64,000 nucleotides of DNA from Deltaproteobacteria bacterium (lineage in GTDB: Bacteria > Desulfobacterota > Binatia > UTPRO1). The stretch lies in contig JADLHM010000057.1 in the NCBI GenBank assembly GCA_020848745.1, positions 1-64,000 on the forward strand, read 5' to 3'. Below, piece by piece: positions 1-64,000 of this stretch (position 1 is its first letter; each line of letters opens with the position of its first letter). Under the pieces are notes generated by a model that worked only from the letters and a program-made list of their open reading frames with translations, had not been told where the DNA came from and did not search any database. The translations under genes were made by a program, and so were the position numbers.

Positions 1-2
1 GC

Positions 3-95
3 CTCGTCGATCGCTGGATCGACCTCGCCACCGAACGCTCCGACCTCCAACTCGCGCAACGCACCGAAGCAGCGAAGCCGATCAAGCGCCGCTGA
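3..95 (+). CDS. C-terminal end of an unidentified protein (cut by window edge)
   Basis: An open frame enters from the left edge and stops at TGA 93-95, giving about 30 residues that end in a basic tail (AAKPIKRR). The visible part (VDRWIDLATERSDLQLAQR) looks like an amphipathic helix with natural composition. No domain can be assigned from so little. It lies on the same strand as the toxin-antitoxin pair, separated by about 190 bp. Confidence 0.4.
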   Translation, partial: LVDRWIDLATERSDLQLAQRTEAAKPIKRR

Positions 96-244
96 TCACA
101 CCCGAGAACCCGGCACTCTCCAGTACCTTATTATTCCCGCCCTTTCGCGTGATTGCGACCGCGAAGCGGGCAGCATGAGGCGCACGGACACGCAGGCTTG
201 CACGTCGTCCGTGAAGCCACCTCGCCGACGGCTACGAGTTCCTC

Positions 245-274
245 TTGGCTGAGAGAACCTACGCGCGATAGATT
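245..274 (+). promoter_or_regulatory. Putative promoter of the toxin-antitoxin pair
   Basis: TTGGCT (245-250), an 18-nt spacer and TAGATT (269-274) match sigma70 boxes at 4/6 each. The -10 box ends 7 nt before the GTG at 282, so transcription would begin at or next to the start codon. Confidence 0.35.
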
Positions 275-281
275 CTCGGAC

Positions 282-527
282 GTGACCCAGCCCAAGGAGA
301 TTCTCGAAGCCGCCCTCAAGCTCACGCCAACGGAACGCGCGGCCCTCGCTGCCGAGATCCTGGGGAGCCTCGACAGCAGCACCTACGGCGGGCTCGGCGC
401 CGCCTGGGAGGAGGAGATCCAGCGCCGGCTGAATGAGTTCGAGGCTGGCCAGGCGGAACTGATCTCTTCCGAGGAAGTCTTCGCAGGGGTCGAAGCCGCA
501 CTTCGAGCGGATCGTGCCTCGCGATAG
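282..527 (+). CDS. ParD-like addiction-module antitoxin
   Basis: An 81-residue acidic, helical protein. The segment LEAALKLTPTERAALAAEIL followed by SLDSS and a WEEEIQRR helix is typical of the short putative addiction-module component family that pairs with RelE/ParE toxins. These antitoxins bind and block the toxin and usually repress their own operon. I chose the GTG at 282 because the family signature begins right after it; an upstream TTG extension to 153 reads as low-quality Arg-rich sequence. Its TAG overlaps the next gene's GTG by one base, indicating translational coupling. Confidence 0.8.
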   Translation: MTQPKEILEAALKLTPTERAALAAEILGSLDSSTYGGLGAAWEEEIQRRLNEFEAGQAELISSEEVFAGVEAALRADRASR

Positions 528-814
528 TGGCACGCGTTCGCTTCTCACGTCAGGCAAGAACAGATCTCAAACGCGCCGCCATTTGGTACGAGAGCCGTCG
601 CTCGGGACTCGGCAAGGCCTTCGTCGACGCCGTGCACCTCGCCGTCGATCTGATCGCGGAGGGGCCTAAACGATGGCCGCTGAGGAACGGTACACACAGG
701 TTCGTATTGCGCCGATTTCCCTACACCATCGCGTATCGAATCACTGACACCGAGGTCGTCGTCCTCGCCGTCGCACACCACCGCATCGATCCAGCGGCAT
801 GGGAGAGTCGCTGA
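527..814 (+). CDS. RelE/ParE-family toxin
   Basis: A 95-residue basic protein with the RelE/ParE fold signature: N-terminal F-S-R-Q-A-R-T-D-L helix, W-Y-E-S-R-R-S-G-L-G-K-A-F in the second helix, and C-terminal strands R-R-F-P-Y-T-I-A-Y-R and V-L-A-V-A-H-H-R-I-D-P-A-A-W. ParE members poison gyrase and RelE members cleave ribosome-bound mRNA; the sequence alone does not decide which. The GTG start lies inside the antitoxin stop (TAGTG), so the two are one operon. Length is normal for the family and no truncation is visible. Confidence 0.85.
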   Translation: MARVRFSRQARTDLKRAAIWYESRRSGLGKAFVDAVHLAVDLIAEGPKRWPLRNGTHRFVLRRFPYTIAYRITDTEVVVLAVAHHRIDPAAWESR

Positions 815-888
815 CTCACGACGAGATCGAACGCTACAGCTCGGCACGAAAGTAGTTGAGGCAACCGTGAGACACGGGAATTTACAAG

Positions 889-963
889 CGTCCCCGACGG
901 GATTTGAACCCGTGTTACCGACGTGAAAGGCCGGTGTCCTGGGCCGAGCTAGACGACGGGGAC
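889..963 (-). tRNA. tRNA-Glu(UUC): tRNA-Glu (UUC anticodon)
   Basis: Read on the minus strand, a full cloverleaf is visible: acceptor GTCCCCG/CGGGGAC with discriminator G, anticodon stem CCGGC/GTCGG around loop CTTTCAC (anticodon TTC), and T-arm ACGGG-TTCAAAT-CCCGT. It resembles bacterial tRNA-Glu throughout the D-arm (CCCAGGACACCG). No CCA is encoded at the 3' end. Confidence 0.95.
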
Positions 964-1084
964 TCGGGGTGGAACGGCGACCGCGAGAGCGAGCGCTTGT
1001 ATCAGCGGCCCCCCGCACCCGCAAGGCGCGCGGGATGATCGTCACGCGCACGGCGCGCCGTGTGCATGGTCGCGGCGATGGTCT

Positions 1085-1417
1085 CTATCTCTCGCTGACG
1101 CGGCAGACGGACGGCGGCTTCTCCGTTGCCGCGGTGACCAGTGCATCGGCCCAGGCGATCACCTGCCGCGGGTCGACCGCGGCGACGGGATCGAACGCGG
1201 CGGCCGCGGGGCTCCGACAGACGCCGGGGTCGCCCGGCACGTGCGGTCGCGCGGCGCGCGTCATCTCAGGCGCCTCCCCGTCGCCCGCACCGAGACGACG
1301 CAGCAGATACGGAATCCCGAACTCCCCGCTCCAGTCATACGGCTGGTGCGCCTCGCTCGGCGTGCCGACGGCCGCGCGCCGCTCGTTGGAATAGAGCGGA
1401 TGATTCGTGCCGTCTTC
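1085..1417 (-). pseudogene. Start-less coding-like frame, unknown function
   Basis: On the minus strand an uninterrupted frame from the end of the enoyl-CoA hydratase gene to TAG 1085-1087 translates to natural-looking protein. Examples are HPLYSNERRAAVGTPSEAHQ, PYDWSGEFGIPYLLRRLGAG and VDPRQVIAWADALVTAATEK, with mostly G/C third positions. There is no ATG, GTG or TTG before an internal ATG at 1264, which would leave only 59 residues. It may be a decayed gene that lost its N-terminus, a gene with an unusual start, or a sequencing indel. No family recognised. The rest of 964-1451 shows nothing else. Confidence 0.45.
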
Positions 1418-1451
1418 GGCCGGCGCGCCTTGCCCGCCCCGGCGGGTGCGC

Positions 1452-2219
1452 TCAGCGATACACCGGCTTCCGCTTCTCGAAGAAGGACGCGATCGCCTCG
1501 CGGCCGTCCGGCGCGACGGCCGTCATCGCCATCACCTCCGAGGCGTACTCGTACGCGTGCGCCTGATCGAGATCGATCTGCGCGTAGAACGCGTGCTTGC
1601 CGGTCGCCTTCGACGCGGTGCTGCCGCGGCTCGCCGCGTGCGCGAGCTTCAGGGTCTCCTCGCGAAGCCGCTCCGCCGGGACGACGCGGTTCACGAGCCC
1701 CCATTCCGCCGCCGTCCGCGCCTCGATCGCTTCGCCGGTGAGCAGCATCTCGAGCGCGCGCTTGCGGCCGATGGCGCGGCTCACCGCGACCATCGGCGTC
1801 GAGCAGAACCACCCGCCGCGCCCGCCCGGCGTCGCGAAGCTCGCCCCCTCGGACGCGACCGCGAGATCGCAGGTCGCGACGAGCTGGCAGCCGGCGCCGG
1901 TCGCGATCCCCTGCACCGACGCGACCACCGGCTGCGGCAGCGCCTGCACGAGCCGCATCATGTCCGCGCAGCGCGCGAAGAGCTCGCGGAAGCCTTGGAG
2001 GTCGCGCTCGACCATGTCGCCGTAGTCGTGCCCGGCCGAGAAGACCGGGCCGTTGGCAGCGACGACGACCGCACGCGCATCGCTCTTGCCGATGTCGGCC
2101 AGCGCGTCGATCAGCTCTCCGATGTGCTCGCAGGAGAGCGCGTTCCGCCGCTCGGGACGGTTCATCGTGACCACCGCGACGGCACCATCGCGTTCGCGGA
2201 GAATGTGCCGGTAGCTCAT
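1452..2219 (-). CDS. Enoyl-CoA hydratase/isomerase (ECHDC3-like)
   Basis: A 255-residue crotonase-fold protein. The first oxyanion-hole loop is FSAGHDYGDM (residues 60-69) and the second is GIATGAGCQLVATCDLAVAS (104-123), followed by the FATPG segment seen in the ECHDC3 branch. Family members hydrate or isomerise enoyl-CoA thioesters, but the two acidic catalytic residues of classical hydratases are not obvious here, so the exact reaction is open. It is divergent from the HMGCS-like/thiolase pair, 111 bp away, which suggests a shared acyl-CoA pathway. The ATG at 2219 starts the family N-terminus exactly. Confidence 0.85.
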   Translation of the reverse strand: MSYRHILRERDGAVAVVTMNRPERRNALSCEHIGELIDALADIGKSDARAVVVAANGPVFSAGHDYGDMVERDLQGFRELFARCADMMRLVQALPQPVVASVQGIATGAGCQLVATCDLAVASEGASFATPGGRGGWFCSTPMVAVSRAIGRKRALEMLLTGEAIEARTAAEWGLVNRVVPAERLREETLKLAHAASRGSTASKATGKHAFYAQIDLDQAHAYEYASEVMAMTAVAPDGREAIASFFEKRKPVYR

Positions 2220-2330
2220 CGGATCACCTCGTCGCTCGACCCTATGCGTGGCACGCCGCACGAGCAAGACGCACCGGCGGAAGGACCGCGTCGGTTGACC
2301 TGCCGGCGTGGACCGGCCAAGTAACCCGCC

Positions 2331-3740
2331 ATGACCGTCGGCATTGCGTCCTATGGATCCTACGTGCCCTATCGGCGCCTGAAGCGGGCCGCGATCGCCG
2401 AGGTGCTCGGTATTCCCGCGGGCAAGGGCGAGCGCGCCGTCGCGAGTTTCGACGAGGACAGCGTGTCGATGGCGGTGGAAGCCGCGCGCGACGCGCTGCG
2501 GGCGGCGCCGGGTACGACCGTACGGACCCTGCTCTTCGCCACCACCACCCCGCCCTACGCCGAGAAATTGAACGCGGCGCTCGTCGGCGCGGCGGCCCAG
2601 CTGCCGCTCGAGATCCGCGCCGCCGATCTCACCGGCTCCCCGCGCGTCGGCCTCACCGCGCTCCTGCAGGCCGCCGACGCCGTCGGCGCGAACGGCGGGT
2701 CCGCGCTGGTCGCGATCGCCGACTGCCGCCTCGCCGCGCCCGAGGGCAAGGCCGAGCAAGCCGGCGGCGACGCGGGCGTCGCGTTCGTCGTCGGCGAGGA
2801 CCCGATCGCCGAGATCGTCGCCTCGGCGTCGGTCACGCGCGAGTTCCTCGACACCTGGCGGGCGCCGGGCGAGCGCTTCGCCCACACCTGGGAGGAGCGC
2901 TTCGCGTTGACCCAGGCGTACGGACCGCTCCTCGGCGCCGCCGTGAAGCGCGTTCTCGAGCAGGCGCAGTGCGCGCCCTCGAGCCTCGCCAGAATCGTAC
3001 TCGACGCCCCGAATCCGCGCGCCGCCGACGAGCTCGCCCGCGGCGCCAAGATCGCCCCCGAGCAGCTCGCCGACCCGCTCGCGTTGACGGTCGGCCAGAC
3101 CGGCGCCGCGCACGCCCCGCTCGTGCTCGCGAGCGTGCTCGCGGCCGCGAAGCCGGGCGACCTGATCCTCGTCGCGAGCGCGGGCGACGGAGCCGACGCG
3201 CTGCTCCTGAAAGTCACGGCGCGCGCGGCGAGCTACACCCAGCCGCGCTCGGTCGGACGCCTCATCGAGTCGAAGGGGGACGTCGCCTACGCCCGTTACC
3301 TCAAGTGGCGCGAGATCCTGCCGACCGAGCCGCCGCGCCGCCCCGACCCCGATCGGCCCGCCGCGCCGCCGATGCTGCGCTCCGAGACCTGGAAGTTCGG
3401 CTTCGTCGGCTCCAGGTGTACCGCGTGCGGCACGCCGCAGCTTCCACCGCAGCGCATCTGCATCCGGTGTGGAACGCGCGACCGGATGACGCCCCATCCC
3501 TTCGCGGATCTTCCGGCGAAGGTCGCGACCTTCACCCTCGACCGCCTCGCCTACTCGCTGAACCCGCCGACGGTGAACGTCGTCGTCGACTTCGCGGGCG
3601 GCGGCCGCTTCCTCGGCGAGATGACCGACTGCGCGCCGGAGAAGGTGCAGATCGGCGACGAGGTCGAGATGACGTTTCGCCGCATGCACAGCGCGGGCGG
3701 CGTCCACAACTATTTCTGGAAGTGCCGCCCCCGGCGGTAG
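2331..3740 (+). CDS. HMG-CoA-synthase-like protein fused to a DUF35 zinc-ribbon/OB domain
   Basis: A 469-residue fusion. Residues 1 to about 315 have the thiolase/HMG-CoA-synthase fold (GIASYGSYVPYRRL at the N-terminus, FDEDSVSMAVEAAR, LLFATTTPPY). Residues from about 350 form a rubredoxin-like zinc ribbon (C-T-A-C ... C-I-R-C, CxxC-x11-CxxC) and an OB fold ending FLGEMTD...GDEVEMTFR, as in DUF35 acyl-CoA-binding proteins. Where HMGCS has its nucleophilic Cys, this protein reads T-G-S-P-R-V-G, so the domain may not itself form an acyl-enzyme. The thiolase gene follows after 10 bp, as in the thiolase/HMGCS/DUF35 complexes known from archaea. Substrate unknown. Confidence 0.8.
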   Translation: MTVGIASYGSYVPYRRLKRAAIAEVLGIPAGKGERAVASFDEDSVSMAVEAARDALRAAPGTTVRTLLFATTTPPYAEKLNAALVGAAAQLPLEIRAADLTGSPRVGLTALLQAADAVGANGGSALVAIADCRLAAPEGKAEQAGGDAGVAFVVGEDPIAEIVASASVTREFLDTWRAPGERFAHTWEERFALTQAYGPLLGAAVKRVLEQAQCAPSSLARIVLDAPNPRAADELARGAKIAPEQLADPLALTVGQTGAAHAPLVLASVLAAAKPGDLILVASAGDGADALLLKVTARAASYTQPRSVGRLIESKGDVAYARYLKWREILPTEPPRRPDPDRPAAPPMLRSETWKFGFVGSRCTACGTPQLPPQRICIRCGTRDRMTPHPFADLPAKVATFTLDRLAYSLNPPTVNVVVDFAGGGRFLGEMTDCAPEKVQIGDEVEMTFRRMHSAGGVHNYFWKCRPRR

Positions 3741-3750
3741 GAGAAGCGTC

Positions 3751-4923
3751 ATGGCGAGCAATGGCATCCGAGACCGGGTCGCGATCGTCGGCATGGGCTG
3801 CACGCAGTTCGGCGAGCACTGGGACAAAGGCCCCGACGATCTCCTGATCGACGCCGCCTACCAGGCATACGAATCGGCGGGCGTCGCGCCGAACGACGTC
3901 GACGCCTACTGGCTCGGCACGATGGGGCAGCTCTCGGGCCTCACGCTCTCGGTCCCCCTCAAGATCGACTACAAGCCGGTGACGCACGTCGAGAACTTCT
4001 GCGCGACCGGCTCCGAAGCGCTCCGTCAGGCGTGCTACGCGGTCGCGTCCGGCGCTTACGATCTCGCGATGGCGATCGGCGTCGAGAAGCTCAAGGACTC
4101 GGGGTACTCCGGCCTCGTCGTCTCGAGCCCGGCGAACGACGGCACGCTCGGCAACATGAGCGCACCGGCGTCGTTCTCGCTGCTCGCCCCCGCCTACTTC
4201 AAGAAGTACGGCCTCGACCCCGCCAAGGGCAAAGAGGTACTCGCCCGCATCGCGTGGAAGAACCACCGCAACGGCGCCAAGAATCCGAGAGCGCAGTTCC
4301 GCAAGGAAGTTCCCATGGAGGCGATCCTCAACTCCCCGAAGGTCGCCGACCCGCTCGGCGTGATGGACTGCTCTGGCGTCGCCGACGGTTCGGCCGCGGC
4401 GATCGTCTGCCGCGCCGAGGACGCGCAGAAGTACACGCGCCACCCGATCTTCATCAAGGCGCTCTCCTTCGTGGCCGGCCCCGGCGAAGGCCCGCTCGCG
4501 CAAGACTACGACTTCACGACCTTCCGCGAGGTCGTGGCGTCGGCGAAGGATGCCTACACGCAGGCCGGCGTCAGCGACCCGCGCAAGGAGATCAGCATGG
4601 CCGAAGTCCACGACTGCTTCACGCCGACCGAGCTCGTGCTCTACGAGGATCTCGGTTTCAGCCCGCGCGGCACCGCGTGGCAGGACGTGATGAGCGGCTT
4701 CTTCGACCTCGACGGCGGGCTGCCGGTGAACCCCGACGGCGGCCTCAAATCCTTCGGCCATCCGATCGGCGCCTCGGGCCTCCGCATGATGTACGAGATG
4801 TGGCTCCAGCTGCGCGGCGAGGCGGGTCCGCGCCAGATCGAGCGACCGACCCTCGGCCTCACACACAACCTCGGCGGCGCGCCGGGCCGCTGCGTGAGCT
4901 TCGTGTCCATCGTCGGCCGCTGA
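3751..4923 (+). CDS. Thiolase (acetyl-CoA acetyltransferase/SCP-x type)
   Basis: A 390-residue thiolase-superfamily protein of the lipid-transfer/SCP-x branch. Acyl-accepting Cys84 sits in NFCATGSEAL; a second motif is EVHDCFTPTE; the C-terminal GHPIGASG and HNLGGAPGRC complete the active site. The family makes or cleaves beta-ketoacyl-CoA thioesters. It is co-transcribed with the upstream HMGCS-like/DUF35 fusion (10-bp gap with a GGAGAAGCGTC Shine-Dalgarno). The DUF35 partner probably shuttles or binds the CoA intermediate. A steroid side-chain or branched acyl substrate is possible but not shown by the sequence. Confidence 0.88.
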   Translation: MASNGIRDRVAIVGMGCTQFGEHWDKGPDDLLIDAAYQAYESAGVAPNDVDAYWLGTMGQLSGLTLSVPLKIDYKPVTHVENFCATGSEALRQACYAVASGAYDLAMAIGVEKLKDSGYSGLVVSSPANDGTLGNMSAPASFSLLAPAYFKKYGLDPAKGKEVLARIAWKNHRNGAKNPRAQFRKEVPMEAILNSPKVADPLGVMDCSGVADGSAAAIVCRAEDAQKYTRHPIFIKALSFVAGPGEGPLAQDYDFTTFREVVASAKDAYTQAGVSDPRKEISMAEVHDCFTPTELVLYEDLGFSPRGTAWQDVMSGFFDLDGGLPVNPDGGLKSFGHPIGASGLRMMYEMWLQLRGEAGPRQIERPTLGLTHNLGGAPGRCVSFVSIVGR

Positions 4924-4962
4924 CGCGGCCCATCTCCTCGGCCGCCGATCTGAGCCGCCGCC

Positions 4963-6003
4963 ATGCGCATCGTCGACCTGCGTAGCGACACGCTGACCAA
5001 GCCGACCGCGGCGATGCGCGTGGCCATGGCCGCGGCCGAGGTCGGCGACGACGTCTTCCACGAGGACCCGACGGTGAGCGCGCTCGAGGAGCGCGCGGCG
5101 ACGCTCGCGGGCAAGGATGCCGCGCTCTTCGTGCCGAGCGGCACGATGGCGAACCTGATCGCGTGCAAGCTCCACACCCAGCCGGGCGACGAGGTGATCC
5201 TCGAGCGCACCTCCCACCTCTACCGCTACGAAGCGGGCGGCTTCGCGGCCTACGCCGGCGTGAGCACCGCGCTCCTCGACGGCGAGCGCGGGCTCCTCAC
5301 GCCCGCACAGGTTGACGCCGCGATCCGCCTTCCCGACGTCCACCAGCCGCGCTCCCGGCTCCTCTGGCTCGAGAACACCCACAACGCCGGCGGCGGGAGC
5401 TGCTGGCCGCTCGATCGGCTCGCGGCGGTGGTCGCGGCGGGCCGGGCGCACGGGCTCGCGGTCCACCTCGACGGCGCGCGCGCCTGGAACGCCTGCGTCG
5501 CGCTCGGCGTCCCGCTCGCCACGATCGCCGCCCACGTCGACGCGCTCAGCTTCTGCTTCAGCAAGGGGCTCGGCTGTCCCGCCGGCTCGGTCCTGATCGG
5601 CGACCGGGACTTCGTGACCGAGGCGCGCCGGGTGCGCAAGCAGCTCGGCGGCGGCATGCGCCAGGCGGGCGTCCTCGCCGCCGCGGCCCTCCATGCCCTC
5701 GAGCACCACATCGACCGCCTCGCCGACGATCACGCCAACGCACGGCTCCTCGCCGACGGACTCGACGGGCTCGCCGGCCTCCGCGTCCGCCGCCCGGTCG
5801 AAACCAACATCGTGCTCCTCGACACGAGCGGCTCGCGGCGCGGACCGATGGAGGTCGTCGGCTTGCTGATCGGCGAGGGCGTGCGCTGCCTGCCGATGAA
5901 CGCGACCACGGTCCGCCTCGTGACGCACCTCGACGTGTCGCGCGCGGACGTGGAGCACGCGGTGCGGGTCGCACGCGGCGTGCTACAGCCGGCCGATCGC
6001 TAA
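4963..6003 (+). CDS. ltaE: Low-specificity L-threonine aldolase
   Basis: A 346-residue PLP enzyme that cleaves L-threonine/allo-threonine to glycine and acetaldehyde in the cytosol. The N-terminal [12 protein letters not shown] is the family hallmark; further signatures are PSGTMAN, ENTHN.GGG, HLDGAR (PLP-pyridine Asp) and [11 protein letters not shown] with the Schiff-base Lys201. Length and order are standard. It lies 39 bp after the thiolase on the same strand and may be read through from it, though the functions do not obviously connect. Confidence 0.92.
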
Positions 6004-6011
6004 CGCGTCGC

Positions 6012-7340
6012 CTATTCCGGCGTCGCGGTCACGGTCGGCGTCGGCGTCTCGGTCACCGTGGGCGTCGCCGTCTCGGTCGGCGTCGCCGTTTCCGTGGGCG
6101 TTGCCGTCTCCGTGGGCGTCGCCGTCTCGGTCGGCGTTGCCGTCTCCGTGGGCGTTGCCGTCTCCGTGGGCGTCGCCGTCTCGGTCGGCGTCGCCGTCTC
6201 CGTGGGCGTTGCCGTCTCCGTGGGCGTCGGGGTCTCTCCCGGAGTTTCGGTGGCGATCGGCGTCGCGGTGGCCGTCACGGTCGGCGTCGCGGTCTCTTCC
6301 GGCGTCGCCGTGACCGTCGGCGTCGCGGTCGGTGTCGGGAGCGGCGTCACGGTCGGCGTCGGTGTCGGCAGCGCGGCGTTGCACTCGGCCGGATACGAAG
6401 CGATGGCGGGTACGCCGGCCGCACCGAGGCAGTCCGCCTTGAAGCCGGTGACGCAGGTGACGCAGCTGATCAGGTCGGGCAGCGTGTCGATCGACGCGGC
6501 GCACGACGGCGGTAGGCCCGGCGGGTCGACCGCGGGGCAGCTCGCCGCGAAGCCGATCTCGCCGACGGTGAGGTCGTCGGGGGTGCCGCAGAGGTGATCG
6601 GGCCCGCCACAGTTCACGCACATCTTGGTGATCGCCTTGAACTCCGCGATCCGGATCCCGTACGCCGAGCGCGCGTCCGGGCACGGTCCCGCGTAGGAGC
6701 CCTTCAGGACGAGATCCTCGCACTTGCTGAGCAGCTGCGACTTCGTCTGGAACAAGGTGCTCATCGCCTTGCCGATCTCCCGCTGGCACTTCCGCGCGGC
6801 GTTGCTCGGGTTCGCCGCGAGCGACCCGTACGCCAGGTCGACCACCTGGTCGATCGCCGCGTTGTTGATGCAGAGCAGACAGGAGGAAACGTGCTGGCAG
6901 TGGGTGATCGTGTTGTTGCAGGAGCCGTCCTCGAAATTCGGGCACGTGCCGAGATCCCACCCGATGGACGGGAGCGGATCGTTGTCGCTCGTGACGCTGC
7001 ACGTCTGATCGAGGCCGCCGCACCGGCGAGCGATGGAGCGCTGCAGCTTCGCCGCCGCCATCGAGATGCGCACCGCCGCCTTCGGATCGGGACACGGTCC
7101 GGGCTTCTTGCCCGCCACCACGTTGTCCCAGCACTTCTGGACGATCTTCATCTTGGCGCGGCTGAATCGCGCCTCGGAGCGCGCGATCTCGCGCTTGCAG
7201 GTCTCGGGCTCGGCGAGCGCGGGAACGGCGCGTCCGAACGTCAGGACGCTCGACATCACCGCGATCGCGGCGAGGCAGCCGCCGCGCCAGGCGCGCGGCG
7301 TGCATAGACCTCTCCATCCGGGTGCGGTCGCAGCAACCAT
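6012..7340 (-). CDS. Secreted Cys-rich protein with two C-x21-C modules and a Thr/Pro repeat tail
   Basis: A 442-residue exported protein of unknown function. A long n-region leads into a hydrophobic stretch ([14 protein letters not shown]) and a cleavage site near PALA-EP (about residue 43). Two copies of a helical Cys module follow: C48-x21-C70-x12-C83-x23-C107 and C185-x21-C207-x12-C220-x20-C241, both beginning C-[KQ]-R-E-I. A third Cys cluster (C-V-N-C-G-G, CVTCV) precedes a tail of TATPTE-type hexapeptides from about residue 325 to the end, with no membrane anchor. The start is supported by GGGAG 7 nt upstream. The HEAT-repeat gene diverges 120 bp away. Confidence 0.8.
6058..6237 (-). 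repeat. 54-bp higher-order tandem repeat (three and a third copies)
   Basis: Inside the Thr/Pro tail the DNA is built of 18-bp units encoding six residues. Three unit variants (A starting GTGGGCGTCGCC, B starting GTCGGC, C starting GTGGGCGTTGCC as read on +) recur in fixed order A-B-C-A-B-C-A-B-C-A. The true duplication unit is therefore 54 bp (18 residues), with copies at 6058, 6112 and 6166. Confidence 0.9.
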
Positions 7341-7460
7341 GTGATGTCTCCCGACGGGTCGATGCGGGGTCAGGAAAGCCGGCACGGCCCCGCCCCGGAA
7401 CCATGCGCCAGCGCCCGGCGGATGGCAACCCCGAATTTCGGGTGCTATGGCGGACGCGAC

Positions 7461-8585
7461 GTGCCCCGGCGGAATCCGTCCTCGATTGCCGTGCTCGCGA
7501 TCGTCGTCGCGCTCACGATGCCGGCCGGCCGGCTCGCGGCTGAGGGTGCCGACCTGCCCGCGAGCCTCCGCAGGCTCACCCTCGACGCGGACGCGGTCGT
7601 GCGCGCCCGCGTGGTCGCGACGAGCGCGACGATCGACGCGGGCAGCGTCACCTACCCCCTGGTCCACGTCGAGGTGCTCGCGACGCTGAAAGGCGCGGTC
7701 GCTCCGGGACCGCTCGCCTTCGCGAGCATCGGGGCGGGCGCCGCGCGTTACCTCGACGGCGAGAACGTCGTGGTCTTCCTGCAGCACAGTCAGCGCATAC
7801 CGGCCCTTGCGGCAACGACCCTCCCGACGCGGCTCGCCTGGGTCGCCATCCCCAACGCCGGCGAGAAGCTGGGGAGCGACCCCGCGGTCCTCGACGCCGT
7901 CCGCCGCTACGTCGCGCTCGATGTTCTCCAGGATCCCGACGCCCGCGGCGACGCGCTCCGCGCCCTCTCGCTCCAGCTCCTGCAATCGGGCGAGCCGATC
8001 CTCGTCACCTCGGTGCTGCGCGACCTCACACCGGGCGGCGACGCCGGCGCGCTCACGCTCGCGGACCTGCCGGCGCTCGTCCCCGTGATCGAGAGCTCGC
8101 GCGTGCCGATCGGAACGCGCATCGCGCTCGTCGCCGAGCTCGAGCGCCGCGGCCTCGTGTTCGGTCCGGCGCGCTGGGTCCGACTGCTCCGCACCTCGCA
8201 GGGCAGCGACTTCCTCGCGGTGCTTCGCGCCGTCCGCGAACACCCGAGCGCCGGCGTAAACGCGCAACTGATCCCCCTCCTCGGCGACCGCGACCTCGAG
8301 GTCGCCACCGCCGCCGCAACCGCCCTCGGAGCGCCCGGCAACGTCGAAGCGGTGCATCCGCTGGCGGCGAGCCTCGCGCGTCCGGACGCGGAGCTGCGCC
8401 ACGCGGCCCTCGCGAGCCTGACCCGGATCGGCACGCAGAGCGCCCGCCAGGCGCTGGAGCTCACGGCGGCCCGCCATCCCGATCCCGCCCTTCGCCGTCA
8501 GGCCACGATCGAAGCCATCGTCCTCGCACGCCGCCACGGCACGACGCTCGCGCCGCTCGTCGGCGTCCCGACCGCCCCCTTCTAG
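7461..8585 (+). CDS. Exported HEAT-repeat protein
   Basis: A 374-residue protein, function unknown. From the GTG at 7461 it starts with a classic signal peptide ([28 protein letters not shown]); an ATG at 7422 in the same frame would add 13 residues before it. Residues 25 to about 125 form a beta-rich N-terminal domain with [17 protein letters not shown] and [12 protein letters not shown]. The C-terminal third contains HEAT-like helical pairs ([60 protein letters not shown]). Such repeats usually mediate protein contacts. It ends 16 bp from the convergent Ig-repeat gene. Confidence 0.72.
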
Positions 8586-8601
8586 GGACGTTCTCGGGAA
8601 C

Positions 8602-11550
8602 TCACGGGGGAGGACAGACGCCGTCGACGAGCGTGCGGCCGACCGCGTCGAGCATCGCCTCGGCGCGCGGCGACTCGAAGCGCACGAGCTCCGCCACGTC
8701 GCACTCGTGCTGGCGTACGAGACAGGCGACATAGTCGGCGACCGACTCCACCGCCGGGATGCCGTAGCCCGGACAGCGCGCGACCACGGCGTCGAGGTAC
8801 GCGCCGGCCGGGTCGGTCAGCACCGCGAACGCGAGCGAGTCGCAGCGCTTGCTGACCGCGAGCGTCACCTTGCCGACCTCGCGTTGCGCCCTCCCGAACT
8901 CGCGCTCGCATTTCTGCGTCGCTTTCGCGAGGCAGGCGGCGTTCCCCGGATCGGCTTCGACGCAGAGGAAGACCGCGTCGACACAGCGCCCGATCGAACC
9001 GAGCCGCGTGCGCGCGAGTCCGGCGCCGCCCCGCACGAGGGCCTGCGCGCAGCGCTCGACGCCGCGGCCGAGGCCCTTCGGGTCGCCGAGGCCGGCGCCG
9101 CCGCCCTCGAAATCGGCGCGGCAGGCGCCGCCGTCGGGCGCGGCGCCGATGAGGCGCATGAACTCGCCGGCGCGCGGACGCTGCAACGCGAACAGCGTCT
9201 CGGCGCGGCACGAGTGCTCCGCGGTCAGGCACTGCGCGATGCTCGTGAGATCGGTGAGCGTGCGGTCGAACCGCACGCGGCAGCTCTCCGCGACGTCCTC
9301 GTAGGCGAGGCCGTCGCCGCCGAAGAGATCGGCATTGCTGAGGCCGGCGCACCGGCGCAGGATGGCGGCGACGAGCTTCGCCTCCTCGGTCGTGAGCTTG
9401 CCGAGCGCCGTCGCGCAGCGAACGCGCACCGCGGCAAGGCACGCCGGGTCGTTCGGCTTGCGCTGCACGCAGTTCCCGGCCGCGCTGCCGCACTTGTCGA
9501 GCGTCTTGAGCTTCTTGGCGACGTAGCTCCGCGCCGCGCGCCGGACGTCGCGCTGGCAGGTGGTCGTCGGATTGCCGATCTGGATCGGAAGCGGCGGCGT
9601 CGCCGTCACCCGCGGACTCGGCGAGCCGCTGCCCGCCACGACCGTGAAGGTCGCGTCGCCGCCGCTGTCGGTCGACGAGACGCCGCTCGCAGGGTCGAAC
9701 GCCGAGATCGTCACCGTACCGGCCTCGAGCGGCACGATCCGGCCGCGGTTGCCGTCCTCGTTCGGCGCCTCGGCGACGGTCGGATCGCTCGAGACGTAGG
9801 TCACCTTCTGGGTGACGTTCTTCTCGTTGCCGTCCGAGAGCGTCGCCGTCGCGGTGAAGAACTGCGCGGTCCCGACCGGCTTCTGCGCCTCCCGCGGCTT
9901 CAGCGTGATCTTCACGATCACCGGCGTCGGGCTCGGCGACGGCGGCGGCGTCTCGGTGGGCGTACCGGTCGGCGCCGTCGAGGTCGGACCCGTGCGCGTC
10001 GGCGTCGGGCTCGGCGCCTCGGTCACGGTGAAGACGGCGCTCTCGGCGATCGGGGTGATGACGCCGCTCGCGGCGTCCCTGGCGCGGATCACGGCGACGC
10101 CGGGCGCCACCGCGAGGACCTTGCTCTTGCTGTTCGGATCGACGCCGGTCGCGGCGACGGCCGGATCGCTCGAGCTGTACTCGACCTTCTGGGTCAGATT
10201 CTTGGTGCTGCCGTCCGAATACGTGCCGTTGACGAGGAACGTCTGGGTCTGCCCCGCCGCCTTCTTCACGGTCGTCGGGGAGATGGCGAGCGACACGAGC
10301 TTCGGCGTCGCGGTCGGCGTCGGAGTCGGCGTCTTCGTGCGCGTCGGCGTGACGCCGGTGTTGGTGGGCGTCGGGGTCGGCGCGAGCACCACCTCGAAGG
10401 TCGCGTTGCCGCCCGACGCGGTCGTACCGATGCCGGTCGCGTCGTCGACCGCCGAGATCGTCGCCACGCCGACGCCGACGGCGATCACCCGTCCGCGGTT
10501 GGTCGGGTCGTTCGGCGCCGAGGCGACGTTCGCGTCGCTCGACGTGTAGGCGACGCGCTGGGTCAGGTTCTTCGTGCTGCCGTCCGAGAACGTGCCGGTC
10601 GCGACGAAGTTCTGCGCCGAGCCGATGCCGCGTTTGGTCGAGGTCGGCGAGAGCGCCAACGAGACCAGCACCGGCGTCGCCGTCACCGTCGGCGTGGGGC
10701 TGAGGGTGCGGGTCGGCGTGGCGCCCGTGCGCGTCGGCGTCGGCGTCGGGGCGACGGTCACGGTGAACTCGGCGTCGCCGCCGGTGTTCGTGGTGCTGAC
10801 GCCGCCGAAGGTCGCGGAGATCATCGCCATGCCCGGCCCGACGGCGAGCGTGCGGCCCTTGTTGGTGGTCGTGTCGTTCGGCGCCTGGACGACGGCCGTG
10901 TTGCTGCTGACGTAGGTGGCCTGCTGCGTGAGGTTCTTCTCGCTGCCGTCCGAGTAGACGCCGACCACGGAGAAGTTCTGCGTCTCGCCGACCCTGCGCT
11001 TGGCGACGAGCGGTGACAGCCGCAGCGTCCCGAGGACCGGCGTAGCGGTCGCCGTCGGCCGCGGCGTCAGCGTGCGCGTCGGGGTCGGGTTCGTCGAGGT
11101 GGGCGTCGGGGTCGGCGCTTCCACGACCTCGACGATCGCGCTCTCGTCCGACGCGTTCGAGCTCACGCCGGTCGTCGGCTCGGTCGCCGAGATGGTCGCG
11201 ATGCCGACGCCGACGGCTTCCACGCGCCCGCGATTGCCCTCGGTGTTCGGCGGGTAGACGGCGGCGAGGTTGCTCGAGCTGTAGACGACCTTCTGCGTGA
11301 AGTTCCGCTCGCTGCCGTCGGAGAAGTAGCCGAGGACCGTGAAGTTCTGGAATTGTCCGACCTGCCGCTTCGCCGTTCGCGGCGACACGGCGATCCGCAC
11401 GAGCGCCGGCGTCGCCGTGACCGTCGGAAGCGGCGTCGCCGTCTGCGCCGCCGCCGGGTCGGCGAGCGTCGCCGTCACGCCGAAGAGGAGCGTCAGCGCG
11501 GCGAAGAGGCGGATCACGGCGCGGGGGAGCGTGAGGGGGGACGAGGACAT
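8602..11550 (-). CDS. Secreted multi-domain protein: five Big-2-like Ig repeats plus C-x21-C Cys-rich domain
   Basis: A 982-residue exported protein. A signal peptide ([26 protein letters not shown]) is followed by five Ig-like repeats, each with the signature SDG-x2-KN-x-TQ-x-V-x-Y-x-SS, separated by short PTPTRT linkers up to about residue 640. The C-terminal third is helical and Cys-rich. It carries four C-x21-C pairs, beginning CQRDV (residue 665), CATAL, CAQAL and CEREF (residue 881), the same spacing as in the 442-residue secreted protein at 6012-7340. Function is unknown; surface adhesion or matrix structure is likely. The ATG at 11550 gives the best signal peptide. The next Ig-repeat gene is 167 bp upstream on the same strand. 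Confidence 0.8.
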
Positions 11551-11686
11551 GGATCTCGGGACGTCCAGGTCAGAGCAAACGCGTTGCCACGACGTGGCAC
11601 GCAACCATCTGATCCTGCAGGAGATTCTCTACCGGAAGCACGCCGCCCCCCGGGCGCCGCTGCGAGAATCGCACCCGTGCAACGGC

Positions 11687-11706
11687 CCCCGGCGAGAGCG
11701 CCGGGG
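11687..11706 (-). terminator. GC-rich hairpin downstream of the 305-residue Ig/dockerin-like gene
   Basis: Perfect inverted repeat CCCCGGCG-AGAG-CGCCGGGG (8-bp stem, 4-nt loop) 11 bp beyond the minus-strand stop codon. There is no T-run after it, so it is terminator-like rather than a textbook intrinsic terminator. Confidence 0.5.
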
Positions 11707-11717
11707 CGCTTGCCGCC

Positions 11718-12635
11718 TCAGGGACAGGCCAGGGAGCCGTCGAGGCCGGCCGCGAAGCGCAGGACGAGGACGCCGTCGGTCACCGTCACGGCGCCGCTGC
11801 CGTCGACGTCGCAGACCGCAGCCGTGCACCCCGTCGGCAGGTCCGCCGCCGCCGACAGCACCTCGACGCCGTCGGTCACGGTCACGGTGTTCGACGCGTT
11901 CGGGTCGCCGCACAGGGTCGGCGTCGCGCGCGGGGTCGGGGTCGGCGTCCGGCCGGTCGCGGTCGCGCCGGGCACGCGCACCGTGAGCGTGCCGCTGCCC
12001 TCGGCCTCGGTCGCGATGCTGGTCACGGGATCGGTCGCCGTGATGATCGCGGTGCCGACGCCCACCGCCTCCACCCGGCTCTTGTTGCCCTCGGCGTTTG
12101 GGCAGACCGCGACGCTCGTGTCGCTCGACGCGTACTCGACCTTCTGGGTCAGGTTCTTGGTGTTGCCGTCGCTCAGCTGCCCCGTCGCCGTGTAGGTCAC
12201 CGCGTCGCCGACGACGGCGTTCTTGTCGAGCGGCTTCAACGTGATCGCGACGAGCGCCCCCTGCACCGTGAGCGTGCCGCTCACGCCGCCGGCGTCGGTG
12301 GTGCTCACGCCGGTCACCGCGTCGGCCGCGCTGATCGTGACGACGCCGGGCTTCAGCCCGTTCACGCGTCCCCGGTTGTCGGCGGCGTTCGGCGCCCCGG
12401 CGACGGTCGGGTCGCTCGACGTGTACTCGACCTTCTGGGTCATGTTCTTGCTGAGCCCCTGCGCGTCGAAGCCCGTCGCGGTGTAGTTCGCGAACTCGCC
12501 GACCGAGATGGTCTTCGTGACCGGCTTCAGCTCGAGACGCACGATCGTCCCGGGCGTCGGCGTGGAGGTGGGCACCTGCGCACCGGCGACGGCGGCCGAG
12601 AGCGCGACGAGGGGCAGGAACGACCAGCGGAGCAT
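11718..12635 (-). CDS. Secreted protein: two Big-2-like repeats plus four-cysteine dockerin-like module
   Basis: A 305-residue exported protein. A signal peptide (MLRWSFLPLVALSAAVAGAQ) is followed by two Ig-like repeats carrying the same KN-x-TQKVEY-x-SSD signature as the adjacent 982-residue protein, a PTPTPRATPT linker, and a C-terminal pair of EF-hand-like loops. The first loop is degenerate (DPNASNTVTVTD); the second is canonical (DVDGSGAVTVTD). The loops are framed by four Cys and end LACP. Dockerin-like loops normally bind Ca2+ and a cohesin; no cohesin gene is seen in this window. A GAGAAGGGG Shine-Dalgarno supports the ATG at 12635. It looks like a tandem paralogue of the following gene. 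Confidence 0.8.
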   Translation of the reverse strand: MLRWSFLPLVALSAAVAGAQVPTSTPTPGTIVRLELKPVTKTISVGEFANYTATGFDAQGLSKNMTQKVEYTSSDPTVAGAPNAADNRGRVNGLKPGVVTISAADAVTGVSTTDAGGVSGTLTVQGALVAITLKPLDKNAVVGDAVTYTATGQLSDGNTKNLTQKVEYASSDTSVAVCPNAEGNKSRVEAVGVGTAIITATDPVTSIATEAEGSGTLTVRVPGATATGRTPTPTPRATPTLCGDPNASNTVTVTDGVEVLSAAADLPTGCTAAVCDVDGSGAVTVTDGVLVLRFAAGLDGSLACP

Positions 12636-12734
12636 CGGCCCCTTCTCGCGCGCAGGCCGGTGGGCGTCAAGCCGCCCGAGCGCGTCGGAGCACGTCCGTC
12701 GCCCGGACTTGTCGGCCCGAGCGCATCGCGCCCC

Positions 12735-13166
12735 TCAGGCGACTTCGGGCGCGGGGTAGTGCTTGAGCAGGTGGCGGATCAGGTCGGAGGCGGTCACGAG
12801 GCCGACGAGCCGCCCCTCGCGCGTCACCGGCAAGTGCCGGATGAGCGCGTTCCGCAACACGTCGATCGCCTCCTCCGCGGTCGCGAACTCGTCGATCGAC
12901 GGCGGCTCCGCGGTCATCGCGTCACGGACGGTCTTGCGCTCGAGCCCCTCGCCCGCCTGGAGGATCGCGACGAGGTCGTTCGTGCTCACGAGCCCGAGCA
13001 GGCGCTGGCTCTCGTCCACCACCGGCACCGCGCCGATCCCGTGGGCCGCGAGCTCGCGGGCGACGTCGAGAAGCGGCGCGTCGGGGCCGACCGTGACCAG
13101 CTGGCCGTGCATGAGCGTCCGGATGTGCGCCTGCAGAAGCTCGCGTCCGCCCGTCGACCCGCGCAT
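12735..13166 (-). CDS. Tandem CBS-domain protein
   Basis: A 143-residue cytosolic protein with two CBS domains. The first covers about residues 12-70 (TLMHGQLVTVGPDAPLLDVA ... GIGAVPVVDESQRLLGLVS) and the second about 75-140 (VRDAMTAEPPSIDEFATAEE ... HLPVTREGRLVGLVTASDLI). CBS pairs bind adenine nucleotides and sense energy status; without an effector domain this would act in trans. It appears monocistronic. The ATG lies 8 nt after a TAGCGT hexamer and has no Shine-Dalgarno. Confidence 0.9.
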   Translation of the reverse strand: MRGSTGGRELLQAHIRTLMHGQLVTVGPDAPLLDVARELAAHGIGAVPVVDESQRLLGLVSTNDLVAILQAGEGLERKTVRDAMTAEPPSIDEFATAEEAIDVLRNALIRHLPVTREGRLVGLVTASDLIRHLLKHYPAPEVA

Positions 13167-13174
13167 GGAGCGGA

Positions 13175-13203
13175 ACGCTACGAGAACGCCGTTTCGTTGG
13201 CAA
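13175..13203 (-). promoter_or_regulatory. Putative leaderless promoter of the CBS-domain gene
   Basis: On the minus strand, TTGCCA (13203-13198), 17-nt spacer, TAGCGT (13180-13175). The -35 matches consensus at 5/6. The -10 ends 8 nt before the ATG, leaving no room for a 5' leader. Confidence 0.45.
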
Positions 13204-13229
13204 GTCGGCGGCGCGCGCGGGACCCGCGC

Positions 13230-14423
13230 TCAATGCCCGCCGGCCGGCTCCGCGGCGCGCCTCACCTCGGCGCCGTCGGCGAGCCCGGCGGCGTCGCCGA
13301 CCACCAGGGACTCGCCGCCGGCAAGCCCGTCCGCGATCTGCACCTGCTCGCCGAGCTCGGTGCCGACCGCGACCGCGCGCCGCCGCACCCGCGCGCCGTC
13401 GACCCACCACACGTACGCGCCACGCTCGTCGCGCCGGAGCGCCGCGCGCGGGACGAGCACGACCGGAGCGCCCGGGCCCGGCGTCGCCTCGGCGAGGAAG
13501 TTCACCCGTACGCTCATGTCGGGCAGGAGCCGGTCGTCCGGGCTCGTCACCCGCACCTCCACCTTGAGCGTCCCCTTCTGACGGTTCACCTGCGGATAGC
13601 GCTTCACGACCGTCGCCGGGTAGCGCGCGTCGGGATACGCGTCGGGGATGACCTCGGCGGCCTGACCGAGGCGCACCCGCGTGAGATCCGACTCGTTGAC
13701 GTCGACCTCGGCCCGCATGTCGTCGAGGTTCGCCATCCGGATGAGGTCGCCCGAGCCCGAGAAGCCGCCCGGCACCGCGATCTCCCCCACCTCTTTCAGC
13801 TTGGCGAGGATCACACCGTCCCGGGGCGCGCGCAGCACCGTATAATCGAGCTCGACGCGCGCGAGCGCGGCGTCGGCCTCGAGCTCCGCGATGCGCGCGC
13901 GGTCGACGGCAACGAGGTTCTGGTTCCGTTCGAGATCCTGCGCCGCGATGATGCCGTCGCGGTGCAGCCGCTCCGCCCGCACGAGCTCGCGCGCGTGCAA
14001 CGCCAGATCGGCGCGCGCCGTCGCGGCCGCCGCCTCCGCCCGGTCCAGCCGCGCGCGATAGTCGCGGTCGTCGATGGCGACCAGCGGATCACCCGCCTGC
14101 ACCGACTGACCCTCGTCGACGTAGTAGCGCTCGATCCGCCCGGCGACCCGCACGCCGATCGCGATGTACTTCTCGCCGGTCACGACGTAGCCCGTGCCCG
14201 CGAGCACGGCGCCGCGCACCGGCGCGCCCCCCTCGTGCGCCACCGCGGGGGCGACCTGCACCTCGGACACGCGCGGACCGAAGGCGCGCAGCCCGAGCCA
14301 GGCGGCGAGCCCGGCGACGATCGCCGCCGCCACCCACCGCCACGGTCGGCGGCGCGGGCGGGCGAGCTCGTCGTCGCCGCGGTCGATGCGGAGGGCGCGG
14401 AGGTCGGCGGCTTTGCTCGTCAC
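13230..14423 (-). CDS. HlyD/MacA-like periplasmic adaptor subunit
   Basis: A 397-residue membrane-fusion protein. A short cytosolic N-terminus is followed by one TM segment (about residues 27-47, WVAAAIVAGLAAWLGLRAFG), a lipoyl/barrel-sandwich half (GRIERYYVDEGQSVQAGDPL), an alpha-helical hairpin (about 125-190), the second lipoyl half (RAPRDGVILAKLKEVGEIAV) and beta-barrel plus membrane-proximal domains. It links an inner-membrane transporter to the envelope. It is last in an operon after the ABC ATPase and two permeases, 29 bp from the second permease. The GTG at 14423 is used because the tract upstream is frame-shadow sequence. No outer-membrane channel gene is present nearby. Confidence 0.88.
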   Translation of the reverse strand: MTSKAADLRALRIDRGDDELARPRRRPWRWVAAAIVAGLAAWLGLRAFGPRVSEVQVAPAVAHEGGAPVRGAVLAGTGYVVTGEKYIAIGVRVAGRIERYYVDEGQSVQAGDPLVAIDDRDYRARLDRAEAAAATARADLALHARELVRAERLHRDGIIAAQDLERNQNLVAVDRARIAELEADAALARVELDYTVLRAPRDGVILAKLKEVGEIAVPGGFSGSGDLIRMANLDDMRAEVDVNESDLTRVRLGQAAEVIPDAYPDARYPATVVKRYPQVNRQKGTLKVEVRVTSPDDRLLPDMSVRVNFLAEATPGPGAPVVLVPRAALRRDERGAYVWWVDGARVRRRAVAVGTELGEQVQIADGLAGGESLVVGDAAGLADGAEVRRAAEPAGGH

Positions 14424-14452
14424 GGGTCGTCGGTCCTTATCCGCTCCGCGCT

Positions 14453-15631
14453 TCAGGCCTTGCGAAGCGCCTCGACCGGCCGGAGCCGGGCAGCGCGCCA
14501 CGCGGGCAGCAGCCCCCCGATGATGCCGATCGCGGCGGCGAACAGGAAGGCCGCCCCGAGATCGCCCGCGCCGACCCGCAGCGCCACGACGTTGGTGGTG
14601 AAGGTCGCGGCGGTGAACCCGATCCCGCCGAGCGCCGCCCCGATCACCGCGGCGAGCGCGACCGTGCCGAGGGCGCCGACCACGAACCCGACCATCGCGA
14701 CCCCGAAAGACTCGAGCAGGAACGCCCGCAGGATCGTCCCGCGCGAGAAGCCGAGCGCGCGCAGCGTGCCGATCTCGACCGTGCGTGCCTGCACCGCGGC
14801 GAACATCGTGTTCGCGGCGCCGAGGCCCGCGGCGATTCCCACCGGCGCGGCCAGCACCACGAGCAGGACGTAGAGCGAGCGCGAGCTCTTCGCCTGGTCC
14901 GCGTAGTAGTCGGTCTCGGGCTTCGCCTCGAGCGCGTAGCGCGGGTCGTCCTCGATCCGCCGGATCAGCGCCTCGCGGTCGGCTCCCGGCGCGACGCGCA
15001 ACCGGACCCCCGAGAACGGGAACGGACGGTTGGCGTCGTTCGCGAGCTCGCGGACGTCGACCCACACCTCGCTCTCGAACGACGACCCGGCCGCTTCCAT
15101 GATGCCGACGACCCGCCAGCGCCGCCGGCCGAACGGCATCTCCTCGCCGAGCCGCGCCCCCTCGTAGCGACCGACGGTCCCCACGCCGAGCACCACCTCG
15201 CCGCTGCTCGGCCGGAACATCCGGCCGGCGACGATGCGCACCTGGTCGTGCACGCGAAGCGCCACCGGCTCCACCCCGCGCGCGAGCACGTTCTCGCGCG
15301 TGCCGCGCGTCGTCCAGACGGTCGGCTGCACGACCATCTCCGGCGACGCGAGCGGCTGCCCGGCGGCGTCGCGGGCGATGCCGTCGAAGAAGCGGATCGC
15401 CTGGTACGCTTCCAGCGTCAGCATGCTGGAGCCGTCGTTGTCCGACCCCTTGCGCAGCACGACCAGGTTCTCGGGCGAGCCGGTCGAGACGAGCGTCCGC
15501 TGCAGGCTCGAGATGAGGGCCAGGAAGACCGCGGACGCCACGACCGCGAGCGCGATCACCGCGATCGTGAGCGCGGTGCGCCGCAGGCGGATCCGCACGT
15601 TTCGCACGCTGTAGGAGAGCGGCAGGCTCAT
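14453..15631 (-). CDS. MacB/FtsX-family ABC transporter permease (second permease)
   Basis: A 392-residue inner-membrane protein with the MacB layout: TM1 (about 17-40, ALTIAVIALAVVASAVFLAL), a large periplasmic core (about 45-255), then three C-terminal TM segments (SLYVLLVVLAAPVGIAAGLG, LGTVALAAVIGAALGGIGF, AFLFAAAIGIIGGLLPAW). The ending ARLRPVEALRKA is the FtsX-type terminus. The ARTVEIGTLRALGFSRGTIL loop is the coupling segment to the ATPase. The ATG abuts the upstream permease's TGA (TGAATG), so expression is coupled. It probably forms a heterodimer with that permease. Confidence 0.88.
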   Translation of the reverse strand: MSLPLSYSVRNVRIRLRRTALTIAVIALAVVASAVFLALISSLQRTLVSTGSPENLVVLRKGSDNDGSSMLTLEAYQAIRFFDGIARDAAGQPLASPEMVVQPTVWTTRGTRENVLARGVEPVALRVHDQVRIVAGRMFRPSSGEVVLGVGTVGRYEGARLGEEMPFGRRRWRVVGIMEAAGSSFESEVWVDVRELANDANRPFPFSGVRLRVAPGADREALIRRIEDDPRYALEAKPETDYYADQAKSSRSLYVLLVVLAAPVGIAAGLGAANTMFAAVQARTVEIGTLRALGFSRGTILRAFLLESFGVAMVGFVVGALGTVALAAVIGAALGGIGFTAATFTTNVVALRVGAGDLGAAFLFAAAIGIIGGLLPAWRAARLRPVEALRKA

Positions 15632-16804
15632 TCAGAAGACCTCGCGCAGCGTCTCGGCGACGGGCCGGCGGGCGGCGCCCCACGCCGGCGCGATCCCCGC
15701 GACGAGGCCGACCACGACCGACAGAGCGATGCCCCGAGCGACGATGTCGCGCGTGACCAGGAACCCGGTGAGCGCACCGAGCTCGTTGCCGCCCATGCTG
15801 GCCCCCGAGAGCGCCCGGATCATCGCGCTGAACCCGTAGGTGAGGAGCGCGCCCACGCCTCCCGCCAGGGTGGCGAGCAGCGTCGACTCGGCGACGAGCG
15901 TGCCGAAGATGACGCTGCGCCCGAAGCCGATCGCGCGCAGGACCGCGATCTCCCGGCCGCGCTCACGCACCGCCATGCTCGCCGTGTTCGCCGCGATGCA
16001 GAGAACGCAGAGCGCCACGAGTCCGGTCACGACGAGGATGATCTGCACGAACGACTGGAGGGAGCCGAAGAAGCTCGCGAAGAACGACTTCTCGGTCTCG
16101 GCGTTCACCTCGGCCGGGCTGTTCCGGAACATCGCGACCGCCCGGGTCATCACGTCGTTCACGAGGGCCGGGTCGGCGACGCGCACCCAGATCGTGCCGA
16201 CCGTATCGAGTTGCCGGCCTTGCGCCTCCATGGCCTGCGCGAGGTATTCGCGCTGGATCCAGAAGTGCGGCGCGCGGTCGTTCGGGATCTCCCCGACGAT
16301 CCGGAACGTCAGCGTCACCGGCCAGACCGTGCTCACGAGGCTGACTTGCTGCCCGATCCGCCAGCGGTACTTCTTCATCGTCTCGCGGCCGACGATCGCC
16401 GCGTCGCGCTGACGCCGGAACTTCTCGAGGGCGAGCGGCTCGATGTCGTAGTCCGGCCACACGTTCCCGACCGCGTCCGGGTCGAGGGCGAAGCTCGGGA
16501 AGGTCACCATGCCCTCCTGCTCGTAGGCCCCCCCGAACCACACCTCGGGATTCACGGCGGTCACGCCCGGGATGCTCCGGACGCGCTGCACGTACGCGTA
16601 CGGCATGTCGTAGACCACGCCGCCCTTGTTGTGGACCGACACGCGGACGTTGCTGGTGACCTCGGAGAGCAGCCGGTCGATGCCGCCCGGCATCGTCAGG
16701 AAGAAACAGACGAGCAGGATCGCGAGCCCGATCGCGCCGCCGGTGAGGGCGGTGCGAAGCTTGTTGCGCAGCAGGTTCCGCACGACGAACGGCAGGTACT
16801 TCAC
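15632..16804 (-). CDS. MacB/FtsX-family ABC transporter permease (first permease)
   Basis: A 390-residue inner-membrane protein homologous in layout to the next permease: N-terminal KYLPFVVRNLLRNKLRTALT, TM1 (AIGLAILLVCFFLTM), a periplasmic domain, a coupling loop (RGREIAVLRAIGFGRSVIFG) and C-terminal ARRPVAETLREVF. The GTG at 16804 overlaps the ATPase stop by 4 bases (GTGA); a longer GTG-less extension upstream reads as ATPase-frame shadow. MacB-type systems use ATP hydrolysis to drive conformational work on periplasmic substrates rather than classical transmembrane transport. Confidence 0.88.
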   Translation of the reverse strand: MKYLPFVVRNLLRNKLRTALTGGAIGLAILLVCFFLTMPGGIDRLLSEVTSNVRVSVHNKGGVVYDMPYAYVQRVRSIPGVTAVNPEVWFGGAYEQEGMVTFPSFALDPDAVGNVWPDYDIEPLALEKFRRQRDAAIVGRETMKKYRWRIGQQVSLVSTVWPVTLTFRIVGEIPNDRAPHFWIQREYLAQAMEAQGRQLDTVGTIWVRVADPALVNDVMTRAVAMFRNSPAEVNAETEKSFFASFFGSLQSFVQIILVVTGLVALCVLCIAANTASMAVRERGREIAVLRAIGFGRSVIFGTLVAESTLLATLAGGVGALLTYGFSAMIRALSGASMGGNELGALTGFLVTRDIVARGIALSVVVGLVAGIAPAWGAARRPVAETLREVF

Positions 16805-17532
16805 GGCAGCCCCCCCGTCGGCGCCGCATGGGCCTTCCCCGCTCCGCCCGCGAACGTCTCCTTGAGCACGCCCTTCTCCAGGTGGAAGACGAGATCCACC
16901 CACTCGCTCGCGCGCGGGTCGTGCGTCACCATCACGACCGTCTTCTCCAGCTCGTGCGAGAGCTCGAGGAGGATGCGCAGGATCTCGTCGGCATTGCGGG
17001 CGTCGAGGTCGCCGGTCGGCTCGTCGGCGATGATCAGGTCAGGGTCGGTGACGATGGCGCGGGCGATCGCGACCCGCTGCTGCTCGCCGCCGGAGAGCTC
17101 GGCCGGCACGTGCCGCGCGCGCGCGGCGAGCCCGACGACGGCAAGGGCGAGCCGCGCCCGCGCGAGGCGCTCGCGCCGGTCGAGCGACGTCAGCAGGAGC
17201 GGCAGCTCCACGTTCTCGAGCGCGGAGAGCACCGGGATCAGGTTGTAGAACTGGAAGATCAGCCCGACGTGCCGCGAGCGCCAGCGCGCGAGCTCGTCCT
17301 CGGAGAGCTCGTTCAGCCGCTTGCCCGCGACGATCACGTCCCCGCCGCTCGGCCGGTCGATGCCGGAGAGCAGATTCAAGAGCGTCGACTTCCCCGAGCC
17401 CGACGGGCCCATGAGCGCCACGAAGAGCCCGCCGGCGATCGTCAGCGACACGTGCTCGAGCGCGTGCACGTCGTCGGCGCCGCGCCGGTAGACGCGCGAG
17501 ACGTCGCGGAGGGTGATCAGCGGCTCGGCCAT
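16801..17532 (-). CDS. LolD/MacB-type ABC transporter ATPase
   Basis: A 243-residue nucleotide-binding subunit. Walker A is GPSGSGKST, the Q-loop is IFQFYNLIP, the ABC signature is LSGGEQQR, Walker B is DLIIADEPTGDLD and the H-loop is VMVTHDP. The PTGDLD and Q-F-Y-N-L motifs place it in the MacB/LolD/FtsE class that works with FtsX-like permeases. It is the first gene of a four-gene operon with the two permeases and the adaptor. A TATCTG hexamer 10 nt upstream and no clear Shine-Dalgarno suggest a very short leader. Confidence 0.92.
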   Translation of the reverse strand: MAEPLITLRDVSRVYRRGADDVHALEHVSLTIAGGLFVALMGPSGSGKSTLLNLLSGIDRPSGGDVIVAGKRLNELSEDELARWRSRHVGLIFQFYNLIPVLSALENVELPLLLTSLDRRERLARARLALAVVGLAARARHVPAELSGGEQQRVAIARAIVTDPDLIIADEPTGDLDARNADEILRILLELSHELEKTVVMVTHDPRASEWVDLVFHLEKGVLKETFAGGAGKAHAAPTGGLP

Positions 17533-17552
17533 GCGTCCGGCCCAGATACACG

Positions 17553-17584
17553 AACGCCCGCCGCCAGCGAAGACGGCGGGCGTT
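17553..17584 (-). terminator. Hairpin terminator between the thiolase and ABC operon
   Basis: Perfect 11-bp inverted repeat AACGCCCGCCG / CGGCGGGCGTT with a 10-nt loop, 28 bp after the thiolase stop. It ends TTT on the + strand and TT on the minus strand, so it could work in both directions. Confidence 0.65.
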
Positions 17585-17612
17585 TCCGCACCGGACCGAA
17601 AGGCCGCGCGGC

Positions 17613-18794
17613 TTACAGCGCCTCGAACAGGCCCGCCATGCCCATGCCGCCGCCGACGCACATCGTGACGATGCCGAGCCGCTTGCCCTCGCGCTTCATG
17701 TGGCGGAGCAGCTGGCCGGTCATGCGCGAGCCGGTCATGCCGTAGGGATGGCCGATCGAGATCGAGCCGCCCATCGGGTTCAGCTTCCCGTCGGGGATGC
17801 CGAGCTCCCGCTGGCAGTAGAGGAGCTGCGACGCGAAGGCCTCGTTCAGCTCGACGACGTCGATGTCGGCGAGCGTGAGGCCATGGCGCTTCAAGAGCTT
17901 CGGGACCGCGAAGACGGGACCGATGCCCATCTCCTCGGGACGGCAGCCCGCGACTGCGAAGCCGAGGAACTTGCCGAGCGGCTTGATGCCGAGCGCTTTC
18001 GCGCGGTCGCTCGACATGACGATCGTCGCCGAGGCGCCGTCCGAGAGCTGCGAGGCGTTGCCGGCGGTCACGGTGCCGTCGTCCTTGAACGAGGGCTTCA
18101 GCTTCCGCAGGCCCTCGATCGTGGTGTCGGCGCGGTTGCACTCGTCGCGCTCGATCGTCACCTCCTCCATGCTGACGTTGCCGTCGGCGTCCTTCACGGC
18201 CTTCTTCGTCTTCAGGGGGACGATCTCGTCCTTGTACCACCCCTCGGCCTGGGCCTTGGCGACGCGCTGCTGGCTCTTGAGCGCGTACTGGTCCTGGTCC
18301 TCGCGCGAGACCTTGTAGCGCTCGGCCACGATCTCGGCCGTCTGGCCCATGCCCATGTAGATGCCCGGCCACCGCTCGTAGAGCTCGGGGTTTACCAGGT
18401 TGTTCATGTTCATCTGGCCCTGCACCATCGAGATCGACTCGGTGCCGGCGCCGATCGCGATGGTCGCGCCCTCGTGCAGGATGTGGTGCGACGCCATGGC
18501 GATCGCCTGGAGGCCCGAGGAGCAGAAGCGATTGACCGTGGTGGCGGAGACCGTTTCCGGCAGCCCGGCGACCAGCGCCGCCACGCGCGCCACGTTCGTG
18601 CCCTGCGGACCCTCCGGTACGCCGCAGCCGCAGATCACGTCCTCGATCTCCTTCGGATCGACCTGCGGGACCTGCGCCAAGGCTCCTTTGATGGCGTGCG
18701 CGGCCATGACGTCGGGGCGCGTGGCGTTCATCGACCCGCGGAACGACTTGCCGAGCGGGGTACGGGCATTGGCGACGATCCAGGCTTCGGGCAT
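17613..18794 (-). CDS. Acetyl-CoA acetyltransferase (thiolase)
   Basis: A 393-residue classical thiolase. Nucleophile Cys91 is in NRFCSSGLQA, His349 in GHPYGMTGSR and the proton-transfer Cys379 in CVGGGMG. It catalyses acyl-CoA + acetyl-CoA exchange to beta-ketoacyl-CoA in the last step of beta-oxidation or in the reverse condensation. AGGAG sits 8 nt before the ATG. It is monocistronic, with a hairpin behind it. This is a different branch from the SCP-x type thiolase at 3751-4923. Confidence 0.93.
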   Translation of the reverse strand: MPEAWIVANARTPLGKSFRGSMNATRPDVMAAHAIKGALAQVPQVDPKEIEDVICGCGVPEGPQGTNVARVAALVAGLPETVSATTVNRFCSSGLQAIAMASHHILHEGATIAIGAGTESISMVQGQMNMNNLVNPELYERWPGIYMGMGQTAEIVAERYKVSREDQDQYALKSQQRVAKAQAEGWYKDEIVPLKTKKAVKDADGNVSMEEVTIERDECNRADTTIEGLRKLKPSFKDDGTVTAGNASQLSDGASATIVMSSDRAKALGIKPLGKFLGFAVAGCRPEEMGIGPVFAVPKLLKRHGLTLADIDVVELNEAFASQLLYCQRELGIPDGKLNPMGGSISIGHPYGMTGSRMTGQLLRHMKREGKRLGIVTMCVGGGMGMAGLFEAL

Positions 18795-18877
18795 GAGGCG
18801 ATCTCCTCGTTGGTGGGATGGGGTGATTCGAACGCGCGAGGGTATGCGACCGGCGGGCGTATTGGAAGAGCGCGCCC

Positions 18878-20137
18878 TCAGAGGCAGGGGTGCGCGTGGA
18901 TCAGCACGAGCGCCCTCGTCGTGGCCGCCGCCAGGAAGAGCAGCCACCCCGCCAGCAGGACGGGGCGCGCGGACACGCCGCCGAGGGCGCACGTGATCGC
19001 CGCCCAGAGCGGCACGAGCGTCGGCAGGAGGTAGCGTCCCTGCGGCTGCGCGTCGACCGTCCAGCCGTTCCAGAGCACGAGCGCGAGGGCGGTCGTCACG
19101 GCGGCGGCGAGCCACCCCGCGGCGCGCACCCGCGGCGCGCCCGCCGCCGCGACCGCCCCCGCCGGGCGGAGCGCCCTCAGGCCGGCCGCGACGCCGGCGA
19201 CGAAGAAGCACGCCGCGCCGACGTAGTACGCCGGCGGCATCGGCAGATCGGCGCGACCGAACACGCCGAACGACGAGCGCGCGAGCTCGCGCAGGAAGGG
19301 CAGCGCCGCCGTCGCCGGGTGCGTCGTATACTCGGTCGCGACGAGTTCGCGGTACTTCGCGAGGCCGAGGCAGTCGCCCGCGTTGCGGACCGCGTTCACC
19401 GCGAGCGCCGGCGCCGCAACGGCGCTCGCAGCGAACGCCGCCCGCCCGAGCGCCCGCGCATCGAGGCGTCCGCGTCGATGTGCGTCGAGCAGCCACACGG
19501 CCGTCGGCGGGAGCGCCGCGTAGCCCGTCGGCTTTCCGAGCGCGACCGCCCCGACCGCCGCGCCGACCCAGCCGATGCCGGTCCGGCCCTCGCCCGCTGC
19601 CGCCCAGCGCGCCAGCGCCGCCGCCAGCGCGGCGACGGCCGCGACCGTGAACGAGTCGGCGTTCACGTACCCGTTCACGAACACGAGCTGCGGAAAGAGC
19701 GCGACCGCGGCGCCGCTCGCGAGCGCGAGGCGGCGCGAGCCGCTCCACGCCTCCGCGGCGAGCGCCGCGAGGACCGCCGTGAGACACCCGAGCAACACGC
19801 CGCCGAGGCGGGCGGTCGCGTAGTGGCGGAGCCGCCACCACCGCGAGGGGAAGCGCTCGGACGCCGCGTCGTCGGTCAGGAGCCGGCCGAGCGCGAGCGC
19901 CGCCGCGTGCGGAAGGTAGGGGACCGGCGGGTACGCGCTGTAGATCGAGCCGCTCGCGGGCCAGGTCGCGAAGTCGCCGCCGGCGTAGCGCATCACCGTC
20001 CAGTACTGGAGCCCTTCGTCGGGCGCGCACTCGCGCGCCGCCGGTGGCCCCGCGAGCGGCAGCTCCCAGGCGACGAAGAGCCGCGGCGCCGCCGCGAGCG
20101 CCGCCACGCAACACACGGTCCAGGCCCGGCCGCGCAT
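18878..20137 (-). CDS. DUF2142/GT-C-like multi-pass membrane protein
   Basis: A 419-residue integral membrane protein with about ten hydrophobic segments (for example FTVAAVAALAAALARWAAA, VGAACFFVAGVAAGLRAL, WLAAAVTTALALVLWN). The first periplasmic loop has APDEGLQYWTVMRYAGG followed by YSAYPPVPYLPHAAALALG, and near the C-terminus QGRYLLPTLVPLWA. Together these are characteristic of DUF2142/PMT-like GT-C glycosyltransferases, which transfer sugars from polyprenyl donors. The actual donor and acceptor are unknown. The L,D-transpeptidase gene ends 5 bp upstream, so the two envelope genes are likely co-transcribed. Confidence 0.72.
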   Translation of the reverse strand: MRGRAWTVCCVAALAAAPRLFVAWELPLAGPPAARECAPDEGLQYWTVMRYAGGDFATWPASGSIYSAYPPVPYLPHAAALALGRLLTDDAASERFPSRWWRLRHYATARLGGVLLGCLTAVLAALAAEAWSGSRRLALASGAAVALFPQLVFVNGYVNADSFTVAAVAALAAALARWAAAGEGRTGIGWVGAAVGAVALGKPTGYAALPPTAVWLLDAHRRGRLDARALGRAAFAASAVAAPALAVNAVRNAGDCLGLAKYRELVATEYTTHPATAALPFLRELARSSFGVFGRADLPMPPAYYVGAACFFVAGVAAGLRALRPAGAVAAAGAPRVRAAGWLAAAVTTALALVLWNGWTVDAQPQGRYLLPTLVPLWAAITCALGGVSARPVLLAGWLLFLAAATTRALVLIHAHPCL

Positions 20138-20142
20138 CGCGG

Positions 20143-20961
20143 TTACGACGGCCGGCCCGGAAACGCCGCCAGGCGCTCCTCGATCCGGCGATAGAGATCC
20201 GCCGTGAACGGCAGCCCCGGGACCGGCACGAGCGGAATGCCGCCGCGCGGATCGTACGGCGCCAGGACCACCTGCACCCGATCGAGGCCGACCTCGGCGA
20301 CGAGCACGAAGAGGTCCTCGATCGCCCGGTCGCCGAGCGCGAGGCAGCCGATCGAGCGGGCGCCGCCGTGGAGGAAGATGTCGCCGCCGAGGTCCAGCCG
20401 CCCGTCGACCGCCGCGACCGCGAGATCGTCGGCGTTCGGATAGTCGATCATCAGGGAGAGATGGAAGCGGCTCCGCGGGTTGAACGCCACGACCCGATAG
20501 AGGCCCTCGGGCACCTGCAAGTCGCCGCGGCGGAGCTTCGGTCCGCCGAGGCCGCTCGCCGCGAGGACCGGCAGCGTATCGATCCTCGCCCAGGGCCCGG
20601 CCGGATCGTCGCGCCCCCACACCTCGAGGCGCCGCTCGCGCTTGAAGCCGAGGAGCACGAGCTCGGCCGGCGGATACGCGACCCCCGCCGCCCCGAGGAG
20701 CGGCTTCCAATGCGCCCGCACGCGCGCGCCGAGCGCGGCGACGACCTCGTCGACGGCGGGGTCGCGGCCGGCCGGCGGTGCCGGCGGCCCGAACACGACG
20801 GCGGGCTCCGGCAGCGGCGGCAGCGGCGGCACCCGTCGCGACGGCGTACACCCGCCCCCCAGCGCGACGACCATACCCACGAGCACCACCGCACATCGGC
20901 CCCGGCCGACGAACGGCGCTGCGTGCCTCGTCACGCCGGCACGCGCGGCCGGTCGGCGCAC
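20143..20961 (-). CDS. L,D-transpeptidase (YkuD/ErfK family), envelope
   Basis: A 272-residue exported protein. A basic n-region and hydrophobic stretch (CAVVLVGMVVALGGGC) may be a lipoprotein signal, although the -3 residue of the lipobox is not ideal. The C-terminal YkuD domain has its catalytic signature H-G-G-A-R-S-I-G-C-L, where Cys is the nucleophile and His and Arg/Gly complete the site. These enzymes crosslink peptidoglycan or attach proteins to it. The start is uncertain: GTG at 20961, or GTG at 20934, which shortens the n-region by nine residues. It probably heads an operon with the DUF2142-like gene. Confidence 0.82.
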   Translation of the reverse strand: MRRPAARAGVTRHAAPFVGRGRCAVVLVGMVVALGGGCTPSRRVPPLPPLPEPAVVFGPPAPPAGRDPAVDEVVAALGARVRAHWKPLLGAAGVAYPPAELVLLGFKRERRLEVWGRDDPAGPWARIDTLPVLAASGLGGPKLRRGDLQVPEGLYRVVAFNPRSRFHLSLMIDYPNADDLAVAAVDGRLDLGGDIFLHGGARSIGCLALGDRAIEDLFVLVAEVGLDRVQVVLAPYDPRGGIPLVPVPGLPFTADLYRRIEERLAAFPGRPS

Positions 20962-20970
20962 CCTACGCGC

Positions 20971-21564
20971 TCAGCTGCACCCGGCACCGCCGCTGATGCA
21001 CAGCGAAAAGTCGAACTTGCAGGTGAACGTGCTACACGAGAGGCTTCCGCCGGGCGGACTGCATCCGCGCGTTCCGCACGTTTCATTGCCGACGCCCCCG
21101 TCGCACTCCTCGGTGCCCTCGACCGTCCCGTTCCCACAACTCTGCTGGACCGTCGCCGTCGGCGCGGGCGTCGGCGTGAACGTCGGCGCCGGGCCCGGCG
21201 TGCCGCCGGGCCGCGAGTCGTCGCAGCGAAACTGGTAGTCGACGTCGGCGCCGCCGGGCGCGAGCGGGTAGCAGCGGCGTTGACCGCTGTCGACCTTGCG
21301 GCGGCAGGTGAGCTGGACCACGCACGTTCCCGTGTCGGGATCGACCGTCTGCGTGCACTGCGGCTGGCCGGCGCCCGGGCTGATCGTGACGCTCGGAACG
21401 CACGGACCGTCCGGGCTCTCACCGCACTGATCGCACAACCCGCCGTCGGAGCCGCCCCCGCCGCCCCCGCAGCTCGTGATCACCCCCACCGCCAGCACCG
21501 CCATCACGAGCAACGCTGCCCCGAGCGAGCGGTACGCCTCGATTCCCCCCGACGTGCGAGCCAT
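20971..21564 (-). CDS. Cys-rich lipoprotein with Myxococcus-type repeat
   Basis: A 197-residue protein. A hydrophobic segment (LGAALLVMAVLAVGVITSC) ends in a lipobox-like V-I-T-S-C followed by a Gly-rich tether. About ten Cys follow in an N-terminal domain (DPDTGTCVVQLTCRRK), then a TPTPAPTAT linker and one Myxococcus-type Cys repeat (CGNGTVEGTEECDGG) with a Cys-rich end (CSTFTCKFDFSLC). It is probably surface-exposed; function unknown. The ATG at 21564 has AGGAAG just upstream, favouring it over a GTG 15 nt earlier. Confidence 0.75.
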   Translation of the reverse strand: MARTSGGIEAYRSLGAALLVMAVLAVGVITSCGGGGGGSDGGLCDQCGESPDGPCVPSVTISPGAGQPQCTQTVDPDTGTCVVQLTCRRKVDSGQRRCYPLAPGGADVDYQFRCDDSRPGGTPGPAPTFTPTPAPTATVQQSCGNGTVEGTEECDGGVGNETCGTRGCSPPGGSLSCSTFTCKFDFSLCISGGAGCS

Positions 21565-21627
21565 GCGGCTTCCTGGCACGGGGCCGGCGCGAATTCAAAC
21601 CCGGTGCGCGCTGCGCCTCAGGGCCAG

Positions 21628-21663
21628 ACGGGCCGCGCCGACGCGATCGTCGGCGCGGCCCGT
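21628..21663 (-). terminator. 15-bp perfect hairpin downstream of the aldehyde dehydrogenase gene
   Basis: ACGGGCCGCGCCGAC / GTCGGCGCGGCCCGT with loop GCGATC, 22 bp beyond the minus-strand stop. Extremely stable but lacks a T-run, so termination may depend on stem strength or Rho. Confidence 0.6.
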
Positions 21664-21685
21664 CGCGACCCGAGCCCGCCCCGGC

Positions 21686-23209
21686 TCAGTGCGGTCCGAG
21701 GTCGGTCCAGACGGTCTTGATCTGGGTGTAGAGCTCGAGGGCGGCCTTGCCCATCTCGCGGCCGAACCCGCTCTGCTTGTAGCCGCCGAAGGGCGCGGCG
21801 GCGTCGAAGACGTTGAAGCAGTTGATCCAGACCGTCCCGGCCTTGAGGGTCCGCGCGAGGCGGTTGGCCTTGGTGATGTCCTTCGTCCAGACCGCGGCGG
21901 CGAGGCCGTACGTGGTGTCGTTGCCGGCCTTCGCGACCTCGTCGACGTCCTTGAACGGGATCGTGCAGACGACCGGGCCGAAGATCTCTTCCTTCAGGAT
22001 CCTCGCATCGGGCTTCACGTCGGTGAACACGGTCGGCTCGACGAAATAGCCCTTGGCGAGGCTCTTCGGACGACCGCCGCCCGACGCCGCCTTGCCGCCC
22101 CCCTTCTTCCCGGACTCGAGGAAGCCGGTCACGCGCTCGTACTGCTCGGGCGAGACGAGCGGGCCCATCTCGGTCGCGAGATCCATGCCGGGACCGAGCT
22201 TGATCTTCTCGGAGTACTCGACGAGCTTCGGCATGACCTTGTCGTAGGCCTTCGACTCGATGAAGAGCCGCGACCCGGCGCAGCAGCACTGCCCGTGGTT
22301 GAAGAAGATCGCGTTGGCGGCGCCGATCGCAGCCGAGTCGAGGTCGGCATCGGCGAAGATGATGTTCGGCGACTTGCCGCCGAGCTCGAGCGAGACGCGC
22401 TTCAGGTTCCCCGAGGCGGCGCGCATGATGATCTTGCCGACCTCGGTCGAGCCCGTGAACGCGACCTTGTCGACGTCGGGGTGCTCGACGAGCGCGGCGC
22501 CGGCGGTCTCGCCGTAGCCGGTCACGATGTTGACGACCCCGGGCGGGATGCCGGCCTCGTCGAGCAGCTCGCCGAGGCGGAGCGCCGAGAGCGGGGTCTG
22601 CTCGGCGGGCTTCAGCACGACGGTGTTGCCGCACGCGAGCGCGACGCCGAGCTTCCACGCCGCCATCAAGAGCGGGAAGTTCCACGGGATGATCTGTCCG
22701 ACGACGCCGACCGGCTCGCGCAGCGTGTAGGCGAGCATCTGCTGGCCCGGAATCGAAACCGGGATGGTCTCGCCTTCGACCTTCGTCGCCCAGCCCGCGT
22801 AGTAGCGGAAGTGGTCGACGACGAGCGGCACGTCGGCGACGCGCGAGACCGCGAGCGGCTTCCCGTTGTCGAGGGTCTCGAGCTGCGCGAACTCCTCGGC
22901 GTGCTTCTCGATGAGGTCGGCGAGCTTCCAGATGGCGCGGCCGCGCTCGGACGCGGTCATGCGACGCCAGGGGCCGGACTCGAATGCCCTGCGGGCCGCC
23001 TTCACGGCGCGGTCGATGTCCTCCTTCTCACCCGCCGGCACCTCGGCCAGCGGCTCCTCGGTCGCCGGATCGTAGGAGGTGAGCGTCTTCCCGGACGCGG
23101 CCTCGACCCGTTTCCCGTCGATCAACATCTTCCGCGTCCGTCCGCCGATGAAGTCTCGCACGCCGGGGGCGACGGCGGGATAGTCCGACTGCAATCTCGG
23201 TTGTGCCAT
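21686..23209 (-). CDS. NAD(P)-dependent aldehyde dehydrogenase
   Basis: A 507-residue ALDH oxidising aldehydes to acids (or acyl derivatives). Family motifs in order are [25 protein letters not shown], the FTGSTEVG nucleotide loop, LELGGKSP with the general-base Glu, and [13 protein letters not shown] holding the catalytic Cys. The C-terminal EEIFGPV and [13 protein letters not shown] are also present. It resembles the ALDH1/betaine-aldehyde branch. A Gly-rich insertion ([16 protein letters not shown], about residue 370) is unusual for this branch. A GGAGCG Shine-Dalgarno supports the ATG at 23209; the ATG at 23227 overlaps that site. Monocistronic; substrate unknown. Confidence 0.92.
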
Positions 23210-23343
23210 TGGTTCGCTCCTTTTCATGCCGCGCCGATGGGGAGTTCACGGCCGATCTTAGTCGAGCCTCGCGCAAATTTGCCACCGAAAAAACCCCGGT
23301 TCGGCATTCGACCGCCGCCGTGCGCTCGCGCTACAGACGGCGC

Positions 23344-24201
23344 ATGCTCTCCCGAGTCGACCGCGTACAGCTCGCCGTCCCGGACCGGCGTGCCGCCGCC
23401 CTGCCCTTCGCCCGCCTCCTCGACGCCGCCGTGACCGGCGAGGATGCCGTGGCGCCGCTCGCCGCGCGCCGCACCACGCTCGCCGCCGGCCGCGCGGTGC
23501 TCGAGCTGCTCGAGCCCGACGGCGCCGGCCCCGTCGCCGATCACCTCGCGAGCACCGGCCCGGGACTCTTCGCGGCCGGCGTCGCGACCCACGAGCTCGA
23601 CGCGCTCCGCCACCGTTTCGTCGCGCGGCGCGTCGACTTCGCGGACGCCGACGGCCAGCTCTTTCTGGCGCCCGCCGCGACCGGTGGCACGGGGCTCCGC
23701 TGCGTGGTGTCGGCGCTGCGCGACACGCCGGCCGCCCCCGGCCTGGTGTCGCATCTCTACGAGGTCACCAACCTGGTCGCCGATTGGGAAGACGCCGCCC
23801 GCCGCATCGCCGCGCTCTTCGACCTCGAAGCCGAGCGCTTCTGTCCGATCACGAGCGAGGAGTACGGGTATCGCGGCACGCTCACGATGTTCGACCCGCG
23901 CGACCGCCTCGATCGGCTCGAGGTGATCACGCCCGTCGACCTCGGGAAGACGATGGGGCGCTTCATGACCAAGCGCGGACCGAGCCTCTACATGTGCTTC
24001 GCCGAGGCTCCGGACCTCGCGCTGGTCCGCGCGCGCTTGCGGGAGCACGCGCCGCACGACTGGACCGGGCCCGCCGACGCCCCGGTTCCCGACACGCTCT
24101 TCATCCACCCGAAGGCCCTCGGCGGCCTGATGATGGGGGTGAGCCGGACGAGCGTCGGCTGGACCTGGTCGGGGCACCCCGAGCGGGTCGTCCCGGGCTG
24201 A
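23344..24201 (+). CDS. VOC (glyoxalase-fold) family protein
   Basis: A 285-residue protein built of two vicinal-oxygen-chelate-like halves. The first is MLSRVDRVQLAVPDRRAAAL ... VLELLEPDGAGPVADHL and the second starts LVSHLYEVTNLVADWEDAAR ... LTMFDPRDRLDRLEVITPVD. Likely metal ligands include His in SHLYEV and Glu in RLEVITP. VOC enzymes include dioxygenases, lyases and isomerases; the reaction here is not deducible. It is divergent from the aldehyde dehydrogenase. TACAGA ends 6 nt before the ATG and there is no Shine-Dalgarno, so the mRNA may be leaderless. Confidence 0.75.
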   Translation: MLSRVDRVQLAVPDRRAAALPFARLLDAAVTGEDAVAPLAARRTTLAAGRAVLELLEPDGAGPVADHLASTGPGLFAAGVATHELDALRHRFVARRVDFADADGQLFLAPAATGGTGLRCVVSALRDTPAAPGLVSHLYEVTNLVADWEDAARRIAALFDLEAERFCPITSEEYGYRGTLTMFDPRDRLDRLEVITPVDLGKTMGRFMTKRGPSLYMCFAEAPDLALVRARLREHAPHDWTGPADAPVPDTLFIHPKALGGLMMGVSRTSVGWTWSGHPERVVPG

Positions 24202-24352
24202 GAGAGCGGCCCCCGCTGTGCCGTCCTGACACGCCGGCCGTGCCGCGGGCGCGCACCTGGCCCGGCACGGCACGCGCAAACCCCCGGCGGACCGAGCGAA
24301 CGCGCTGGCCCTCGCCTTGCTCCACCCTCCTGCGATGCCCGGAGGTCGAGCC

Positions 24353-25390
24353 ATGCCGAACGTCCACGTCCCCCTCATCCCCGACGCCGCTCGGCGCCTT
24401 TCCGCCGCGGCCTTCATCGCGTCCGCGGTCGCGACGATCGCGCTCACCGCGCTCACCGCGCTCGGCGCACGGAGCTGGATCGACCAGCCGTTCGCCGGCT
24501 TCTTCCTGCGCGCCGACCGGACGGTCGCGGCGGTCGGACGGAACGCCTGGACCGACGTCGCCGCCCGCGACCTCTACGACCGGACGCTCCTCGCCGTCGA
24601 CGGGCGCCGGATCGCCGACGCCGACGCGCTCCACCGGCGGGTCGCCGCGAAGCCGATCGGCAGCCCGCTCACCTACACCGTGACCGACGGCACCACCGTC
24701 GAGACCGTGACCGTCCGCTCGCGTCGCTTCTCGGCGGCCGACTACTGGGCGGTCTTCGGCGCGTACGCCGGCACCGGCCTCTGCTGGCTGCTCCTCGCGA
24801 TCGCGGCGGCCTGGACGCTCCCGAGCGAGCGCATCGGGCGGGCGCTCCTGCTGCTCGGGGGCGTCGGCGGCGTCTACATGCTGACGGCGGCCGACCTCTA
24901 TCCGCCGGCCGGGTCGCTGCGCATGCACGTGCTCGCGGCGGCGCTCCTGCCCGCCGCCCTCCTCCAGTTCGCGCTCGCCGTCGGCGACGCCCGCGGGCGC
25001 TTCGCCGCCGGCACGCTGCCGGTCGTGTGGGCCGCCTCGCTCGCGGCCGCCGCTTCGCTGCAGCTCGCGATCGGCGATCCCGCCGCGACCCGCGTGGCGC
25101 ACGCGACGTGCGACGCTGCCCTCGGGCTCGCGCTCGTCTCGGCGACCATCGGCCTCGCGGCCCGCGTCCGCCTCGCGAAGCCTGGCGCGCCGCTCGTCGC
25201 CGCCACCGCGCTCGTGGGCCTCGGCCTGCCCGCGGTCGTCTTTCTCCTCGCGGGCATCGTCGGCAACGTGCCGCACAACGCGAGCGCCACGCTGGCGTTC
25301 CTCTTCCCGCTCGGGATGAGCGCCGCACTCTGGCGCCGTGACCTCCCACTCGCCGCGCGCGACGTTGCGCGCTCCCACCGATCACTCTAG
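24353..25390 (+). CDS. PDZ-like plus multi-TM membrane protein (sensor-input-like, no output domain)
   Basis: A 345-residue membrane protein. After TM1 (about 12-36, FIASAVATIALTALTALGA) comes an extracytoplasmic PDZ-like domain (LLAVDGRRIADADALHRRVA ... GSPLTYTVTDG). Seven or so further TM segments follow (GLCWLLLAIAAAWTL, IGRALLLLGGVGGVYMLTA, VWAASLAAAASLQLAIG, PAVVFLLAGIVG). This arrangement is the input half of many PDZ-7TM sensor kinases or cyclases, but here the protein ends right after the last TM segment. GGAGGT sits 7 nt before the ATG. glgP starts 11 bp downstream, so the two are probably one operon. Confidence 0.6.
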   Translation: MPNVHVPLIPDAARRLSAAAFIASAVATIALTALTALGARSWIDQPFAGFFLRADRTVAAVGRNAWTDVAARDLYDRTLLAVDGRRIADADALHRRVAAKPIGSPLTYTVTDGTTVETVTVRSRRFSAADYWAVFGAYAGTGLCWLLLAIAAAWTLPSERIGRALLLLGGVGGVYMLTAADLYPPAGSLRMHVLAAALLPAALLQFALAVGDARGRFAAGTLPVVWAASLAAAASLQLAIGDPAATRVAHATCDAALGLALVSATIGLAARVRLAKPGAPLVAATALVGLGLPAVVFLLAGIVGNVPHNASATLAFLFPLGMSAALWRRDLPLAARDVARSHRSL

Positions 25391-25401
25391 GGTCCGACGC
25401 C

Positions 25402-27519
25402 ATGTCCGAAATCGTCCCGCCGCTCTTTCGCGAGCTCCGCGAGCTCGCCGACAACTACTGGTGGAGCTGGCAGCTCGATGGTCCCGAGGTCTTCCGCGAC
25501 ATCTCGCGCAGCCTGTGGGAAACCTGCGGACACAATCCGAAGAAGCTGCTCGACGAGACGATCGCGACCCGCCGCACCGAGCTCGACATCGACCCGCACT
25601 ACCGCACCCGGGCGCAGGACCTGGTCACGCGCTTCCGCGCCGCCACCCAGCCGCCGCGCGAGGCGCTCCCCGGGATCGACCCGCGCCTGAGCGCCGAGCG
25701 CCCGATCGCGTACTTCTCGGCGGAGTTCGCGATCCACGAGTCGCTGCCGATCTACGCAGGCGGCCTCGGCGTGCTCGCGGGCGATCATCTGAAGTCGGCC
25801 TCCGACGTCGGCCTGCCGCTGGTCGGCGTCGGGCTGCTGTACCGCCAGGGCTACTTCCTCCAGGACATGGACCGCTCCAACTGGCAGCGCGAGCGCTACG
25901 TCGACCTCGATGTCCCGTCCCTGCCGATCGAGCGCGTCACGTCCCCCGACGGCCGCCCGCTCTCGGTCACCGTGATCATCCATCGCCGTCCCGTGCACGT
26001 CAGCATCTGGCGCGTGCGCGTCGGCCGGGTTCCCCTCTACCTCCTCGACACCAACCGCGACGACAACGAGGAGCGCGACCGCTGGATCACCGGCCACCTC
26101 TATGGCGGCAACCAGGACACGCGCCTCGTGCAGGAGCTGACCCTCGGCTTCGGCGGAGTGCGCGCGCTGCGGGCGATCGGGCTCAAGCCGAGCGTGTTCC
26201 ACATGAACGAGGGCCATTCGGCGTTTCTCACGCTCGAGCTGCTGCGCGAGGAGCTCGCGCAGGGCACGCCGCTCGTCGAGGCGAAGACGCACGTGAAAGC
26301 GCAGTGCGTCTTCACGACCCACACGCCGGTCACCGCGGGCCACGACGTCTTCGGCGTCGAGTTCATGGACACCCACCTCGCCGCCTACTGGAACGAGCTC
26401 GGACTCACTCGCGACCAGTTCCTCGCCTTCGGGCGGCGCCGGCCGGACGATCACTGGGAGCCCTTCGGGATGACGCCGCTCGCGATGCGCTTCGCGCGCT
26501 CGGTGAACGGCGTGAGCCGCAAGCACGGCGAGGTGTGCCGCGAGATGTTCCGCGACTTCACCCCCGAGCGCGAGCCCGCCGCGGTCCCGATCCGCCACGT
26601 GACGAACGGCATCCACGTCCCGACCTGGGCCGCGCCCGTCGCGCGCTCGCTCCTCGCGCACCATCTCGGACCGGGGTGGGAAGCGCGCCTCGGGGACTCC
26701 CGCACGATCGCGCGCGTCGACGACATCCCGGACGCCGAGCTGTGGGAGATGCGCAACCAGCTGCGCCGCTATCTCGTCGCCGCCGTCCGGGCGCGCGCCC
26801 ACGAGAGCCGCACCCGCAACGGCGAGGACGAGGATTTCATCGCCGCCGCCGACCACCTGCTCGACCCCGACGTCCTGACGATCGGCTTCGCGCGCCGCAT
26901 GGCGACCTACAAGCGGATGAGCCTCATCATCCACGACCAGGATCGCACCGCGCGGCTGCTCACCAACGACGAGCGCCCCGTCCAGTTCGTGCTCGCCGGC
27001 AAGGCGCATCCCTTCGACAACGAGGCCAAGCGCAACTTCCAGGAGCTCGCGCGCTGGAAGCGGCCGATCGAGCACCTCGGGCGCATCGTGTACCTCGAGA
27101 ACTACGACGTCTCGCTCGCGCGCTTCCTCGTCCAGGGCTGCGACGTGTGGCTGAACCTGCCGCGCCGGCCGCTCGAAGCGAGCGGCACGAGCGGCCAGAA
27201 GGTGATCGCCAACGGCGGCCTGAATTGCAGCATCCTCGACGGCTGGTGGTGCGAAGGCTTCGCGAACGACAACGGCTGGGCGATCGGCGCCGAGCTCGAC
27301 GACGGCGACCCCGAAGCGCAGGACGACGCCGATGCCGAGGCCCTCTACCGCGTGCTCGAGGACGAGGTCGTCCCGCTCTTCTACGAACGCGACGAACGCG
27401 GCATCCCGCTCGGCTGGCTGGCGCGGGTGCGCGCGTCGATGCGCTCGCTGCTGCCGATGTTCAACACCGACCGCATGGTGCTCGAATACGCCCGCGAGGT
27501 GTACGGTCCGCCCGCCTGA
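25402..27519 (+). CDS. glgP: Alpha-glucan (glycogen) phosphorylase
   Basis: A 705-residue GT35 enzyme of the shorter TIGR02094-like branch, releasing glucose-1-phosphate from alpha-1,4-glucans in the cytosol. N-terminal LADNYWWSW is the branch signature; then YFSAEFAIHESLPIYAGGLG (inhibitor/active-site loop), FHMNEGHSAF, FTTHTPVTAGHD, VTNGIHVPTW and GFARRMATYKR. PLP-binding Lys600 lies in EASGTSGQKVIANGGLN. No other glycogen genes are adjacent; the only partner is the upstream PDZ/TM protein. Confidence 0.93.
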   Translation: MSEIVPPLFRELRELADNYWWSWQLDGPEVFRDISRSLWETCGHNPKKLLDETIATRRTELDIDPHYRTRAQDLVTRFRAATQPPREALPGIDPRLSAERPIAYFSAEFAIHESLPIYAGGLGVLAGDHLKSASDVGLPLVGVGLLYRQGYFLQDMDRSNWQRERYVDLDVPSLPIERVTSPDGRPLSVTVIIHRRPVHVSIWRVRVGRVPLYLLDTNRDDNEERDRWITGHLYGGNQDTRLVQELTLGFGGVRALRAIGLKPSVFHMNEGHSAFLTLELLREELAQGTPLVEAKTHVKAQCVFTTHTPVTAGHDVFGVEFMDTHLAAYWNELGLTRDQFLAFGRRRPDDHWEPFGMTPLAMRFARSVNGVSRKHGEVCREMFRDFTPEREPAAVPIRHVTNGIHVPTWAAPVARSLLAHHLGPGWEARLGDSRTIARVDDIPDAELWEMRNQLRRYLVAAVRARAHESRTRNGEDEDFIAAADHLLDPDVLTIGFARRMATYKRMSLIIHDQDRTARLLTNDERPVQFVLAGKAHPFDNEAKRNFQELARWKRPIEHLGRIVYLENYDVSLARFLVQGCDVWLNLPRRPLEASGTSGQKVIANGGLNCSILDGWWCEGFANDNGWAIGAELDDGDPEAQDDADAEALYRVLEDEVVPLFYERDERGIPLGWLARVRASMRSLLPMFNTDRMVLEYAREVYGPPA

Positions 27520-27584
27520 GCCCTCGTCGCATTGCATGACAGGGCGCACGCGCTCTGACGACCGATTCCGCCGGCGGAAACACG

Positions 27585-27613
27585 TTGTACCGGAACGCTC
27601 CAGCCGCTAGACC
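27585..27613 (+). promoter_or_regulatory. Putative promoter of the exported sugar-dehydrogenase-like gene
   Basis: TTGTAC (27585-27590), 17-nt spacer, TAGACC (27608-27613). A start site near 27620 would give a leader of about 14 nt containing the GGGAGGATC Shine-Dalgarno. Confidence 0.35.
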
Positions 27614-27633
27614 TTCCGGCGGGAGGATCGTTC

Positions 27634-29466
27634 ATGCCGTGCCGTCTCCGTTCCCTCGCCCTGGGCATTGCCGCGCTCGCCGCGTCGACCGTCATCGCCG
27701 CCGACCATCCGATCGGCGGCGACTACCTGCTGTTGAAGGATCCTCCCGGCAAGCCGGAGAAGCGCTCGGTCAACTTCAAGGCGCTGAAGGATCTCGCGAT
27801 CGACCCCGGCCAGGCGGGCGACCCGCGGACGCTCGGCGCGACGATCGAGCTCAGCGGAGCGGGCGGCGGCGGCGCGACGGGACCGATCGCGCTCGCGCCG
27901 GGCTTCTGGAAGGGCCTCGGCAATCCTCCCGGCAGCAAGGGGTACAAGTACTTCGACAAGGCGCGCGCGACGGGCGTCAAGCAGGTGCTCTTCAAGCCCG
28001 GCAGCAAGGGCGGGCAGCTGCAAGTGACCGGCGGCGGCGCGGCCTGGCCGTACGCCGTCACGCAGATGCAGAGCGCGGTCGCGGTGCGGTTCCAGATCGG
28101 CGGCGAGACCTATTGCGGCAACTTCACCTCCTTCACCAAGAACGAGGCGGGGCGCGTGCAGGCGAAGAACGCCGTCGCGCCGGCGAACTGCACGCCGCCC
28201 GTCTGCGGCGACGGCCTCGCGGCGGGGACCGAGGAGTGCGACGATGGCGGCACGACACCCGGCGACGGGTGCTCGGCGAGCTGCCAGCTCGAGGACACGT
28301 CGGCGCTCTGCGCCGGCGTACCGGCCACCGGAGGCACCGCCATTCACTCCGTGCGCGTCGCCTCCGGACTCCAGGCGCCGGTCTTCGTGACCGCCCCGCC
28401 GCTCGACCCGAACCGCATCTTCGTGCTCGAGCAGGCCGGCCGCATCCGCGTCATCAAGAACGGCGTGCTCCTGCCGACGCCGTTCCTCGACATCGACGCG
28501 ATCGCCAACGGCGGTCCCGGCAGCGAGCAGGGCCTCCTCGGGCTCGCGTTCCATCCGAACTACGAGCAGAATGGCCGCTTCTTCGTGAGCTACACGCGCA
28601 GCGGCGGCGGCGCCGCCGGCCACAGCGAGGTCGCCGAGTACACGGTGAGCGGCAATCCCGACATCGCGAACGCGTCGGGCACCGTGATCGTGACCGGCGC
28701 CGACGATCCGTTCGGGAACCACAACGGCGGCATGATCGCGTTCGGACCGGACGGCTTCCTCTATTACGGAATGGGCGACAGCGGCGCGGGCGACGATCCG
28801 AACGACGCCGCGCAGGACGACGCCAGCTTCTTCGGCAAGATGTACCGCATCGACGTCGACGACCCGCCGGCGAACCCGCTCGACGACGTCTTCTCCAAGG
28901 GCCTGCGCAACCCGTGGCGCTTCAGTTTCGATCGCTTGAACGGCGACCTCTACATCGGCGACGTCGGTCAGAACGAATTCGAGGAGATCGACTACCAGGC
29001 GGCGCCGCTCGCGGCCGGTATCAACTGGGGCTGGGACTTCATCGAGGGCCGCCACTGCCACGCCGAAACCGGCGACCCGGCCTGCCCGCCGGGACCCGCT
29101 GGCATGACGGAGCCGGTGTTGGAGTACTGCCACAGCCTCGGCAACGACCCAGGAGTCTGCGGCAATCACGCCCTCGGCAACTCGGTGACGGGCGGCTACG
29201 TGTACCGCGGCTGCGCCATGTCGGGCATGCAGGGCGTGTACTTCTACGGAGACTTCAGCGGCTTCATCAACACCTTCCAGGGTGTGAGCGGGGGCGACGC
29301 GCAGAACGTCCAGAGCCGCACGAGCGATCTCGATCCCGCGACGGGCGGCTTCTCGATCGGCGGCGTCTCGTCGTTCGGCGAGGACGCGCGCGGCGAGATC
29401 TACATCGTCGACTACGGCTCGGGCAGCTTCGACGGAGAAGTCTTCAAGATCGTCCCCGGTCCGTAG
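27634..29466 (+). CDS. Exported glucose/sorbosone-dehydrogenase-like beta-propeller protein with Myxococcus-type Cys repeat
   Basis: A 610-residue secreted protein. A signal peptide (LALGIAALAASTVIAADHP) is followed by a beta-rich N-terminal domain (about 25-185), a Myxococcus-type Cys repeat (CGDGLAAGTEECDDG...GDGCSASC), and from about residue 225 a PQQ-type sugar-dehydrogenase propeller: GLQAPVFVTAPPLDPNRIFV, EQGLLGLAFHPNY, HNGGMIAFGPDGFLYYGMGD, LRNPWRFSFD, YIGDVGQNEFEEIDY, WGWDFIEG. Members oxidise sugars with PQQ or serve as carbohydrate-binding propellers. No cytochrome domain is attached. GGGAGGATC precedes the ATG. A 27-bp hairpin lies 21 bp after the stop. Confidence 0.85.
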   Translation: MPCRLRSLALGIAALAASTVIAADHPIGGDYLLLKDPPGKPEKRSVNFKALKDLAIDPGQAGDPRTLGATIELSGAGGGGATGPIALAPGFWKGLGNPPGSKGYKYFDKARATGVKQVLFKPGSKGGQLQVTGGGAAWPYAVTQMQSAVAVRFQIGGETYCGNFTSFTKNEAGRVQAKNAVAPANCTPPVCGDGLAAGTEECDDGGTTPGDGCSASCQLEDTSALCAGVPATGGTAIHSVRVASGLQAPVFVTAPPLDPNRIFVLEQAGRIRVIKNGVLLPTPFLDIDAIANGGPGSEQGLLGLAFHPNYEQNGRFFVSYTRSGGGAAGHSEVAEYTVSGNPDIANASGTVIVTGADDPFGNHNGGMIAFGPDGFLYYGMGDSGAGDDPNDAAQDDASFFGKMYRIDVDDPPANPLDDVFSKGLRNPWRFSFDRLNGDLYIGDVGQNEFEEIDYQAAPLAAGINWGWDFIEGRHCHAETGDPACPPGPAGMTEPVLEYCHSLGNDPGVCGNHALGNSVTGGYVYRGCAMSGMQGVYFYGDFSGFINTFQGVSGGDAQNVQSRTSDLDPATGGFSIGGVSSFGEDARGEIYIVDYGSGSFDGEVFKIVPGP

Positions 29467-29487
29467 CGTCGACGACGCGGTGATCCG

Positions 29488-29567
29488 CGGGGCGTGGACG
29501 GAGGGGCCCGCCGCCGCTCGAAGCAATAAGAGATCTCGCCGCGGCGGGCCCCTCCGTCCACGCCCCG
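29488..29567 (+). repeat. Long hairpin element, copy 1 (27-bp perfect stem, conserved 26-nt loop)
   Basis: 29488-29514 and 29541-29567 are perfect reverse complements. The 26-nt loop (29515-29540) carries GCTCGAAGCAATAAGAGATC followed by TCGC when read on +. It lies 21 bp downstream of the sugar-dehydrogenase-like stop codon and would form at that mRNA's 3' end. No T-run follows. Confidence 0.9.
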
Positions 29568-29718
29568 GGCAGCTGCGATCGCCCACGACCAGTGACCAGG
29601 CGACGCGCTCGCCGCCGTCACCGTGCGCCGCCCGAGCCGCCTCGGACTCCGGCTGAGAGTGACCGCATGCTCGGACCTGCGTGGCGACGCCTCTGTCATC
29701 GCGCAGTGTCGCCGCGAG

Positions 29719-29790
29719 GGCGGCGTGGGGCGCCGTCTCCCTGCGAGATCTCTTACTTCTTCGAGCCGGGAGGCGGCGCCCCACGCCGCC
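29719..29790 (-). repeat. Long hairpin element, copy 2 (23-bp stem with one G-U, same 26-nt loop)
   Basis: Arms 29719-29741 and 29768-29790 pair with a single T-G wobble. The 26-nt loop read on minus is GGCTCGAAGAAGTAAGAGAT followed by CTCGCA, identical to copy 1 at 22 of 26 positions, while the arms differ. It lies 34 bp beyond the ftsH stop, in the sense orientation of ftsH. The rest of the 29467-29824 gap holds no gene I can support. Confidence 0.88.
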
Positions 29791-29824
29791 ATGGCACCGG
29801 CGCCCCGTGCGAGATGATCAGCAG

Positions 29825-31780
<1,956 letters not shown>

Positions 31781-31853
31781 GCGGGGTCGAGTGTGCGCAC
31801 GCCGCGCGCCGGGCGCAAGGGGGCGGCGTACAGGGTCCGGGGACGCGCTCGGG

Positions 31854-32537
31854 TCAGCGCGAGCGCGCGGCCCCCCAACGGTCCCAATACGTCAAGGTCT
31901 CGACGGAAGCGCGCGCGACGGGGCCGAAGCGGCCTACCGGCCAGCCGATCGGCAGCAGGGCGACGGTCTCGATCTCGGCCGGGATGCCGAGCCGTTCCTT
32001 GATCGCATCCTCGTAGTGGAGGTGCAGCGTGGTGAGGGTCGCGCCGAGGCCGCACGCGCGGCACGCGAGGAGCACGTTCTGCACCGCGGGGAAGATCGAT
32101 GCGTAGAGCGCGGCGGGGCTCGGCGGCCGGCTCTCGGGATCGGGCGACAATTCCATCCGCCGCGGCGCCATGCACACGAGCAGCAGCACGGGCGCCTCGT
32201 GGAGGTGCTCGGCGAGATGGCTCGCGGCCGCGACCATCTTCATGCGCGCCGCCGCCGCCTCGGTCATCGGCACCGCCGCCGTCGCGGCGGCCTGCATGCT
32301 GGCGACGAGGTAGCGGTCCCAGCCGCGCTTGTAGCGCTCCTGGATGAAACGCTTCGTCTCCGCGTCGCGGACCACCAGGAAGCGCCACGGCTGCACGTTG
32401 CCACCGCTCGGCGCCCGCACCCCCGCATCGAGCACCTTCCAGATCAACTCGTCCGGCACCGGATCCGCCTTCAACCGCCGCATCGACCGCAGCGAGTACA
32501 TGATCTCGAACACACCCGGTTCTTGGTTCGCGCTCAT
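31854..32537 (-). CDS. Nitroreductase-family FMN protein
   Basis: A 227-residue oxidoreductase. It begins FEIMYSLRSMRRLKADPVPD, the FMN-phosphate-binding start of the family, followed by RAPSGGNVQPWRFLVVRD. The C-terminal half has SIFPAVQNVLLACRACGLGA and a LLPIGWP segment. Members reduce nitro groups, quinones or flavins with NAD(P)H; some are dehalogenases or take part in cofactor synthesis, so the substrate is open. It stands alone between ftsH and the metH operon, on the same strand as both. Confidence 0.87.
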   Translation of the reverse strand: MSANQEPGVFEIMYSLRSMRRLKADPVPDELIWKVLDAGVRAPSGGNVQPWRFLVVRDAETKRFIQERYKRGWDRYLVASMQAAATAAVPMTEAAAARMKMVAAASHLAEHLHEAPVLLLVCMAPRRMELSPDPESRPPSPAALYASIFPAVQNVLLACRACGLGATLTTLHLHYEDAIKERLGIPAEIETVALLPIGWPVGRFGPVARASVETLTYWDRWGAARSR

Positions 32538-32613
32538 CGGGAAACTCTTTCACGCTACGGCTGTACGTTGAGCAAGCGGTCGAGAAGGGCCGAGCAACGC
32601 AGCAGATCGGTCC

Positions 32614-33507
32614 TTATCGGCCGCTTGCGTCGAGCAGTTTCAACACGTCTCCGGTGAGGTCGAAGAGCTGCGCGCACCCGAGCGTGCCCCCGAGCAGCGC
32701 GCCGCTGCGCTTGCGCAGGAGCGCGTCCACCTTCTCCCCGACCATCGACCGCACCCGCGCCTGCGGCTCGTCGCAGAGGCCGAGATACGGCAAGCGCGAG
32801 GTCGTCGAGTCGGCGGCGACGATCGTGTCGGTCGCGAGGTCGATCTCGTAGTGGACGTCGAAGCCGTGCACGTCGTCGTGCATCGACGAGAAGAGATGCA
32901 GCCGCTCCCCCGTCCGGACCAGGCGCGCGAGCTTGCGGCGCACGAAGACGCGCTCGGCCCCGGCGGTCTGGCTGTAGAAGGCCGGCGGCAGTATCGGCAC
33001 GACCCGGCGGCTGGCGAGGAGCTTCCCGCCCTCGTCGCTGTACGTGAAGCACGAGTCCGAGAGGTCGGCCCAGCCGCTCATGTCGAGTTGCCGGCACGCG
33101 GCCGCGTCGTCGGGCGCGATCGCCGCGGTGACCGCCGCCGGTACCTTCGCCACCTGGCGCGCAAGCCGCGCGACCTCGAAGACCGCGTCGGCGACGAGCG
33201 CGGCGCCGGCATGCTCGCCCAGCACGTCGCCGAGCCGCCGCCCGAGCCCGGCGATCATGCGCACGCCCGCGAGGCGCGGCACCGCCGCGCACACCGCGGG
33301 CGCGAGCTCGCCGGCGAGCACCCGCACCTCGGCGGCGCGGATCTCGTAGCCGGGCGCGAGGGTGCACGTGGCGCGCAGCTCGATCCCGCCCGCGTCGTCC
33401 TCCAACCGGACCGTGTGCGTGAAGCACTCGCCCGGAGCGTCGTCCGACCAACCGACCATGCGGCGCTCGTAGCGACCGCGCGCGTCGAGAACGGCCGGCG
33501 GGTTCAT
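32614..33507 (-). CDS. DUF2889-like protein
   Basis: A 297-residue cytosolic protein. Late signatures (LGGTLGCAQLFDLTGDVLKLL, CRQLDMSGWADLSDSCFTYS) and the early RLEDDAGGIELRATCTL strand resemble the DUF2889 family, whose function is unknown. The ATG overlaps the stop of the aldonolactone-oxidase gene by four bases (ATGA), so it is translated from the metH-cytochrome-oxidase transcript. No signal peptide or membrane segment is seen, unlike the two preceding genes. Confidence 0.65.
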   Translation of the reverse strand: MNPPAVLDARGRYERRMVGWSDDAPGECFTHTVRLEDDAGGIELRATCTLAPGYEIRAAEVRVLAGELAPAVCAAVPRLAGVRMIAGLGRRLGDVLGEHAGAALVADAVFEVARLARQVAKVPAAVTAAIAPDDAAACRQLDMSGWADLSDSCFTYSDEGGKLLASRRVVPILPPAFYSQTAGAERVFVRRKLARLVRTGERLHLFSSMHDDVHGFDVHYEIDLATDTIVAADSTTSRLPYLGLCDEPQARVRSMVGEKVDALLRKRSGALLGGTLGCAQLFDLTGDVLKLLDASGR

Positions 33508-34895
33508 GCGCCGAACACCTCGCGGAGATAGCCGTTCAGCATGCGGCCGGCCGGGTCGACGCTCGCGCGCACGCGGCGGGCATCCTCGAACTTCGGATAG
33601 AGCGCCGCCAGGTCGGCGGCCTTCAAGGAGTGCATCTTCCCCCAGTGGGGCCGCCCGTCGTAGCGGCGGAGGATCGGCTCCACGAGGTCGAAGAAGAACC
33701 GGTGGTCGTCCTTGTAGTAGGCGTGCACCGCGATCGAGCCCGAGAGCCGGCCGTAGAACGGCGAGAGCCAGGCGTCGTCGGCCGCGATGACCCGCGCCTC
33801 GACCGGAAAGAACACGTCCGGACAGTGCGCCTCGATCGCGGCCACGACCTCGCGGAGCGCCAGCACCTGCACCTCGAACGGCACGTGGTACTCCATCTCG
33901 TTGAAGCGGATCGGCCGCTCGTTGGAGAGGAGCTTCCATCCCTCGTCGACGGCCTCCGTCGGGTGGATGCCGGCGGCGAGCACCTTCTGGGCGATCCCGC
34001 GCCGGACGGACGGTAGCCACGACGTCCAGTCGCGCAGGCGCTTCAGCTCCATGAGGATGCCGGCGTCCTCGTCGCGCCCGCGCGGCCGCACCGCCTCGGT
34101 CACCTCGTCGACGGTGATGGTGGCGGCGATGCCGGTGAACGGGACCGCGAAGAACTCGACGTTGCGGTGCTTGGCGACGAGGGCAGGCCACTCCTCGAGC
34201 ACGTCGGCGAGCGGGCGCGGCTCGACCCGCTTCTTCACGCGCGTGAGCGCCGCGTTCTGCAGCGTCACCTGGGTCAACACGCCGAAGGCCCCGAGTCCGA
34301 CGCGCGCGGCCTGGAAGAGCTCGGGGTTGCGGGTGGCGTCGCAGTCGACGAGCCCGCCGGCCGGCGTCGCGATCCGGAACGCGACCGCGTCGCCGTGCAG
34401 CGCCTTGTAGGCGCGTCCCGTGCCGTGCGTCGCGGTCGAGAGCGCGCCGGCGAGCGACTGCTTGTTGACGTCGGGGAGATTCGGCATCTCCTGCCCCAGC
34501 GCCGCGAGCGCCGACCCGAGATCGCCGAGACGCGTGCCGGCGCGCACCGTCGCCCGCAGACGTTGCGCGTCGTGCGCGACCACCCCGGTGAGCCCGTCGA
34601 GCGTGACGAGCGTCCCCTCGGTCGGCACGAGCGGCGTGAACGAGTGCCCCGCGCCGACCGGGCGAATCGGCGTCGGCGCCCTGCGGAGAAGCTCGGCGAC
34701 GGCTTCCTCGCTCGCCGGCGCGGACCGTTCGGCGGGATACGAGTGCAGGTGTCCCGACCAGTTGCGCCAGACGAGGTGTCCGGCCGCGTCCTGGACGGGC
34801 GGGCTCGGCGGCTCCGCCTCGCCGGCGCACCCCTGCAACGCGAGGCCCGCGCCCGCCGCGACGGCGCCCTTCAAGACGGTGCGGCGGGCGATCAT
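33504..34895 (-). CDS. Exported FAD-linked aldonolactone oxidase (L-gulonolactone/D-arabinonolactone oxidase family)
   Basis: A 463-residue flavoprotein. The N-terminus ARRTVLKGAVAAGAGLALQGC combines a twin-arginine-like motif with a lipobox (L-Q-G-C), so it is probably exported folded and lipid-anchored. The FAD-binding PCMH domain has RPVGAGHSFTPL and ATHGTGRAYKALHGD; the C-terminal ALO domain ends with RPHWGKMHSL, the HWGK signature of aldonolactone oxidases. It oxidises sugar lactones or related alcohols. The monoheme cytochrome encoded just upstream (ATGA overlap) is a plausible electron acceptor in place of O2. Confidence 0.87.
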   Translation of the reverse strand: MIARRTVLKGAVAAGAGLALQGCAGEAEPPSPPVQDAAGHLVWRNWSGHLHSYPAERSAPASEEAVAELLRRAPTPIRPVGAGHSFTPLVPTEGTLVTLDGLTGVVAHDAQRLRATVRAGTRLGDLGSALAALGQEMPNLPDVNKQSLAGALSTATHGTGRAYKALHGDAVAFRIATPAGGLVDCDATRNPELFQAARVGLGAFGVLTQVTLQNAALTRVKKRVEPRPLADVLEEWPALVAKHRNVEFFAVPFTGIAATITVDEVTEAVRPRGRDEDAGILMELKRLRDWTSWLPSVRRGIAQKVLAAGIHPTEAVDEGWKLLSNERPIRFNEMEYHVPFEVQVLALREVVAAIEAHCPDVFFPVEARVIAADDAWLSPFYGRLSGSIAVHAYYKDDHRFFFDLVEPILRRYDGRPHWGKMHSLKAADLAALYPKFEDARRVRASVDPAGRMLNGYLREVFGA

Positions 34896-35266
34896 GCCTG
34901 CTCGCGGCCGGCGAGGAACCGGATGAGGGCCTCGTAGTCCGCGGGCGTGCACGCGAAGCACTGACCGCCCGCCGGCATGCCGTTCAGGCCGCCGACCGTG
35001 CTCTGCACGAGCGCGGGCAGCCCCTTCGCCCAGCGCGCCTCCCACGCCGCGCGGTCGCCCGCGAGCGGCGCGCCGGTGTCCGCCACCGTGTGGCAGGCCT
35101 TGCACGACTGCGCGTAGAGCCCCGCGAGCCGCCCGTCCTTCGGCGCGAGCGTCTGCGCGCGCGCGAGCGCGTCGCCGCTCAGGTCCGCCAACGGCGCGCC
35201 TCCCGACTGACACCCCGCGACGACGCACGCGAGCGCCGTCGCCAGCACCGTTCGCCCCTCACGCAC
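34892..35266 (-). CDS. Monoheme cytochrome c (c5-like), probable lipoprotein
   Basis: A 124-residue exported cytochrome. Signal segment TVLATALACVVAGC ends in a lipobox (V-A-G-C). The heme site is C-K-A-C-H; the distal ligand Met is in LNGMPAGGQCFAC, with the extra Cys pair seen in c5-type cytochromes. It carries electrons in the periplasm, most likely from the co-translated lactone oxidase. The GTG start at 35266 lies inside the end of metH (8-base overlap), and its stop overlaps the oxidase ATG, so it sits in the middle of a coupled operon. Confidence 0.85.
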   Translation of the reverse strand: MREGRTVLATALACVVAGCQSGGAPLADLSGDALARAQTLAPKDGRLAGLYAQSCKACHTVADTGAPLAGDRAAWEARWAKGLPALVQSTVGGLNGMPAGGQCFACTPADYEALIRFLAGREQA

Positions 35267-38200
35267 CGACGGCGCCCTCCCCCGCGCGCACCGCGCGCTC
35301 CAGTTGCTCCGCGTCCTGCTCGGTCAGACCGAAGTAGCGCGCCTCGGGATGGTGGAACACGAGCGCCGTCACCGACCCCTCGGGCTCCATCATGAAGCCG
35401 TCGGTGAGGTGGACGCCGATCGACTTCTCGACGTCGAGGAGGCGGAAGAGCGGCTCCTGGTCTTCCAGCCGCGGACACGCCGGATAGCCGAACGACACCC
35501 GCACGCCGCGATAGTGCGCCTTGAAGAGCTCCTGCTTGGTGATCCCGGCGGGATCGGTGAAGCCCCACATCTCGCGGATCTTCTGGTGTAGCAGCTCGGC
35601 AAACGCCTCGGCGCCCTCGAGCGCGAGCACCTGGAGGATGTGCGACTTCAGGTAATCGCCGGCGGCCTTCCACGCGTCGGCGAGCGCGCGGACGCCGGGG
35701 CCGATGGTCGTCGCGAGCATGGCGACGTAGTCGACGCGGCCGGAGTCGCGCGCCGCCGTGAAGTCGGCGAGACAGAGCCCGCCGTCCTTCGCCTGCCGGC
35801 CGAACGCGAAGCGCTCCTTCACGTGATCGCCCTCCGGACAGGTGACCACGAGGCTCTCGCCGTCGCCGTAGGCGCGGAAGAACTTGTAGACCGCGCTCGC
35901 GCGGATGTCGTCGCGCCGGAGCATCTCGTCCTCGACCCGCTCCACCTGGGCGCGCAGCTCGCGCGCCTTCGGATCGCCCGCCGCGAGCGCGTCGGCGAAC
36001 CTGCCCTTGAACCCGAGGTGGCGCGTGTAGAGCATCACCGGGTTGATGTACGGGAAGATCGCGTCGAGGTCGTAGTCCTCGAGCACGTGCAGCTTCAAGT
36101 CCGGCGGCTGCGGGATCGGAAAATCATGCCGCAGCTTCGCCTTCGCGAACGTCCGGCCGGGTTCGATCGGCGCCGCGGCGGCGCCGCCGCCCCCGACGAG
36201 CGCCGCCGCCTCCTTCGCGAGCCGGGCCGAGAGATCGGCGCGCTTCCCCTCGTCCTGTAGCTGGTTCGCGAGGTCGAGGCCGTTCATCGCGTCCTTGGCG
36301 TACACCACGAGCCCCTCGTACTCGGGCGCGATCCGCGTGCGGGTGAACTTGTTGGTGAGCGCCGCGCCGCCGACGAGGATCGGGCAGGCGACGCCGGCGG
36401 TCTTCAGGTCTTGCGCGGTCACGACCATCATCTGCGCCGACTTGACCAGGAGGCCCGAGAGGCCGATCGCGTCCGGCGCGTGCGCCCGGTAGGCGCGCAC
36501 CAGCTCCTCGGGCGGCACCTTGATGCCGAGGTTCACGACCCGGTAGCCGTTGTTCCCGAGGATGATCTCGACGAGGTTCTTGCCGATGTCGTGGACGTCG
36601 CCCTTCACGGTCGCGAGCACGATCGTGCCCTTCGTCGACGACTCGCTCTTCTCCATGTGCGGCTCGAGGTGCGCGACCGCGGCCTTCATGGCTTCCGCCG
36701 ACTGCAGCACCTCGGCGACGATGAGCTCGTTCCGGTTGAAGAGCCGGCCGACCTCGTCCATGCCCGCCATGAGCGGGCCGTTGATGATCGCGAGGGGCTT
36801 GCGCTCGCGGAGCGCTTCGTCGAGGTCCGCGTAGAGCCCCTCCTTCGAGCCGACCAGGATGTAGCGCGCCAGGCGCTCGTCGAGCGGCAGCGCCTTCCAG
36901 TCCTCGACCGACTGCTTGCTCTTGCGGTCCCGGAAGTGGGCCGCGAAGGCGGCGATCGGATCCTCGCCGCGCGCCCAGATGAGGTCCTCGGCGAGCCTGC
37001 GCTCCTCCTCGGGAATCTCGGCGTAGCGTTCGAGCTTCTCCGAGTTGACGATCGCCATGTCGAGGCCCGCCTGCACGCAGTGGTACAGGAACACGGAGTT
37101 CAGGACCTCGCGGCCCGCGGCCGGGAGCCCGAACGAGACGTTGGAGACCCCGAGGATCGTCTTGCAGCGCGGCAGCTTCTGCTTGATGAGCCGGATGCCC
37201 TCGATCGTCTCGACTCCCGAGCCGACGTAGTTCTGATCTCCGGTGCCGACCGGGAAGACGAGCGCGTCGAAGATGATGTCCTCGGGCTCGACCCCGTAGG
37301 TCTTCGTCAGGATCTCGTGCGAGCGTTCGGCGATCGCGAGCTTGCGCACGCGCGTGACGGCTTGCGCTTGCGCCTTGTCCTCGTCGATGCAGCCGACGAC
37401 GAGCGCGGCGCCGAACGTGCGTGCGAGCGGCACGACCTTCTGGAAGCGCTCCTCGCCGTCTTCGAGGTTGATGGAGTTGATGAGCGACTTCCCCTGCGTG
37501 CGCTTGAGCGACTCGTGCAGGACGTTGGCGTCGGTCGAGTCGAGCATGATGGGCACCTTGACCTTCTTCACCACCATCTCGAGGAACCGCGTCATGTCTT
37601 CGACCTCGGGGCGGTCGGGGTCCTGGAGACACACGTCGAGCACGTGGGCGCCGCGCCGCACCTGGGCGCGGCCGATCTCGCTCGCCTCCTCGATCCTGCC
37701 GGCCGCGATCAACTCCTTGAACTTCCGGCTGCCGAGCACGTTGGTGCGCTCGCCGACGATCACCGGCCGCGTGTCGTCGTCGATGACCAGCGTCTCGATG
37801 CCGGAGACGACCGAACGGCGGACGCCGGACAGCGCGCGCGGCGCCTTCCCGGCGGCGCCTTCCGCGAGGCGCCGGATGTGCTCGGGCACCGTGCCGCAGC
37901 AGCCGCCGACGAGGTTCACCCAGCCCTGCGCGACGAAGCGGCCGACCTTCTCGGCCACCATCGCGGGCGTCTCGTTGTACTTGCCGTTCTCGTCGGGGAG
38001 CCCGGCGTTCGGCACGCACGCGACCGGGAAGCGGGAGATCGCCGCGAGCGTGCGGAGGTGGTCGGTCATGAAATCCGGGCCGGTCGCGCAGTTGAGACCG
38101 ATCCACAGGAGGTCGCGGTGCGCCAGCGAGACGTAGAACGACTCGATGTCCTGGCCCGCGAGCAGCGTGCCCATGACCTCGATGCTGCACGAGACCGCGA

Positions 38201-38786
38201 TCGGCAGCTCCGTGCCGAGCTCGGCCTGGGCGCGGTCGACGCCGATCAGACCCGCCTTCAGGTTGAGCGTGTCCTGGGTCGTCTCGAGGAGGAGGCAGTC
38301 GACGCCACCCGCGATCAGCCCGAGCGCCTGCCGCCGGTAGTGCTCGGCGAGCTCGTCCCACGTGACCCCGCCGGTGACCGCAATGGTCTTGGTGGTCGGG
38401 CCCATCGAGCCGGCGACGAAGCGTGGCTTCTCGGGGGTGGAGTACGCGTCCGCGGCCGCGCGCGCGATCCCCGCCGCCGCCACGTTGATCTCGTGCGTCT
38501 TGTCTTGCAGGCCGTACTCGGCGAGCACGAGCGGCGTCGAGCCGAACGTGTCGGTCTCCAGGATGTCGGCGCCGGCGGCGAGGAAGCGCTCGTGGACGCC
38601 CCGGATCACGTCGGGGCGCGTGAGGACGAGGTTCTCGTTGCAGCCTTCGAGGTCGGGGCCGCCAAAATCCCCGGGACCGAGGTCGAGGGCCTGGATGGAC
38701 GTGCCCATCGCCCCGTCGAGCACGAGGATCCGCTCGGCGAGCAGGCGCTTCAAGAGTGCTGTGCGGGTCGACCGGTCGTTGCTCAT
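35259..38786 (-). CDS. metH: Cobalamin-dependent methionine synthase
   Basis: A 1175-residue, full-length four-module enzyme transferring methyl from 5-methyl-THF to homocysteine. Module 1 is the Hcy/zinc domain (LVLDGAMGTSIQ, Cys ligands including VGGCCGT). Module 2 is the pterin-binding domain (VGERTNVLGSRKF). Module 3 is B12 binding with DVHDIGKNLVEIILGNNGY (DxHxxG) after the helical cap. Module 4 is the AdoMet activation domain (RGVRVSFGYPACP). It runs first in an operon with cytochrome c, lactone oxidase and DUF2889. The ATG at 38786 is preferred; a GTG 12 nt earlier is possible. Confidence 0.96.
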   Translation of the reverse strand: MSNDRSTRTALLKRLLAERILVLDGAMGTSIQALDLGPGDFGGPDLEGCNENLVLTRPDVIRGVHERFLAAGADILETDTFGSTPLVLAEYGLQDKTHEINVAAAGIARAAADAYSTPEKPRFVAGSMGPTTKTIAVTGGVTWDELAEHYRRQALGLIAGGVDCLLLETTQDTLNLKAGLIGVDRAQAELGTELPIAVSCSIEVMGTLLAGQDIESFYVSLAHRDLLWIGLNCATGPDFMTDHLRTLAAISRFPVACVPNAGLPDENGKYNETPAMVAEKVGRFVAQGWVNLVGGCCGTVPEHIRRLAEGAAGKAPRALSGVRRSVVSGIETLVIDDDTRPVIVGERTNVLGSRKFKELIAAGRIEEASEIGRAQVRRGAHVLDVCLQDPDRPEVEDMTRFLEMVVKKVKVPIMLDSTDANVLHESLKRTQGKSLINSINLEDGEERFQKVVPLARTFGAALVVGCIDEDKAQAQAVTRVRKLAIAERSHEILTKTYGVEPEDIIFDALVFPVGTGDQNYVGSGVETIEGIRLIKQKLPRCKTILGVSNVSFGLPAAGREVLNSVFLYHCVQAGLDMAIVNSEKLERYAEIPEEERRLAEDLIWARGEDPIAAFAAHFRDRKSKQSVEDWKALPLDERLARYILVGSKEGLYADLDEALRERKPLAIINGPLMAGMDEVGRLFNRNELIVAEVLQSAEAMKAAVAHLEPHMEKSESSTKGTIVLATVKGDVHDIGKNLVEIILGNNGYRVVNLGIKVPPEELVRAYRAHAPDAIGLSGLLVKSAQMMVVTAQDLKTAGVACPILVGGAALTNKFTRTRIAPEYEGLVVYAKDAMNGLDLANQLQDEGKRADLSARLAKEAAALVGGGGAAAAPIEPGRTFAKAKLRHDFPIPQPPDLKLHVLEDYDLDAIFPYINPVMLYTRHLGFKGRFADALAAGDPKARELRAQVERVEDEMLRRDDIRASAVYKFFRAYGDGESLVVTCPEGDHVKERFAFGRQAKDGGLCLADFTAARDSGRVDYVAMLATTIGPGVRALADAWKAAGDYLKSHILQVLALEGAEAFAELLHQKIREMWGFTDPAGITKQELFKAHYRGVRVSFGYPACPRLEDQEPLFRLLDVEKSIGVHLTDGFMMEPEGSVTALVFHHPEARYFGLTEQDAEQLERAVRAGEGAVGA

Positions 38787-38815
38787 GCGTGCGGACACCT
38801 CATGGTGGACCCCAT

Positions 38816-38844
38816 CTTTTAAGGGGCACCCCGCGGCGGTTCAA
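38816..38844 (-). promoter_or_regulatory. Putative metH promoter
   Basis: On the minus strand TTGAAC (38844-38839), 17-nt spacer, TAAAAG (38821-38816). The implied leader to the ATG is only about 20-25 nt, too short for a riboswitch. Confidence 0.45.
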
Positions 38845-38878
38845 CCGTCCTCCCTCCCGCCGCGACGCACCTTTTCGT

Positions 38879-38908
38879 TTGACCCTGGCCGCATGCCGAC
38901 GGTAGCGT
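38879..38908 (+). promoter_or_regulatory. Putative promoter of the delta-60 surface-protein gene
   Basis: TTGACC (38879-38884), 18-nt spacer, TAGCGT (38903-38908), with GGAGGT at 38924-38929. It is back-to-back with the metH promoter, and its position supports the GTG at 38937. Confidence 0.5.
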
Positions 38909-38936
38909 TTCCCGTCGGGAGTCGGAGGTGGCGGTG

Positions 38937-41228
38937 GTGTCGAGGAAAAGCGGTTCGATGCGGAGCCCGTGCGGGCCCGTGATGCGTCCGCACGGCGGCG
39001 GATGGGCGGTGGCCCTGGGGGCGACGGCGCTCGGGCTCCTGCTCGCCGGGATCGTGCTCGCGGCCCCGGGCGACCTCGACCGGAGCTTCGGCGACGGCGG
39101 CGTGGTCACGACGGCGGTCGGCGGCGTGCCGAACGCCGGCTACGCGCTGGTCGTCCGTCCCGACGGCGCCATCGTGGTCGCCGGCACGACCGGCACCGAC
39201 GTCGACCCGAATGACCTCGACGTCGCCCTGGTGCGCTACACGAGCGTCGGCGCTCTCGACCCGAGCTTCGGCGCCGGCGGCATCGTCCGCACGTTCGGTC
39301 CGTTCGAGGACACCCTCCGCGCGCTCGCGCTCGGCCCCGACGACACGCTGGTCGCCGCCGGCACGGTGACCGACGGCGCGAGCGCCGAGCAGCAGATCGC
39401 TCTCTACCGCTATCGCGCCGACGGGACGCTCGACCCGGGCTTCGGCACCGGCGGCCGCGTCGCCACGACCGTGAGCCCCGGCGCCGACCACGCCGAGGCG
39501 GTCGCGGTCCAGCCCGACGGCCGCATCGTCGCGGCCGGCGCCACCGAGGGGCGCGGCGATTTCGCGGTCGCGCGCTACGAGGCGGACGGCGATCTCGACC
39601 CGACCTTCGGCCGCGGAGGCACCGTCGCGACCGACATCGCCGGCGGGAGCGACGTGGCCTACGCGGTCCTCGTCGCGCCCGACGGCGCGATCGTCGTCGC
39701 CGGCACGGCGCAGCTCGGAAACGGCGGCGCGAACGCGTTCGCGCTCGTCCGCTACGACGCCGACGGCGATCTCGACGAGGATTTCGGCGATGGCGGCATC
39801 GTCGTCACGAGCTTCGGCCCGTTCGACGAGGCCCGCGCGCTCGTCCGCGACCCCGACGGAAAGCTCGTCGCCGCGGGGTCGTCCTTCACGGGTGAGTCCT
39901 TCGAGGTCGCGCTCGCGCGCTACACGGCCGACGGCGCGCTCGATCCGGCGTTCGGCGACGGCGGGCGCGTGACGACGCCGATCGGCGCCGGCCGGGCGCT
40001 CGCGCGCCAGGCGGACGGCGCCTACGTCGTCGCCGGCGAGGGCACGCGCGACGGCATCCCCGCGGTGGCGCTCGCCCGCTACGGCGCGGACGGAGCGCTC
40101 GACGCCGGCTTCGGCGACGGCGGCGTGGTGACCACCGCCGGCGGACGCGCCGCCGCCGTCGCCGTGCAGGCCGACGGCAATCTCCTCGTCGCCGGCACCA
40201 CCGTACTCGACGACTTCGTCGTCGCGCGCTACGAGGTCGGAACGGTCCGCCGCTGCGCCGACGCGAACCGCGACGGGGCGATCAGCGTCACCGACGGCGT
40301 GCTCGTGTTGCGCGCCGCCGCCGGGTTGCCGAGCGAGTGCGTGACGCTCGTCTGCGACCTCGACGGCAGCGGCGCCGTGTCGGTGAGCGACGGGGTCAAC
40401 ACGCTGCGGGCCGCCGCCGAGCTCGCGGCCACCATCGCCTGCCCGGTGCCCGCCGTCGACCTCGTGCGCGGCGTCGCCGGTCCGGACGGCGTCGCCGCCG
40501 CCCTCGCCGTCGAGAAGCCGCCCGTCCCCGCGAGCGGCGCCGCGCACCTCGTCACCAACCTCGCCGGCAACACCACCGCCGACACCGGCGCCACGGCGAG
40601 CGTCACCGCGTTCCTCGCGCCCGACACCGTCGCCGCCGCGGCGGCCGGTGAGGCCGTGCTCGTGATCGCGACCCGGGTCGCCGGCGAGTCCTGGACCGGC
40701 TACTGGCAGGTCCCGCTCGCCACCGACGCGACCGAGGCGACCGTGCGGGTCCAGTATCCGTCGAGCTTCGCGGCCGAGACGTTCGACCTGCTCTTCGCCG
40801 TCCGTCGGGGCGGCGTCCTCGGCGCATACGCGAGCCTCACGCAGCACACGCGGGTGATCGGCACGCCGACGCGCACCGCGACCCCGCGCGCGACTGCGAC
40901 GCTGCAGCCGCCGACGCCGACCAACACCGGCTCACCCGTGAAGACCGCGACGCCGACGCGCACCGCGACCGAGACCCCGTCACGGACGCCGACCCCGACG
41001 CGCACGCGCACCGTCACGCCCACCCGCTCCCCGACCCCGACCCGGACCGCGACCACGACGCCCACCCGCACCGCGACGCCGACAGCAACCCGCACCGCCA
41101 CGCCGTCCCGGACCCCGACGCCCACGCCAACGCGCACGGCGACCGCGACCCGGACCCCGACGGCCACCCCGACGCGCACGGCGACCCCGACGCGCACCCG
41201 CACGCCGACGCCGACCCCGACGAGCTAG
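38937..41228 (+). CDS. Secreted delta-60 repeat protein with dockerin-like module and Thr/Pro-rich tail
   Basis: A 763-residue exported protein. The signal peptide is [20 protein letters not shown]. Seven delta-60 repeats follow (each LD-x-x-FG-x-GG-x-V ... QPDG-x-IV-x-AG ... LARY-x-x-DG), which probably build a beta-propeller. From about residue 435 there is a four-Cys EF-hand-like module with loops [12 protein letters not shown] and [12 protein letters not shown] ending IACP, then a beta domain and a C-terminal tail of TATPTRT repeats (about residues 645-763). The GTG at 38937 is 7 nt after GGAGGT; GTGs at 38928 and 38934 are alternatives. Function is unknown, with surface display or Ca2+-mediated assembly inferred. 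Confidence 0.82.
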
Positions 41229-41272
41229 GGAATCTCGGGAAGCGCGGCGCTTTCGGTCGTGCGGCGGACGCG

Positions 41273-43099
41273 TCAGCCGCGGACGAGGCGGACGAGCCGG
41301 CGTTCGCCGGCCGCGAGGTCGCGGAACACGAGCCGCAGGCGGCCGTCGGCGCCTCCGAGCGACGCCACCGCGGGGGGCGCGCCCCGCACCGCTTCGACCG
41401 ACCAGGCCGCGCTCACGTCCGCGAGGTAGACCACGACGGCGAGCTCGGAGGCGGCGGCGCCGCTCGCGAGCTCGACCGTGACCGCACCCTCACCCGCCGC
41501 GACGACGCGCGTCGCCGCCCGCGAACGCACCCGCCACCATGCCGCCACCTCGCCGACCGTCGCCAGCCACACGCCCGGGAGGTTGCGGAGACCCGTCAGG
41601 TGCCGGACCCCGCCGCGAATCGCCGGCGCGTTCCAGAATTGCGTGTGGAAATCGAAGAAGTAGAAGCCGCCGAATCGCCGCACCTGCTGGAGGTCGCTCC
41701 GCATGGCGGTCCAGGCGCCGGCGACGTCCGCACCGTCGCGCCGCACCACGTACTCGAAGTCGTCGTGGGGAATGCGCGGGAGCACGACGACCGCCTTGCC
41801 GCCGCTCTCGAGCATCCACGGCTCGGCGCGGTCCTTGTCTCGCCAGCCGACGACCCAGTGGTAGCCCGTGGCGGCGAGCGCGGCGAGGGTATCGCCGTTC
41901 GTCTGCTCCTCCGGCGGGCGGAGGCCGATCACGGTGCGGCCCGTGCGCTCCCTCAGGATCTCCCGGCTCTCGACGAGCTGGGCGCGCTGCTGGTCCTCGT
42001 CCTGCTCGCTCAGCGGCCGGTGGTCGTGGGTGTGCGAGGCGATCTCGCTCGCCGCGGCGAGCGCCCGCAACGTGTCGGGGTGGTCGCCCGCGACCTTGCT
42101 GAGGACGAAGCTCGTGAAGGGCACGTTCGACGCCGCGAGGCGCGCGGCGATCGGCGTGCCCGCGGCGAACTCGTGCTCGGCGTCGAGGCCGATGGCCGCC
42201 GCGGCGCGCGCGCCCCGCGGCCACGTCTCCAGGTCGCCGAGCGGACGCCCGCCGGCCCAGGCGAGCGCATTCGCGACCAGACGATCGACACGCGCCGTCC
42301 CGGCGCCGCCGCCGACCACCGCCTCCGGCTCGAAGTTGAGCCACACCACCCGTCCCCGGCCGCGGACGGCCCGCGCCACGGCCGTCTGCGGCGGCCCCGC
42401 GCCTGCGTCGCGCGCGAGCATCGACCAGTCCACGAACTCCCCGACGGCCGTGTCGCTCGTGAGCGGCAGAGGCCGGTCGTACGGCTGGATCTCGACCCGC
42501 GCGCCGGCCGGGATCCCCGCCGTGACGCTCGTTTGCCCGTGCAGGGCGAGGTAGCGAGGCGCGGCGCCACCGTCGGCGTCGGCGAGCACGCGCGCTCCGA
42601 CGAGCGCGCCGAGCGGCGCGTAGCCGCGCCAGGCGCCGTCGGCGCCGTACACGCCGTACGTCCAGGTCGCGACGAGGCCGGCGCCGCGCTCGACCGCCGC
42701 GGCGAGCCGCGCCACGGTGTCGTCGTGGAGCGCCGCGGCCGACGGCGCCACGACGACCGCCGCGGGAGCGAGCGCGGTCGCGAGCGCGGTCTCGTCGACC
42801 ACGCGCACGCGCCCGCCCGCGGTCTCGATCCGGCGGCGCCAGGCCTCGATGCGGCGGTCGTACGCCTCGGGATCGGCGCCCGACACGCTCGCGAAGTGGC
42901 GCGCGGTCGCTTCGGCGCGCAGCAGCAGCACCGCCGCCCCCCCGCCCGCGTCGTCGGCCGTCGACAGCGTGGGCGGCGGCAGCGCCGCGACGACGTTCTC
43001 CTCGTCGCGTCCGTGCGTGATCAGCACGAACACCAGCAGCGCCGCGCTCACCACGGCGACCGTGACGGCGACCGCGAACAATGCGCGCAGGAACCGCAT
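41273..43099 (-). CDS. Exported polysaccharide deacetylase (NodB fold) with N-terminal amidotransferase-like domain; PgaB-like
   Basis: A 608-residue protein with an N-terminal signal anchor (LFAVAVTVAVVSAALLVFVL). Residues about 50-280 look like a Rossmann/amidotransferase-type (ThuA- or BPL_N-like) domain (APAAVVVAPSAAALHDD, RGRGRVVWLNFEPEAVVGGG). From about 305 the NodB fold has motif 1 GLDAEHEF, motif 2 SHTHDH and motif 3 LRPPEEQTNG. It ends in a beta-sandwich. Such enzymes partially de-N-acetylate exported PNAG-like polymers. It sits at the end of the porin/GT2/small-protein operon, so I infer a PgaB role with a different domain plan. Confidence 0.8.
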   Translation of the reverse strand: MRFLRALFAVAVTVAVVSAALLVFVLITHGRDEENVVAALPPPTLSTADDAGGGAAVLLLRAEATARHFASVSGADPEAYDRRIEAWRRRIETAGGRVRVVDETALATALAPAAVVVAPSAAALHDDTVARLAAAVERGAGLVATWTYGVYGADGAWRGYAPLGALVGARVLADADGGAAPRYLALHGQTSVTAGIPAGARVEIQPYDRPLPLTSDTAVGEFVDWSMLARDAGAGPPQTAVARAVRGRGRVVWLNFEPEAVVGGGAGTARVDRLVANALAWAGGRPLGDLETWPRGARAAAAIGLDAEHEFAAGTPIAARLAASNVPFTSFVLSKVAGDHPDTLRALAAASEIASHTHDHRPLSEQDEDQQRAQLVESREILRERTGRTVIGLRPPEEQTNGDTLAALAATGYHWVVGWRDKDRAEPWMLESGGKAVVVLPRIPHDDFEYVVRRDGADVAGAWTAMRSDLQQVRRFGGFYFFDFHTQFWNAPAIRGGVRHLTGLRNLPGVWLATVGEVAAWWRVRSRAATRVVAAGEGAVTVELASGAAASELAVVVYLADVSAAWSVEAVRGAPPAVASLGGADGRLRLVFRDLAAGERRLVRLVRG

Positions 43100-43107
43100 G
43101 CGCCGGC

Positions 43108-43308
43108 TCAGCTCCGCGGGAAGGCCGCCGAGCTCGGGGTCTCGGGAAGGACGAGACGCACGAAGAACACCTTGCGCGCCGGCTCCTGCATCGCGTGCGG
43201 GTGCCGCTTCTCACGGGCGCGGAAGGCCAGATACGAGAGCACTCCGAGCACGAGCGTCGACAGCGTCGCGATCAGCACGATGGTTGCGAGAATCGGTACG
43301 AGGTCCAT
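43108..43308 (-). CDS. Small single-TM protein in the exopolysaccharide operon (PgaD-position)
   Basis: A 66-residue protein with one N-terminal TM helix (DLVPILATIVLIATLSTLVLGVLSYLAF) followed by a basic cytosolic tail (RAREKRHPHAMQEPARK). GGAGAG lies upstream of the ATG. It is 17 bp after the GT2 synthase and 8 bp before the deacetylase, the position occupied by PgaD-type accessory subunits in PNAG operons. No sequence similarity to PgaD is claimed; the role is inferred from place and topology. Confidence 0.7.
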   Translation of the reverse strand: MDLVPILATIVLIATLSTLVLGVLSYLAFRAREKRHPHAMQEPARKVFFVRLVLPETPSSAAFPRS

Positions 43309-43325
43309 GGCGTCTTTCTCTCCGA

Positions 43326-44654
43326 CTAGGTCGACAAGCGTCCGAGACGCTCGAGCTTTCCCCACCCCATGCGCACCCCGGCGATCTCCTCGAAGGTGGC
43401 CAGCACTTTGCAAATGTCGATCAGGAGGATGTAGCTCATGCGGTACACGAGCGAGCACGGCACGAGCCGCAGATCCTCCTTCTCCGCGGCCGCGCTGAAG
43501 AGCGCGCCGATCGCGTCGAGCAGCGTCAGCTGCATCCACCAGAGCGCCAGGAGGCGCGTGGTCCCGTAGCGGACCGCGACCAGCAGGAAGAACGCGTTGG
43601 CGAAGACGTTCATCGCCGGCCACAGGATCGCCTCGAACATCATGTAGGCGATCGTCACGCGCGTTCCGAGACGCGGCCCCGATGCGCCGAGCAGGCCGAC
43701 GTGCTTGCGCAGCGCCTGCAGGATGCCGCGCGTCCAGCGGTAGCGCTGCTTGAGGAGCGGCATGAGCCGCTCGGGCGCTTCGGTGTAGGCGATGGCGCGC
43801 GGCTCGTACTTGATCTTCCAGCCTTCCCCCAGGAGCTGGAGCGTCAGGTCGCAATCCTCGGCGAAAGTGGCGGTCGAGTATCCCCCGGCCGCCAGCACGG
43901 CGTCGCGGCGGAAGATCCCGAGCGGCCCGGGCACGATGTTGACCGTCCGGAAGAACGCCTGCGCGCTTCGCATCAGGTTCAGGCCTTCGACGTACTCGAG
44001 CGCCTGCAGCCACGTGAGCAGGTTGCGGCGGTTCACCACCTTCACGTTGCCCGCCACCGCGACGACGTGGGGATCGGCGAAGTGCCGCATGCCGGCGCGC
44101 AGGCTCATCGGCGCCACGTGCGAGTCGCCGTCGACGCACATGACGAAGCCGCCGCGCGCCTCGCGGAGACCGCGGTTCAACGCCGCCGCCTTGCCGCCGT
44201 TCGGCTGCGAGAAGACCCGCACCTCGACCCGGCGCGTCCGTTGCGCCTCGTCGAGCGCGCGCCCGTACGTGTCGTCGGTCGAGCCGTCGTCCACGACGAC
44301 GATCTCGAGATTCGGGTAGTCGAGCGCCGCCAGGGAGCGGATCGAGCTCTCGATGCAGACCGACTCGTTGAAGGCCGGCACCAGCACCGAGACCAGCGGC
44401 GCCGCGGGATCCATCTCCGGGTCGCTCAGGCTCTCGAGGTGGCCGAGGAACGCGAACCACAGCATGGCGAAGTAGCGGATGATCAGGAGGACGAGGAAGC
44501 AGAGCAGCGCCGTCACGGACAAGTTCACGATCGCGTTGTCGATCGCGTAGTCCTCGCGCAGTACGGAGACGTAGAGCGCGATGGCGCCGATCAACACGCC
44601 GACGCACGCCGCCACGAAGAGCAGCGGGAACATCCCGGAGCGCTGCCGGCTCAT
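43326..44654 (-). CDS. Processive GT2 glycosyltransferase (PgaC/N-acetylglucosaminyltransferase-like)
   Basis: A 442-residue inner-membrane synthase. Two N-terminal TM segments (FPLLFVAACVGVLIGAIALY, VTALLCFLVLLIIRYFAML) precede the catalytic domain with SVLVPAFNES, IVVVDDGSTDD, CVDGDSH (D-x-D), AEDCDLTLQ and the processivity motif Q-R-Y-R-W. C-terminal TM segments follow (MMFEAILWPAMNVFANAFFLLV). These features match poly-beta-1,6-GlcNAc/hyaluronan-type polymerases that extrude the chain. The ATG overlaps the porin gene stop (ATGA). Polymer identity is inferred. Confidence 0.85.
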   Translation of the reverse strand: MSRQRSGMFPLLFVAACVGVLIGAIALYVSVLREDYAIDNAIVNLSVTALLCFLVLLIIRYFAMLWFAFLGHLESLSDPEMDPAAPLVSVLVPAFNESVCIESSIRSLAALDYPNLEIVVVDDGSTDDTYGRALDEAQRTRRVEVRVFSQPNGGKAAALNRGLREARGGFVMCVDGDSHVAPMSLRAGMRHFADPHVVAVAGNVKVVNRRNLLTWLQALEYVEGLNLMRSAQAFFRTVNIVPGPLGIFRRDAVLAAGGYSTATFAEDCDLTLQLLGEGWKIKYEPRAIAYTEAPERLMPLLKQRYRWTRGILQALRKHVGLLGASGPRLGTRVTIAYMMFEAILWPAMNVFANAFFLLVAVRYGTTRLLALWWMQLTLLDAIGALFSAAAEKEDLRLVPCSLVYRMSYILLIDICKVLATFEEIAGVRMGWGKLERLGRLST

Positions 44655-46804
44655 GACGCTCCGAAGCGGTACCGGACCGCGATCGTGCCGCTGTGGGCGA
44701 CGTAGCCGCCGCCGTTGCCGCCGCCGACGCTGCCGACGCGGCCCGTCTCTCCGTAGCGATAGCCAAACTCGGCGGTCAGGCCGCCGACCTCGGCGAGCGC
44801 GAGGCCGGCGCCGAAGCTGCGCTCGAGCGAGCCCTGTCCCTCCTCCTGTCCGTAGCCGACGCGCGCGTCGACCTGCAGCGCCACCTTGGGGGCGATCTCC
44901 TGGCGGACGATCGCGCTCAACCCCTGGGTCAGATAGCGCGCCGGATCCCAGTAGAGGTCGCTACGGTCCGCGTAGTCGAGGTACCCGGCGTCGAGTTTCA
45001 CCGTGACCCCCGGCTTCCGCAACACGCGCCGCGCGAGCGACGCCTGCAGCGCGACGAGGCGGTTGCCGTCGCTGTACCCGGCGACGCTGCCGGTGCCCGC
45101 GAGCTCGAGGCGCCCCGGCAGCACGTGCCGTCCTTGCACCCGCAGCCGATCGCCGTTCAGAATGCGGCGGTCGGCCGACGCGACGGTGAGCACCTCGTCG
45201 ATGAGGTCGTAGTGGTCGTAGGCGACGGCGACCTGGCTCTCCGGCCCGAGGACGCGCGTCAGCTCGACGGTCGCGCCGTGGCTCGTCCGCTCCTCGTCGT
45301 AGACCGTCGGCGCCCAGACCGCCGTGAGCCGCCAGCGGTCGTCGAGGTCGCGCAGCAGGCTGAAGCGGCCGCGATCGGCGCGCAGGCTCGCGCCGTGCTG
45401 CTCGTAGTCGGTGTGGACGATCGCGACGGCGACCTCGGTCGCGAGGTCGTGGCGCTGCCGCGCCTCGACCGTCACGCGCCGCTGCCGAAAGCCGTCGGAG
45501 TCCTGCACAGCCGTGAAGGTCGGGAGCCCCTCGGCGACGCCGCTCTCCGCGGCGAGAGCCTGCTCCGCCGCCCGCGCGTCCGCATCGTCGCCGCCGAGCC
45601 GCGTCGCCGCCCGGTAGTGGCGCGCCGCCGCCGCGCGCGCCCCCCCCCAGCGATACACGTCGCCGAGCATGCGCTCGGCGCGCGCCGGCGCCGTACCGCG
45701 CGCCGCCGCGATCTCCCGGGCGCTCTCGTCGAGCTGGCCGTCCCAGGCGAGGACGCTCGCGCGCTCGAGGCGGAGATCGAGGTCGGCGGGCGCCGCGGCG
45801 ACGAGCGCGTCGTACACAGCGAGCGCCCGTCCGTAGCGCCCCTCCCAGGAGAGCGTGCGCGCGAGCTGCCGCCGCGTCGTCGCGTCGTCCGGGCGGCGGC
45901 GGAGCTGCTCGTCGTAGAGCGCGACCGCCTCGGCGAAATCGCCCCGCTCGGCGAGCGCCGCCGCGAGCCCCGTCCGGGCGTCGGCGTCGTCCGGGCTCGC
46001 CGCCAGCCTGGCGCGCGCGGCGGCGACGCGCTCCGCGCTCCGCGTCCGGCGCTCGGCGCGCAGCGTCGCCTCGCGGCTCCGGAAGCGGCGGTCGCGCGGC
46101 CAACGCCGCCGCGCGCTCGCGAGCAGCGTGTCGGCGAGCGTGAACTGCTCGGCGGCGGCCGCCGCGTCGACCGCGAGCGCCCAGCGCCCGGCGTCGTCGG
46201 GATGCGCGCGCCGCTCCGCGTCGGCGGCGAGCGCGCGATGCGAGGGCGACGCGAGGAGGGCCGCGAGCGCCCGCTCGGCCTCGGCGCGCTGCGGATCGGC
46301 CGCGAGCGCGGCGCGGAGCGCCGTCTCCGCGTCTCCGAGGCGGCCGCTCCATTGCAGCGCGAGACCGAGCCCGAGAAGCGCGCCGGCGTCGCCCGCGTCG
46401 GCGGCGACGAGCGCCTCGTACTCCGCGATCGCCGGCGCGAGCTCGCCGCGCCAGGCGCGGACGTCGGCGCGCGCCTTGTGGAGAGCTCGGCGATCGGTGT
46501 CGGTCCCGCCACCCGCGAGCAACCGGCCGTACTCGGCCTCCGCACCGGCGAGGTCGTTCGTCTCCGTCAGCAGGTGCGCGAGCTCGACGCGCACCGCGCG
46601 GTCGTCGGAGTGGACCGCGAGCCACGCGCGGTAGAGCGCGACCGCGTCCGGCAGGCGGCGCGCCAGGTAGCACGCGCTCGCGCGCGCCAGCGTCGTCTGG
46701 CGGTCGCGGAGCGGCGGCCTCGGATCGCAGGGCGCGCTCGCGACCGCGGGATCACGCCACGAGACGAGCGCCAGGACGATCCACGTCCCGGCCAGACAGC
46801 GCAT
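44651..46804 (-). CDS. Exported TPR protein with C-terminal outer-membrane beta-barrel (PgaA-like)
   Basis: A 717-residue protein. The signal peptide is MRCLAGTWIVLALVSWRDPAVASA. About 11 TPR-like helical repeats run to residue 420 (for example ALLGLGLALQWSGRLGDAET, ARTGLAAALAERGDFAEAVA). The remaining 290 residues alternate as amphipathic strands (VTVEARQRHDLATEVAVAI, ELTRVLGPESQVAVAYDHY) and end RYRFGAS, typical of an outer-membrane barrel. The layout equals PgaA, the PNAG export porin with a periplasmic TPR scaffold. It is coupled to the GT2 gene by ATGA. A GTG four codons upstream is an alternative start. Confidence 0.8.
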   Translation of the reverse strand: MRCLAGTWIVLALVSWRDPAVASAPCDPRPPLRDRQTTLARASACYLARRLPDAVALYRAWLAVHSDDRAVRVELAHLLTETNDLAGAEAEYGRLLAGGGTDTDRRALHKARADVRAWRGELAPAIAEYEALVAADAGDAGALLGLGLALQWSGRLGDAETALRAALAADPQRAEAERALAALLASPSHRALAADAERRAHPDDAGRWALAVDAAAAAEQFTLADTLLASARRRWPRDRRFRSREATLRAERRTRSAERVAAARARLAASPDDADARTGLAAALAERGDFAEAVALYDEQLRRRPDDATTRRQLARTLSWEGRYGRALAVYDALVAAAPADLDLRLERASVLAWDGQLDESAREIAAARGTAPARAERMLGDVYRWGGARAAAARHYRAATRLGGDDADARAAEQALAAESGVAEGLPTFTAVQDSDGFRQRRVTVEARQRHDLATEVAVAIVHTDYEQHGASLRADRGRFSLLRDLDDRWRLTAVWAPTVYDEERTSHGATVELTRVLGPESQVAVAYDHYDLIDEVLTVASADRRILNGDRLRVQGRHVLPGRLELAGTGSVAGYSDGNRLVALQASLARRVLRKPGVTVKLDAGYLDYADRSDLYWDPARYLTQGLSAIVRQEIAPKVALQVDARVGYGQEEGQGSLERSFGAGLALAEVGGLTAEFGYRYGETGRVGSVGGGNGGGYVAHSGTIAVRYRFGAS

Positions 46805-46825
46805 CGATGCTCGCACGGGACGCTG

Positions 46826-48496
46826 CTAGGCGACGGCCTGCTTCGCCGCCCCCTCCTCCCGCCCGAGCGCGCGCGCCAGACTCTCCAGCAGCTCGTCGAT
46901 CGTCCCGCCGTCGCTCGGATAGGCAGCGGTCGCGGCGCGGAAGCCCGCCAGCACCTGCCCGGCGCCGCGCCCGCGCTCGGCGAGCCAGCCCTGCAGGCGC
47001 TCCGCGAGCGCCGTCACGTCGTCGCCGCCGGCGCCGAGCGCCACGACCGCGATCTCGGTCGGATGCAGCCAGCAGAGGATCTCCTGTCCCGCCAGCGCTT
47101 CCGGAAAGTCGTGCGGGGCGAGCGCGACCGGCCCGCCGGCGACCATCTCGCCGCTCGGCTCGAACCCGAAGCGGGCGACGAGCAGCGCGCAGCGCTCGGT
47201 CGCCTTCAACGCGGCGGCGACGCAGTCGCGCAGGAAGAGCGCGAAGGGGTCGCGCAGGCGGAGTCCGCCGCCGGCGGTCGTCACGAGCCCGGTCACCTCG
47301 TCCTCGGCGCTCGCCATCTCCACCGCGACGTGGCGACGCAGCTCCTCGAGCTCGTCGTACACATGCGGCGCCGCTGCGGGGTCGACGGTCACGAGGCCGG
47401 TGCCGAAGGCGACGCGGAACGGCCGACCCTCCGCCGGCGGCGTCACCCCGTGCATGCGTTCGAGCTTCAGCACGCCGGTCTGCCGGCCGCTCGCCTCGGA
47501 ACCGAGGACGATCGTGCCGAACGAGGAGCGCTTCAAGTAGGCGTTGGCGAGCTCCTCCTGCGGCGTGACGGGGTCGTCGGAGAGGACGAGCGTCGTCGCG
47601 CCGGTGCGCTCGAGCCCGTCGACGAGATCCGTCATGAGCGGCGCCGACAGCACCAACCGCGGCGCCGAGCAGAGAATGGTCAGGATCGAGTTGATGACGA
47701 TGCGCGACGCCTGACACTCGGCGGCGTAGCTCGCGATCTCGGCGGCGAGCGCCACGACGTCGTTGCGCGTCTCGAGCGCGTACTCGAAGCGCTCGGCGAG
47801 CCCCACCACCACGAGCTTTCCGGAGCGCACATGCGGCCGGAGATCGAGCCCGACGCTGCTGCCGACGTAGAGCACGGTGTCGACGCGGTCGGTCGTGACG
47901 AGCACCGCCCCCTCCCCGCGCTCGAGCGCGCGGTGCAGGAACTGGACGGCGAAGACGCCCTTGACTCCGCCCCCGGCGCCCTGCCCGAGATAGACGCGGC
48001 CGCGGCAGAGGCCTCCGACCTGTTCGTCGAGCGGCGCGATGCCCGTCGTCTCGAAGTCGAGGGGCCGCGGCCCTTCGGTGCTCTGCGCCGCCTGTTGCTC
48101 GATCACCCGGACCCGGCGGAGCTCGGCGTAGCGGCGCAGCGTGCCGCTCACCGTCGCGAGGAGCTGCTTGGCGGTGAACGGCTTCACGAGATAGTGCTCG
48201 ACGCCGAGCCGATTGCCGCGCTCGAGGCTCGTCGCGTCGCCGAGCGCCGACAGGAAGATGACCGGCACGGCGAGGAGCCGCGGGTCCTCACGCAGGCGCT
48301 CCAGCAGGCGGTAGCCGTCGACCTCGGGCATCATGATGTCCGAAACGACCAGATCCGGGACGAAGGTCTGCAGCCGTTCGAGCGCGCTCACGCCGGAATC
48401 GGCGGCCGTCACCTGATAGCCCTCGCGCTCGAGAATACGCGACGCGAGGAGTCTCACCTCATCGGAGTCGTCGACGACGAGAATGTGGGGACGCAT
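46826..48496 (-). CDS. Response regulator fused to degenerate KaiC/RecA-like and GGDEF-like domains
   Basis: A 556-residue protein. Residues 1-120 form a receiver domain with the acidic pair (VVDDSDE), phospho-acceptor Asp in DLVVSDIMMPEVDG and Lys in YLVKPF. Residues about 150-370 resemble a KaiC/RadA ATPase (GIAPLDEQVGGLCRGRVYL ... FAVQFLHRAL) but the P-loop reads GQGAGGGVKGV, without the usual GK[ST]. The last 140 residues align in pattern with a GGDEF domain (DPFALFLRDCVAAALKA ... AATAAYPSDGGTIDELLESL), with the GGDEF loop replaced by W-L-H-P-T-E-I-A. AGGAG lies before the ATG. It sits 21 bp before the PgaA-like gene on the same strand; a regulatory role in exopolysaccharide output is inferred. 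Confidence 0.78.
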   Translation of the reverse strand: MRPHILVVDDSDEVRLLASRILEREGYQVTAADSGVSALERLQTFVPDLVVSDIMMPEVDGYRLLERLREDPRLLAVPVIFLSALGDATSLERGNRLGVEHYLVKPFTAKQLLATVSGTLRRYAELRRVRVIEQQAAQSTEGPRPLDFETTGIAPLDEQVGGLCRGRVYLGQGAGGGVKGVFAVQFLHRALERGEGAVLVTTDRVDTVLYVGSSVGLDLRPHVRSGKLVVVGLAERFEYALETRNDVVALAAEIASYAAECQASRIVINSILTILCSAPRLVLSAPLMTDLVDGLERTGATTLVLSDDPVTPQEELANAYLKRSSFGTIVLGSEASGRQTGVLKLERMHGVTPPAEGRPFRVAFGTGLVTVDPAAAPHVYDELEELRRHVAVEMASAEDEVTGLVTTAGGGLRLRDPFALFLRDCVAAALKATERCALLVARFGFEPSGEMVAGGPVALAPHDFPEALAGQEILCWLHPTEIAVVALGAGGDDVTALAERLQGWLAERGRGAGQVLAGFRAATAAYPSDGGTIDELLESLARALGREEGAAKQAVA

Positions 48497-48605
48497 GCAC
48501 GCTCCTCTCCGGCGTCTGTATCGGCACTCGCCGTCGCACCCTTGAGAAACAGGCGACCCGAAATGGCGCACACGCGATTCGCCATGCGACGTCGCACGCG
48601 CTCGC

Positions 48606-48634
48606 TTGACAGTCGCGGAGCGGCAAGGACGAAT
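48606..48634 (+). promoter_or_regulatory. Putative promoter of the RBBP9-like hydrolase gene
   Basis: Perfect TTGACA (48606-48611), 17-nt spacer, weak ACGAAT (48629-48634), ending 8 nt before the ATG. Confidence 0.35.
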
Positions 48635-48642
48635 GCCCGCCC

Positions 48643-49200
48643 ATGATCGTGGTCGTGTACGGCTATGAAGGATCGGGCGAGGGGCACTGGCAGCGGTGGG
48701 CGGCGGCGGCGCTCGCGGCGGGCGGCGTCCGCGTCGCCTTTCCGGAGCTCTCGTCGCCCGCCGCGCCGCGGAAGGACGTGTGGGTCGCGGAGCTCGCCGC
48801 CGTCCTCGACGACGCGCGCCGGCGCCGCGACCCCGTGACGTTCCTCTGCCACTCGCTCGGGTGCTGGGCGCTCGACCACCTCCTGACCGAGCACGGCACG
48901 GCGGGCGTCCACGCGGCGCTTCTCGTCGCCCCGCCCTCGCCCTTCCTCGCCTTCGAGCCCGTCGACACCTTTCTGCCGCCGCCGCGCCGCGCCGACGTGT
49001 GGGCGCCGCTCGCGTCCCGGACCCTCCTCGTCGGCAGCGACAACGACGACTACGCCGGCCCCGAGGAGTTCGCGGAGATCGCGCGCACGCTCGACATCGC
49101 GTTCCGCGCCATGCCCGGCGCCGGCCACATCAACGTCGCCGCCGGGTACGGACCGTGGCCGTTCGTGCTCGAATGGGTCGCCGAGGTGGGCGCGCGCTGA
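48643..49200 (+). CDS. RBBP9/YdeN-family alpha/beta serine hydrolase
   Basis: A 185-residue small hydrolase. It starts VVVYGYEGSGEGHWQRWAA, with the G-x-x-G-x-x-x-H-W pattern of the family. The nucleophile elbow is F-L-C-H-S-L-G-C, the acid lies in VGSDNDDY and the catalytic His in MPGAGHIN. Members are cytosolic esterases of unknown natural substrate. It is divergent from the response-regulator gene and convergent with the histidine kinase, whose stop lies 2 bp away. No Shine-Dalgarno is visible. Confidence 0.88.
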   Translation: MIVVVYGYEGSGEGHWQRWAAAALAAGGVRVAFPELSSPAAPRKDVWVAELAAVLDDARRRRDPVTFLCHSLGCWALDHLLTEHGTAGVHAALLVAPPSPFLAFEPVDTFLPPPRRADVWAPLASRTLLVGSDNDDYAGPEEFAEIARTLDIAFRAMPGAGHINVAAGYGPWPFVLEWVAEVGAR

Positions 49201-49202
49201 CG

Positions 49203-50297
49203 CTAGAGCGGCAGCCGGGCGCGGACCACCGTGCCCGCGCCGACCGCGGAGGTCAGCTCCAGCGCGCCGCCGATCAGCTCGGCGCGCTCGCGCATACCGA
49301 GCAGTCCCATGCCGGTGGCGCGCGGGCTCGCCGCCTCGGCCCGGACGTCGAACCCCCGTCCGTCGTCGCACACCGTCAGCACCAGCATGCCGAGCTCGAG
49401 CGCGACGCGGACCTCCACGTGCCTCGGCGCCGCGTGCGCGATGGCGTTGCGCACCGCCTCCTGCGCGATGCGGAACGCCGCCGTCTCGACGTGCTCGGGA
49501 AGCCTCCGCTCGATCGTGCCCCGCACCGAGACCGCGCATCCCGAGCGCACCTCCTGACGCCGCGCGTGCGAGCGCAACGCGGCCTCCAGGCCGAGGTCGT
49601 CGAGCATGCTCGGCCGGAGAGCGAGTGAAGCGTCGGCGATCTGCCCGATCGTGTGGTCGAGGATCTCGAGCGAATCGACGAGGCGCGCGTCGCCGGCCAT
49701 GACGGCGTGGCGCGCGCGCAGCGCCTCGAGATTCAGCTTCAGCGCTGCGAGCTGCTGGCCGATCTCGTCGTGCAGCTCGCGCGCGAGCGTGCGCCGCTCC
49801 TCCTCCTGCACGGTCAGCAGGCGCCGCGAGAGGGTCTCGAGCCGCGCCGAAGACTCCAGGATCGTCCGCTCCGAGAGCTTCGCGGCCGTGATGTCCTTCA
49901 CGACCGACACGAAGTCGGTCGGGGCGCCGGCGGCGTCGCGCACGAGGGCGACGTGCAGCGCGGCCCAGACCGTCGTGCCGTCGGGTCGTACGTAGCGCTT
50001 CTCCATCGCGTAGGATCCGGCGGCGCCGGCCAGCAAGCGCTCGACGTGCGCCAGGTCCGCCTCGAGGTCGTCGGGATGGGTGATCTGCTGGAAGTCGCCC
50101 GCCAGCAGGCGCGCCCGGGGATACCCGACGATCTCGCAGAAGCGATCGTTCACCTCGAGGAAGCGCCCCTCCGGGGCGACGCGGGCGATGCCGACCGCGG
50201 CCTGCTCGAACACCGCCCGGTACCAGGCCTCGCCGTTCGCAGCTGCCCGCGGCGCGCGGCGCGCGCGGAGCCCTCGCGGCGTCCGGGCGGTGCCCAT
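49203..50297 (-). CDS. PAS-domain sensor histidine kinase (NarX/HisKA_3 class)
   Basis: A 364-residue soluble kinase. A PAS/PAC domain lies at about 22-145 (YRAVFEQAAVGIARVAPEGR, DFVSVVKDITAAKLSER). The dimerisation helix carries phospho-His in LARELHDEIGQQLAALKLNL, and the HATPase domain has IAQEAVRNAIAHAAP (N box), VCDDGRGFD (G1) and GMGLLGMRERAELIGG (G2). This class signals to NarL-type regulators; none is adjacent, so it is an orphan, and the receiver-fusion protein 700 bp upstream belongs to a different type. No membrane segment, so the signal is sensed in the cytosol. Confidence 0.9.
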   Translation of the reverse strand: MGTARTPRGLRARRAPRAAANGEAWYRAVFEQAAVGIARVAPEGRFLEVNDRFCEIVGYPRARLLAGDFQQITHPDDLEADLAHVERLLAGAAGSYAMEKRYVRPDGTTVWAALHVALVRDAAGAPTDFVSVVKDITAAKLSERTILESSARLETLSRRLLTVQEEERRTLARELHDEIGQQLAALKLNLEALRARHAVMAGDARLVDSLEILDHTIGQIADASLALRPSMLDDLGLEAALRSHARRQEVRSGCAVSVRGTIERRLPEHVETAAFRIAQEAVRNAIAHAAPRHVEVRVALELGMLVLTVCDDGRGFDVRAEAASPRATGMGLLGMRERAELIGGALELTSAVGAGTVVRARLPL

Positions 50298-50348
50298 GGT
50301 GCCTACCGGATATCAGCCTTGCCGGCCCGAACAAATCCTCGGCCGGCC

Positions 50349-51377
50349 TCACCCCCGGCCGGGCGGAGTCGGCGCCGGATGCGACGCGCGCGACGGGAGC
50401 TCGGGGCCGCAGGCGGGCGTCCCGGGCTTCAGGCCGGCGAGCTGCTCCCGCTCGAGAACCGCGAACAGCTCGTTCGGCCGCGCGAACGACCGGAACAACG
50501 CCTCCATGACGGCCGCCTGCGTCCGATGCGTCTCGAGCGCGTCGAGCTTCGCGCGCACCTCGGCCTCGTCGAGGGGCAGCGAGAACCAGCGCCCGGGAGC
50601 GAAGAGCGCGGCCGGCTCCGGCAACGGCCCGGGCTGGTCGGGCGGTGGAGGCCAACCGCGCGCCGTGTGCACCAGATACGTCAGCAGGCGGTCGGGCGCC
50701 TTGTCCGCCCCGCCCGGCTCGCCGCTGAGCGCCTGCAGCGCCGCGAGCACGAAGGTGAAGCTCGCACAGTGGTCGGAGTGGTTGTCGAGCGGGGTCGGCA
50801 GCACGATCCAGTCCGGAGCGGAGCGCGCCACCATGCGCGCGATCAGGCGGATCAGATCGCGGCTCACGTAGCGTGCGCCCGCCTCGAACGCGTGCGGATA
50901 CGGTGGAGTGTCCTCGCGGGTGTAGGGCGACTCGTAGGGCGGCTCGCGCTCGCCGCGTCGCCAGATCTCGGCGAGGCCGCCGTCGGGAAATCCGAGGAAC
51001 GTGACCGACGGCGGCAGCACGCGGTAGCGCTCGAGCGCGACGAGCGCCTCGGCACGTCGCAGCTCGCCGAAGGCGCGATAGTCGCTCGCCGACGGTTCGC
51101 GATGACCCGTCGCCGCCTCGACCGCCTCGGGATAGCCGTCGCCGTTCGTCAGGAAGAGCACGTCGACGCGCCCGCCCGCGGCGACCACCTCCTGCATCAA
51201 TCCCCCGGCTCCGAGCGACTCGTCGTCCGGATGCGGCGCCACCACCAGCACGCGGACGCGCGGCGGGACGACGAGCGTCTCGGCGGCGCGCGCCGCGGGC
51301 GCGGCGGAGAGCGCGAGCACGGCAACGAGCGCGGCAGCCGCCGTGCGGGGGTCAGGGGCGAACGGTGATCGCGCCAC
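50349..51377 (-). CDS. Exported PIG-L/LmbE-family N-acetylglucosaminyl deacetylase-like hydrolase
   Basis: A 342-residue secreted protein. From the GTG at 51377 (GAGGTCC 6 nt upstream) a signal peptide TAAAALVAVLALSAAPAARA is followed by the LmbE fold. This has a zinc motif A-P-H-P-D-D-E-S-L-G, LFLTNGDG, LGFPDGGL and the distal NHSDHCASF. The family deacetylates GlcNAc-type glycans or glycoconjugates with a single zinc. Export points to an extracellular or periplasmic glycan. An ATG at 51395 is an alternative start with no Shine-Dalgarno. It is divergent from the molybdopterin oxidoreductase. Confidence 0.83.
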   Translation of the reverse strand: MARSPFAPDPRTAAAALVAVLALSAAPAARAAETLVVPPRVRVLVVAPHPDDESLGAGGLMQEVVAAGGRVDVLFLTNGDGYPEAVEAATGHREPSASDYRAFGELRRAEALVALERYRVLPPSVTFLGFPDGGLAEIWRRGEREPPYESPYTREDTPPYPHAFEAGARYVSRDLIRLIARMVARSAPDWIVLPTPLDNHSDHCASFTFVLAALQALSGEPGGADKAPDRLLTYLVHTARGWPPPPDQPGPLPEPAALFAPGRWFSLPLDEAEVRAKLDALETHRTQAAVMEALFRSFARPNELFAVLEREQLAGLKPGTPACGPELPSRASHPAPTPPGRG

Positions 51378-51490
51378 GGCGGGACCTCGTAGCATCGCGC
51401 CGCCGACCCGGCCACCGCCAACCGCGCACGGCGCGCCCTCCCGCCGCGTGCGCGTCTATGCTAGGCCGCCGGAACGAAGGGAGAGCCGTC

Positions 51491-53731
51491 ATGCCGACCA
51501 CGACGAGCCACGTGACCTGCCCGCTCTGCGAAGCGACCTGCGGCCTCAGCATCACGACGAACGGCCGCGCCATCGAGGACCTCCGCGGTGATCGCGACGA
51601 CGTCTTCAGCGCCGGCTACCTCTGCCCGAAGGCCTACGCGCTGAAGGATCTCGAGGCCGATCCGGACCGTTTGCGTACGCCGCTCGTCCGCCACGACGGA
51701 CGCCTCGTACCCGCCACCTGGGACGAGGCCTGGGCCGAGATCGAGCGCGGGCTCGGCACGGTGCTGCGTGACCACGGACGCGATGCCGTCGCCGTCTACG
51801 TCGGCAACCCGAACGCCCACCACCTCTCCGGGCTCTACGTGCCGGCGCTCATCAAAGCGATCGGCACCCGCAACGTCTTCTCCGCGAGCACGATCGACCA
51901 GATGCCGAAGCAGGTCTCCGCGGGCCTCATGTTCGGCGGCGCGCTCTCGATCCCCGTTCCCGACGTGGACCGCACCGACCATCTCCTGGTGCTCGGCGCC
52001 AACCCCCTCGCCTCGAACGGCAGCCTGATGACCGCGCCCGACATGAAGGGCCGCCTCCGGGCGCTGCGCGCGCGCGGCGGCACGCTCGTCGTGATCGATC
52101 CGCGCCGCAGCCTGACGGCGCTCGAAGCGGACGCGCATCATTACATCCGCCCCGGGACCGACGCCCACCTGCTCTTCGCGCTCGTCCACGTGCTCATCGC
52201 CGAGGACCGCGTCGCGCTCGGCCGGCTCGCGGAGCACACGGCCGGACTCGGCGACGTCGAGCGCCTCGCCCGTCCGTTCACTCCGGAGGCCGTCGCGAAC
52301 ATCACCGGGCTCGCGGCCGCCGTCATCCGGGGCATCGCGCGCGACCTCGCGGGGGCGCGCCGCGCCGCCGTCTACGGCCGCATCGGCACCTGCACGCAGG
52401 AGTTCGGCACGCTGGCGAGCTGGCTCGTCGACGTCCTGAACGTCCTCACCGGCAACCTCGACCGCGATGGCGGCGCCATGTTCCCGAAGGCGGCCGCCGG
52501 GGCCAAGAACGCGACCGGCACCCCGGGCGTCGGACGCGGCGTTCGTTTCGGACGCTTCGCGAGCCGCGTGCGCGGGCTGCCGGAGGTGTACGGCGAGCTC
52601 CCGGCGGCGACGCTCGCCGAGGAGATCGACACGCCCGGCGACGGACGGATTCGCGCCCTCGTCACGGTCGCCGGCAATCCCGTCCTCAGCACGCCGAACG
52701 CGGGCCGCCTGCGCGCCGCGCTCGCCACGCTCGACTTCCTGGTGAGCGTCGACATCTACCTGAACGAGACCACGCGGCACGCCCACGTCGTCCTGCCGGC
52801 TCCGTCCGCGCTCGAGCGCTCGCACTACGACGTCGCGCTCTACCAGCTCGCGGTGCGCAACGTCGCGAACTACTCGGCGCCCGTCTTCCCGGTCCCCGAC
52901 GGCATGCTCGAGGAGTGGGAGATCCTGCTCAAGCTCGGCGCCATCGCGACCGGCATGGGCCACGGCGCCGACGTCGCCGCGCTCGACGACTTCCTGATCG
53001 GGCAGGTCGCGGCGCGCGAGGTCGCGACGCCGGGCTCCCCCGTCGAAGGACGCGATCCCGCCGAACTCATCACCGCGCTCGGTGCGCGCCGCGGGCCGGA
53101 CCGCCTCCTCGACTTCCTCCTCCGGAGCGGCGCGTACGGCGACGCGTTCGGGCGTCGCGAGGGTGGCCTCGGCCTCGACGTGCTCGCGCGCCACCCGCAC
53201 GGCATCGATCTCGGCCCCCTCCGACCGCGCGTCCCGGAAATCCTCCGCACCCCGAGCGGCAAGATCGAGCTGGCGCCACCCCCGCTCGTCGCCGACGTCG
53301 CGCGCCTCGCAGCCACCCTCGCGCGCGCGACCGCGCCGCTCGTGCTCGTCGGGCGGCGCACGCTCCGGTCCAACAACTCGTGGATGCACAACCTCGACGT
53401 GCTCGTGAAGGGCCGCCCGACCTGCACCCTGCACGTGCACCCCGACGACGCCCGCCGCTTCGGCCTCGTCGACGGCGGCGCGGCCCGCGTCCGCTCGCGC
53501 GTCGGCGCGCTCGAGATCCCGGTCGAGGTGACCGACGGCATCATGCCGGGCGTCGTCAGCATCCCGCACGGCTGGGGTCACGACGATCCGGCGAGCAGCC
53601 TTCGCGTCGCGGCGGCGCACGCCGGCGCCAACTCGAACCTGCTGGCGGACGACGCCGCCATCGACCCACTCTCGGGCAACGCCGTACTGAACGGCATCCC
53701 CGTCGAGGTGGAGCCGGCGCCGGCCGCCTAG
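51491..53731 (+). CDS. Molybdopterin-dependent oxidoreductase (DMSO-reductase family), orphan catalytic subunit
   Basis: A 746-residue enzyme. The N-terminal [4Fe-4S] site is C-P-L-C-E-A-T-C with the fourth Cys in YLCPKAYAL. Bis-MGD-binding segments include VLGANPLASNG, VVIDPRRS, GTLASWLVDVLNVLTGNLDR, VVLPAPSALER and the C-terminal WGHDDPASSLRVAAAHAGAN. At the usual metal-ligand region the sequence is S-T-I-D-Q-M-P-K-Q, without Cys, SeCys or Ser at the expected place. No signal peptide, iron-sulfur partner or membrane subunit is adjacent, so it is probably cytosolic. GGGAGAG precedes the ATG. Confidence 0.87.
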   Translation: MPTTTSHVTCPLCEATCGLSITTNGRAIEDLRGDRDDVFSAGYLCPKAYALKDLEADPDRLRTPLVRHDGRLVPATWDEAWAEIERGLGTVLRDHGRDAVAVYVGNPNAHHLSGLYVPALIKAIGTRNVFSASTIDQMPKQVSAGLMFGGALSIPVPDVDRTDHLLVLGANPLASNGSLMTAPDMKGRLRALRARGGTLVVIDPRRSLTALEADAHHYIRPGTDAHLLFALVHVLIAEDRVALGRLAEHTAGLGDVERLARPFTPEAVANITGLAAAVIRGIARDLAGARRAAVYGRIGTCTQEFGTLASWLVDVLNVLTGNLDRDGGAMFPKAAAGAKNATGTPGVGRGVRFGRFASRVRGLPEVYGELPAATLAEEIDTPGDGRIRALVTVAGNPVLSTPNAGRLRAALATLDFLVSVDIYLNETTRHAHVVLPAPSALERSHYDVALYQLAVRNVANYSAPVFPVPDGMLEEWEILLKLGAIATGMGHGADVAALDDFLIGQVAAREVATPGSPVEGRDPAELITALGARRGPDRLLDFLLRSGAYGDAFGRREGGLGLDVLARHPHGIDLGPLRPRVPEILRTPSGKIELAPPPLVADVARLAATLARATAPLVLVGRRTLRSNNSWMHNLDVLVKGRPTCTLHVHPDDARRFGLVDGGAARVRSRVGALEIPVEVTDGIMPGVVSIPHGWGHDDPASSLRVAAAHAGANSNLLADDAAIDPLSGNAVLNGIPVEVEPAPAA

Positions 53732-53763
53732 ACCGCCGCGTCGCGCGCCGCGCCCCCGCCGAT

Positions 53764-56700
53764 CTACTTGCAGGTCAGCTTCGACGCCCCCGCCGCGCAC
53801 GACGGCGCCGACGGCGGGACGAGGAAGCGCGCCTCGCCGCACTGGTCGGTCCCCGGCATGGCGCCCGGCGGGTTGCCCGTGTCGTTGAGCTCGATCGCCA
53901 CCGTGATCGGCGACTGACCGGGCGCGAGCGGATAGCTGCCGCGGTCGCCGGAGATCGAGAACGTGACGAGGCCCGGAACCTTGGCCGTCTTGTCCGTCAC
54001 CACCACCTTCTTGATGCCGTTCTGCGACGGCGGCGCGGAGACCTTGTCCTGGTAGGTGAACTTGTTCGGCGGCGACCCGGACACCTTCCAGCCGACGGGA
54101 TTCGCGGCGGTGTAGATCCCTGCGGGCACGTGCTGGTCGACGACGAGCGCGCCGGTCGGCCCGAGCACGCGGACGTGGAGGCCGCGCGCCTGGGGCGCGA
54201 TCGGCGAGCCGCCGGTCGGGATGGTGACGGCGCCCGAGATCTTCACCTTCTGGAGCCCCGGAGCCTGGTCGAGCTTGGTGAACACGACCTTCGGCTTGAT
54301 CCAGTCGCCGGCCGTACCGAGGCGCGAGCACGGATCGCCGCCGCCGATCGCGGGCGGGCGCGCGAGCGCGCCGATGCAGTAGCCGTCGTCGTCGCTGTCG
54401 TTGTCGGCGTCCGCAGGACAGCGGTCCTGCGCCGTGCAGAGCCCGTCGCCGTCCGGATCGACGAGTCGGCAGAGCGTCGTGCAGCACTCGTCGGTGCCGT
54501 TCGCGGCGCCGGCGTCGCACTCCTCGCCGCTGTTCTGGATGCCGTTGCCACAGGCTTCGAGCCGGCACAGCTGATCGCAGCCGTCGCCCGGAACGACGCC
54601 GCCGTCGTCACACTGCTCGCCCGGGTCGCGGAAGCCGTCGCCGCAGGTCGGCGGGGCGTCGCGCGTCGAGGGCACGCAGAGGAGCGTCGCCTTCTGCGCC
54701 TGCAGCGTTTCGTCCGCGAACTCGTTCGCCGCCTGGAGCGTGCGCTTCTCGAAGGCCGTCTGCCCGGACGCCTGCCGGATCTTGTAGCAATGGATCTGCG
54801 CCGCCGGACTGATCGCCGGAACGCCGTCGACGTCGGTCGTGTTGCAGACGCTCTCGGGCTGCAGCACCGTGGAGAGCTTCTCCTCGAAGACATCCTGCAG
54901 GTGCATGTCCGCCGCGACGAGCTTCGGCGCGCCCGACGGCGTCTTCGCCGTGTAGCACTTGAAGCGATCGAGCCCCGGCGCGGCGGGGATGCCGCCGCTC
55001 CCGGCCGGCACGCAGAGGCGCTTCGCCTTCTTCAACGTGAGTTGCTGACCGTTGCCGAGCTCGTTGTCGACCGTCTCCGTGCTCGAGGCGAAGCGCGCTT
55101 GGCCGGGCGCGTCCTTGATCTGGTAGCACTGGAGGTGGGCGTCGGGATTCTGGATGCCCTGCCCGTCCTTGTCGACCGCGTTGCAGAACTCGGTCGTCTT
55201 GATGACGCGGGTGACCTTGGTCTCGACGCCGTCGACGAGCGTGACGCTGCGCTCGACGAATGCGGTCGCGCCGGAGGCTTTGCCGGCCTTGTAGCACTTG
55301 TAGTGATCCACGACGGCCGAGGCCGGCGTCGGCGTCGCGGTCGGCGTGACGGATGGCGTCGGGGTGACCGTCGCCGTGCGGGTCGGTGTGGGCGTACGGG
55401 TCGCGGTCGCGGTGGCGAGCGGGGTCGGCGTCGCGGTGGCGAACGGGGTCGGGGTCTCCGCCGTACTCGTCGGCAGGACGGGCGTCGCCGTCCGCGTGCC
55501 GAGCGGGGTCGCCGTGCGGCTCGGGGTCGGCGTCCGGGTCGGGCTCAGCGTCGGCGTCGCGGTCACCGTCGGGCAGAGGAACTGCGAGCAGGTCGCGTTG
55601 CAGCACGCGCCGTCGGCGGCCGCGCCCATGTCGCACGTCTCCCCGAACTGGCGGACGCCGTCGCCGCACACGGGGCAGTTCGGGAACGGCCCGTTCGCGA
55701 GGGGATTGTCGATGCGCGCCGGATTGAAGACGACGCCGGCGCCGATCACCGGGTTCACGCCGGGGAGATGCGTGGTCGTGACCGTGCCTCCCGGCGGCGC
55801 GACGTACTGCGAGCCGCCGCCGAGCTGCATCGCCCGCCGCGAGACGAGCTCGATGTCGGACCCGCCCGGCAGGCTCGTGACCGGGTTCACGCCGCCAGTG
55901 CCGTCGATCTTGACACTCGCCGCGACGCTCACGCCGCACCCCACGAGCGAGATGCTCTGTCCGCTGGCGTGCCCGGTTCCGCTCGTGGCGACGATGTTCT
56001 TCTGCACGGACAGGTTTCCGCTCCCGCCCTCGTCGCTCGCGAGCCCGGCCGCGACCTCGACGAAGCCGCCTTCGCCGTCGGCGCTCGTGCCGCGCGTCGT
56101 GACCACGCCGTTCACCGTCGCCGCGCGCCCCGCCGCCATGAGGACGTCGCCGCCGGCGTCGGTGCCGCTGTTGTCGAGCGCCGCGGTGAAGAACAGGTCC
56201 CGGCCGGCGCTGATGTCGAAGCTGCCGCCGTCGCCGCCGATGCCGCCGCTGTTCATCGAGATGGTGCCGCCGATCTCGAGGTCGCCGTCGAGCGGTCCGA
56301 GGACGTTCGGGTTGATGTCGCCGCTGTCGATCGTGATCGCGCCGCCGGAGCCGTCGAAGTTGGTCGCGGCGTCGACCCGCACGACCATGCCGGCGCCGAA
56401 GAACCGGATGCGGCCGGCGGCGAGGACGTCGAGCTCGCCGCCGTCGCCGCCGAACGTGTCGGTCGCGCTGCCGCGCATCAGCAGCGACGCGCCGTTCACG
56501 TCGATGCCGCCGCCGAGCACGCTGCCGCCGAGGAAGTCCTCGCCGGCATCGAGGGCGATGTAGCCGCCGAAGCCGCCGCCGACCGTGCTGTCGGCGTAGA
56601 CGCCGCCGTTCACGATCGAGATGTCGTCGCCAACGGTGGCGCTGAACTCGCCGCCGTCGCCGCCGCCGCCGTTCACGTTGATCGGCCGGGTGACGATCAG

Positions 56701-57384
56701 GCTGCCGCCCGCCGTGAAATCGCAGACGCCGCCGGTCCCGGCGTTCTGGGCGGAAAGGTTGATGTCGCCGCCGATGGTGATGCTGCCGGCCTGGGCGGCG
56801 ACGTCGAGCTCGCCGCCGTCGGTGAAGCGATCCCCGAGGTCCGCGAAACTGCTCATGCCGGGCCCGTCGAGCACCGCCCCGGGCTGCAGGACGACGTTCT
56901 GCGCCGCCACCAGGCGGATCGTGCCGGCCGAGTCGCCGGCCACGTCGATGTTGCCGTCGATGTCGATCGAGCCCGAGCTCGTGAGCGACACGACGCCGCC
57001 GGCGATGATGTAGCCGTTCGGCTTCACGAAGTCGCCGCGCGCCTTCAGCTTGCCGGTCGACGTGAGCGTGATGTGGCCCGCGTTGATCACCCGGATGAAG
57101 CCGAGCCCCGTCATCTGGAAGGTCTTCTCGATGCTGAGGGCGCGGCCGCCGAGGTCGAACTCGCACCCGCCGGCCGTGACGTCGATCGCCGTGGTCATCC
57201 GCACCAGCGTGGCGGAGCAGACGCCGGTCCCGCAGAACACGTCGGCGGTGTTGGCGAGCGCGTCGGGACCGCACGTCTTCACGACGGCGAACGCGCGGGT
57301 CGGCGCGGCGAAGACCGCGGCCGCGACGGCGGCGAGCAGCAACAGCGCGGGGCTCCCGAACGATCGGGGCTCGTGGGGATTCAC
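53764..57384 (-). CDS. Large secreted beta-helix surface protein with Cys repeats, Thr/Pro linker and KCY modules
   Basis: A 1206-residue exported protein. After the signal peptide (PALLLLAAVAAAVFAAPTRAFA) a long Gly/Asp-rich region (about 40-520) repeats strands such as GSIDIDGNIDVAGDSAGTIR and GGELDVLAAGRIRFFG, as in filamentous-haemagglutinin-like parallel beta-helices. Then come a Myxococcus-type repeat (CGDGVRQFGETCD), a TPT linker, and two about 100-residue modules starting K-C-Y and ending LCVP with conserved internal Cys. Two further CGDG/CGNG...CD repeats and a C-terminal beta domain complete it. The GTG at 57384 has AAGGAG upstream. Adhesin-like role inferred. Confidence 0.8.
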   Translation of the reverse strand: MNPHEPRSFGSPALLLLAAVAAAVFAAPTRAFAVVKTCGPDALANTADVFCGTGVCSATLVRMTTAIDVTAGGCEFDLGGRALSIEKTFQMTGLGFIRVINAGHITLTSTGKLKARGDFVKPNGYIIAGGVVSLTSSGSIDIDGNIDVAGDSAGTIRLVAAQNVVLQPGAVLDGPGMSSFADLGDRFTDGGELDVAAQAGSITIGGDINLSAQNAGTGGVCDFTAGGSLIVTRPINVNGGGGDGGEFSATVGDDISIVNGGVYADSTVGGGFGGYIALDAGEDFLGGSVLGGGIDVNGASLLMRGSATDTFGGDGGELDVLAAGRIRFFGAGMVVRVDAATNFDGSGGAITIDSGDINPNVLGPLDGDLEIGGTISMNSGGIGGDGGSFDISAGRDLFFTAALDNSGTDAGGDVLMAAGRAATVNGVVTTRGTSADGEGGFVEVAAGLASDEGGSGNLSVQKNIVATSGTGHASGQSISLVGCGVSVAASVKIDGTGGVNPVTSLPGGSDIELVSRRAMQLGGGSQYVAPPGGTVTTTHLPGVNPVIGAGVVFNPARIDNPLANGPFPNCPVCGDGVRQFGETCDMGAAADGACCNATCSQFLCPTVTATPTLSPTRTPTPSRTATPLGTRTATPVLPTSTAETPTPFATATPTPLATATATRTPTPTRTATVTPTPSVTPTATPTPASAVVDHYKCYKAGKASGATAFVERSVTLVDGVETKVTRVIKTTEFCNAVDKDGQGIQNPDAHLQCYQIKDAPGQARFASSTETVDNELGNGQQLTLKKAKRLCVPAGSGGIPAAPGLDRFKCYTAKTPSGAPKLVAADMHLQDVFEEKLSTVLQPESVCNTTDVDGVPAISPAAQIHCYKIRQASGQTAFEKRTLQAANEFADETLQAQKATLLCVPSTRDAPPTCGDGFRDPGEQCDDGGVVPGDGCDQLCRLEACGNGIQNSGEECDAGAANGTDECCTTLCRLVDPDGDGLCTAQDRCPADADNDSDDDGYCIGALARPPAIGGGDPCSRLGTAGDWIKPKVVFTKLDQAPGLQKVKISGAVTIPTGGSPIAPQARGLHVRVLGPTGALVVDQHVPAGIYTAANPVGWKVSGSPPNKFTYQDKVSAPPSQNGIKKVVVTDKTAKVPGLVTFSISGDRGSYPLAPGQSPITVAIELNDTGNPPGAMPGTDQCGEARFLVPPSAPSCAAGASKLTCK

Positions 57385-57441
57385 GACATACACTCCTTCC
57401 CGAAAACGCGAAGACTGCGATGCAGGGCGGCCAGAGCGCGG

Positions 57442-57471
57442 ATTATGCGGGCATGGCGAATGCCGGGTCAA
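57442..57471 (-). promoter_or_regulatory. Promoter of the large beta-helix surface-protein gene
   Basis: On minus, TTGACC (57471-57466), 18-nt spacer, CATAAT (57447-57442), both 5/6 to sigma70 consensus. The implied leader is about 50 nt with an AAGGAG Shine-Dalgarno. This is the clearest promoter in the window. Confidence 0.6.
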
Positions 57472-57547
57472 ATAGAAATCTGCGGCGGCCTCGGCGGCTT
57501 GAGCGGTCGGAGCGGCGCGCGTATGAGCGGTAGCGCGAGCCGGGACC

Positions 57548-58552
57548 GTGGGAAGCGCACCGAAGCCAGATTTTCGCATCGTTCTCCGGGCCGCCAGCCT
57601 CCTGAACTCGTCGCTCGACGTCGGCGTCGTCCTGCGCGAGCTCCTCGACGGCCTCGACCGCCTCCTCTGCCCGACCCATTGGTCGCTCCTCCTCCGCGAC
57701 GAGGCGACGGGCGAGCTCGTATTCACGCTCGTCCGCGGCGAGGCTCAACCCCAGCTCCTCACGCGCCGCCTCGCGCCGGACGAAGGCATCGCGGGCTGGG
57801 TCGCCACCCAGGACGAGGCGCTCCTGATCCCCGACGTCGCCCACGACCCGCGCTTCTCCGCCCGCATGGACACGCTCTCGGGCTTCCGCACCCGCTCCGT
57901 CGTGGCGGTGCCGCTCAGGGCGCGGGCCCGCTGCATCGGCGTCCTCGAGATCGTGAATGCGCTGCACGAGCGGGTCTTCGACGCCACCGATCTCGAGATC
58001 CTGCAGAGCTACGCCGACTTCGCGGCGATCGCCATCCACAACGCCCGCACCCACGAGGCGATCGTGGAGTTCGCCAAGAACGACCCCCTGACGGGCCTGC
58101 GGAACTCCCAGTACTTCATTCGCGCCATCGAGGAGGCCATCGCGCGCGGCGAGCGCTTCGCGATCGTGTTCTTCGACATGGATCGCTTCAAGCGGCTGGT
58201 CGACACGCACGGCCACGTGCGGGGCAGCGCCGCCCTCGCGGAGGTGGGCCGGTGGCTCGGCGGCGAGCTCGCGCCCGGCGAGGTCGGCTGCCGCTTCGGC
58301 GGCGACGAGTTCGCCCTCCTCTTCGCCGGCGCCGACCGCGCCGCGGCCGACGCCCGCTGCCGCGATCTCGCGGCTCGGCTCCAAGCCCGCACGTTCCTCG
58401 CCGACGAGGGCATCCACGCGACGCTCGGCGCATCCTTCGGCGCGGCGGCGTTCCCGGTCGACGGCGACACGCCGGCCGCCCTCCTCCACCTGGCCGACGC
58501 GCGCATGTACGTCTCGAAGCGCGCCCGGCAGATGGCACGCGGCGCCGACTGA
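57548..58552 (+). CDS. GAF-GGDEF diguanylate cyclase
   Basis: A 334-residue soluble protein. The GAF domain covers about residues 12-165 (HWSLLLRDEATGELVFTLVR, GIAGWVATQDEALLIPDVAH, VVAVPLRARARCIGVLEIVN). The GGDEF domain follows (NDPLTGLRNSQYF, FFDMDRFKRL, intact R-F-G-G-D-E-F-A-L-L), so it should make c-di-GMP from two GTP. The I-site RxxD five residues before GGDEF is not evident. It diverges from the large surface-protein gene with a 163-bp gap, and the Pga-like operon lies about 10 kb away. GTG start with only a weak GGGAC upstream. Confidence 0.9.
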   Translation: MGSAPKPDFRIVLRAASLLNSSLDVGVVLRELLDGLDRLLCPTHWSLLLRDEATGELVFTLVRGEAQPQLLTRRLAPDEGIAGWVATQDEALLIPDVAHDPRFSARMDTLSGFRTRSVVAVPLRARARCIGVLEIVNALHERVFDATDLEILQSYADFAAIAIHNARTHEAIVEFAKNDPLTGLRNSQYFIRAIEEAIARGERFAIVFFDMDRFKRLVDTHGHVRGSAALAEVGRWLGGELAPGEVGCRFGGDEFALLFAGADRAAADARCRDLAARLQARTFLADEGIHATLGASFGAAAFPVDGDTPAALLHLADARMYVSKRARQMARGAD

Positions 58553-58569
58553 CGCACGCGCCGCCGCGC

Positions 58570-58597
58570 TTGACCCATGACGGTGAGCCGCTAGAAC
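58570..58597 (+). promoter_or_regulatory. Putative leaderless promoter of the UbiA-family gene
   Basis: TTGACC (58570-58575), 16-nt spacer, TAGAAC (58592-58597), ending 8 nt before the ATG at 58606. There is no Shine-Dalgarno. Confidence 0.45.
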
Positions 58598-58605
58598 CGC
58601 CGCGC

Positions 58606-59658
58606 ATGGGCCCACCCATCGGCGTCGCCGGCCCGCGCTCGTCCGGGAACGTCCCCGCGTCCCCGAGCGTGCTCCTCGACACCTGGCGCCAGATCGTCCT
58701 CAGCGGCAACCTGCCGCGCGGGCGGCCCATGGACGCCGTCTCGCGCTGGCTCCTCATCACCCGCGCCTGCGTGTTCTCGATGACCATCACGTCGGCGCTG
58801 ATCGGCGGCCTGCTCGCCGCCGCAAAAGCGCCCGCAACGCACTGGGGATGGTTCGCGCTCGCCGCCGTCGGGCTCGTGGTCGCGCACGCGACCAACAACA
58901 TGATCAACGACTACTTCGACACGATCGGCGGCGTCGACACGGAGAGCTACACCCGCACGCTCTACGCGCCCCACCCGCTCTTCTCGAACCTGATCTCGCG
59001 CGAGGGGCTGATCGCGGCGATCCTCGCCTGCAACCTGGTCGACCTCGCGATCGGCCTCTATTTGATGCGGGCGCTCGGATGGCCGGTGGCCGCGTTCGCG
59101 CTCGCGGGGCTGTTCGTCAGCGTCTTCTACGTCGCGCCGCCGCTCGCGCTGAAGCGCCACGGGCTCGGGGAGCCCGGCGTGTTCGTCGTCTGGGGGCCGC
59201 TCATGATCGGCGGCTCCTACTACGTGACGTCCGGGACGCTGCCGGGATGGATCTGGCTCGCGTCGACGCCCTACGCGCTCGTGGTCACGACGGTCCTGAT
59301 CGGCAAGCACATCGACAAGTACGAGCAGGACGGGAGGCGCGGCATCCGCACGCTGCCGGTGATCCTCGGCCGCGAGGCGTCGCTACGGCTGAACCAGATC
59401 CTGATGATCGCGTTCTACGCGATCATCGCGCTGCTCGTGGTCCGCGGCACGCTCGGCGCCGGCGTGCTCCTCGTCGGGTTCGCGATCCCGCGCCTCCGCA
59501 TGGTGCTGCGGGCGTACAGCGAGCCGCCGCCCCCGGGGCCGCCGCCGGGATACCGCCTCTGGCCGCTCTGGTACGTGTCGCTCGCCTTCTACCACAACCG
59601 CCTCGCGGGCGGCCTCTTCGTGCTCGGACTCGTGGCGAACCTGATCTTCGGGCTGTGA
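58606..59658 (+). CDS. UbiA/MenA-family prenyltransferase
   Basis: A 350-residue membrane protein with about eight TM segments. The first Asp-rich motif is N-N-M-I-N-D-Y-F-D-T-I-G-G-V-D and the second is DKYEQDGRRGIRTLPVILGR, both needed to bind Mg-prenyl diphosphate. The RT-L-P ending of the second motif is closer to MenA (DHNA octaprenyltransferase) than to UbiA. A role in quinone or another prenylated lipid is inferred; no other quinone genes are adjacent. It has an extended hydrophilic N-terminus of about 45 residues. Confidence 0.87.
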   Translation: MGPPIGVAGPRSSGNVPASPSVLLDTWRQIVLSGNLPRGRPMDAVSRWLLITRACVFSMTITSALIGGLLAAAKAPATHWGWFALAAVGLVVAHATNNMINDYFDTIGGVDTESYTRTLYAPHPLFSNLISREGLIAAILACNLVDLAIGLYLMRALGWPVAAFALAGLFVSVFYVAPPLALKRHGLGEPGVFVVWGPLMIGGSYYVTSGTLPGWIWLASTPYALVVTTVLIGKHIDKYEQDGRRGIRTLPVILGREASLRLNQILMIAFYAIIALLVVRGTLGAGVLLVGFAIPRLRMVLRAYSEPPPPGPPPGYRLWPLWYVSLAFYHNRLAGGLFVLGLVANLIFGL

Positions 59659-59752
59659 CCGCGTGTGCCGCGATGCGCCGGCTCGGCGGCCTGCCGCTCG
59701 GCGCGCCCGGCGCCGCCCCGGCGTGGCCGCCGCGAGCCGTCTTCGTTCGGTG

Positions 59753-59894
59753 TCGGCGGTGGGCAGGTCCGGGACGCCTCCTACGGTCGCCGGGGTCCAG
59801 CCACCCAGCGCGTACGGCCCGCCGCAGCCTCCCCATCTTGCGCACGACGCGCGGCGCGGCTCCCCGGAGCCATCCCGGACCTGCCCACCGCCGA
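59753..59894. repeat. 22-bp perfect inverted repeat bounding 98 bp
   Basis: Arms 59753-59774 (TCGGCGGTGGGCAGGTCCGG followed by GA) and 59873-59894 are exact reverse complements. The 98-bp interior has smaller GC-rich palindromes (GGCTCC-CC-GGAGCC). It occupies the centre of the 342-bp gap 59659-60000, in which I see no gene. Possible origins are a non-autonomous mobile element, a terminator or a structured RNA. Confidence 0.85.
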
Positions 59895-60000
59895 GTGCGT
59901 CGCAGCACGGAGCGGGTGACGGGCGTGGACTTGCCGCGCCCCATCTGCGATCGGCCTCCCATCGCTGGCCGACGCGCGAGCGGTCGCGTAGCTTCGCCCC

Positions 60001-61368
60001 ATGGACCTCCGGCACGGCGAGCGGCCCGGGCACCCCGACACCCCGGCGTCGGCGGCAGCCGGGATCGTCCCCGCCGGCCCGGCGCGCGCCCTCCCGCCCG
60101 CGCGTCGCAGCTACGTCGGCGCCGTGTCGCTGTGCGTCGCGGTCATCGGCGCCCTCGCGTCGCGGATCGCGCTCGCGCACGACGCCGCCGAGACGCTCCC
60201 GTGGCTTCCGATCCTCGCCGCCGGCTTCGACGCGGCGATGGTGGGCGGCATCGCCGACTGGTTCGCCGTCACCGCCCTCTTCCGCCATCCGCTCGGCATC
60301 CCGATCCCGCACACCGCGCTCATCGTCGAGCGCCGCGACAAGCTCGTCGACGGCATCGTCGCGACGGTCCAGGACGAGTGGCTGTCTCCGGAGGTGATCG
60401 GCGCCAAGCTCGCCGCGTTCGCGCCGAGCGCGGTCGTGCGCGACTGGCTCCGCGACCCCGAGCACGTCGGCCGCCTCGGCGGTCCGGTACGCGACGTGCT
60501 GCGCGGCGCCGCGCGCCTCCTCACCGAACCCGAGGTCACGGCCTTCGCCGAGCGCACGATCCGGCGCGAGCTCGGCGGGCTGCCGGTCGAAGCGGTCGGG
60601 CGCTTCCTCGCGATCGCCGACGCGAGCGCGAGCGCGCGGGCCGCCTTCACGAGCGCCGCGCTCTCGATCGCGAACCTCGCCGACCGCCCCCGCACGGCGG
60701 AGGACCTGCGCTTCTGGCTCGACCGCTCCGCCGCGACGCTCCGCGCCGGCGGCAAGCGGCTCGTACCCATGCTGCTGCGCCGGCGCCTCGTGCAGCGGAA
60801 GCTCGTGGAGGCGATCTGCAGCTACGCCTCCGCCGAGCTGCGCGCCGCGGCGGCCGACGACGCCCATCCCCTGCGCCGCACGGTCTTCGGCGCGATCCGC
60901 GGCTTCGGCGAGCGCATCGTCGCGGGCGACGAGCGGGCCCTCGCGCAAGCGGACGCGCTCCGGCGGGCATTGGTCGAGTCGTTGGACGCCGACCCGCTCG
61001 TCCGGAGCGCGCTCGCCGAGCTGCGGCGCCAGCTCGAGGAGGACCTCACGAACGACGCGAGCGCCCTCTCCGACCTCGTCGACCGGCGCTTGCGAACCAC
61101 GATCGTCGACTGGCTCGACGATCCCGAGCGACGCGCCTGGTTCGACGGCTGGGTGCGCACGATGAGCCAGGATCTCCTGCGCCGGCACCATCACCAGATC
61201 GGCCGCACGGTCCGCGACTACCTCGACAAGCTGAAGGACGCGGAGCTCGTCGAGCGCATCGAGGCGCGGGTCGGCGCCGATCTCCAGTACATCCGCCTGA
61301 ACGGCGCCGTCATCGGCGGCCTGGTCGGCGTGTTGCTCGCCGTGCTGCATGCCCTCTTCGGCCATTGA
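60001..61368 (+). CDS. DUF445 membrane protein (YjiN-like)
   Basis: A 455-residue protein of the DUF445 family. The signature at about 80-115 is GGIADWFAVTALFRHPLG followed by IPIPHTALI, and the C-terminal signature is GADLQYIRLNGAVIGGLVGV ending in a TM helix. N-terminal TM segments flank the first motif (VGAVSLCVAVIGALASRIA); a long helical region (about 130-420) probably forms coiled-coil-like helices on one side of the membrane. Function is unknown. TAGCTT ends 6 nt before the ATG and no Shine-Dalgarno is present. Confidence 0.88.
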   Translation: MDLRHGERPGHPDTPASAAAGIVPAGPARALPPARRSYVGAVSLCVAVIGALASRIALAHDAAETLPWLPILAAGFDAAMVGGIADWFAVTALFRHPLGIPIPHTALIVERRDKLVDGIVATVQDEWLSPEVIGAKLAAFAPSAVVRDWLRDPEHVGRLGGPVRDVLRGAARLLTEPEVTAFAERTIRRELGGLPVEAVGRFLAIADASASARAAFTSAALSIANLADRPRTAEDLRFWLDRSAATLRAGGKRLVPMLLRRRLVQRKLVEAICSYASAELRAAAADDAHPLRRTVFGAIRGFGERIVAGDERALAQADALRRALVESLDADPLVRSALAELRRQLEEDLTNDASALSDLVDRRLRTTIVDWLDDPERRAWFDGWVRTMSQDLLRRHHHQIGRTVRDYLDKLKDAELVERIEARVGADLQYIRLNGAVIGGLVGVLLAVLHALFGH

Positions 61369-61407
61369 GACCGCCGGAGGATCGTCCCGCGGGTTCGGCG
61401 GGCAATC

Positions 61408-61989
61408 CTACTGGTTCAACTCGTCGAGGGTCATCGAGAAGCTCGGCGCGAACGTGTCGAGGAAGTAGCGCACCTCGGGCGCGACGAGCGCGCGGACGTC
61501 GCGCTCGAGCACCTGCGCGGCCTTCCGGAAGTCGTCGTTGCCGGCGCGGATCTCCTCGAGGCACTTGAGGTACGCCGTGAGCTTGTCGGCGGCCTTCACG
61601 AGCGCCCACTCGGCGGCGTCGGCCTCGGCGGGAAAGAGCAGCGCCGTGAAGCTCGGCGCGAGCTCGGCGGGAAGCATGCTCTTCAGCCGCTCGTTGGCGA
61701 CCTTTTCGATCACGCCATGCGCGGCGCGGATTTCGGGATTGAAGTGCTTGATCGGCGCCACGACGTCGCCGGTGATGACCTCGGCCGCGTCGTGGTAGAG
61801 CGCGAGCGTCGCCGCCCGCTCCGGCCGCACGCTGCCGCCGAAGCGCGTGTTGCGGATGACGGCGAGCGCGTGTGCCAGCATGGCGACCTGGAGGCTGTGC
61901 TCCTGCAGACTCTCCACGTGGGTGTTCCGCATGAGGCCCCACCGCTTCACGAAGCGCATGCGGGCGAGATAGGCGAAGAAGTGGCTCAT
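61408..61989 (-). CDS. yfbR: YfbR-like 5'-deoxynucleotidase (HD domain)
   Basis: A 193-residue HD phosphohydrolase. The metal site is assembled from His in ESLQEHSLQVAMLAH, the HD pair in ALYHDAAEVITGD and the distal Asp in KAADKLTAYLKC. The start MSHFFAYLARMRFVKRWGLM and the SLQEHS motif are specific to YfbR, which dephosphorylates deoxyribonucleoside 5'-monophosphates with Co2+/Mn2+. A strong GAGGAGGAG Shine-Dalgarno precedes the ATG, in contrast with the neighbouring DUF445 gene. Convergent with DUF445. Confidence 0.92.
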   Translation of the reverse strand: MSHFFAYLARMRFVKRWGLMRNTHVESLQEHSLQVAMLAHALAVIRNTRFGGSVRPERAATLALYHDAAEVITGDVVAPIKHFNPEIRAAHGVIEKVANERLKSMLPAELAPSFTALLFPAEADAAEWALVKAADKLTAYLKCLEEIRAGNDDFRKAAQVLERDVRALVAPEVRYFLDTFAPSFSMTLDELNQ

Positions 61990-62077
61990 GCGTGGCTCCT
62001 CCTCGATCGCACGAGGCTAACCACAGCGCCCCGATGCGCGCCAGGCGCGCGACAGCGGCTGCCGCCGCCTCGCGGCC

Positions 62078-63043
62078 CTACCCGCTCCGCGCGTGGGCGC
62101 GGAAGAACTCGAGGATGCGCGCCGTCGCGTCGGCCGGCCAGGTGTGCCCCTGCGCGCCGGTGCAGACCACCACGTCGGCGGCGCAGCCCGCCGCGGCGCG
62201 ACATCCGACGGCGGCCGTATCGCCCGCGTCCTCGGCGCAGCCGTTCGCGCGCCGCCACCACGCGGCCGCGCCGGTCGTGAGCCGCAGCGGCACCACCCGG
62301 TCGGCCGCGCCGTGGAAGAAGAGCATCGGCACCGGCGCGGGCGGCGCGCAGCCGTCGAGCGGACGGGCTCCCGCGACCGGCGCCGCCGCGGCGATCCGCC
62401 CGCCGAGCGTGCACGCCAGCAGGTTCGCGAAGAAGCCGCCGTTCGAGAATCCGGTCGCGTAGACGCGTCGCCGGTCGACGCAGCGCTCGGCTTCGAGCGC
62501 GTCGAGGAGCGCCGCCACGAAGGCGGTGTCGCGCGTGTCGCCAGGCGCAAGGTCCCAACCGCGACCGACGCCGTCGAGGAGGCGGACGTCGTCGCGGCCG
62601 TCGGCGTGCACCGCGATGTAGTCGCCGCGCGCGACCCCGGCGACGAAGCCGTCGCCCGCGCGGAGGCCGGCCGCGGAATGGCGGAAGCCGTGGAAGGCGA
62701 GAAGCACGGCGCGCGGCTGGTCCGCCGGTCCCTCCGCGGCGTCGACGAGGTAGCGGCGCTCTTCGCCGTCGACCGTGACCAGGCGCTCGACGCCGACGAG
62801 CGCCGCGGCCGCCCCGGCCCGGCACCCGACCGAAAGCTCCGCCGCGGCGCTCGCCGAAGGCGCGCGGCCATGAGCTCCGGGCGTCGTCGACGACCGGCAC
62901 CCCGCGACGACCGGGACCGCCAGCACGAGCACCGACACACCGAGCAGACGGACCCACGCGAGCCACGGCGCGTCCGCGAAGCGCTCGGCCGCGAGGGCGT
63001 GGGCGCGCGGGTCGTCGCCGACGGTCGATCCGAGGAGTGTCAC
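62078..63043 (-). CDS. Exported PHB-depolymerase/feruloyl-esterase-like (LpqC-type) hydrolase
   Basis: A 321-residue alpha/beta hydrolase. A long hydrophilic n-region precedes LLGVSVLVLAVPVVAGC, with a lipobox (V-A-G-C), so it is likely a lipoprotein. The catalytic Ser lies in the G-F-S-N-G-G elbow, Asp probably in FFHGAADRVVPL, and His in QGHTWP. The HGFRHSA oxyanion segment and many Cys (CVDRRR, CTLGG, CAP, CAED, CAADVVVC) resemble the esterase/PHB depolymerase group. Substrate unknown. The GTG at 63043 is the only start compatible with the signal sequence. Confidence 0.83.
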   Translation of the reverse strand: MTLLGSTVGDDPRAHALAAERFADAPWLAWVRLLGVSVLVLAVPVVAGCRSSTTPGAHGRAPSASAAAELSVGCRAGAAAALVGVERLVTVDGEERRYLVDAAEGPADQPRAVLLAFHGFRHSAAGLRAGDGFVAGVARGDYIAVHADGRDDVRLLDGVGRGWDLAPGDTRDTAFVAALLDALEAERCVDRRRVYATGFSNGGFFANLLACTLGGRIAAAAPVAGARPLDGCAPPAPVPMLFFHGAADRVVPLRLTTGAAAWWRRANGCAEDAGDTAAVGCRAAAGCAADVVVCTGAQGHTWPADATARILEFFRAHARSG

Positions 63044-63145
63044 GCGCGGAGCGTGCTCCAGCTCGGCGGCAATTTCAACGAACGCCGCGCGCGCCCGCGC
63101 GAGCCGTACCGCCCCGACGAGTACGCGCCCGCGCGCGGCCGAGCC

Positions 63146-63532
63146 TCAGCCGTGCTCGAGGGCCCCCGGCCAGGCCGCGATCCCCTCGACGACGTTGTAG
63201 ACGTCGGACCGGCCCCGCCACACCAGGTAGGCGGTCGCGTCGAGGGAGCGGATGCCGTGCTCACAGTGGACGACGAGCGGACCGGCGAGCCCGAGCACCT
63301 CGTCGACCCGCGCGACGAGCTCGTGCAGCGGCACGAGCCGGGCGCCCGGCAGACGGTGCGAGCGGAACTCGCCCTCCGTCCGCACATCGACGATGGAGCA
63401 CGCGCGCCCCGCGGCGAGCCACGCTGCGAGCTCCGCGCAACGGAGCGGCCGCACCTCGGCGGCGCAGGCGCCGAGCTCGCCCGCGGTCGGGAGCGCTTCC
63501 GGGTCGCGGGTCGGCCGATCGCGGGGGATCAC
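63146..63532 (-). CDS. Single-domain rhodanese-like sulfurtransferase
   Basis: A 128-residue protein with one rhodanese domain: SIVDVRTEGEFRSHRLPGAR, the active-site loop V-V-H-C-E-H-G-I-R-S with the persulfide-forming Cys, and the C-terminal VYNVVEGIAAW. It moves sulfane sulfur between donors and acceptors in the cytosol. The GTG overlaps the FIST-gene stop by four bases (GTGA), so the two are co-translated. Confidence 0.88.
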   Translation of the reverse strand: MIPRDRPTRDPEALPTAGELGACAAEVRPLRCAELAAWLAAGRACSIVDVRTEGEFRSHRLPGARLVPLHELVARVDEVLGLAGPLVVHCEHGIRSLDATAYLVWRGRSDVYNVVEGIAAWPGALEHG

Positions 63533-64000
63533 GCCCGGCTCCGAAAGACGCCGAACGCGCTCGTGTACCCGTGCAGGAACGTCCGCCCGTGCACCGGCCC
63601 GATCTCGCCGTTGCAGAAGAACCCGCCGAGCGGCACCCGTCCGAGATGGCGCTGAAAGGTCCGCGTGTCGTGGTCCGGCGTCCCGTAGAGCTGCGCGCCC
63701 CGCCCGAGACACGAGAAGATCAGCGCACCCGTCGGGCGGCCGTGCGGACGCTCGCCGTAGCGCGCCAGCACCGCGTCGAGGTCATGGGCCGACGTCGCCG
63801 CGTCGCGCAAGTGGAACTGCACGACCATCCCGGTCCTGAGCGCCGCGCCGACCGCGATCGCCCCCGACTTGCCGTCGATACCGAGGAGGTTCCGGATGAG
63901 GAAGTCGCCCTGGCGGTACGCCTCCTGCTCCTGCATCACGACCCCGAGGAAGAGCGAGTTCGCGAAGAGCTGCCGATCGCGCGGATCCGCCTCGGCGACG
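63529..64000 (-). CDS. FIST-domain sensory protein (C-terminal part; cut by window edge)
   Basis: At least 156 residues of the C-terminal end are visible, with the frame open to the edge. QGDFLIRNLLGIDGKSGAIA and the terminal LGRVPLGGFFCNGEIGPVHG followed by RTFLHGYTSAFGVFR are FIST_C signatures. FIST domains are thought to bind small ligands such as amino acids in signal transduction. The N-terminal FIST domain would lie beyond 64000. Its stop overlaps the rhodanese GTG. Confidence 0.85.
   Translation of the reverse strand, partial: VAEADPRDRQLFANSLFLGVVMQEQEAYRQGDFLIRNLLGIDGKSGAIAVGAALRTGMVVQFHLRDAATSAHDLDAVLARYGERPHGRPTGALIFSCLGRGAQLYGTPDHDTRTFQRHLGRVPLGGFFCNGEIGPVHGRTFLHGYTSAFGVFRSRA

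Follow-up and report, generated by a model that had tools for sequence, protein, structure and literature searches.

The regulator gene and its neighbours

The 64,000-nucleotide stretch of DNA analysed here (the window) carries on its minus strand, read from 48496 to 46826, a gene whose ATG start is preceded by GAGAGGAG and whose 556-aa product (the regulator) joins a receiver domain, a KaiC-like domain and a probable degenerate GGDEF domain. These are the coordinates given for it in an earlier note made from the letters of this DNA, and they are correct. The locus was compared between the window's genome (G000, 4.88 Mb, 99.5% complete) and two congeneric species, G146 (about 89% complete) and G147. 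The genes that enter into the comparison are the following.

38928..41228, plus strand: DUF5122 beta-propeller gene with a TPTR-repeat tail, on the far flank of the cassette; its orthologue in G146 is 77% identical
41273..43099, minus strand: polysaccharide deacetylase (PF01522, E=8.4e-17) with a weak Glyco_hydro_42M-like N-terminal region (PF08532, E=1.1e-5)
43108..43308, minus strand: small 66-aa cassette protein with one apparent TM helix, 80% identical to the protein at the equivalent place in G147
43326..44654, minus strand: PgaC/IcaA-like GT2 polymer synthase (TIGR03937, E=1.8e-56, 191.8 bits against a cutoff of 422.3)
44651..46816, minus strand: PgaA-like TPR and outer-membrane export protein (TIGR03939, 29.7 bits against a cutoff of 366.65; TPR families)
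46826..48496, minus strand: the regulator, REC - KaiC-like - degenerate GGDEF (Pfam, orthologues, dN/dS)
48643..49200, plus strand: Ser_hydrolase gene, divergent from the regulator (PF06821, E=1.2e-34)
49203..50297, minus strand: PAS - HisKA_3 histidine kinase, a candidate partner of the regulator (Pfam, synteny)
57548..58552, plus strand: GAF-GGDEF gene, bearing the sole PF00990 domain above cutoff in the genome and syntenic in G146 and G147

Because both scores fall below their cutoffs, the PgaA-like and PgaC-like proteins are, as judged by profile matches, related to Pga and not equivalogs of it. The gap between the regulator and the PgaA-like gene is 21 bp, as previously noted, when measured to the ATG at 46804, and 9 bp when measured to the upstream GTG at 46816. 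Promoter and terminator scans returned no sites, and an Rfam scan of the window returned one tRNA and nothing else. On the other side of the regulator, the Ser_hydrolase gene adjoins it in all three species, with a PIG-L gene also among the neighbours in each. The HisKA_3 kinase was considered as an obligate neighbour and rejected as such; it is adjacent in G000 and G146, and the closest copy in G147 (66%) lies on a different contig, near metabolic genes and not polymer genes. Further along the window, the minus strand at 53764-57726 encodes a secreted-looking protein of 1320 aa, with DUF7450 and DUF4215 as well as a TPTR-rich segment, whose gene is syntenic in all three species.

Full-length orthologues of the regulator were found in both congeners, with 89% identity in G147 (P0003) and 76% in G146 (P0004). 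No full-length relatives were detected in the 145 other genomes of a 148-genome sample of the class, which included three other genomes of the family, and a plasmid search with residues 141-556 gave no match. The regulator is known from three sequences of one genus, all from genomes that are draft or metagenome-derived. Whole-gene dN/dS was 0.17 against G147 and 0.27 against G146. By module, it was 0.11-0.14 for the receiver, 0.14-0.30 for the KaiC part and 0.19-0.30 for the GGDEF-like part, and the frame is open in all three species. The gene is maintained, with purifying selection in every folded module.

An intact receiver and an altered KaiC-like domain

Within the regulator, the domains and motifs lie as follows, all on the minus strand.

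48149..48484, minus strand: receiver domain, residues 5-116 (PF00072, E=2.1e-27)
47453..48046, minus strand: KaiC/RecA-like domain, residues 151-348 (PF06745, E=4.9e-20, over the curated cutoff)
47954..47986, minus strand: degenerate Walker A GQGAGGGVKGV, residues 171-181
46862..47308, minus strand: probable degenerate GGDEF-fold domain, about residues 397-545 (hhalign, shuffles, AF2 model)
47048..47071, minus strand: WLHPTEIA, residues 476-483, at the position of the GG(D/E)EF loop (alignment A2)

The receiver, described in the earlier note as intact, retains the conserved residues of the family, with the acidic pair D9/D10, the putative phospho-acceptor D53 (encoded at 48338-48340), S83 and K105 invariant in all three species. 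The assignment of the second domain likewise held up, as did its P-loop in the form quoted; in addition to the Pfam match, which is the strongest to PF06745 in the regulator's own genome, a phmmer search of solved structures returned KaiC chains (E=3.5e-18). In the resulting alignment GAGGGVKG stands opposite GTPGTGKT of KaiC, such that the Lys is retained, the Mg-binding Thr has become Gly and the last Gly has become Val or Ala. This Lys179 is invariant among the three species, and the altered P-loop region is under strong constraint (omega 0.07-0.14), with the loop of G146 being one residue shorter than those of the other two. The Walker B Asp is Asn in two of the three species and is retained as Asp in G146, and the FEE motif of KaiC is replaced by TDR or TER, with loss of the catalytic Glu. 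Neither the Walker A consensus GxxxxGK(S/T) nor the catalytic Glu pair of KaiC ATPases is thus present. Because the P-loop Lys is kept, the domain may nevertheless still bind nucleotide.

The C-terminal domain

The proposal that the C-terminus is GGDEF-like was the weakest part of the original claim. Pfam found the receiver and the KaiC domain in the whole protein and then nothing above threshold, and an hmmscan of the C-terminal domain gave no GGDEF match even at E<=10. When a profile of the three orthologues was aligned to a profile of 15 GGDEF-type domains, however, hhalign returned 76% (P=2.2e-5, 140 columns). Three controls (the domain reversed, the receiver and the KaiC part) gave 0.2-0.9%, and none of 100 column shuffles exceeded 4.3%. 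When 395 genomes of the phylum were scanned, and several weak matches excluded as wrong frames or unrelated proteins, the two best weak matches outside the regulator were a degenerate GGDEF-like and a GGDEF-type domain. The best of these weak matches, at positions 1501-1719 of locus L143, is itself a divergent GGDEF-like domain, with LLPLKPGRFALL at the GGDEF loop and RTGD retained, followed by the apparent start of a receiver.

Structure prediction, which had been proposed for residues 150-556, was run on the full length and on the C-terminal domain. A full-length AlphaFold model from the three orthologues was poor (pLDDT 39.5) and was not used as evidence. An AF2 model of the C-terminal domain reached pLDDT 70, and every one of the 50 structures that Foldseek listed for it contained a GGDEF domain (best E=5e-4); because the input alignment itself contained GGDEF sequences, both results are taken as supporting only. 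For the same reason a PDB search by hmmsearch was rejected as circular, since its query, alignment A2, contains GGDEFs. On balance a GGDEF fold for this domain appears likely.

In alignment A2 the DxxTG start of the domain is retained and the Mg-binding Asp is replaced by Ala, while about ten residues of the FKxxNDxxGH catalytic helix are absent. WLHPTEIA, previously singled out as the signature loop, does lie opposite the GGDEF loop, where the core reads HPTEI in the window and HPTEI, HATEI or NPAEI across the three species. All three catalytic hallmarks that we looked for (GG(D/E)EF, the Mg-binding Asp and the FKxxND helix) are therefore missing. The I-site RxxD, by which c-di-GMP receptors of this fold are recognised, corresponds to A469-G-Q-E472 within a segment, LAGQEILCWL, that is invariant in all three species. 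From these alignments we conclude that the domain is probably GGDEF-derived and predicted to lack both catalysis and a canonical I-site. The earlier expectation that neither downstream domain would be catalytically competent is borne out at the level of motifs, with the Mg-binding Thr/Ser and catalytic Glu lost from the KaiC part and the catalytic helix and GG(D/E)EF lost from the GGDEF part. c-di-GMP binding, for which the note proposed assays, finds no support at the canonical I-site given the change of Arg to Ala469.

The GAF-GGDEF enzyme of the window

The regulator's GGDEF-like domain shares 23-24% identity with that of the neighbouring GAF-GGDEF protein, versus 16-23% with other GGDEFs (alignment A2), values too close to speak for or against direct paralogy of the two. 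Neither EAL nor PilZ domains were detected in the window's genome. The GAF-GGDEF protein combines RFGGDEF with a selectivity residue that is Ser (DTHGHVRGS), and it aligns to a Geobacter GGDEF chain (6d9m, E=6.4e-24). Val stands at what we take to be the counterpart of the Asn by which PleD contacts guanine. Hypr enzymes, which make cGAMP, are marked by a Ser or Thr selectivity residue together with a GGDEF motif (PMC6456294, PMC9140294). The GAF-GGDEF protein conforms to this sequence rule and is predicted to be of the Hypr (cGAMP-type) class.

The regulator with and without the polymer cassette

In G000 and G147 the regulator lies upstream of the same four cassette genes (PgaA-like, GT2, small TM protein and deacetylase), in identical order and on the same strand. 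As the intervening gap is 9-21 bp, the regulator is probably co-transcribed with the cassette in these two species. The arrangement in G146 is different. About 85 bp past its regulator begins the tail of a TPTR-repeat gene that runs towards it, inside the repeat of which the contig (C5) stops, and the G146 orthologue of the window's own TPTR gene was found, among the contig ends inspected, at the end of contig C11, broken in a similar repeat tail. Orthologue searches of G146 with the PgaA-like protein, the GT2 and the deacetylase found no counterpart of any of them. The simplest reading, in which the join is inferred from the contig ends, is that C5 and C11 meet inside the TPTR gene and that G146 is without exactly the cassette.

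Comparison of the cassette (41273-46816, minus strand) with the ends of L114 and L227 shows what appears to be a four-gene unit, lying between the regulator and the TPTR-repeat beta-propeller gene, that is present or absent as a whole within one genus.

Because G146 keeps the regulator without the cassette genes, the regulator must have a role independent of them, and the polymer cassette cannot be its sole target. The suggestion that the regulator controls polymer synthesis or export was therefore only partly upheld: the cassette adjoins it in G000 and G147, but a dedicated link is unsupported. The same architecture beside pga-like loci, a pattern named in advance as a check, occurs in two of the three homologues, and the third is the kind of homologue, free of any polysaccharide locus, that was named as contrary evidence.

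Comparison with known systems

The closest parallel in composition is BcsE, a regulator of cellulose secretion in E. coli that combines a RecA-like domain, its Walker A divergent, with a receiver and a GGDEF domain that are both degenerate; PelD, a degenerate GGDEF-fold protein of exopolysaccharide secretion, senses c-di-GMP through its I-site (PMC7439463). BcsE and the regulator have in common a RecA/KaiC-like domain, a receiver fold and, probably in the regulator's case, a GGDEF fold devoid of catalysis, and BcsE is part of an exopolysaccharide machine. The order of the modules, however, is RecA-REC-GGDEF in BcsE and REC-KaiC-GGDEF in the regulator, and whereas BcsE has a degenerate receiver and an RTGD I-site, the regulator has a working-looking receiver and no I-site. 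Membership of the BcsE family was rejected, there being no PF10995 match at E<=1 and an hhalign value of 0.6% with E. coli BcsE. With PelD the regulator probably shares a degenerate GGDEF fold linked with exopolysaccharide, but it differs in having no I-site Arg and in its REC-KaiC N-terminus.

Diguanylate cyclases of the PleD type (REC-GGDEF) resemble the regulator in their phospho-competent receiver, which is putative in the regulator, and their C-terminal GGDEF fold, which is probable there, but in the regulator a KaiC-like domain is inserted between the two and the catalytic helix, GG(D/E)EF and I-site have been lost. With the RecA-fold ATPases of the KaiC type (PF06745) it shares fold and sequence family, but its Walker A and Walker B motifs and the catalytic Glu are altered. 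A different family of the class, f17 (L092, L094, L096, L098, L101, L102 and L104), has REC-KaiC proteins of about 400-440 aa whose genes recurrently adjoin single-domain KaiC genes. These proteins have the receiver, linker and KaiC-like domain of the regulator, but they have an intact P-loop (e.g. GSLGSGKS) and no GGDEF-like C-terminus. On the strength of these proteins, REC-KaiC is an already existing architecture in this class.

Proposed function and alternatives

We slightly favour the view that the regulator is a phosphorylation-gated response regulator that acts by binding other proteins and neither binds DNA nor catalyses a reaction. D53, judging from the intact receiver, would be phosphorylated; phosphorylation would alter the assembly or exposure of the KaiC-type pseudo-ATPase and the GGDEF-fold pseudo-enzyme, possibly through oligomerisation, and these would then bind or release partner proteins. 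The polymer machine would be a possible client in the two cassette-bearing species, with at least one further client lying outside the cassette. The phosphorylation-controlled binding switch of the earlier note is thus consistent with the intact receiver, the two motif-stripped domains and the purifying selection, and switch behaviour itself is what we infer from them.

Several other readings were weighed against this one. That the regulator is dedicated to the adjacent polymer secretion machine, being recruited to the synthase/export complex to control its assembly as BcsE or PelD do, fits the shared strand, the short gap and the order kept in G000 and G147, as well as the three module types of BcsE (PMC7439463); with an orthologue persisting in G146 without the cassette, homology to BcsE undetectable and the I-site Arg absent, we find it rather doubtful. 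The KaiC domain could instead bind ATP through its retained Lys and form a ring or dimer switch whose assembly is controlled by the receiver. The invariance of Lys179, the constraint on the altered P-loop, the Walker B Asp of G146 and the REC-KaiC proteins with intact P-loops elsewhere in the class all speak for such a switch, but the replacement of the Mg-binding Thr/Ser by Gly and of the last P-loop Gly by Val or Ala, the off-by-one loop length in G146 and the disappearance of FEE make it unlikely.

Degenerate GGDEFs have become receptors in BcsE and PelD (PMC7439463), and the GGDEF-like domain here might similarly be a cyclic-dinucleotide receptor that reads, via a non-canonical site, the product of the single GGDEF enzyme 9 kb away. 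In its favour, the sole GGDEF enzyme detected is encoded in this window, its gene is syntenic across the three species, and neither PilZ nor EAL was found in the genome. Such synteny is nonetheless expected within one genus, and with Ala in place of the canonical I-site Arg in all three species we consider this receptor quite improbable. More speculative still, and in our estimation a long shot, is that cyclic-dinucleotide signalling in the genus is down to a single GGDEF enzyme of the Hypr type, which would form cGAMP, and a single receptor, the REC-KaiC*-GGDEF* protein, which would join phosphorelay and dinucleotide input in one non-enzymatic switch (asterisks marking the degenerate domains). 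Finally, the loss of catalytic motifs from two of the three domains and the narrow distribution might be read as decay of a gene without function, an explanation that we find scarcely credible: with dN/dS of about 0.17-0.28 for the whole gene, far under 1 in every folded module, and a reading frame that stays open in all three species, the gene is not decaying.

Since one species has the regulator without the cassette, a general role and any polymer role of this putative binding switch are experimentally separable. Regulation of exopolysaccharide machines by degenerate enzyme domains is a recurrent theme, as in BcsE and PelD (PMC7439463). The regulator described here is apparently unrelated to BcsE and has the same three module types in another order, with a receiver that still looks phosphorylatable, which would suggest that the combination evolved repeatedly as a platform for binding.
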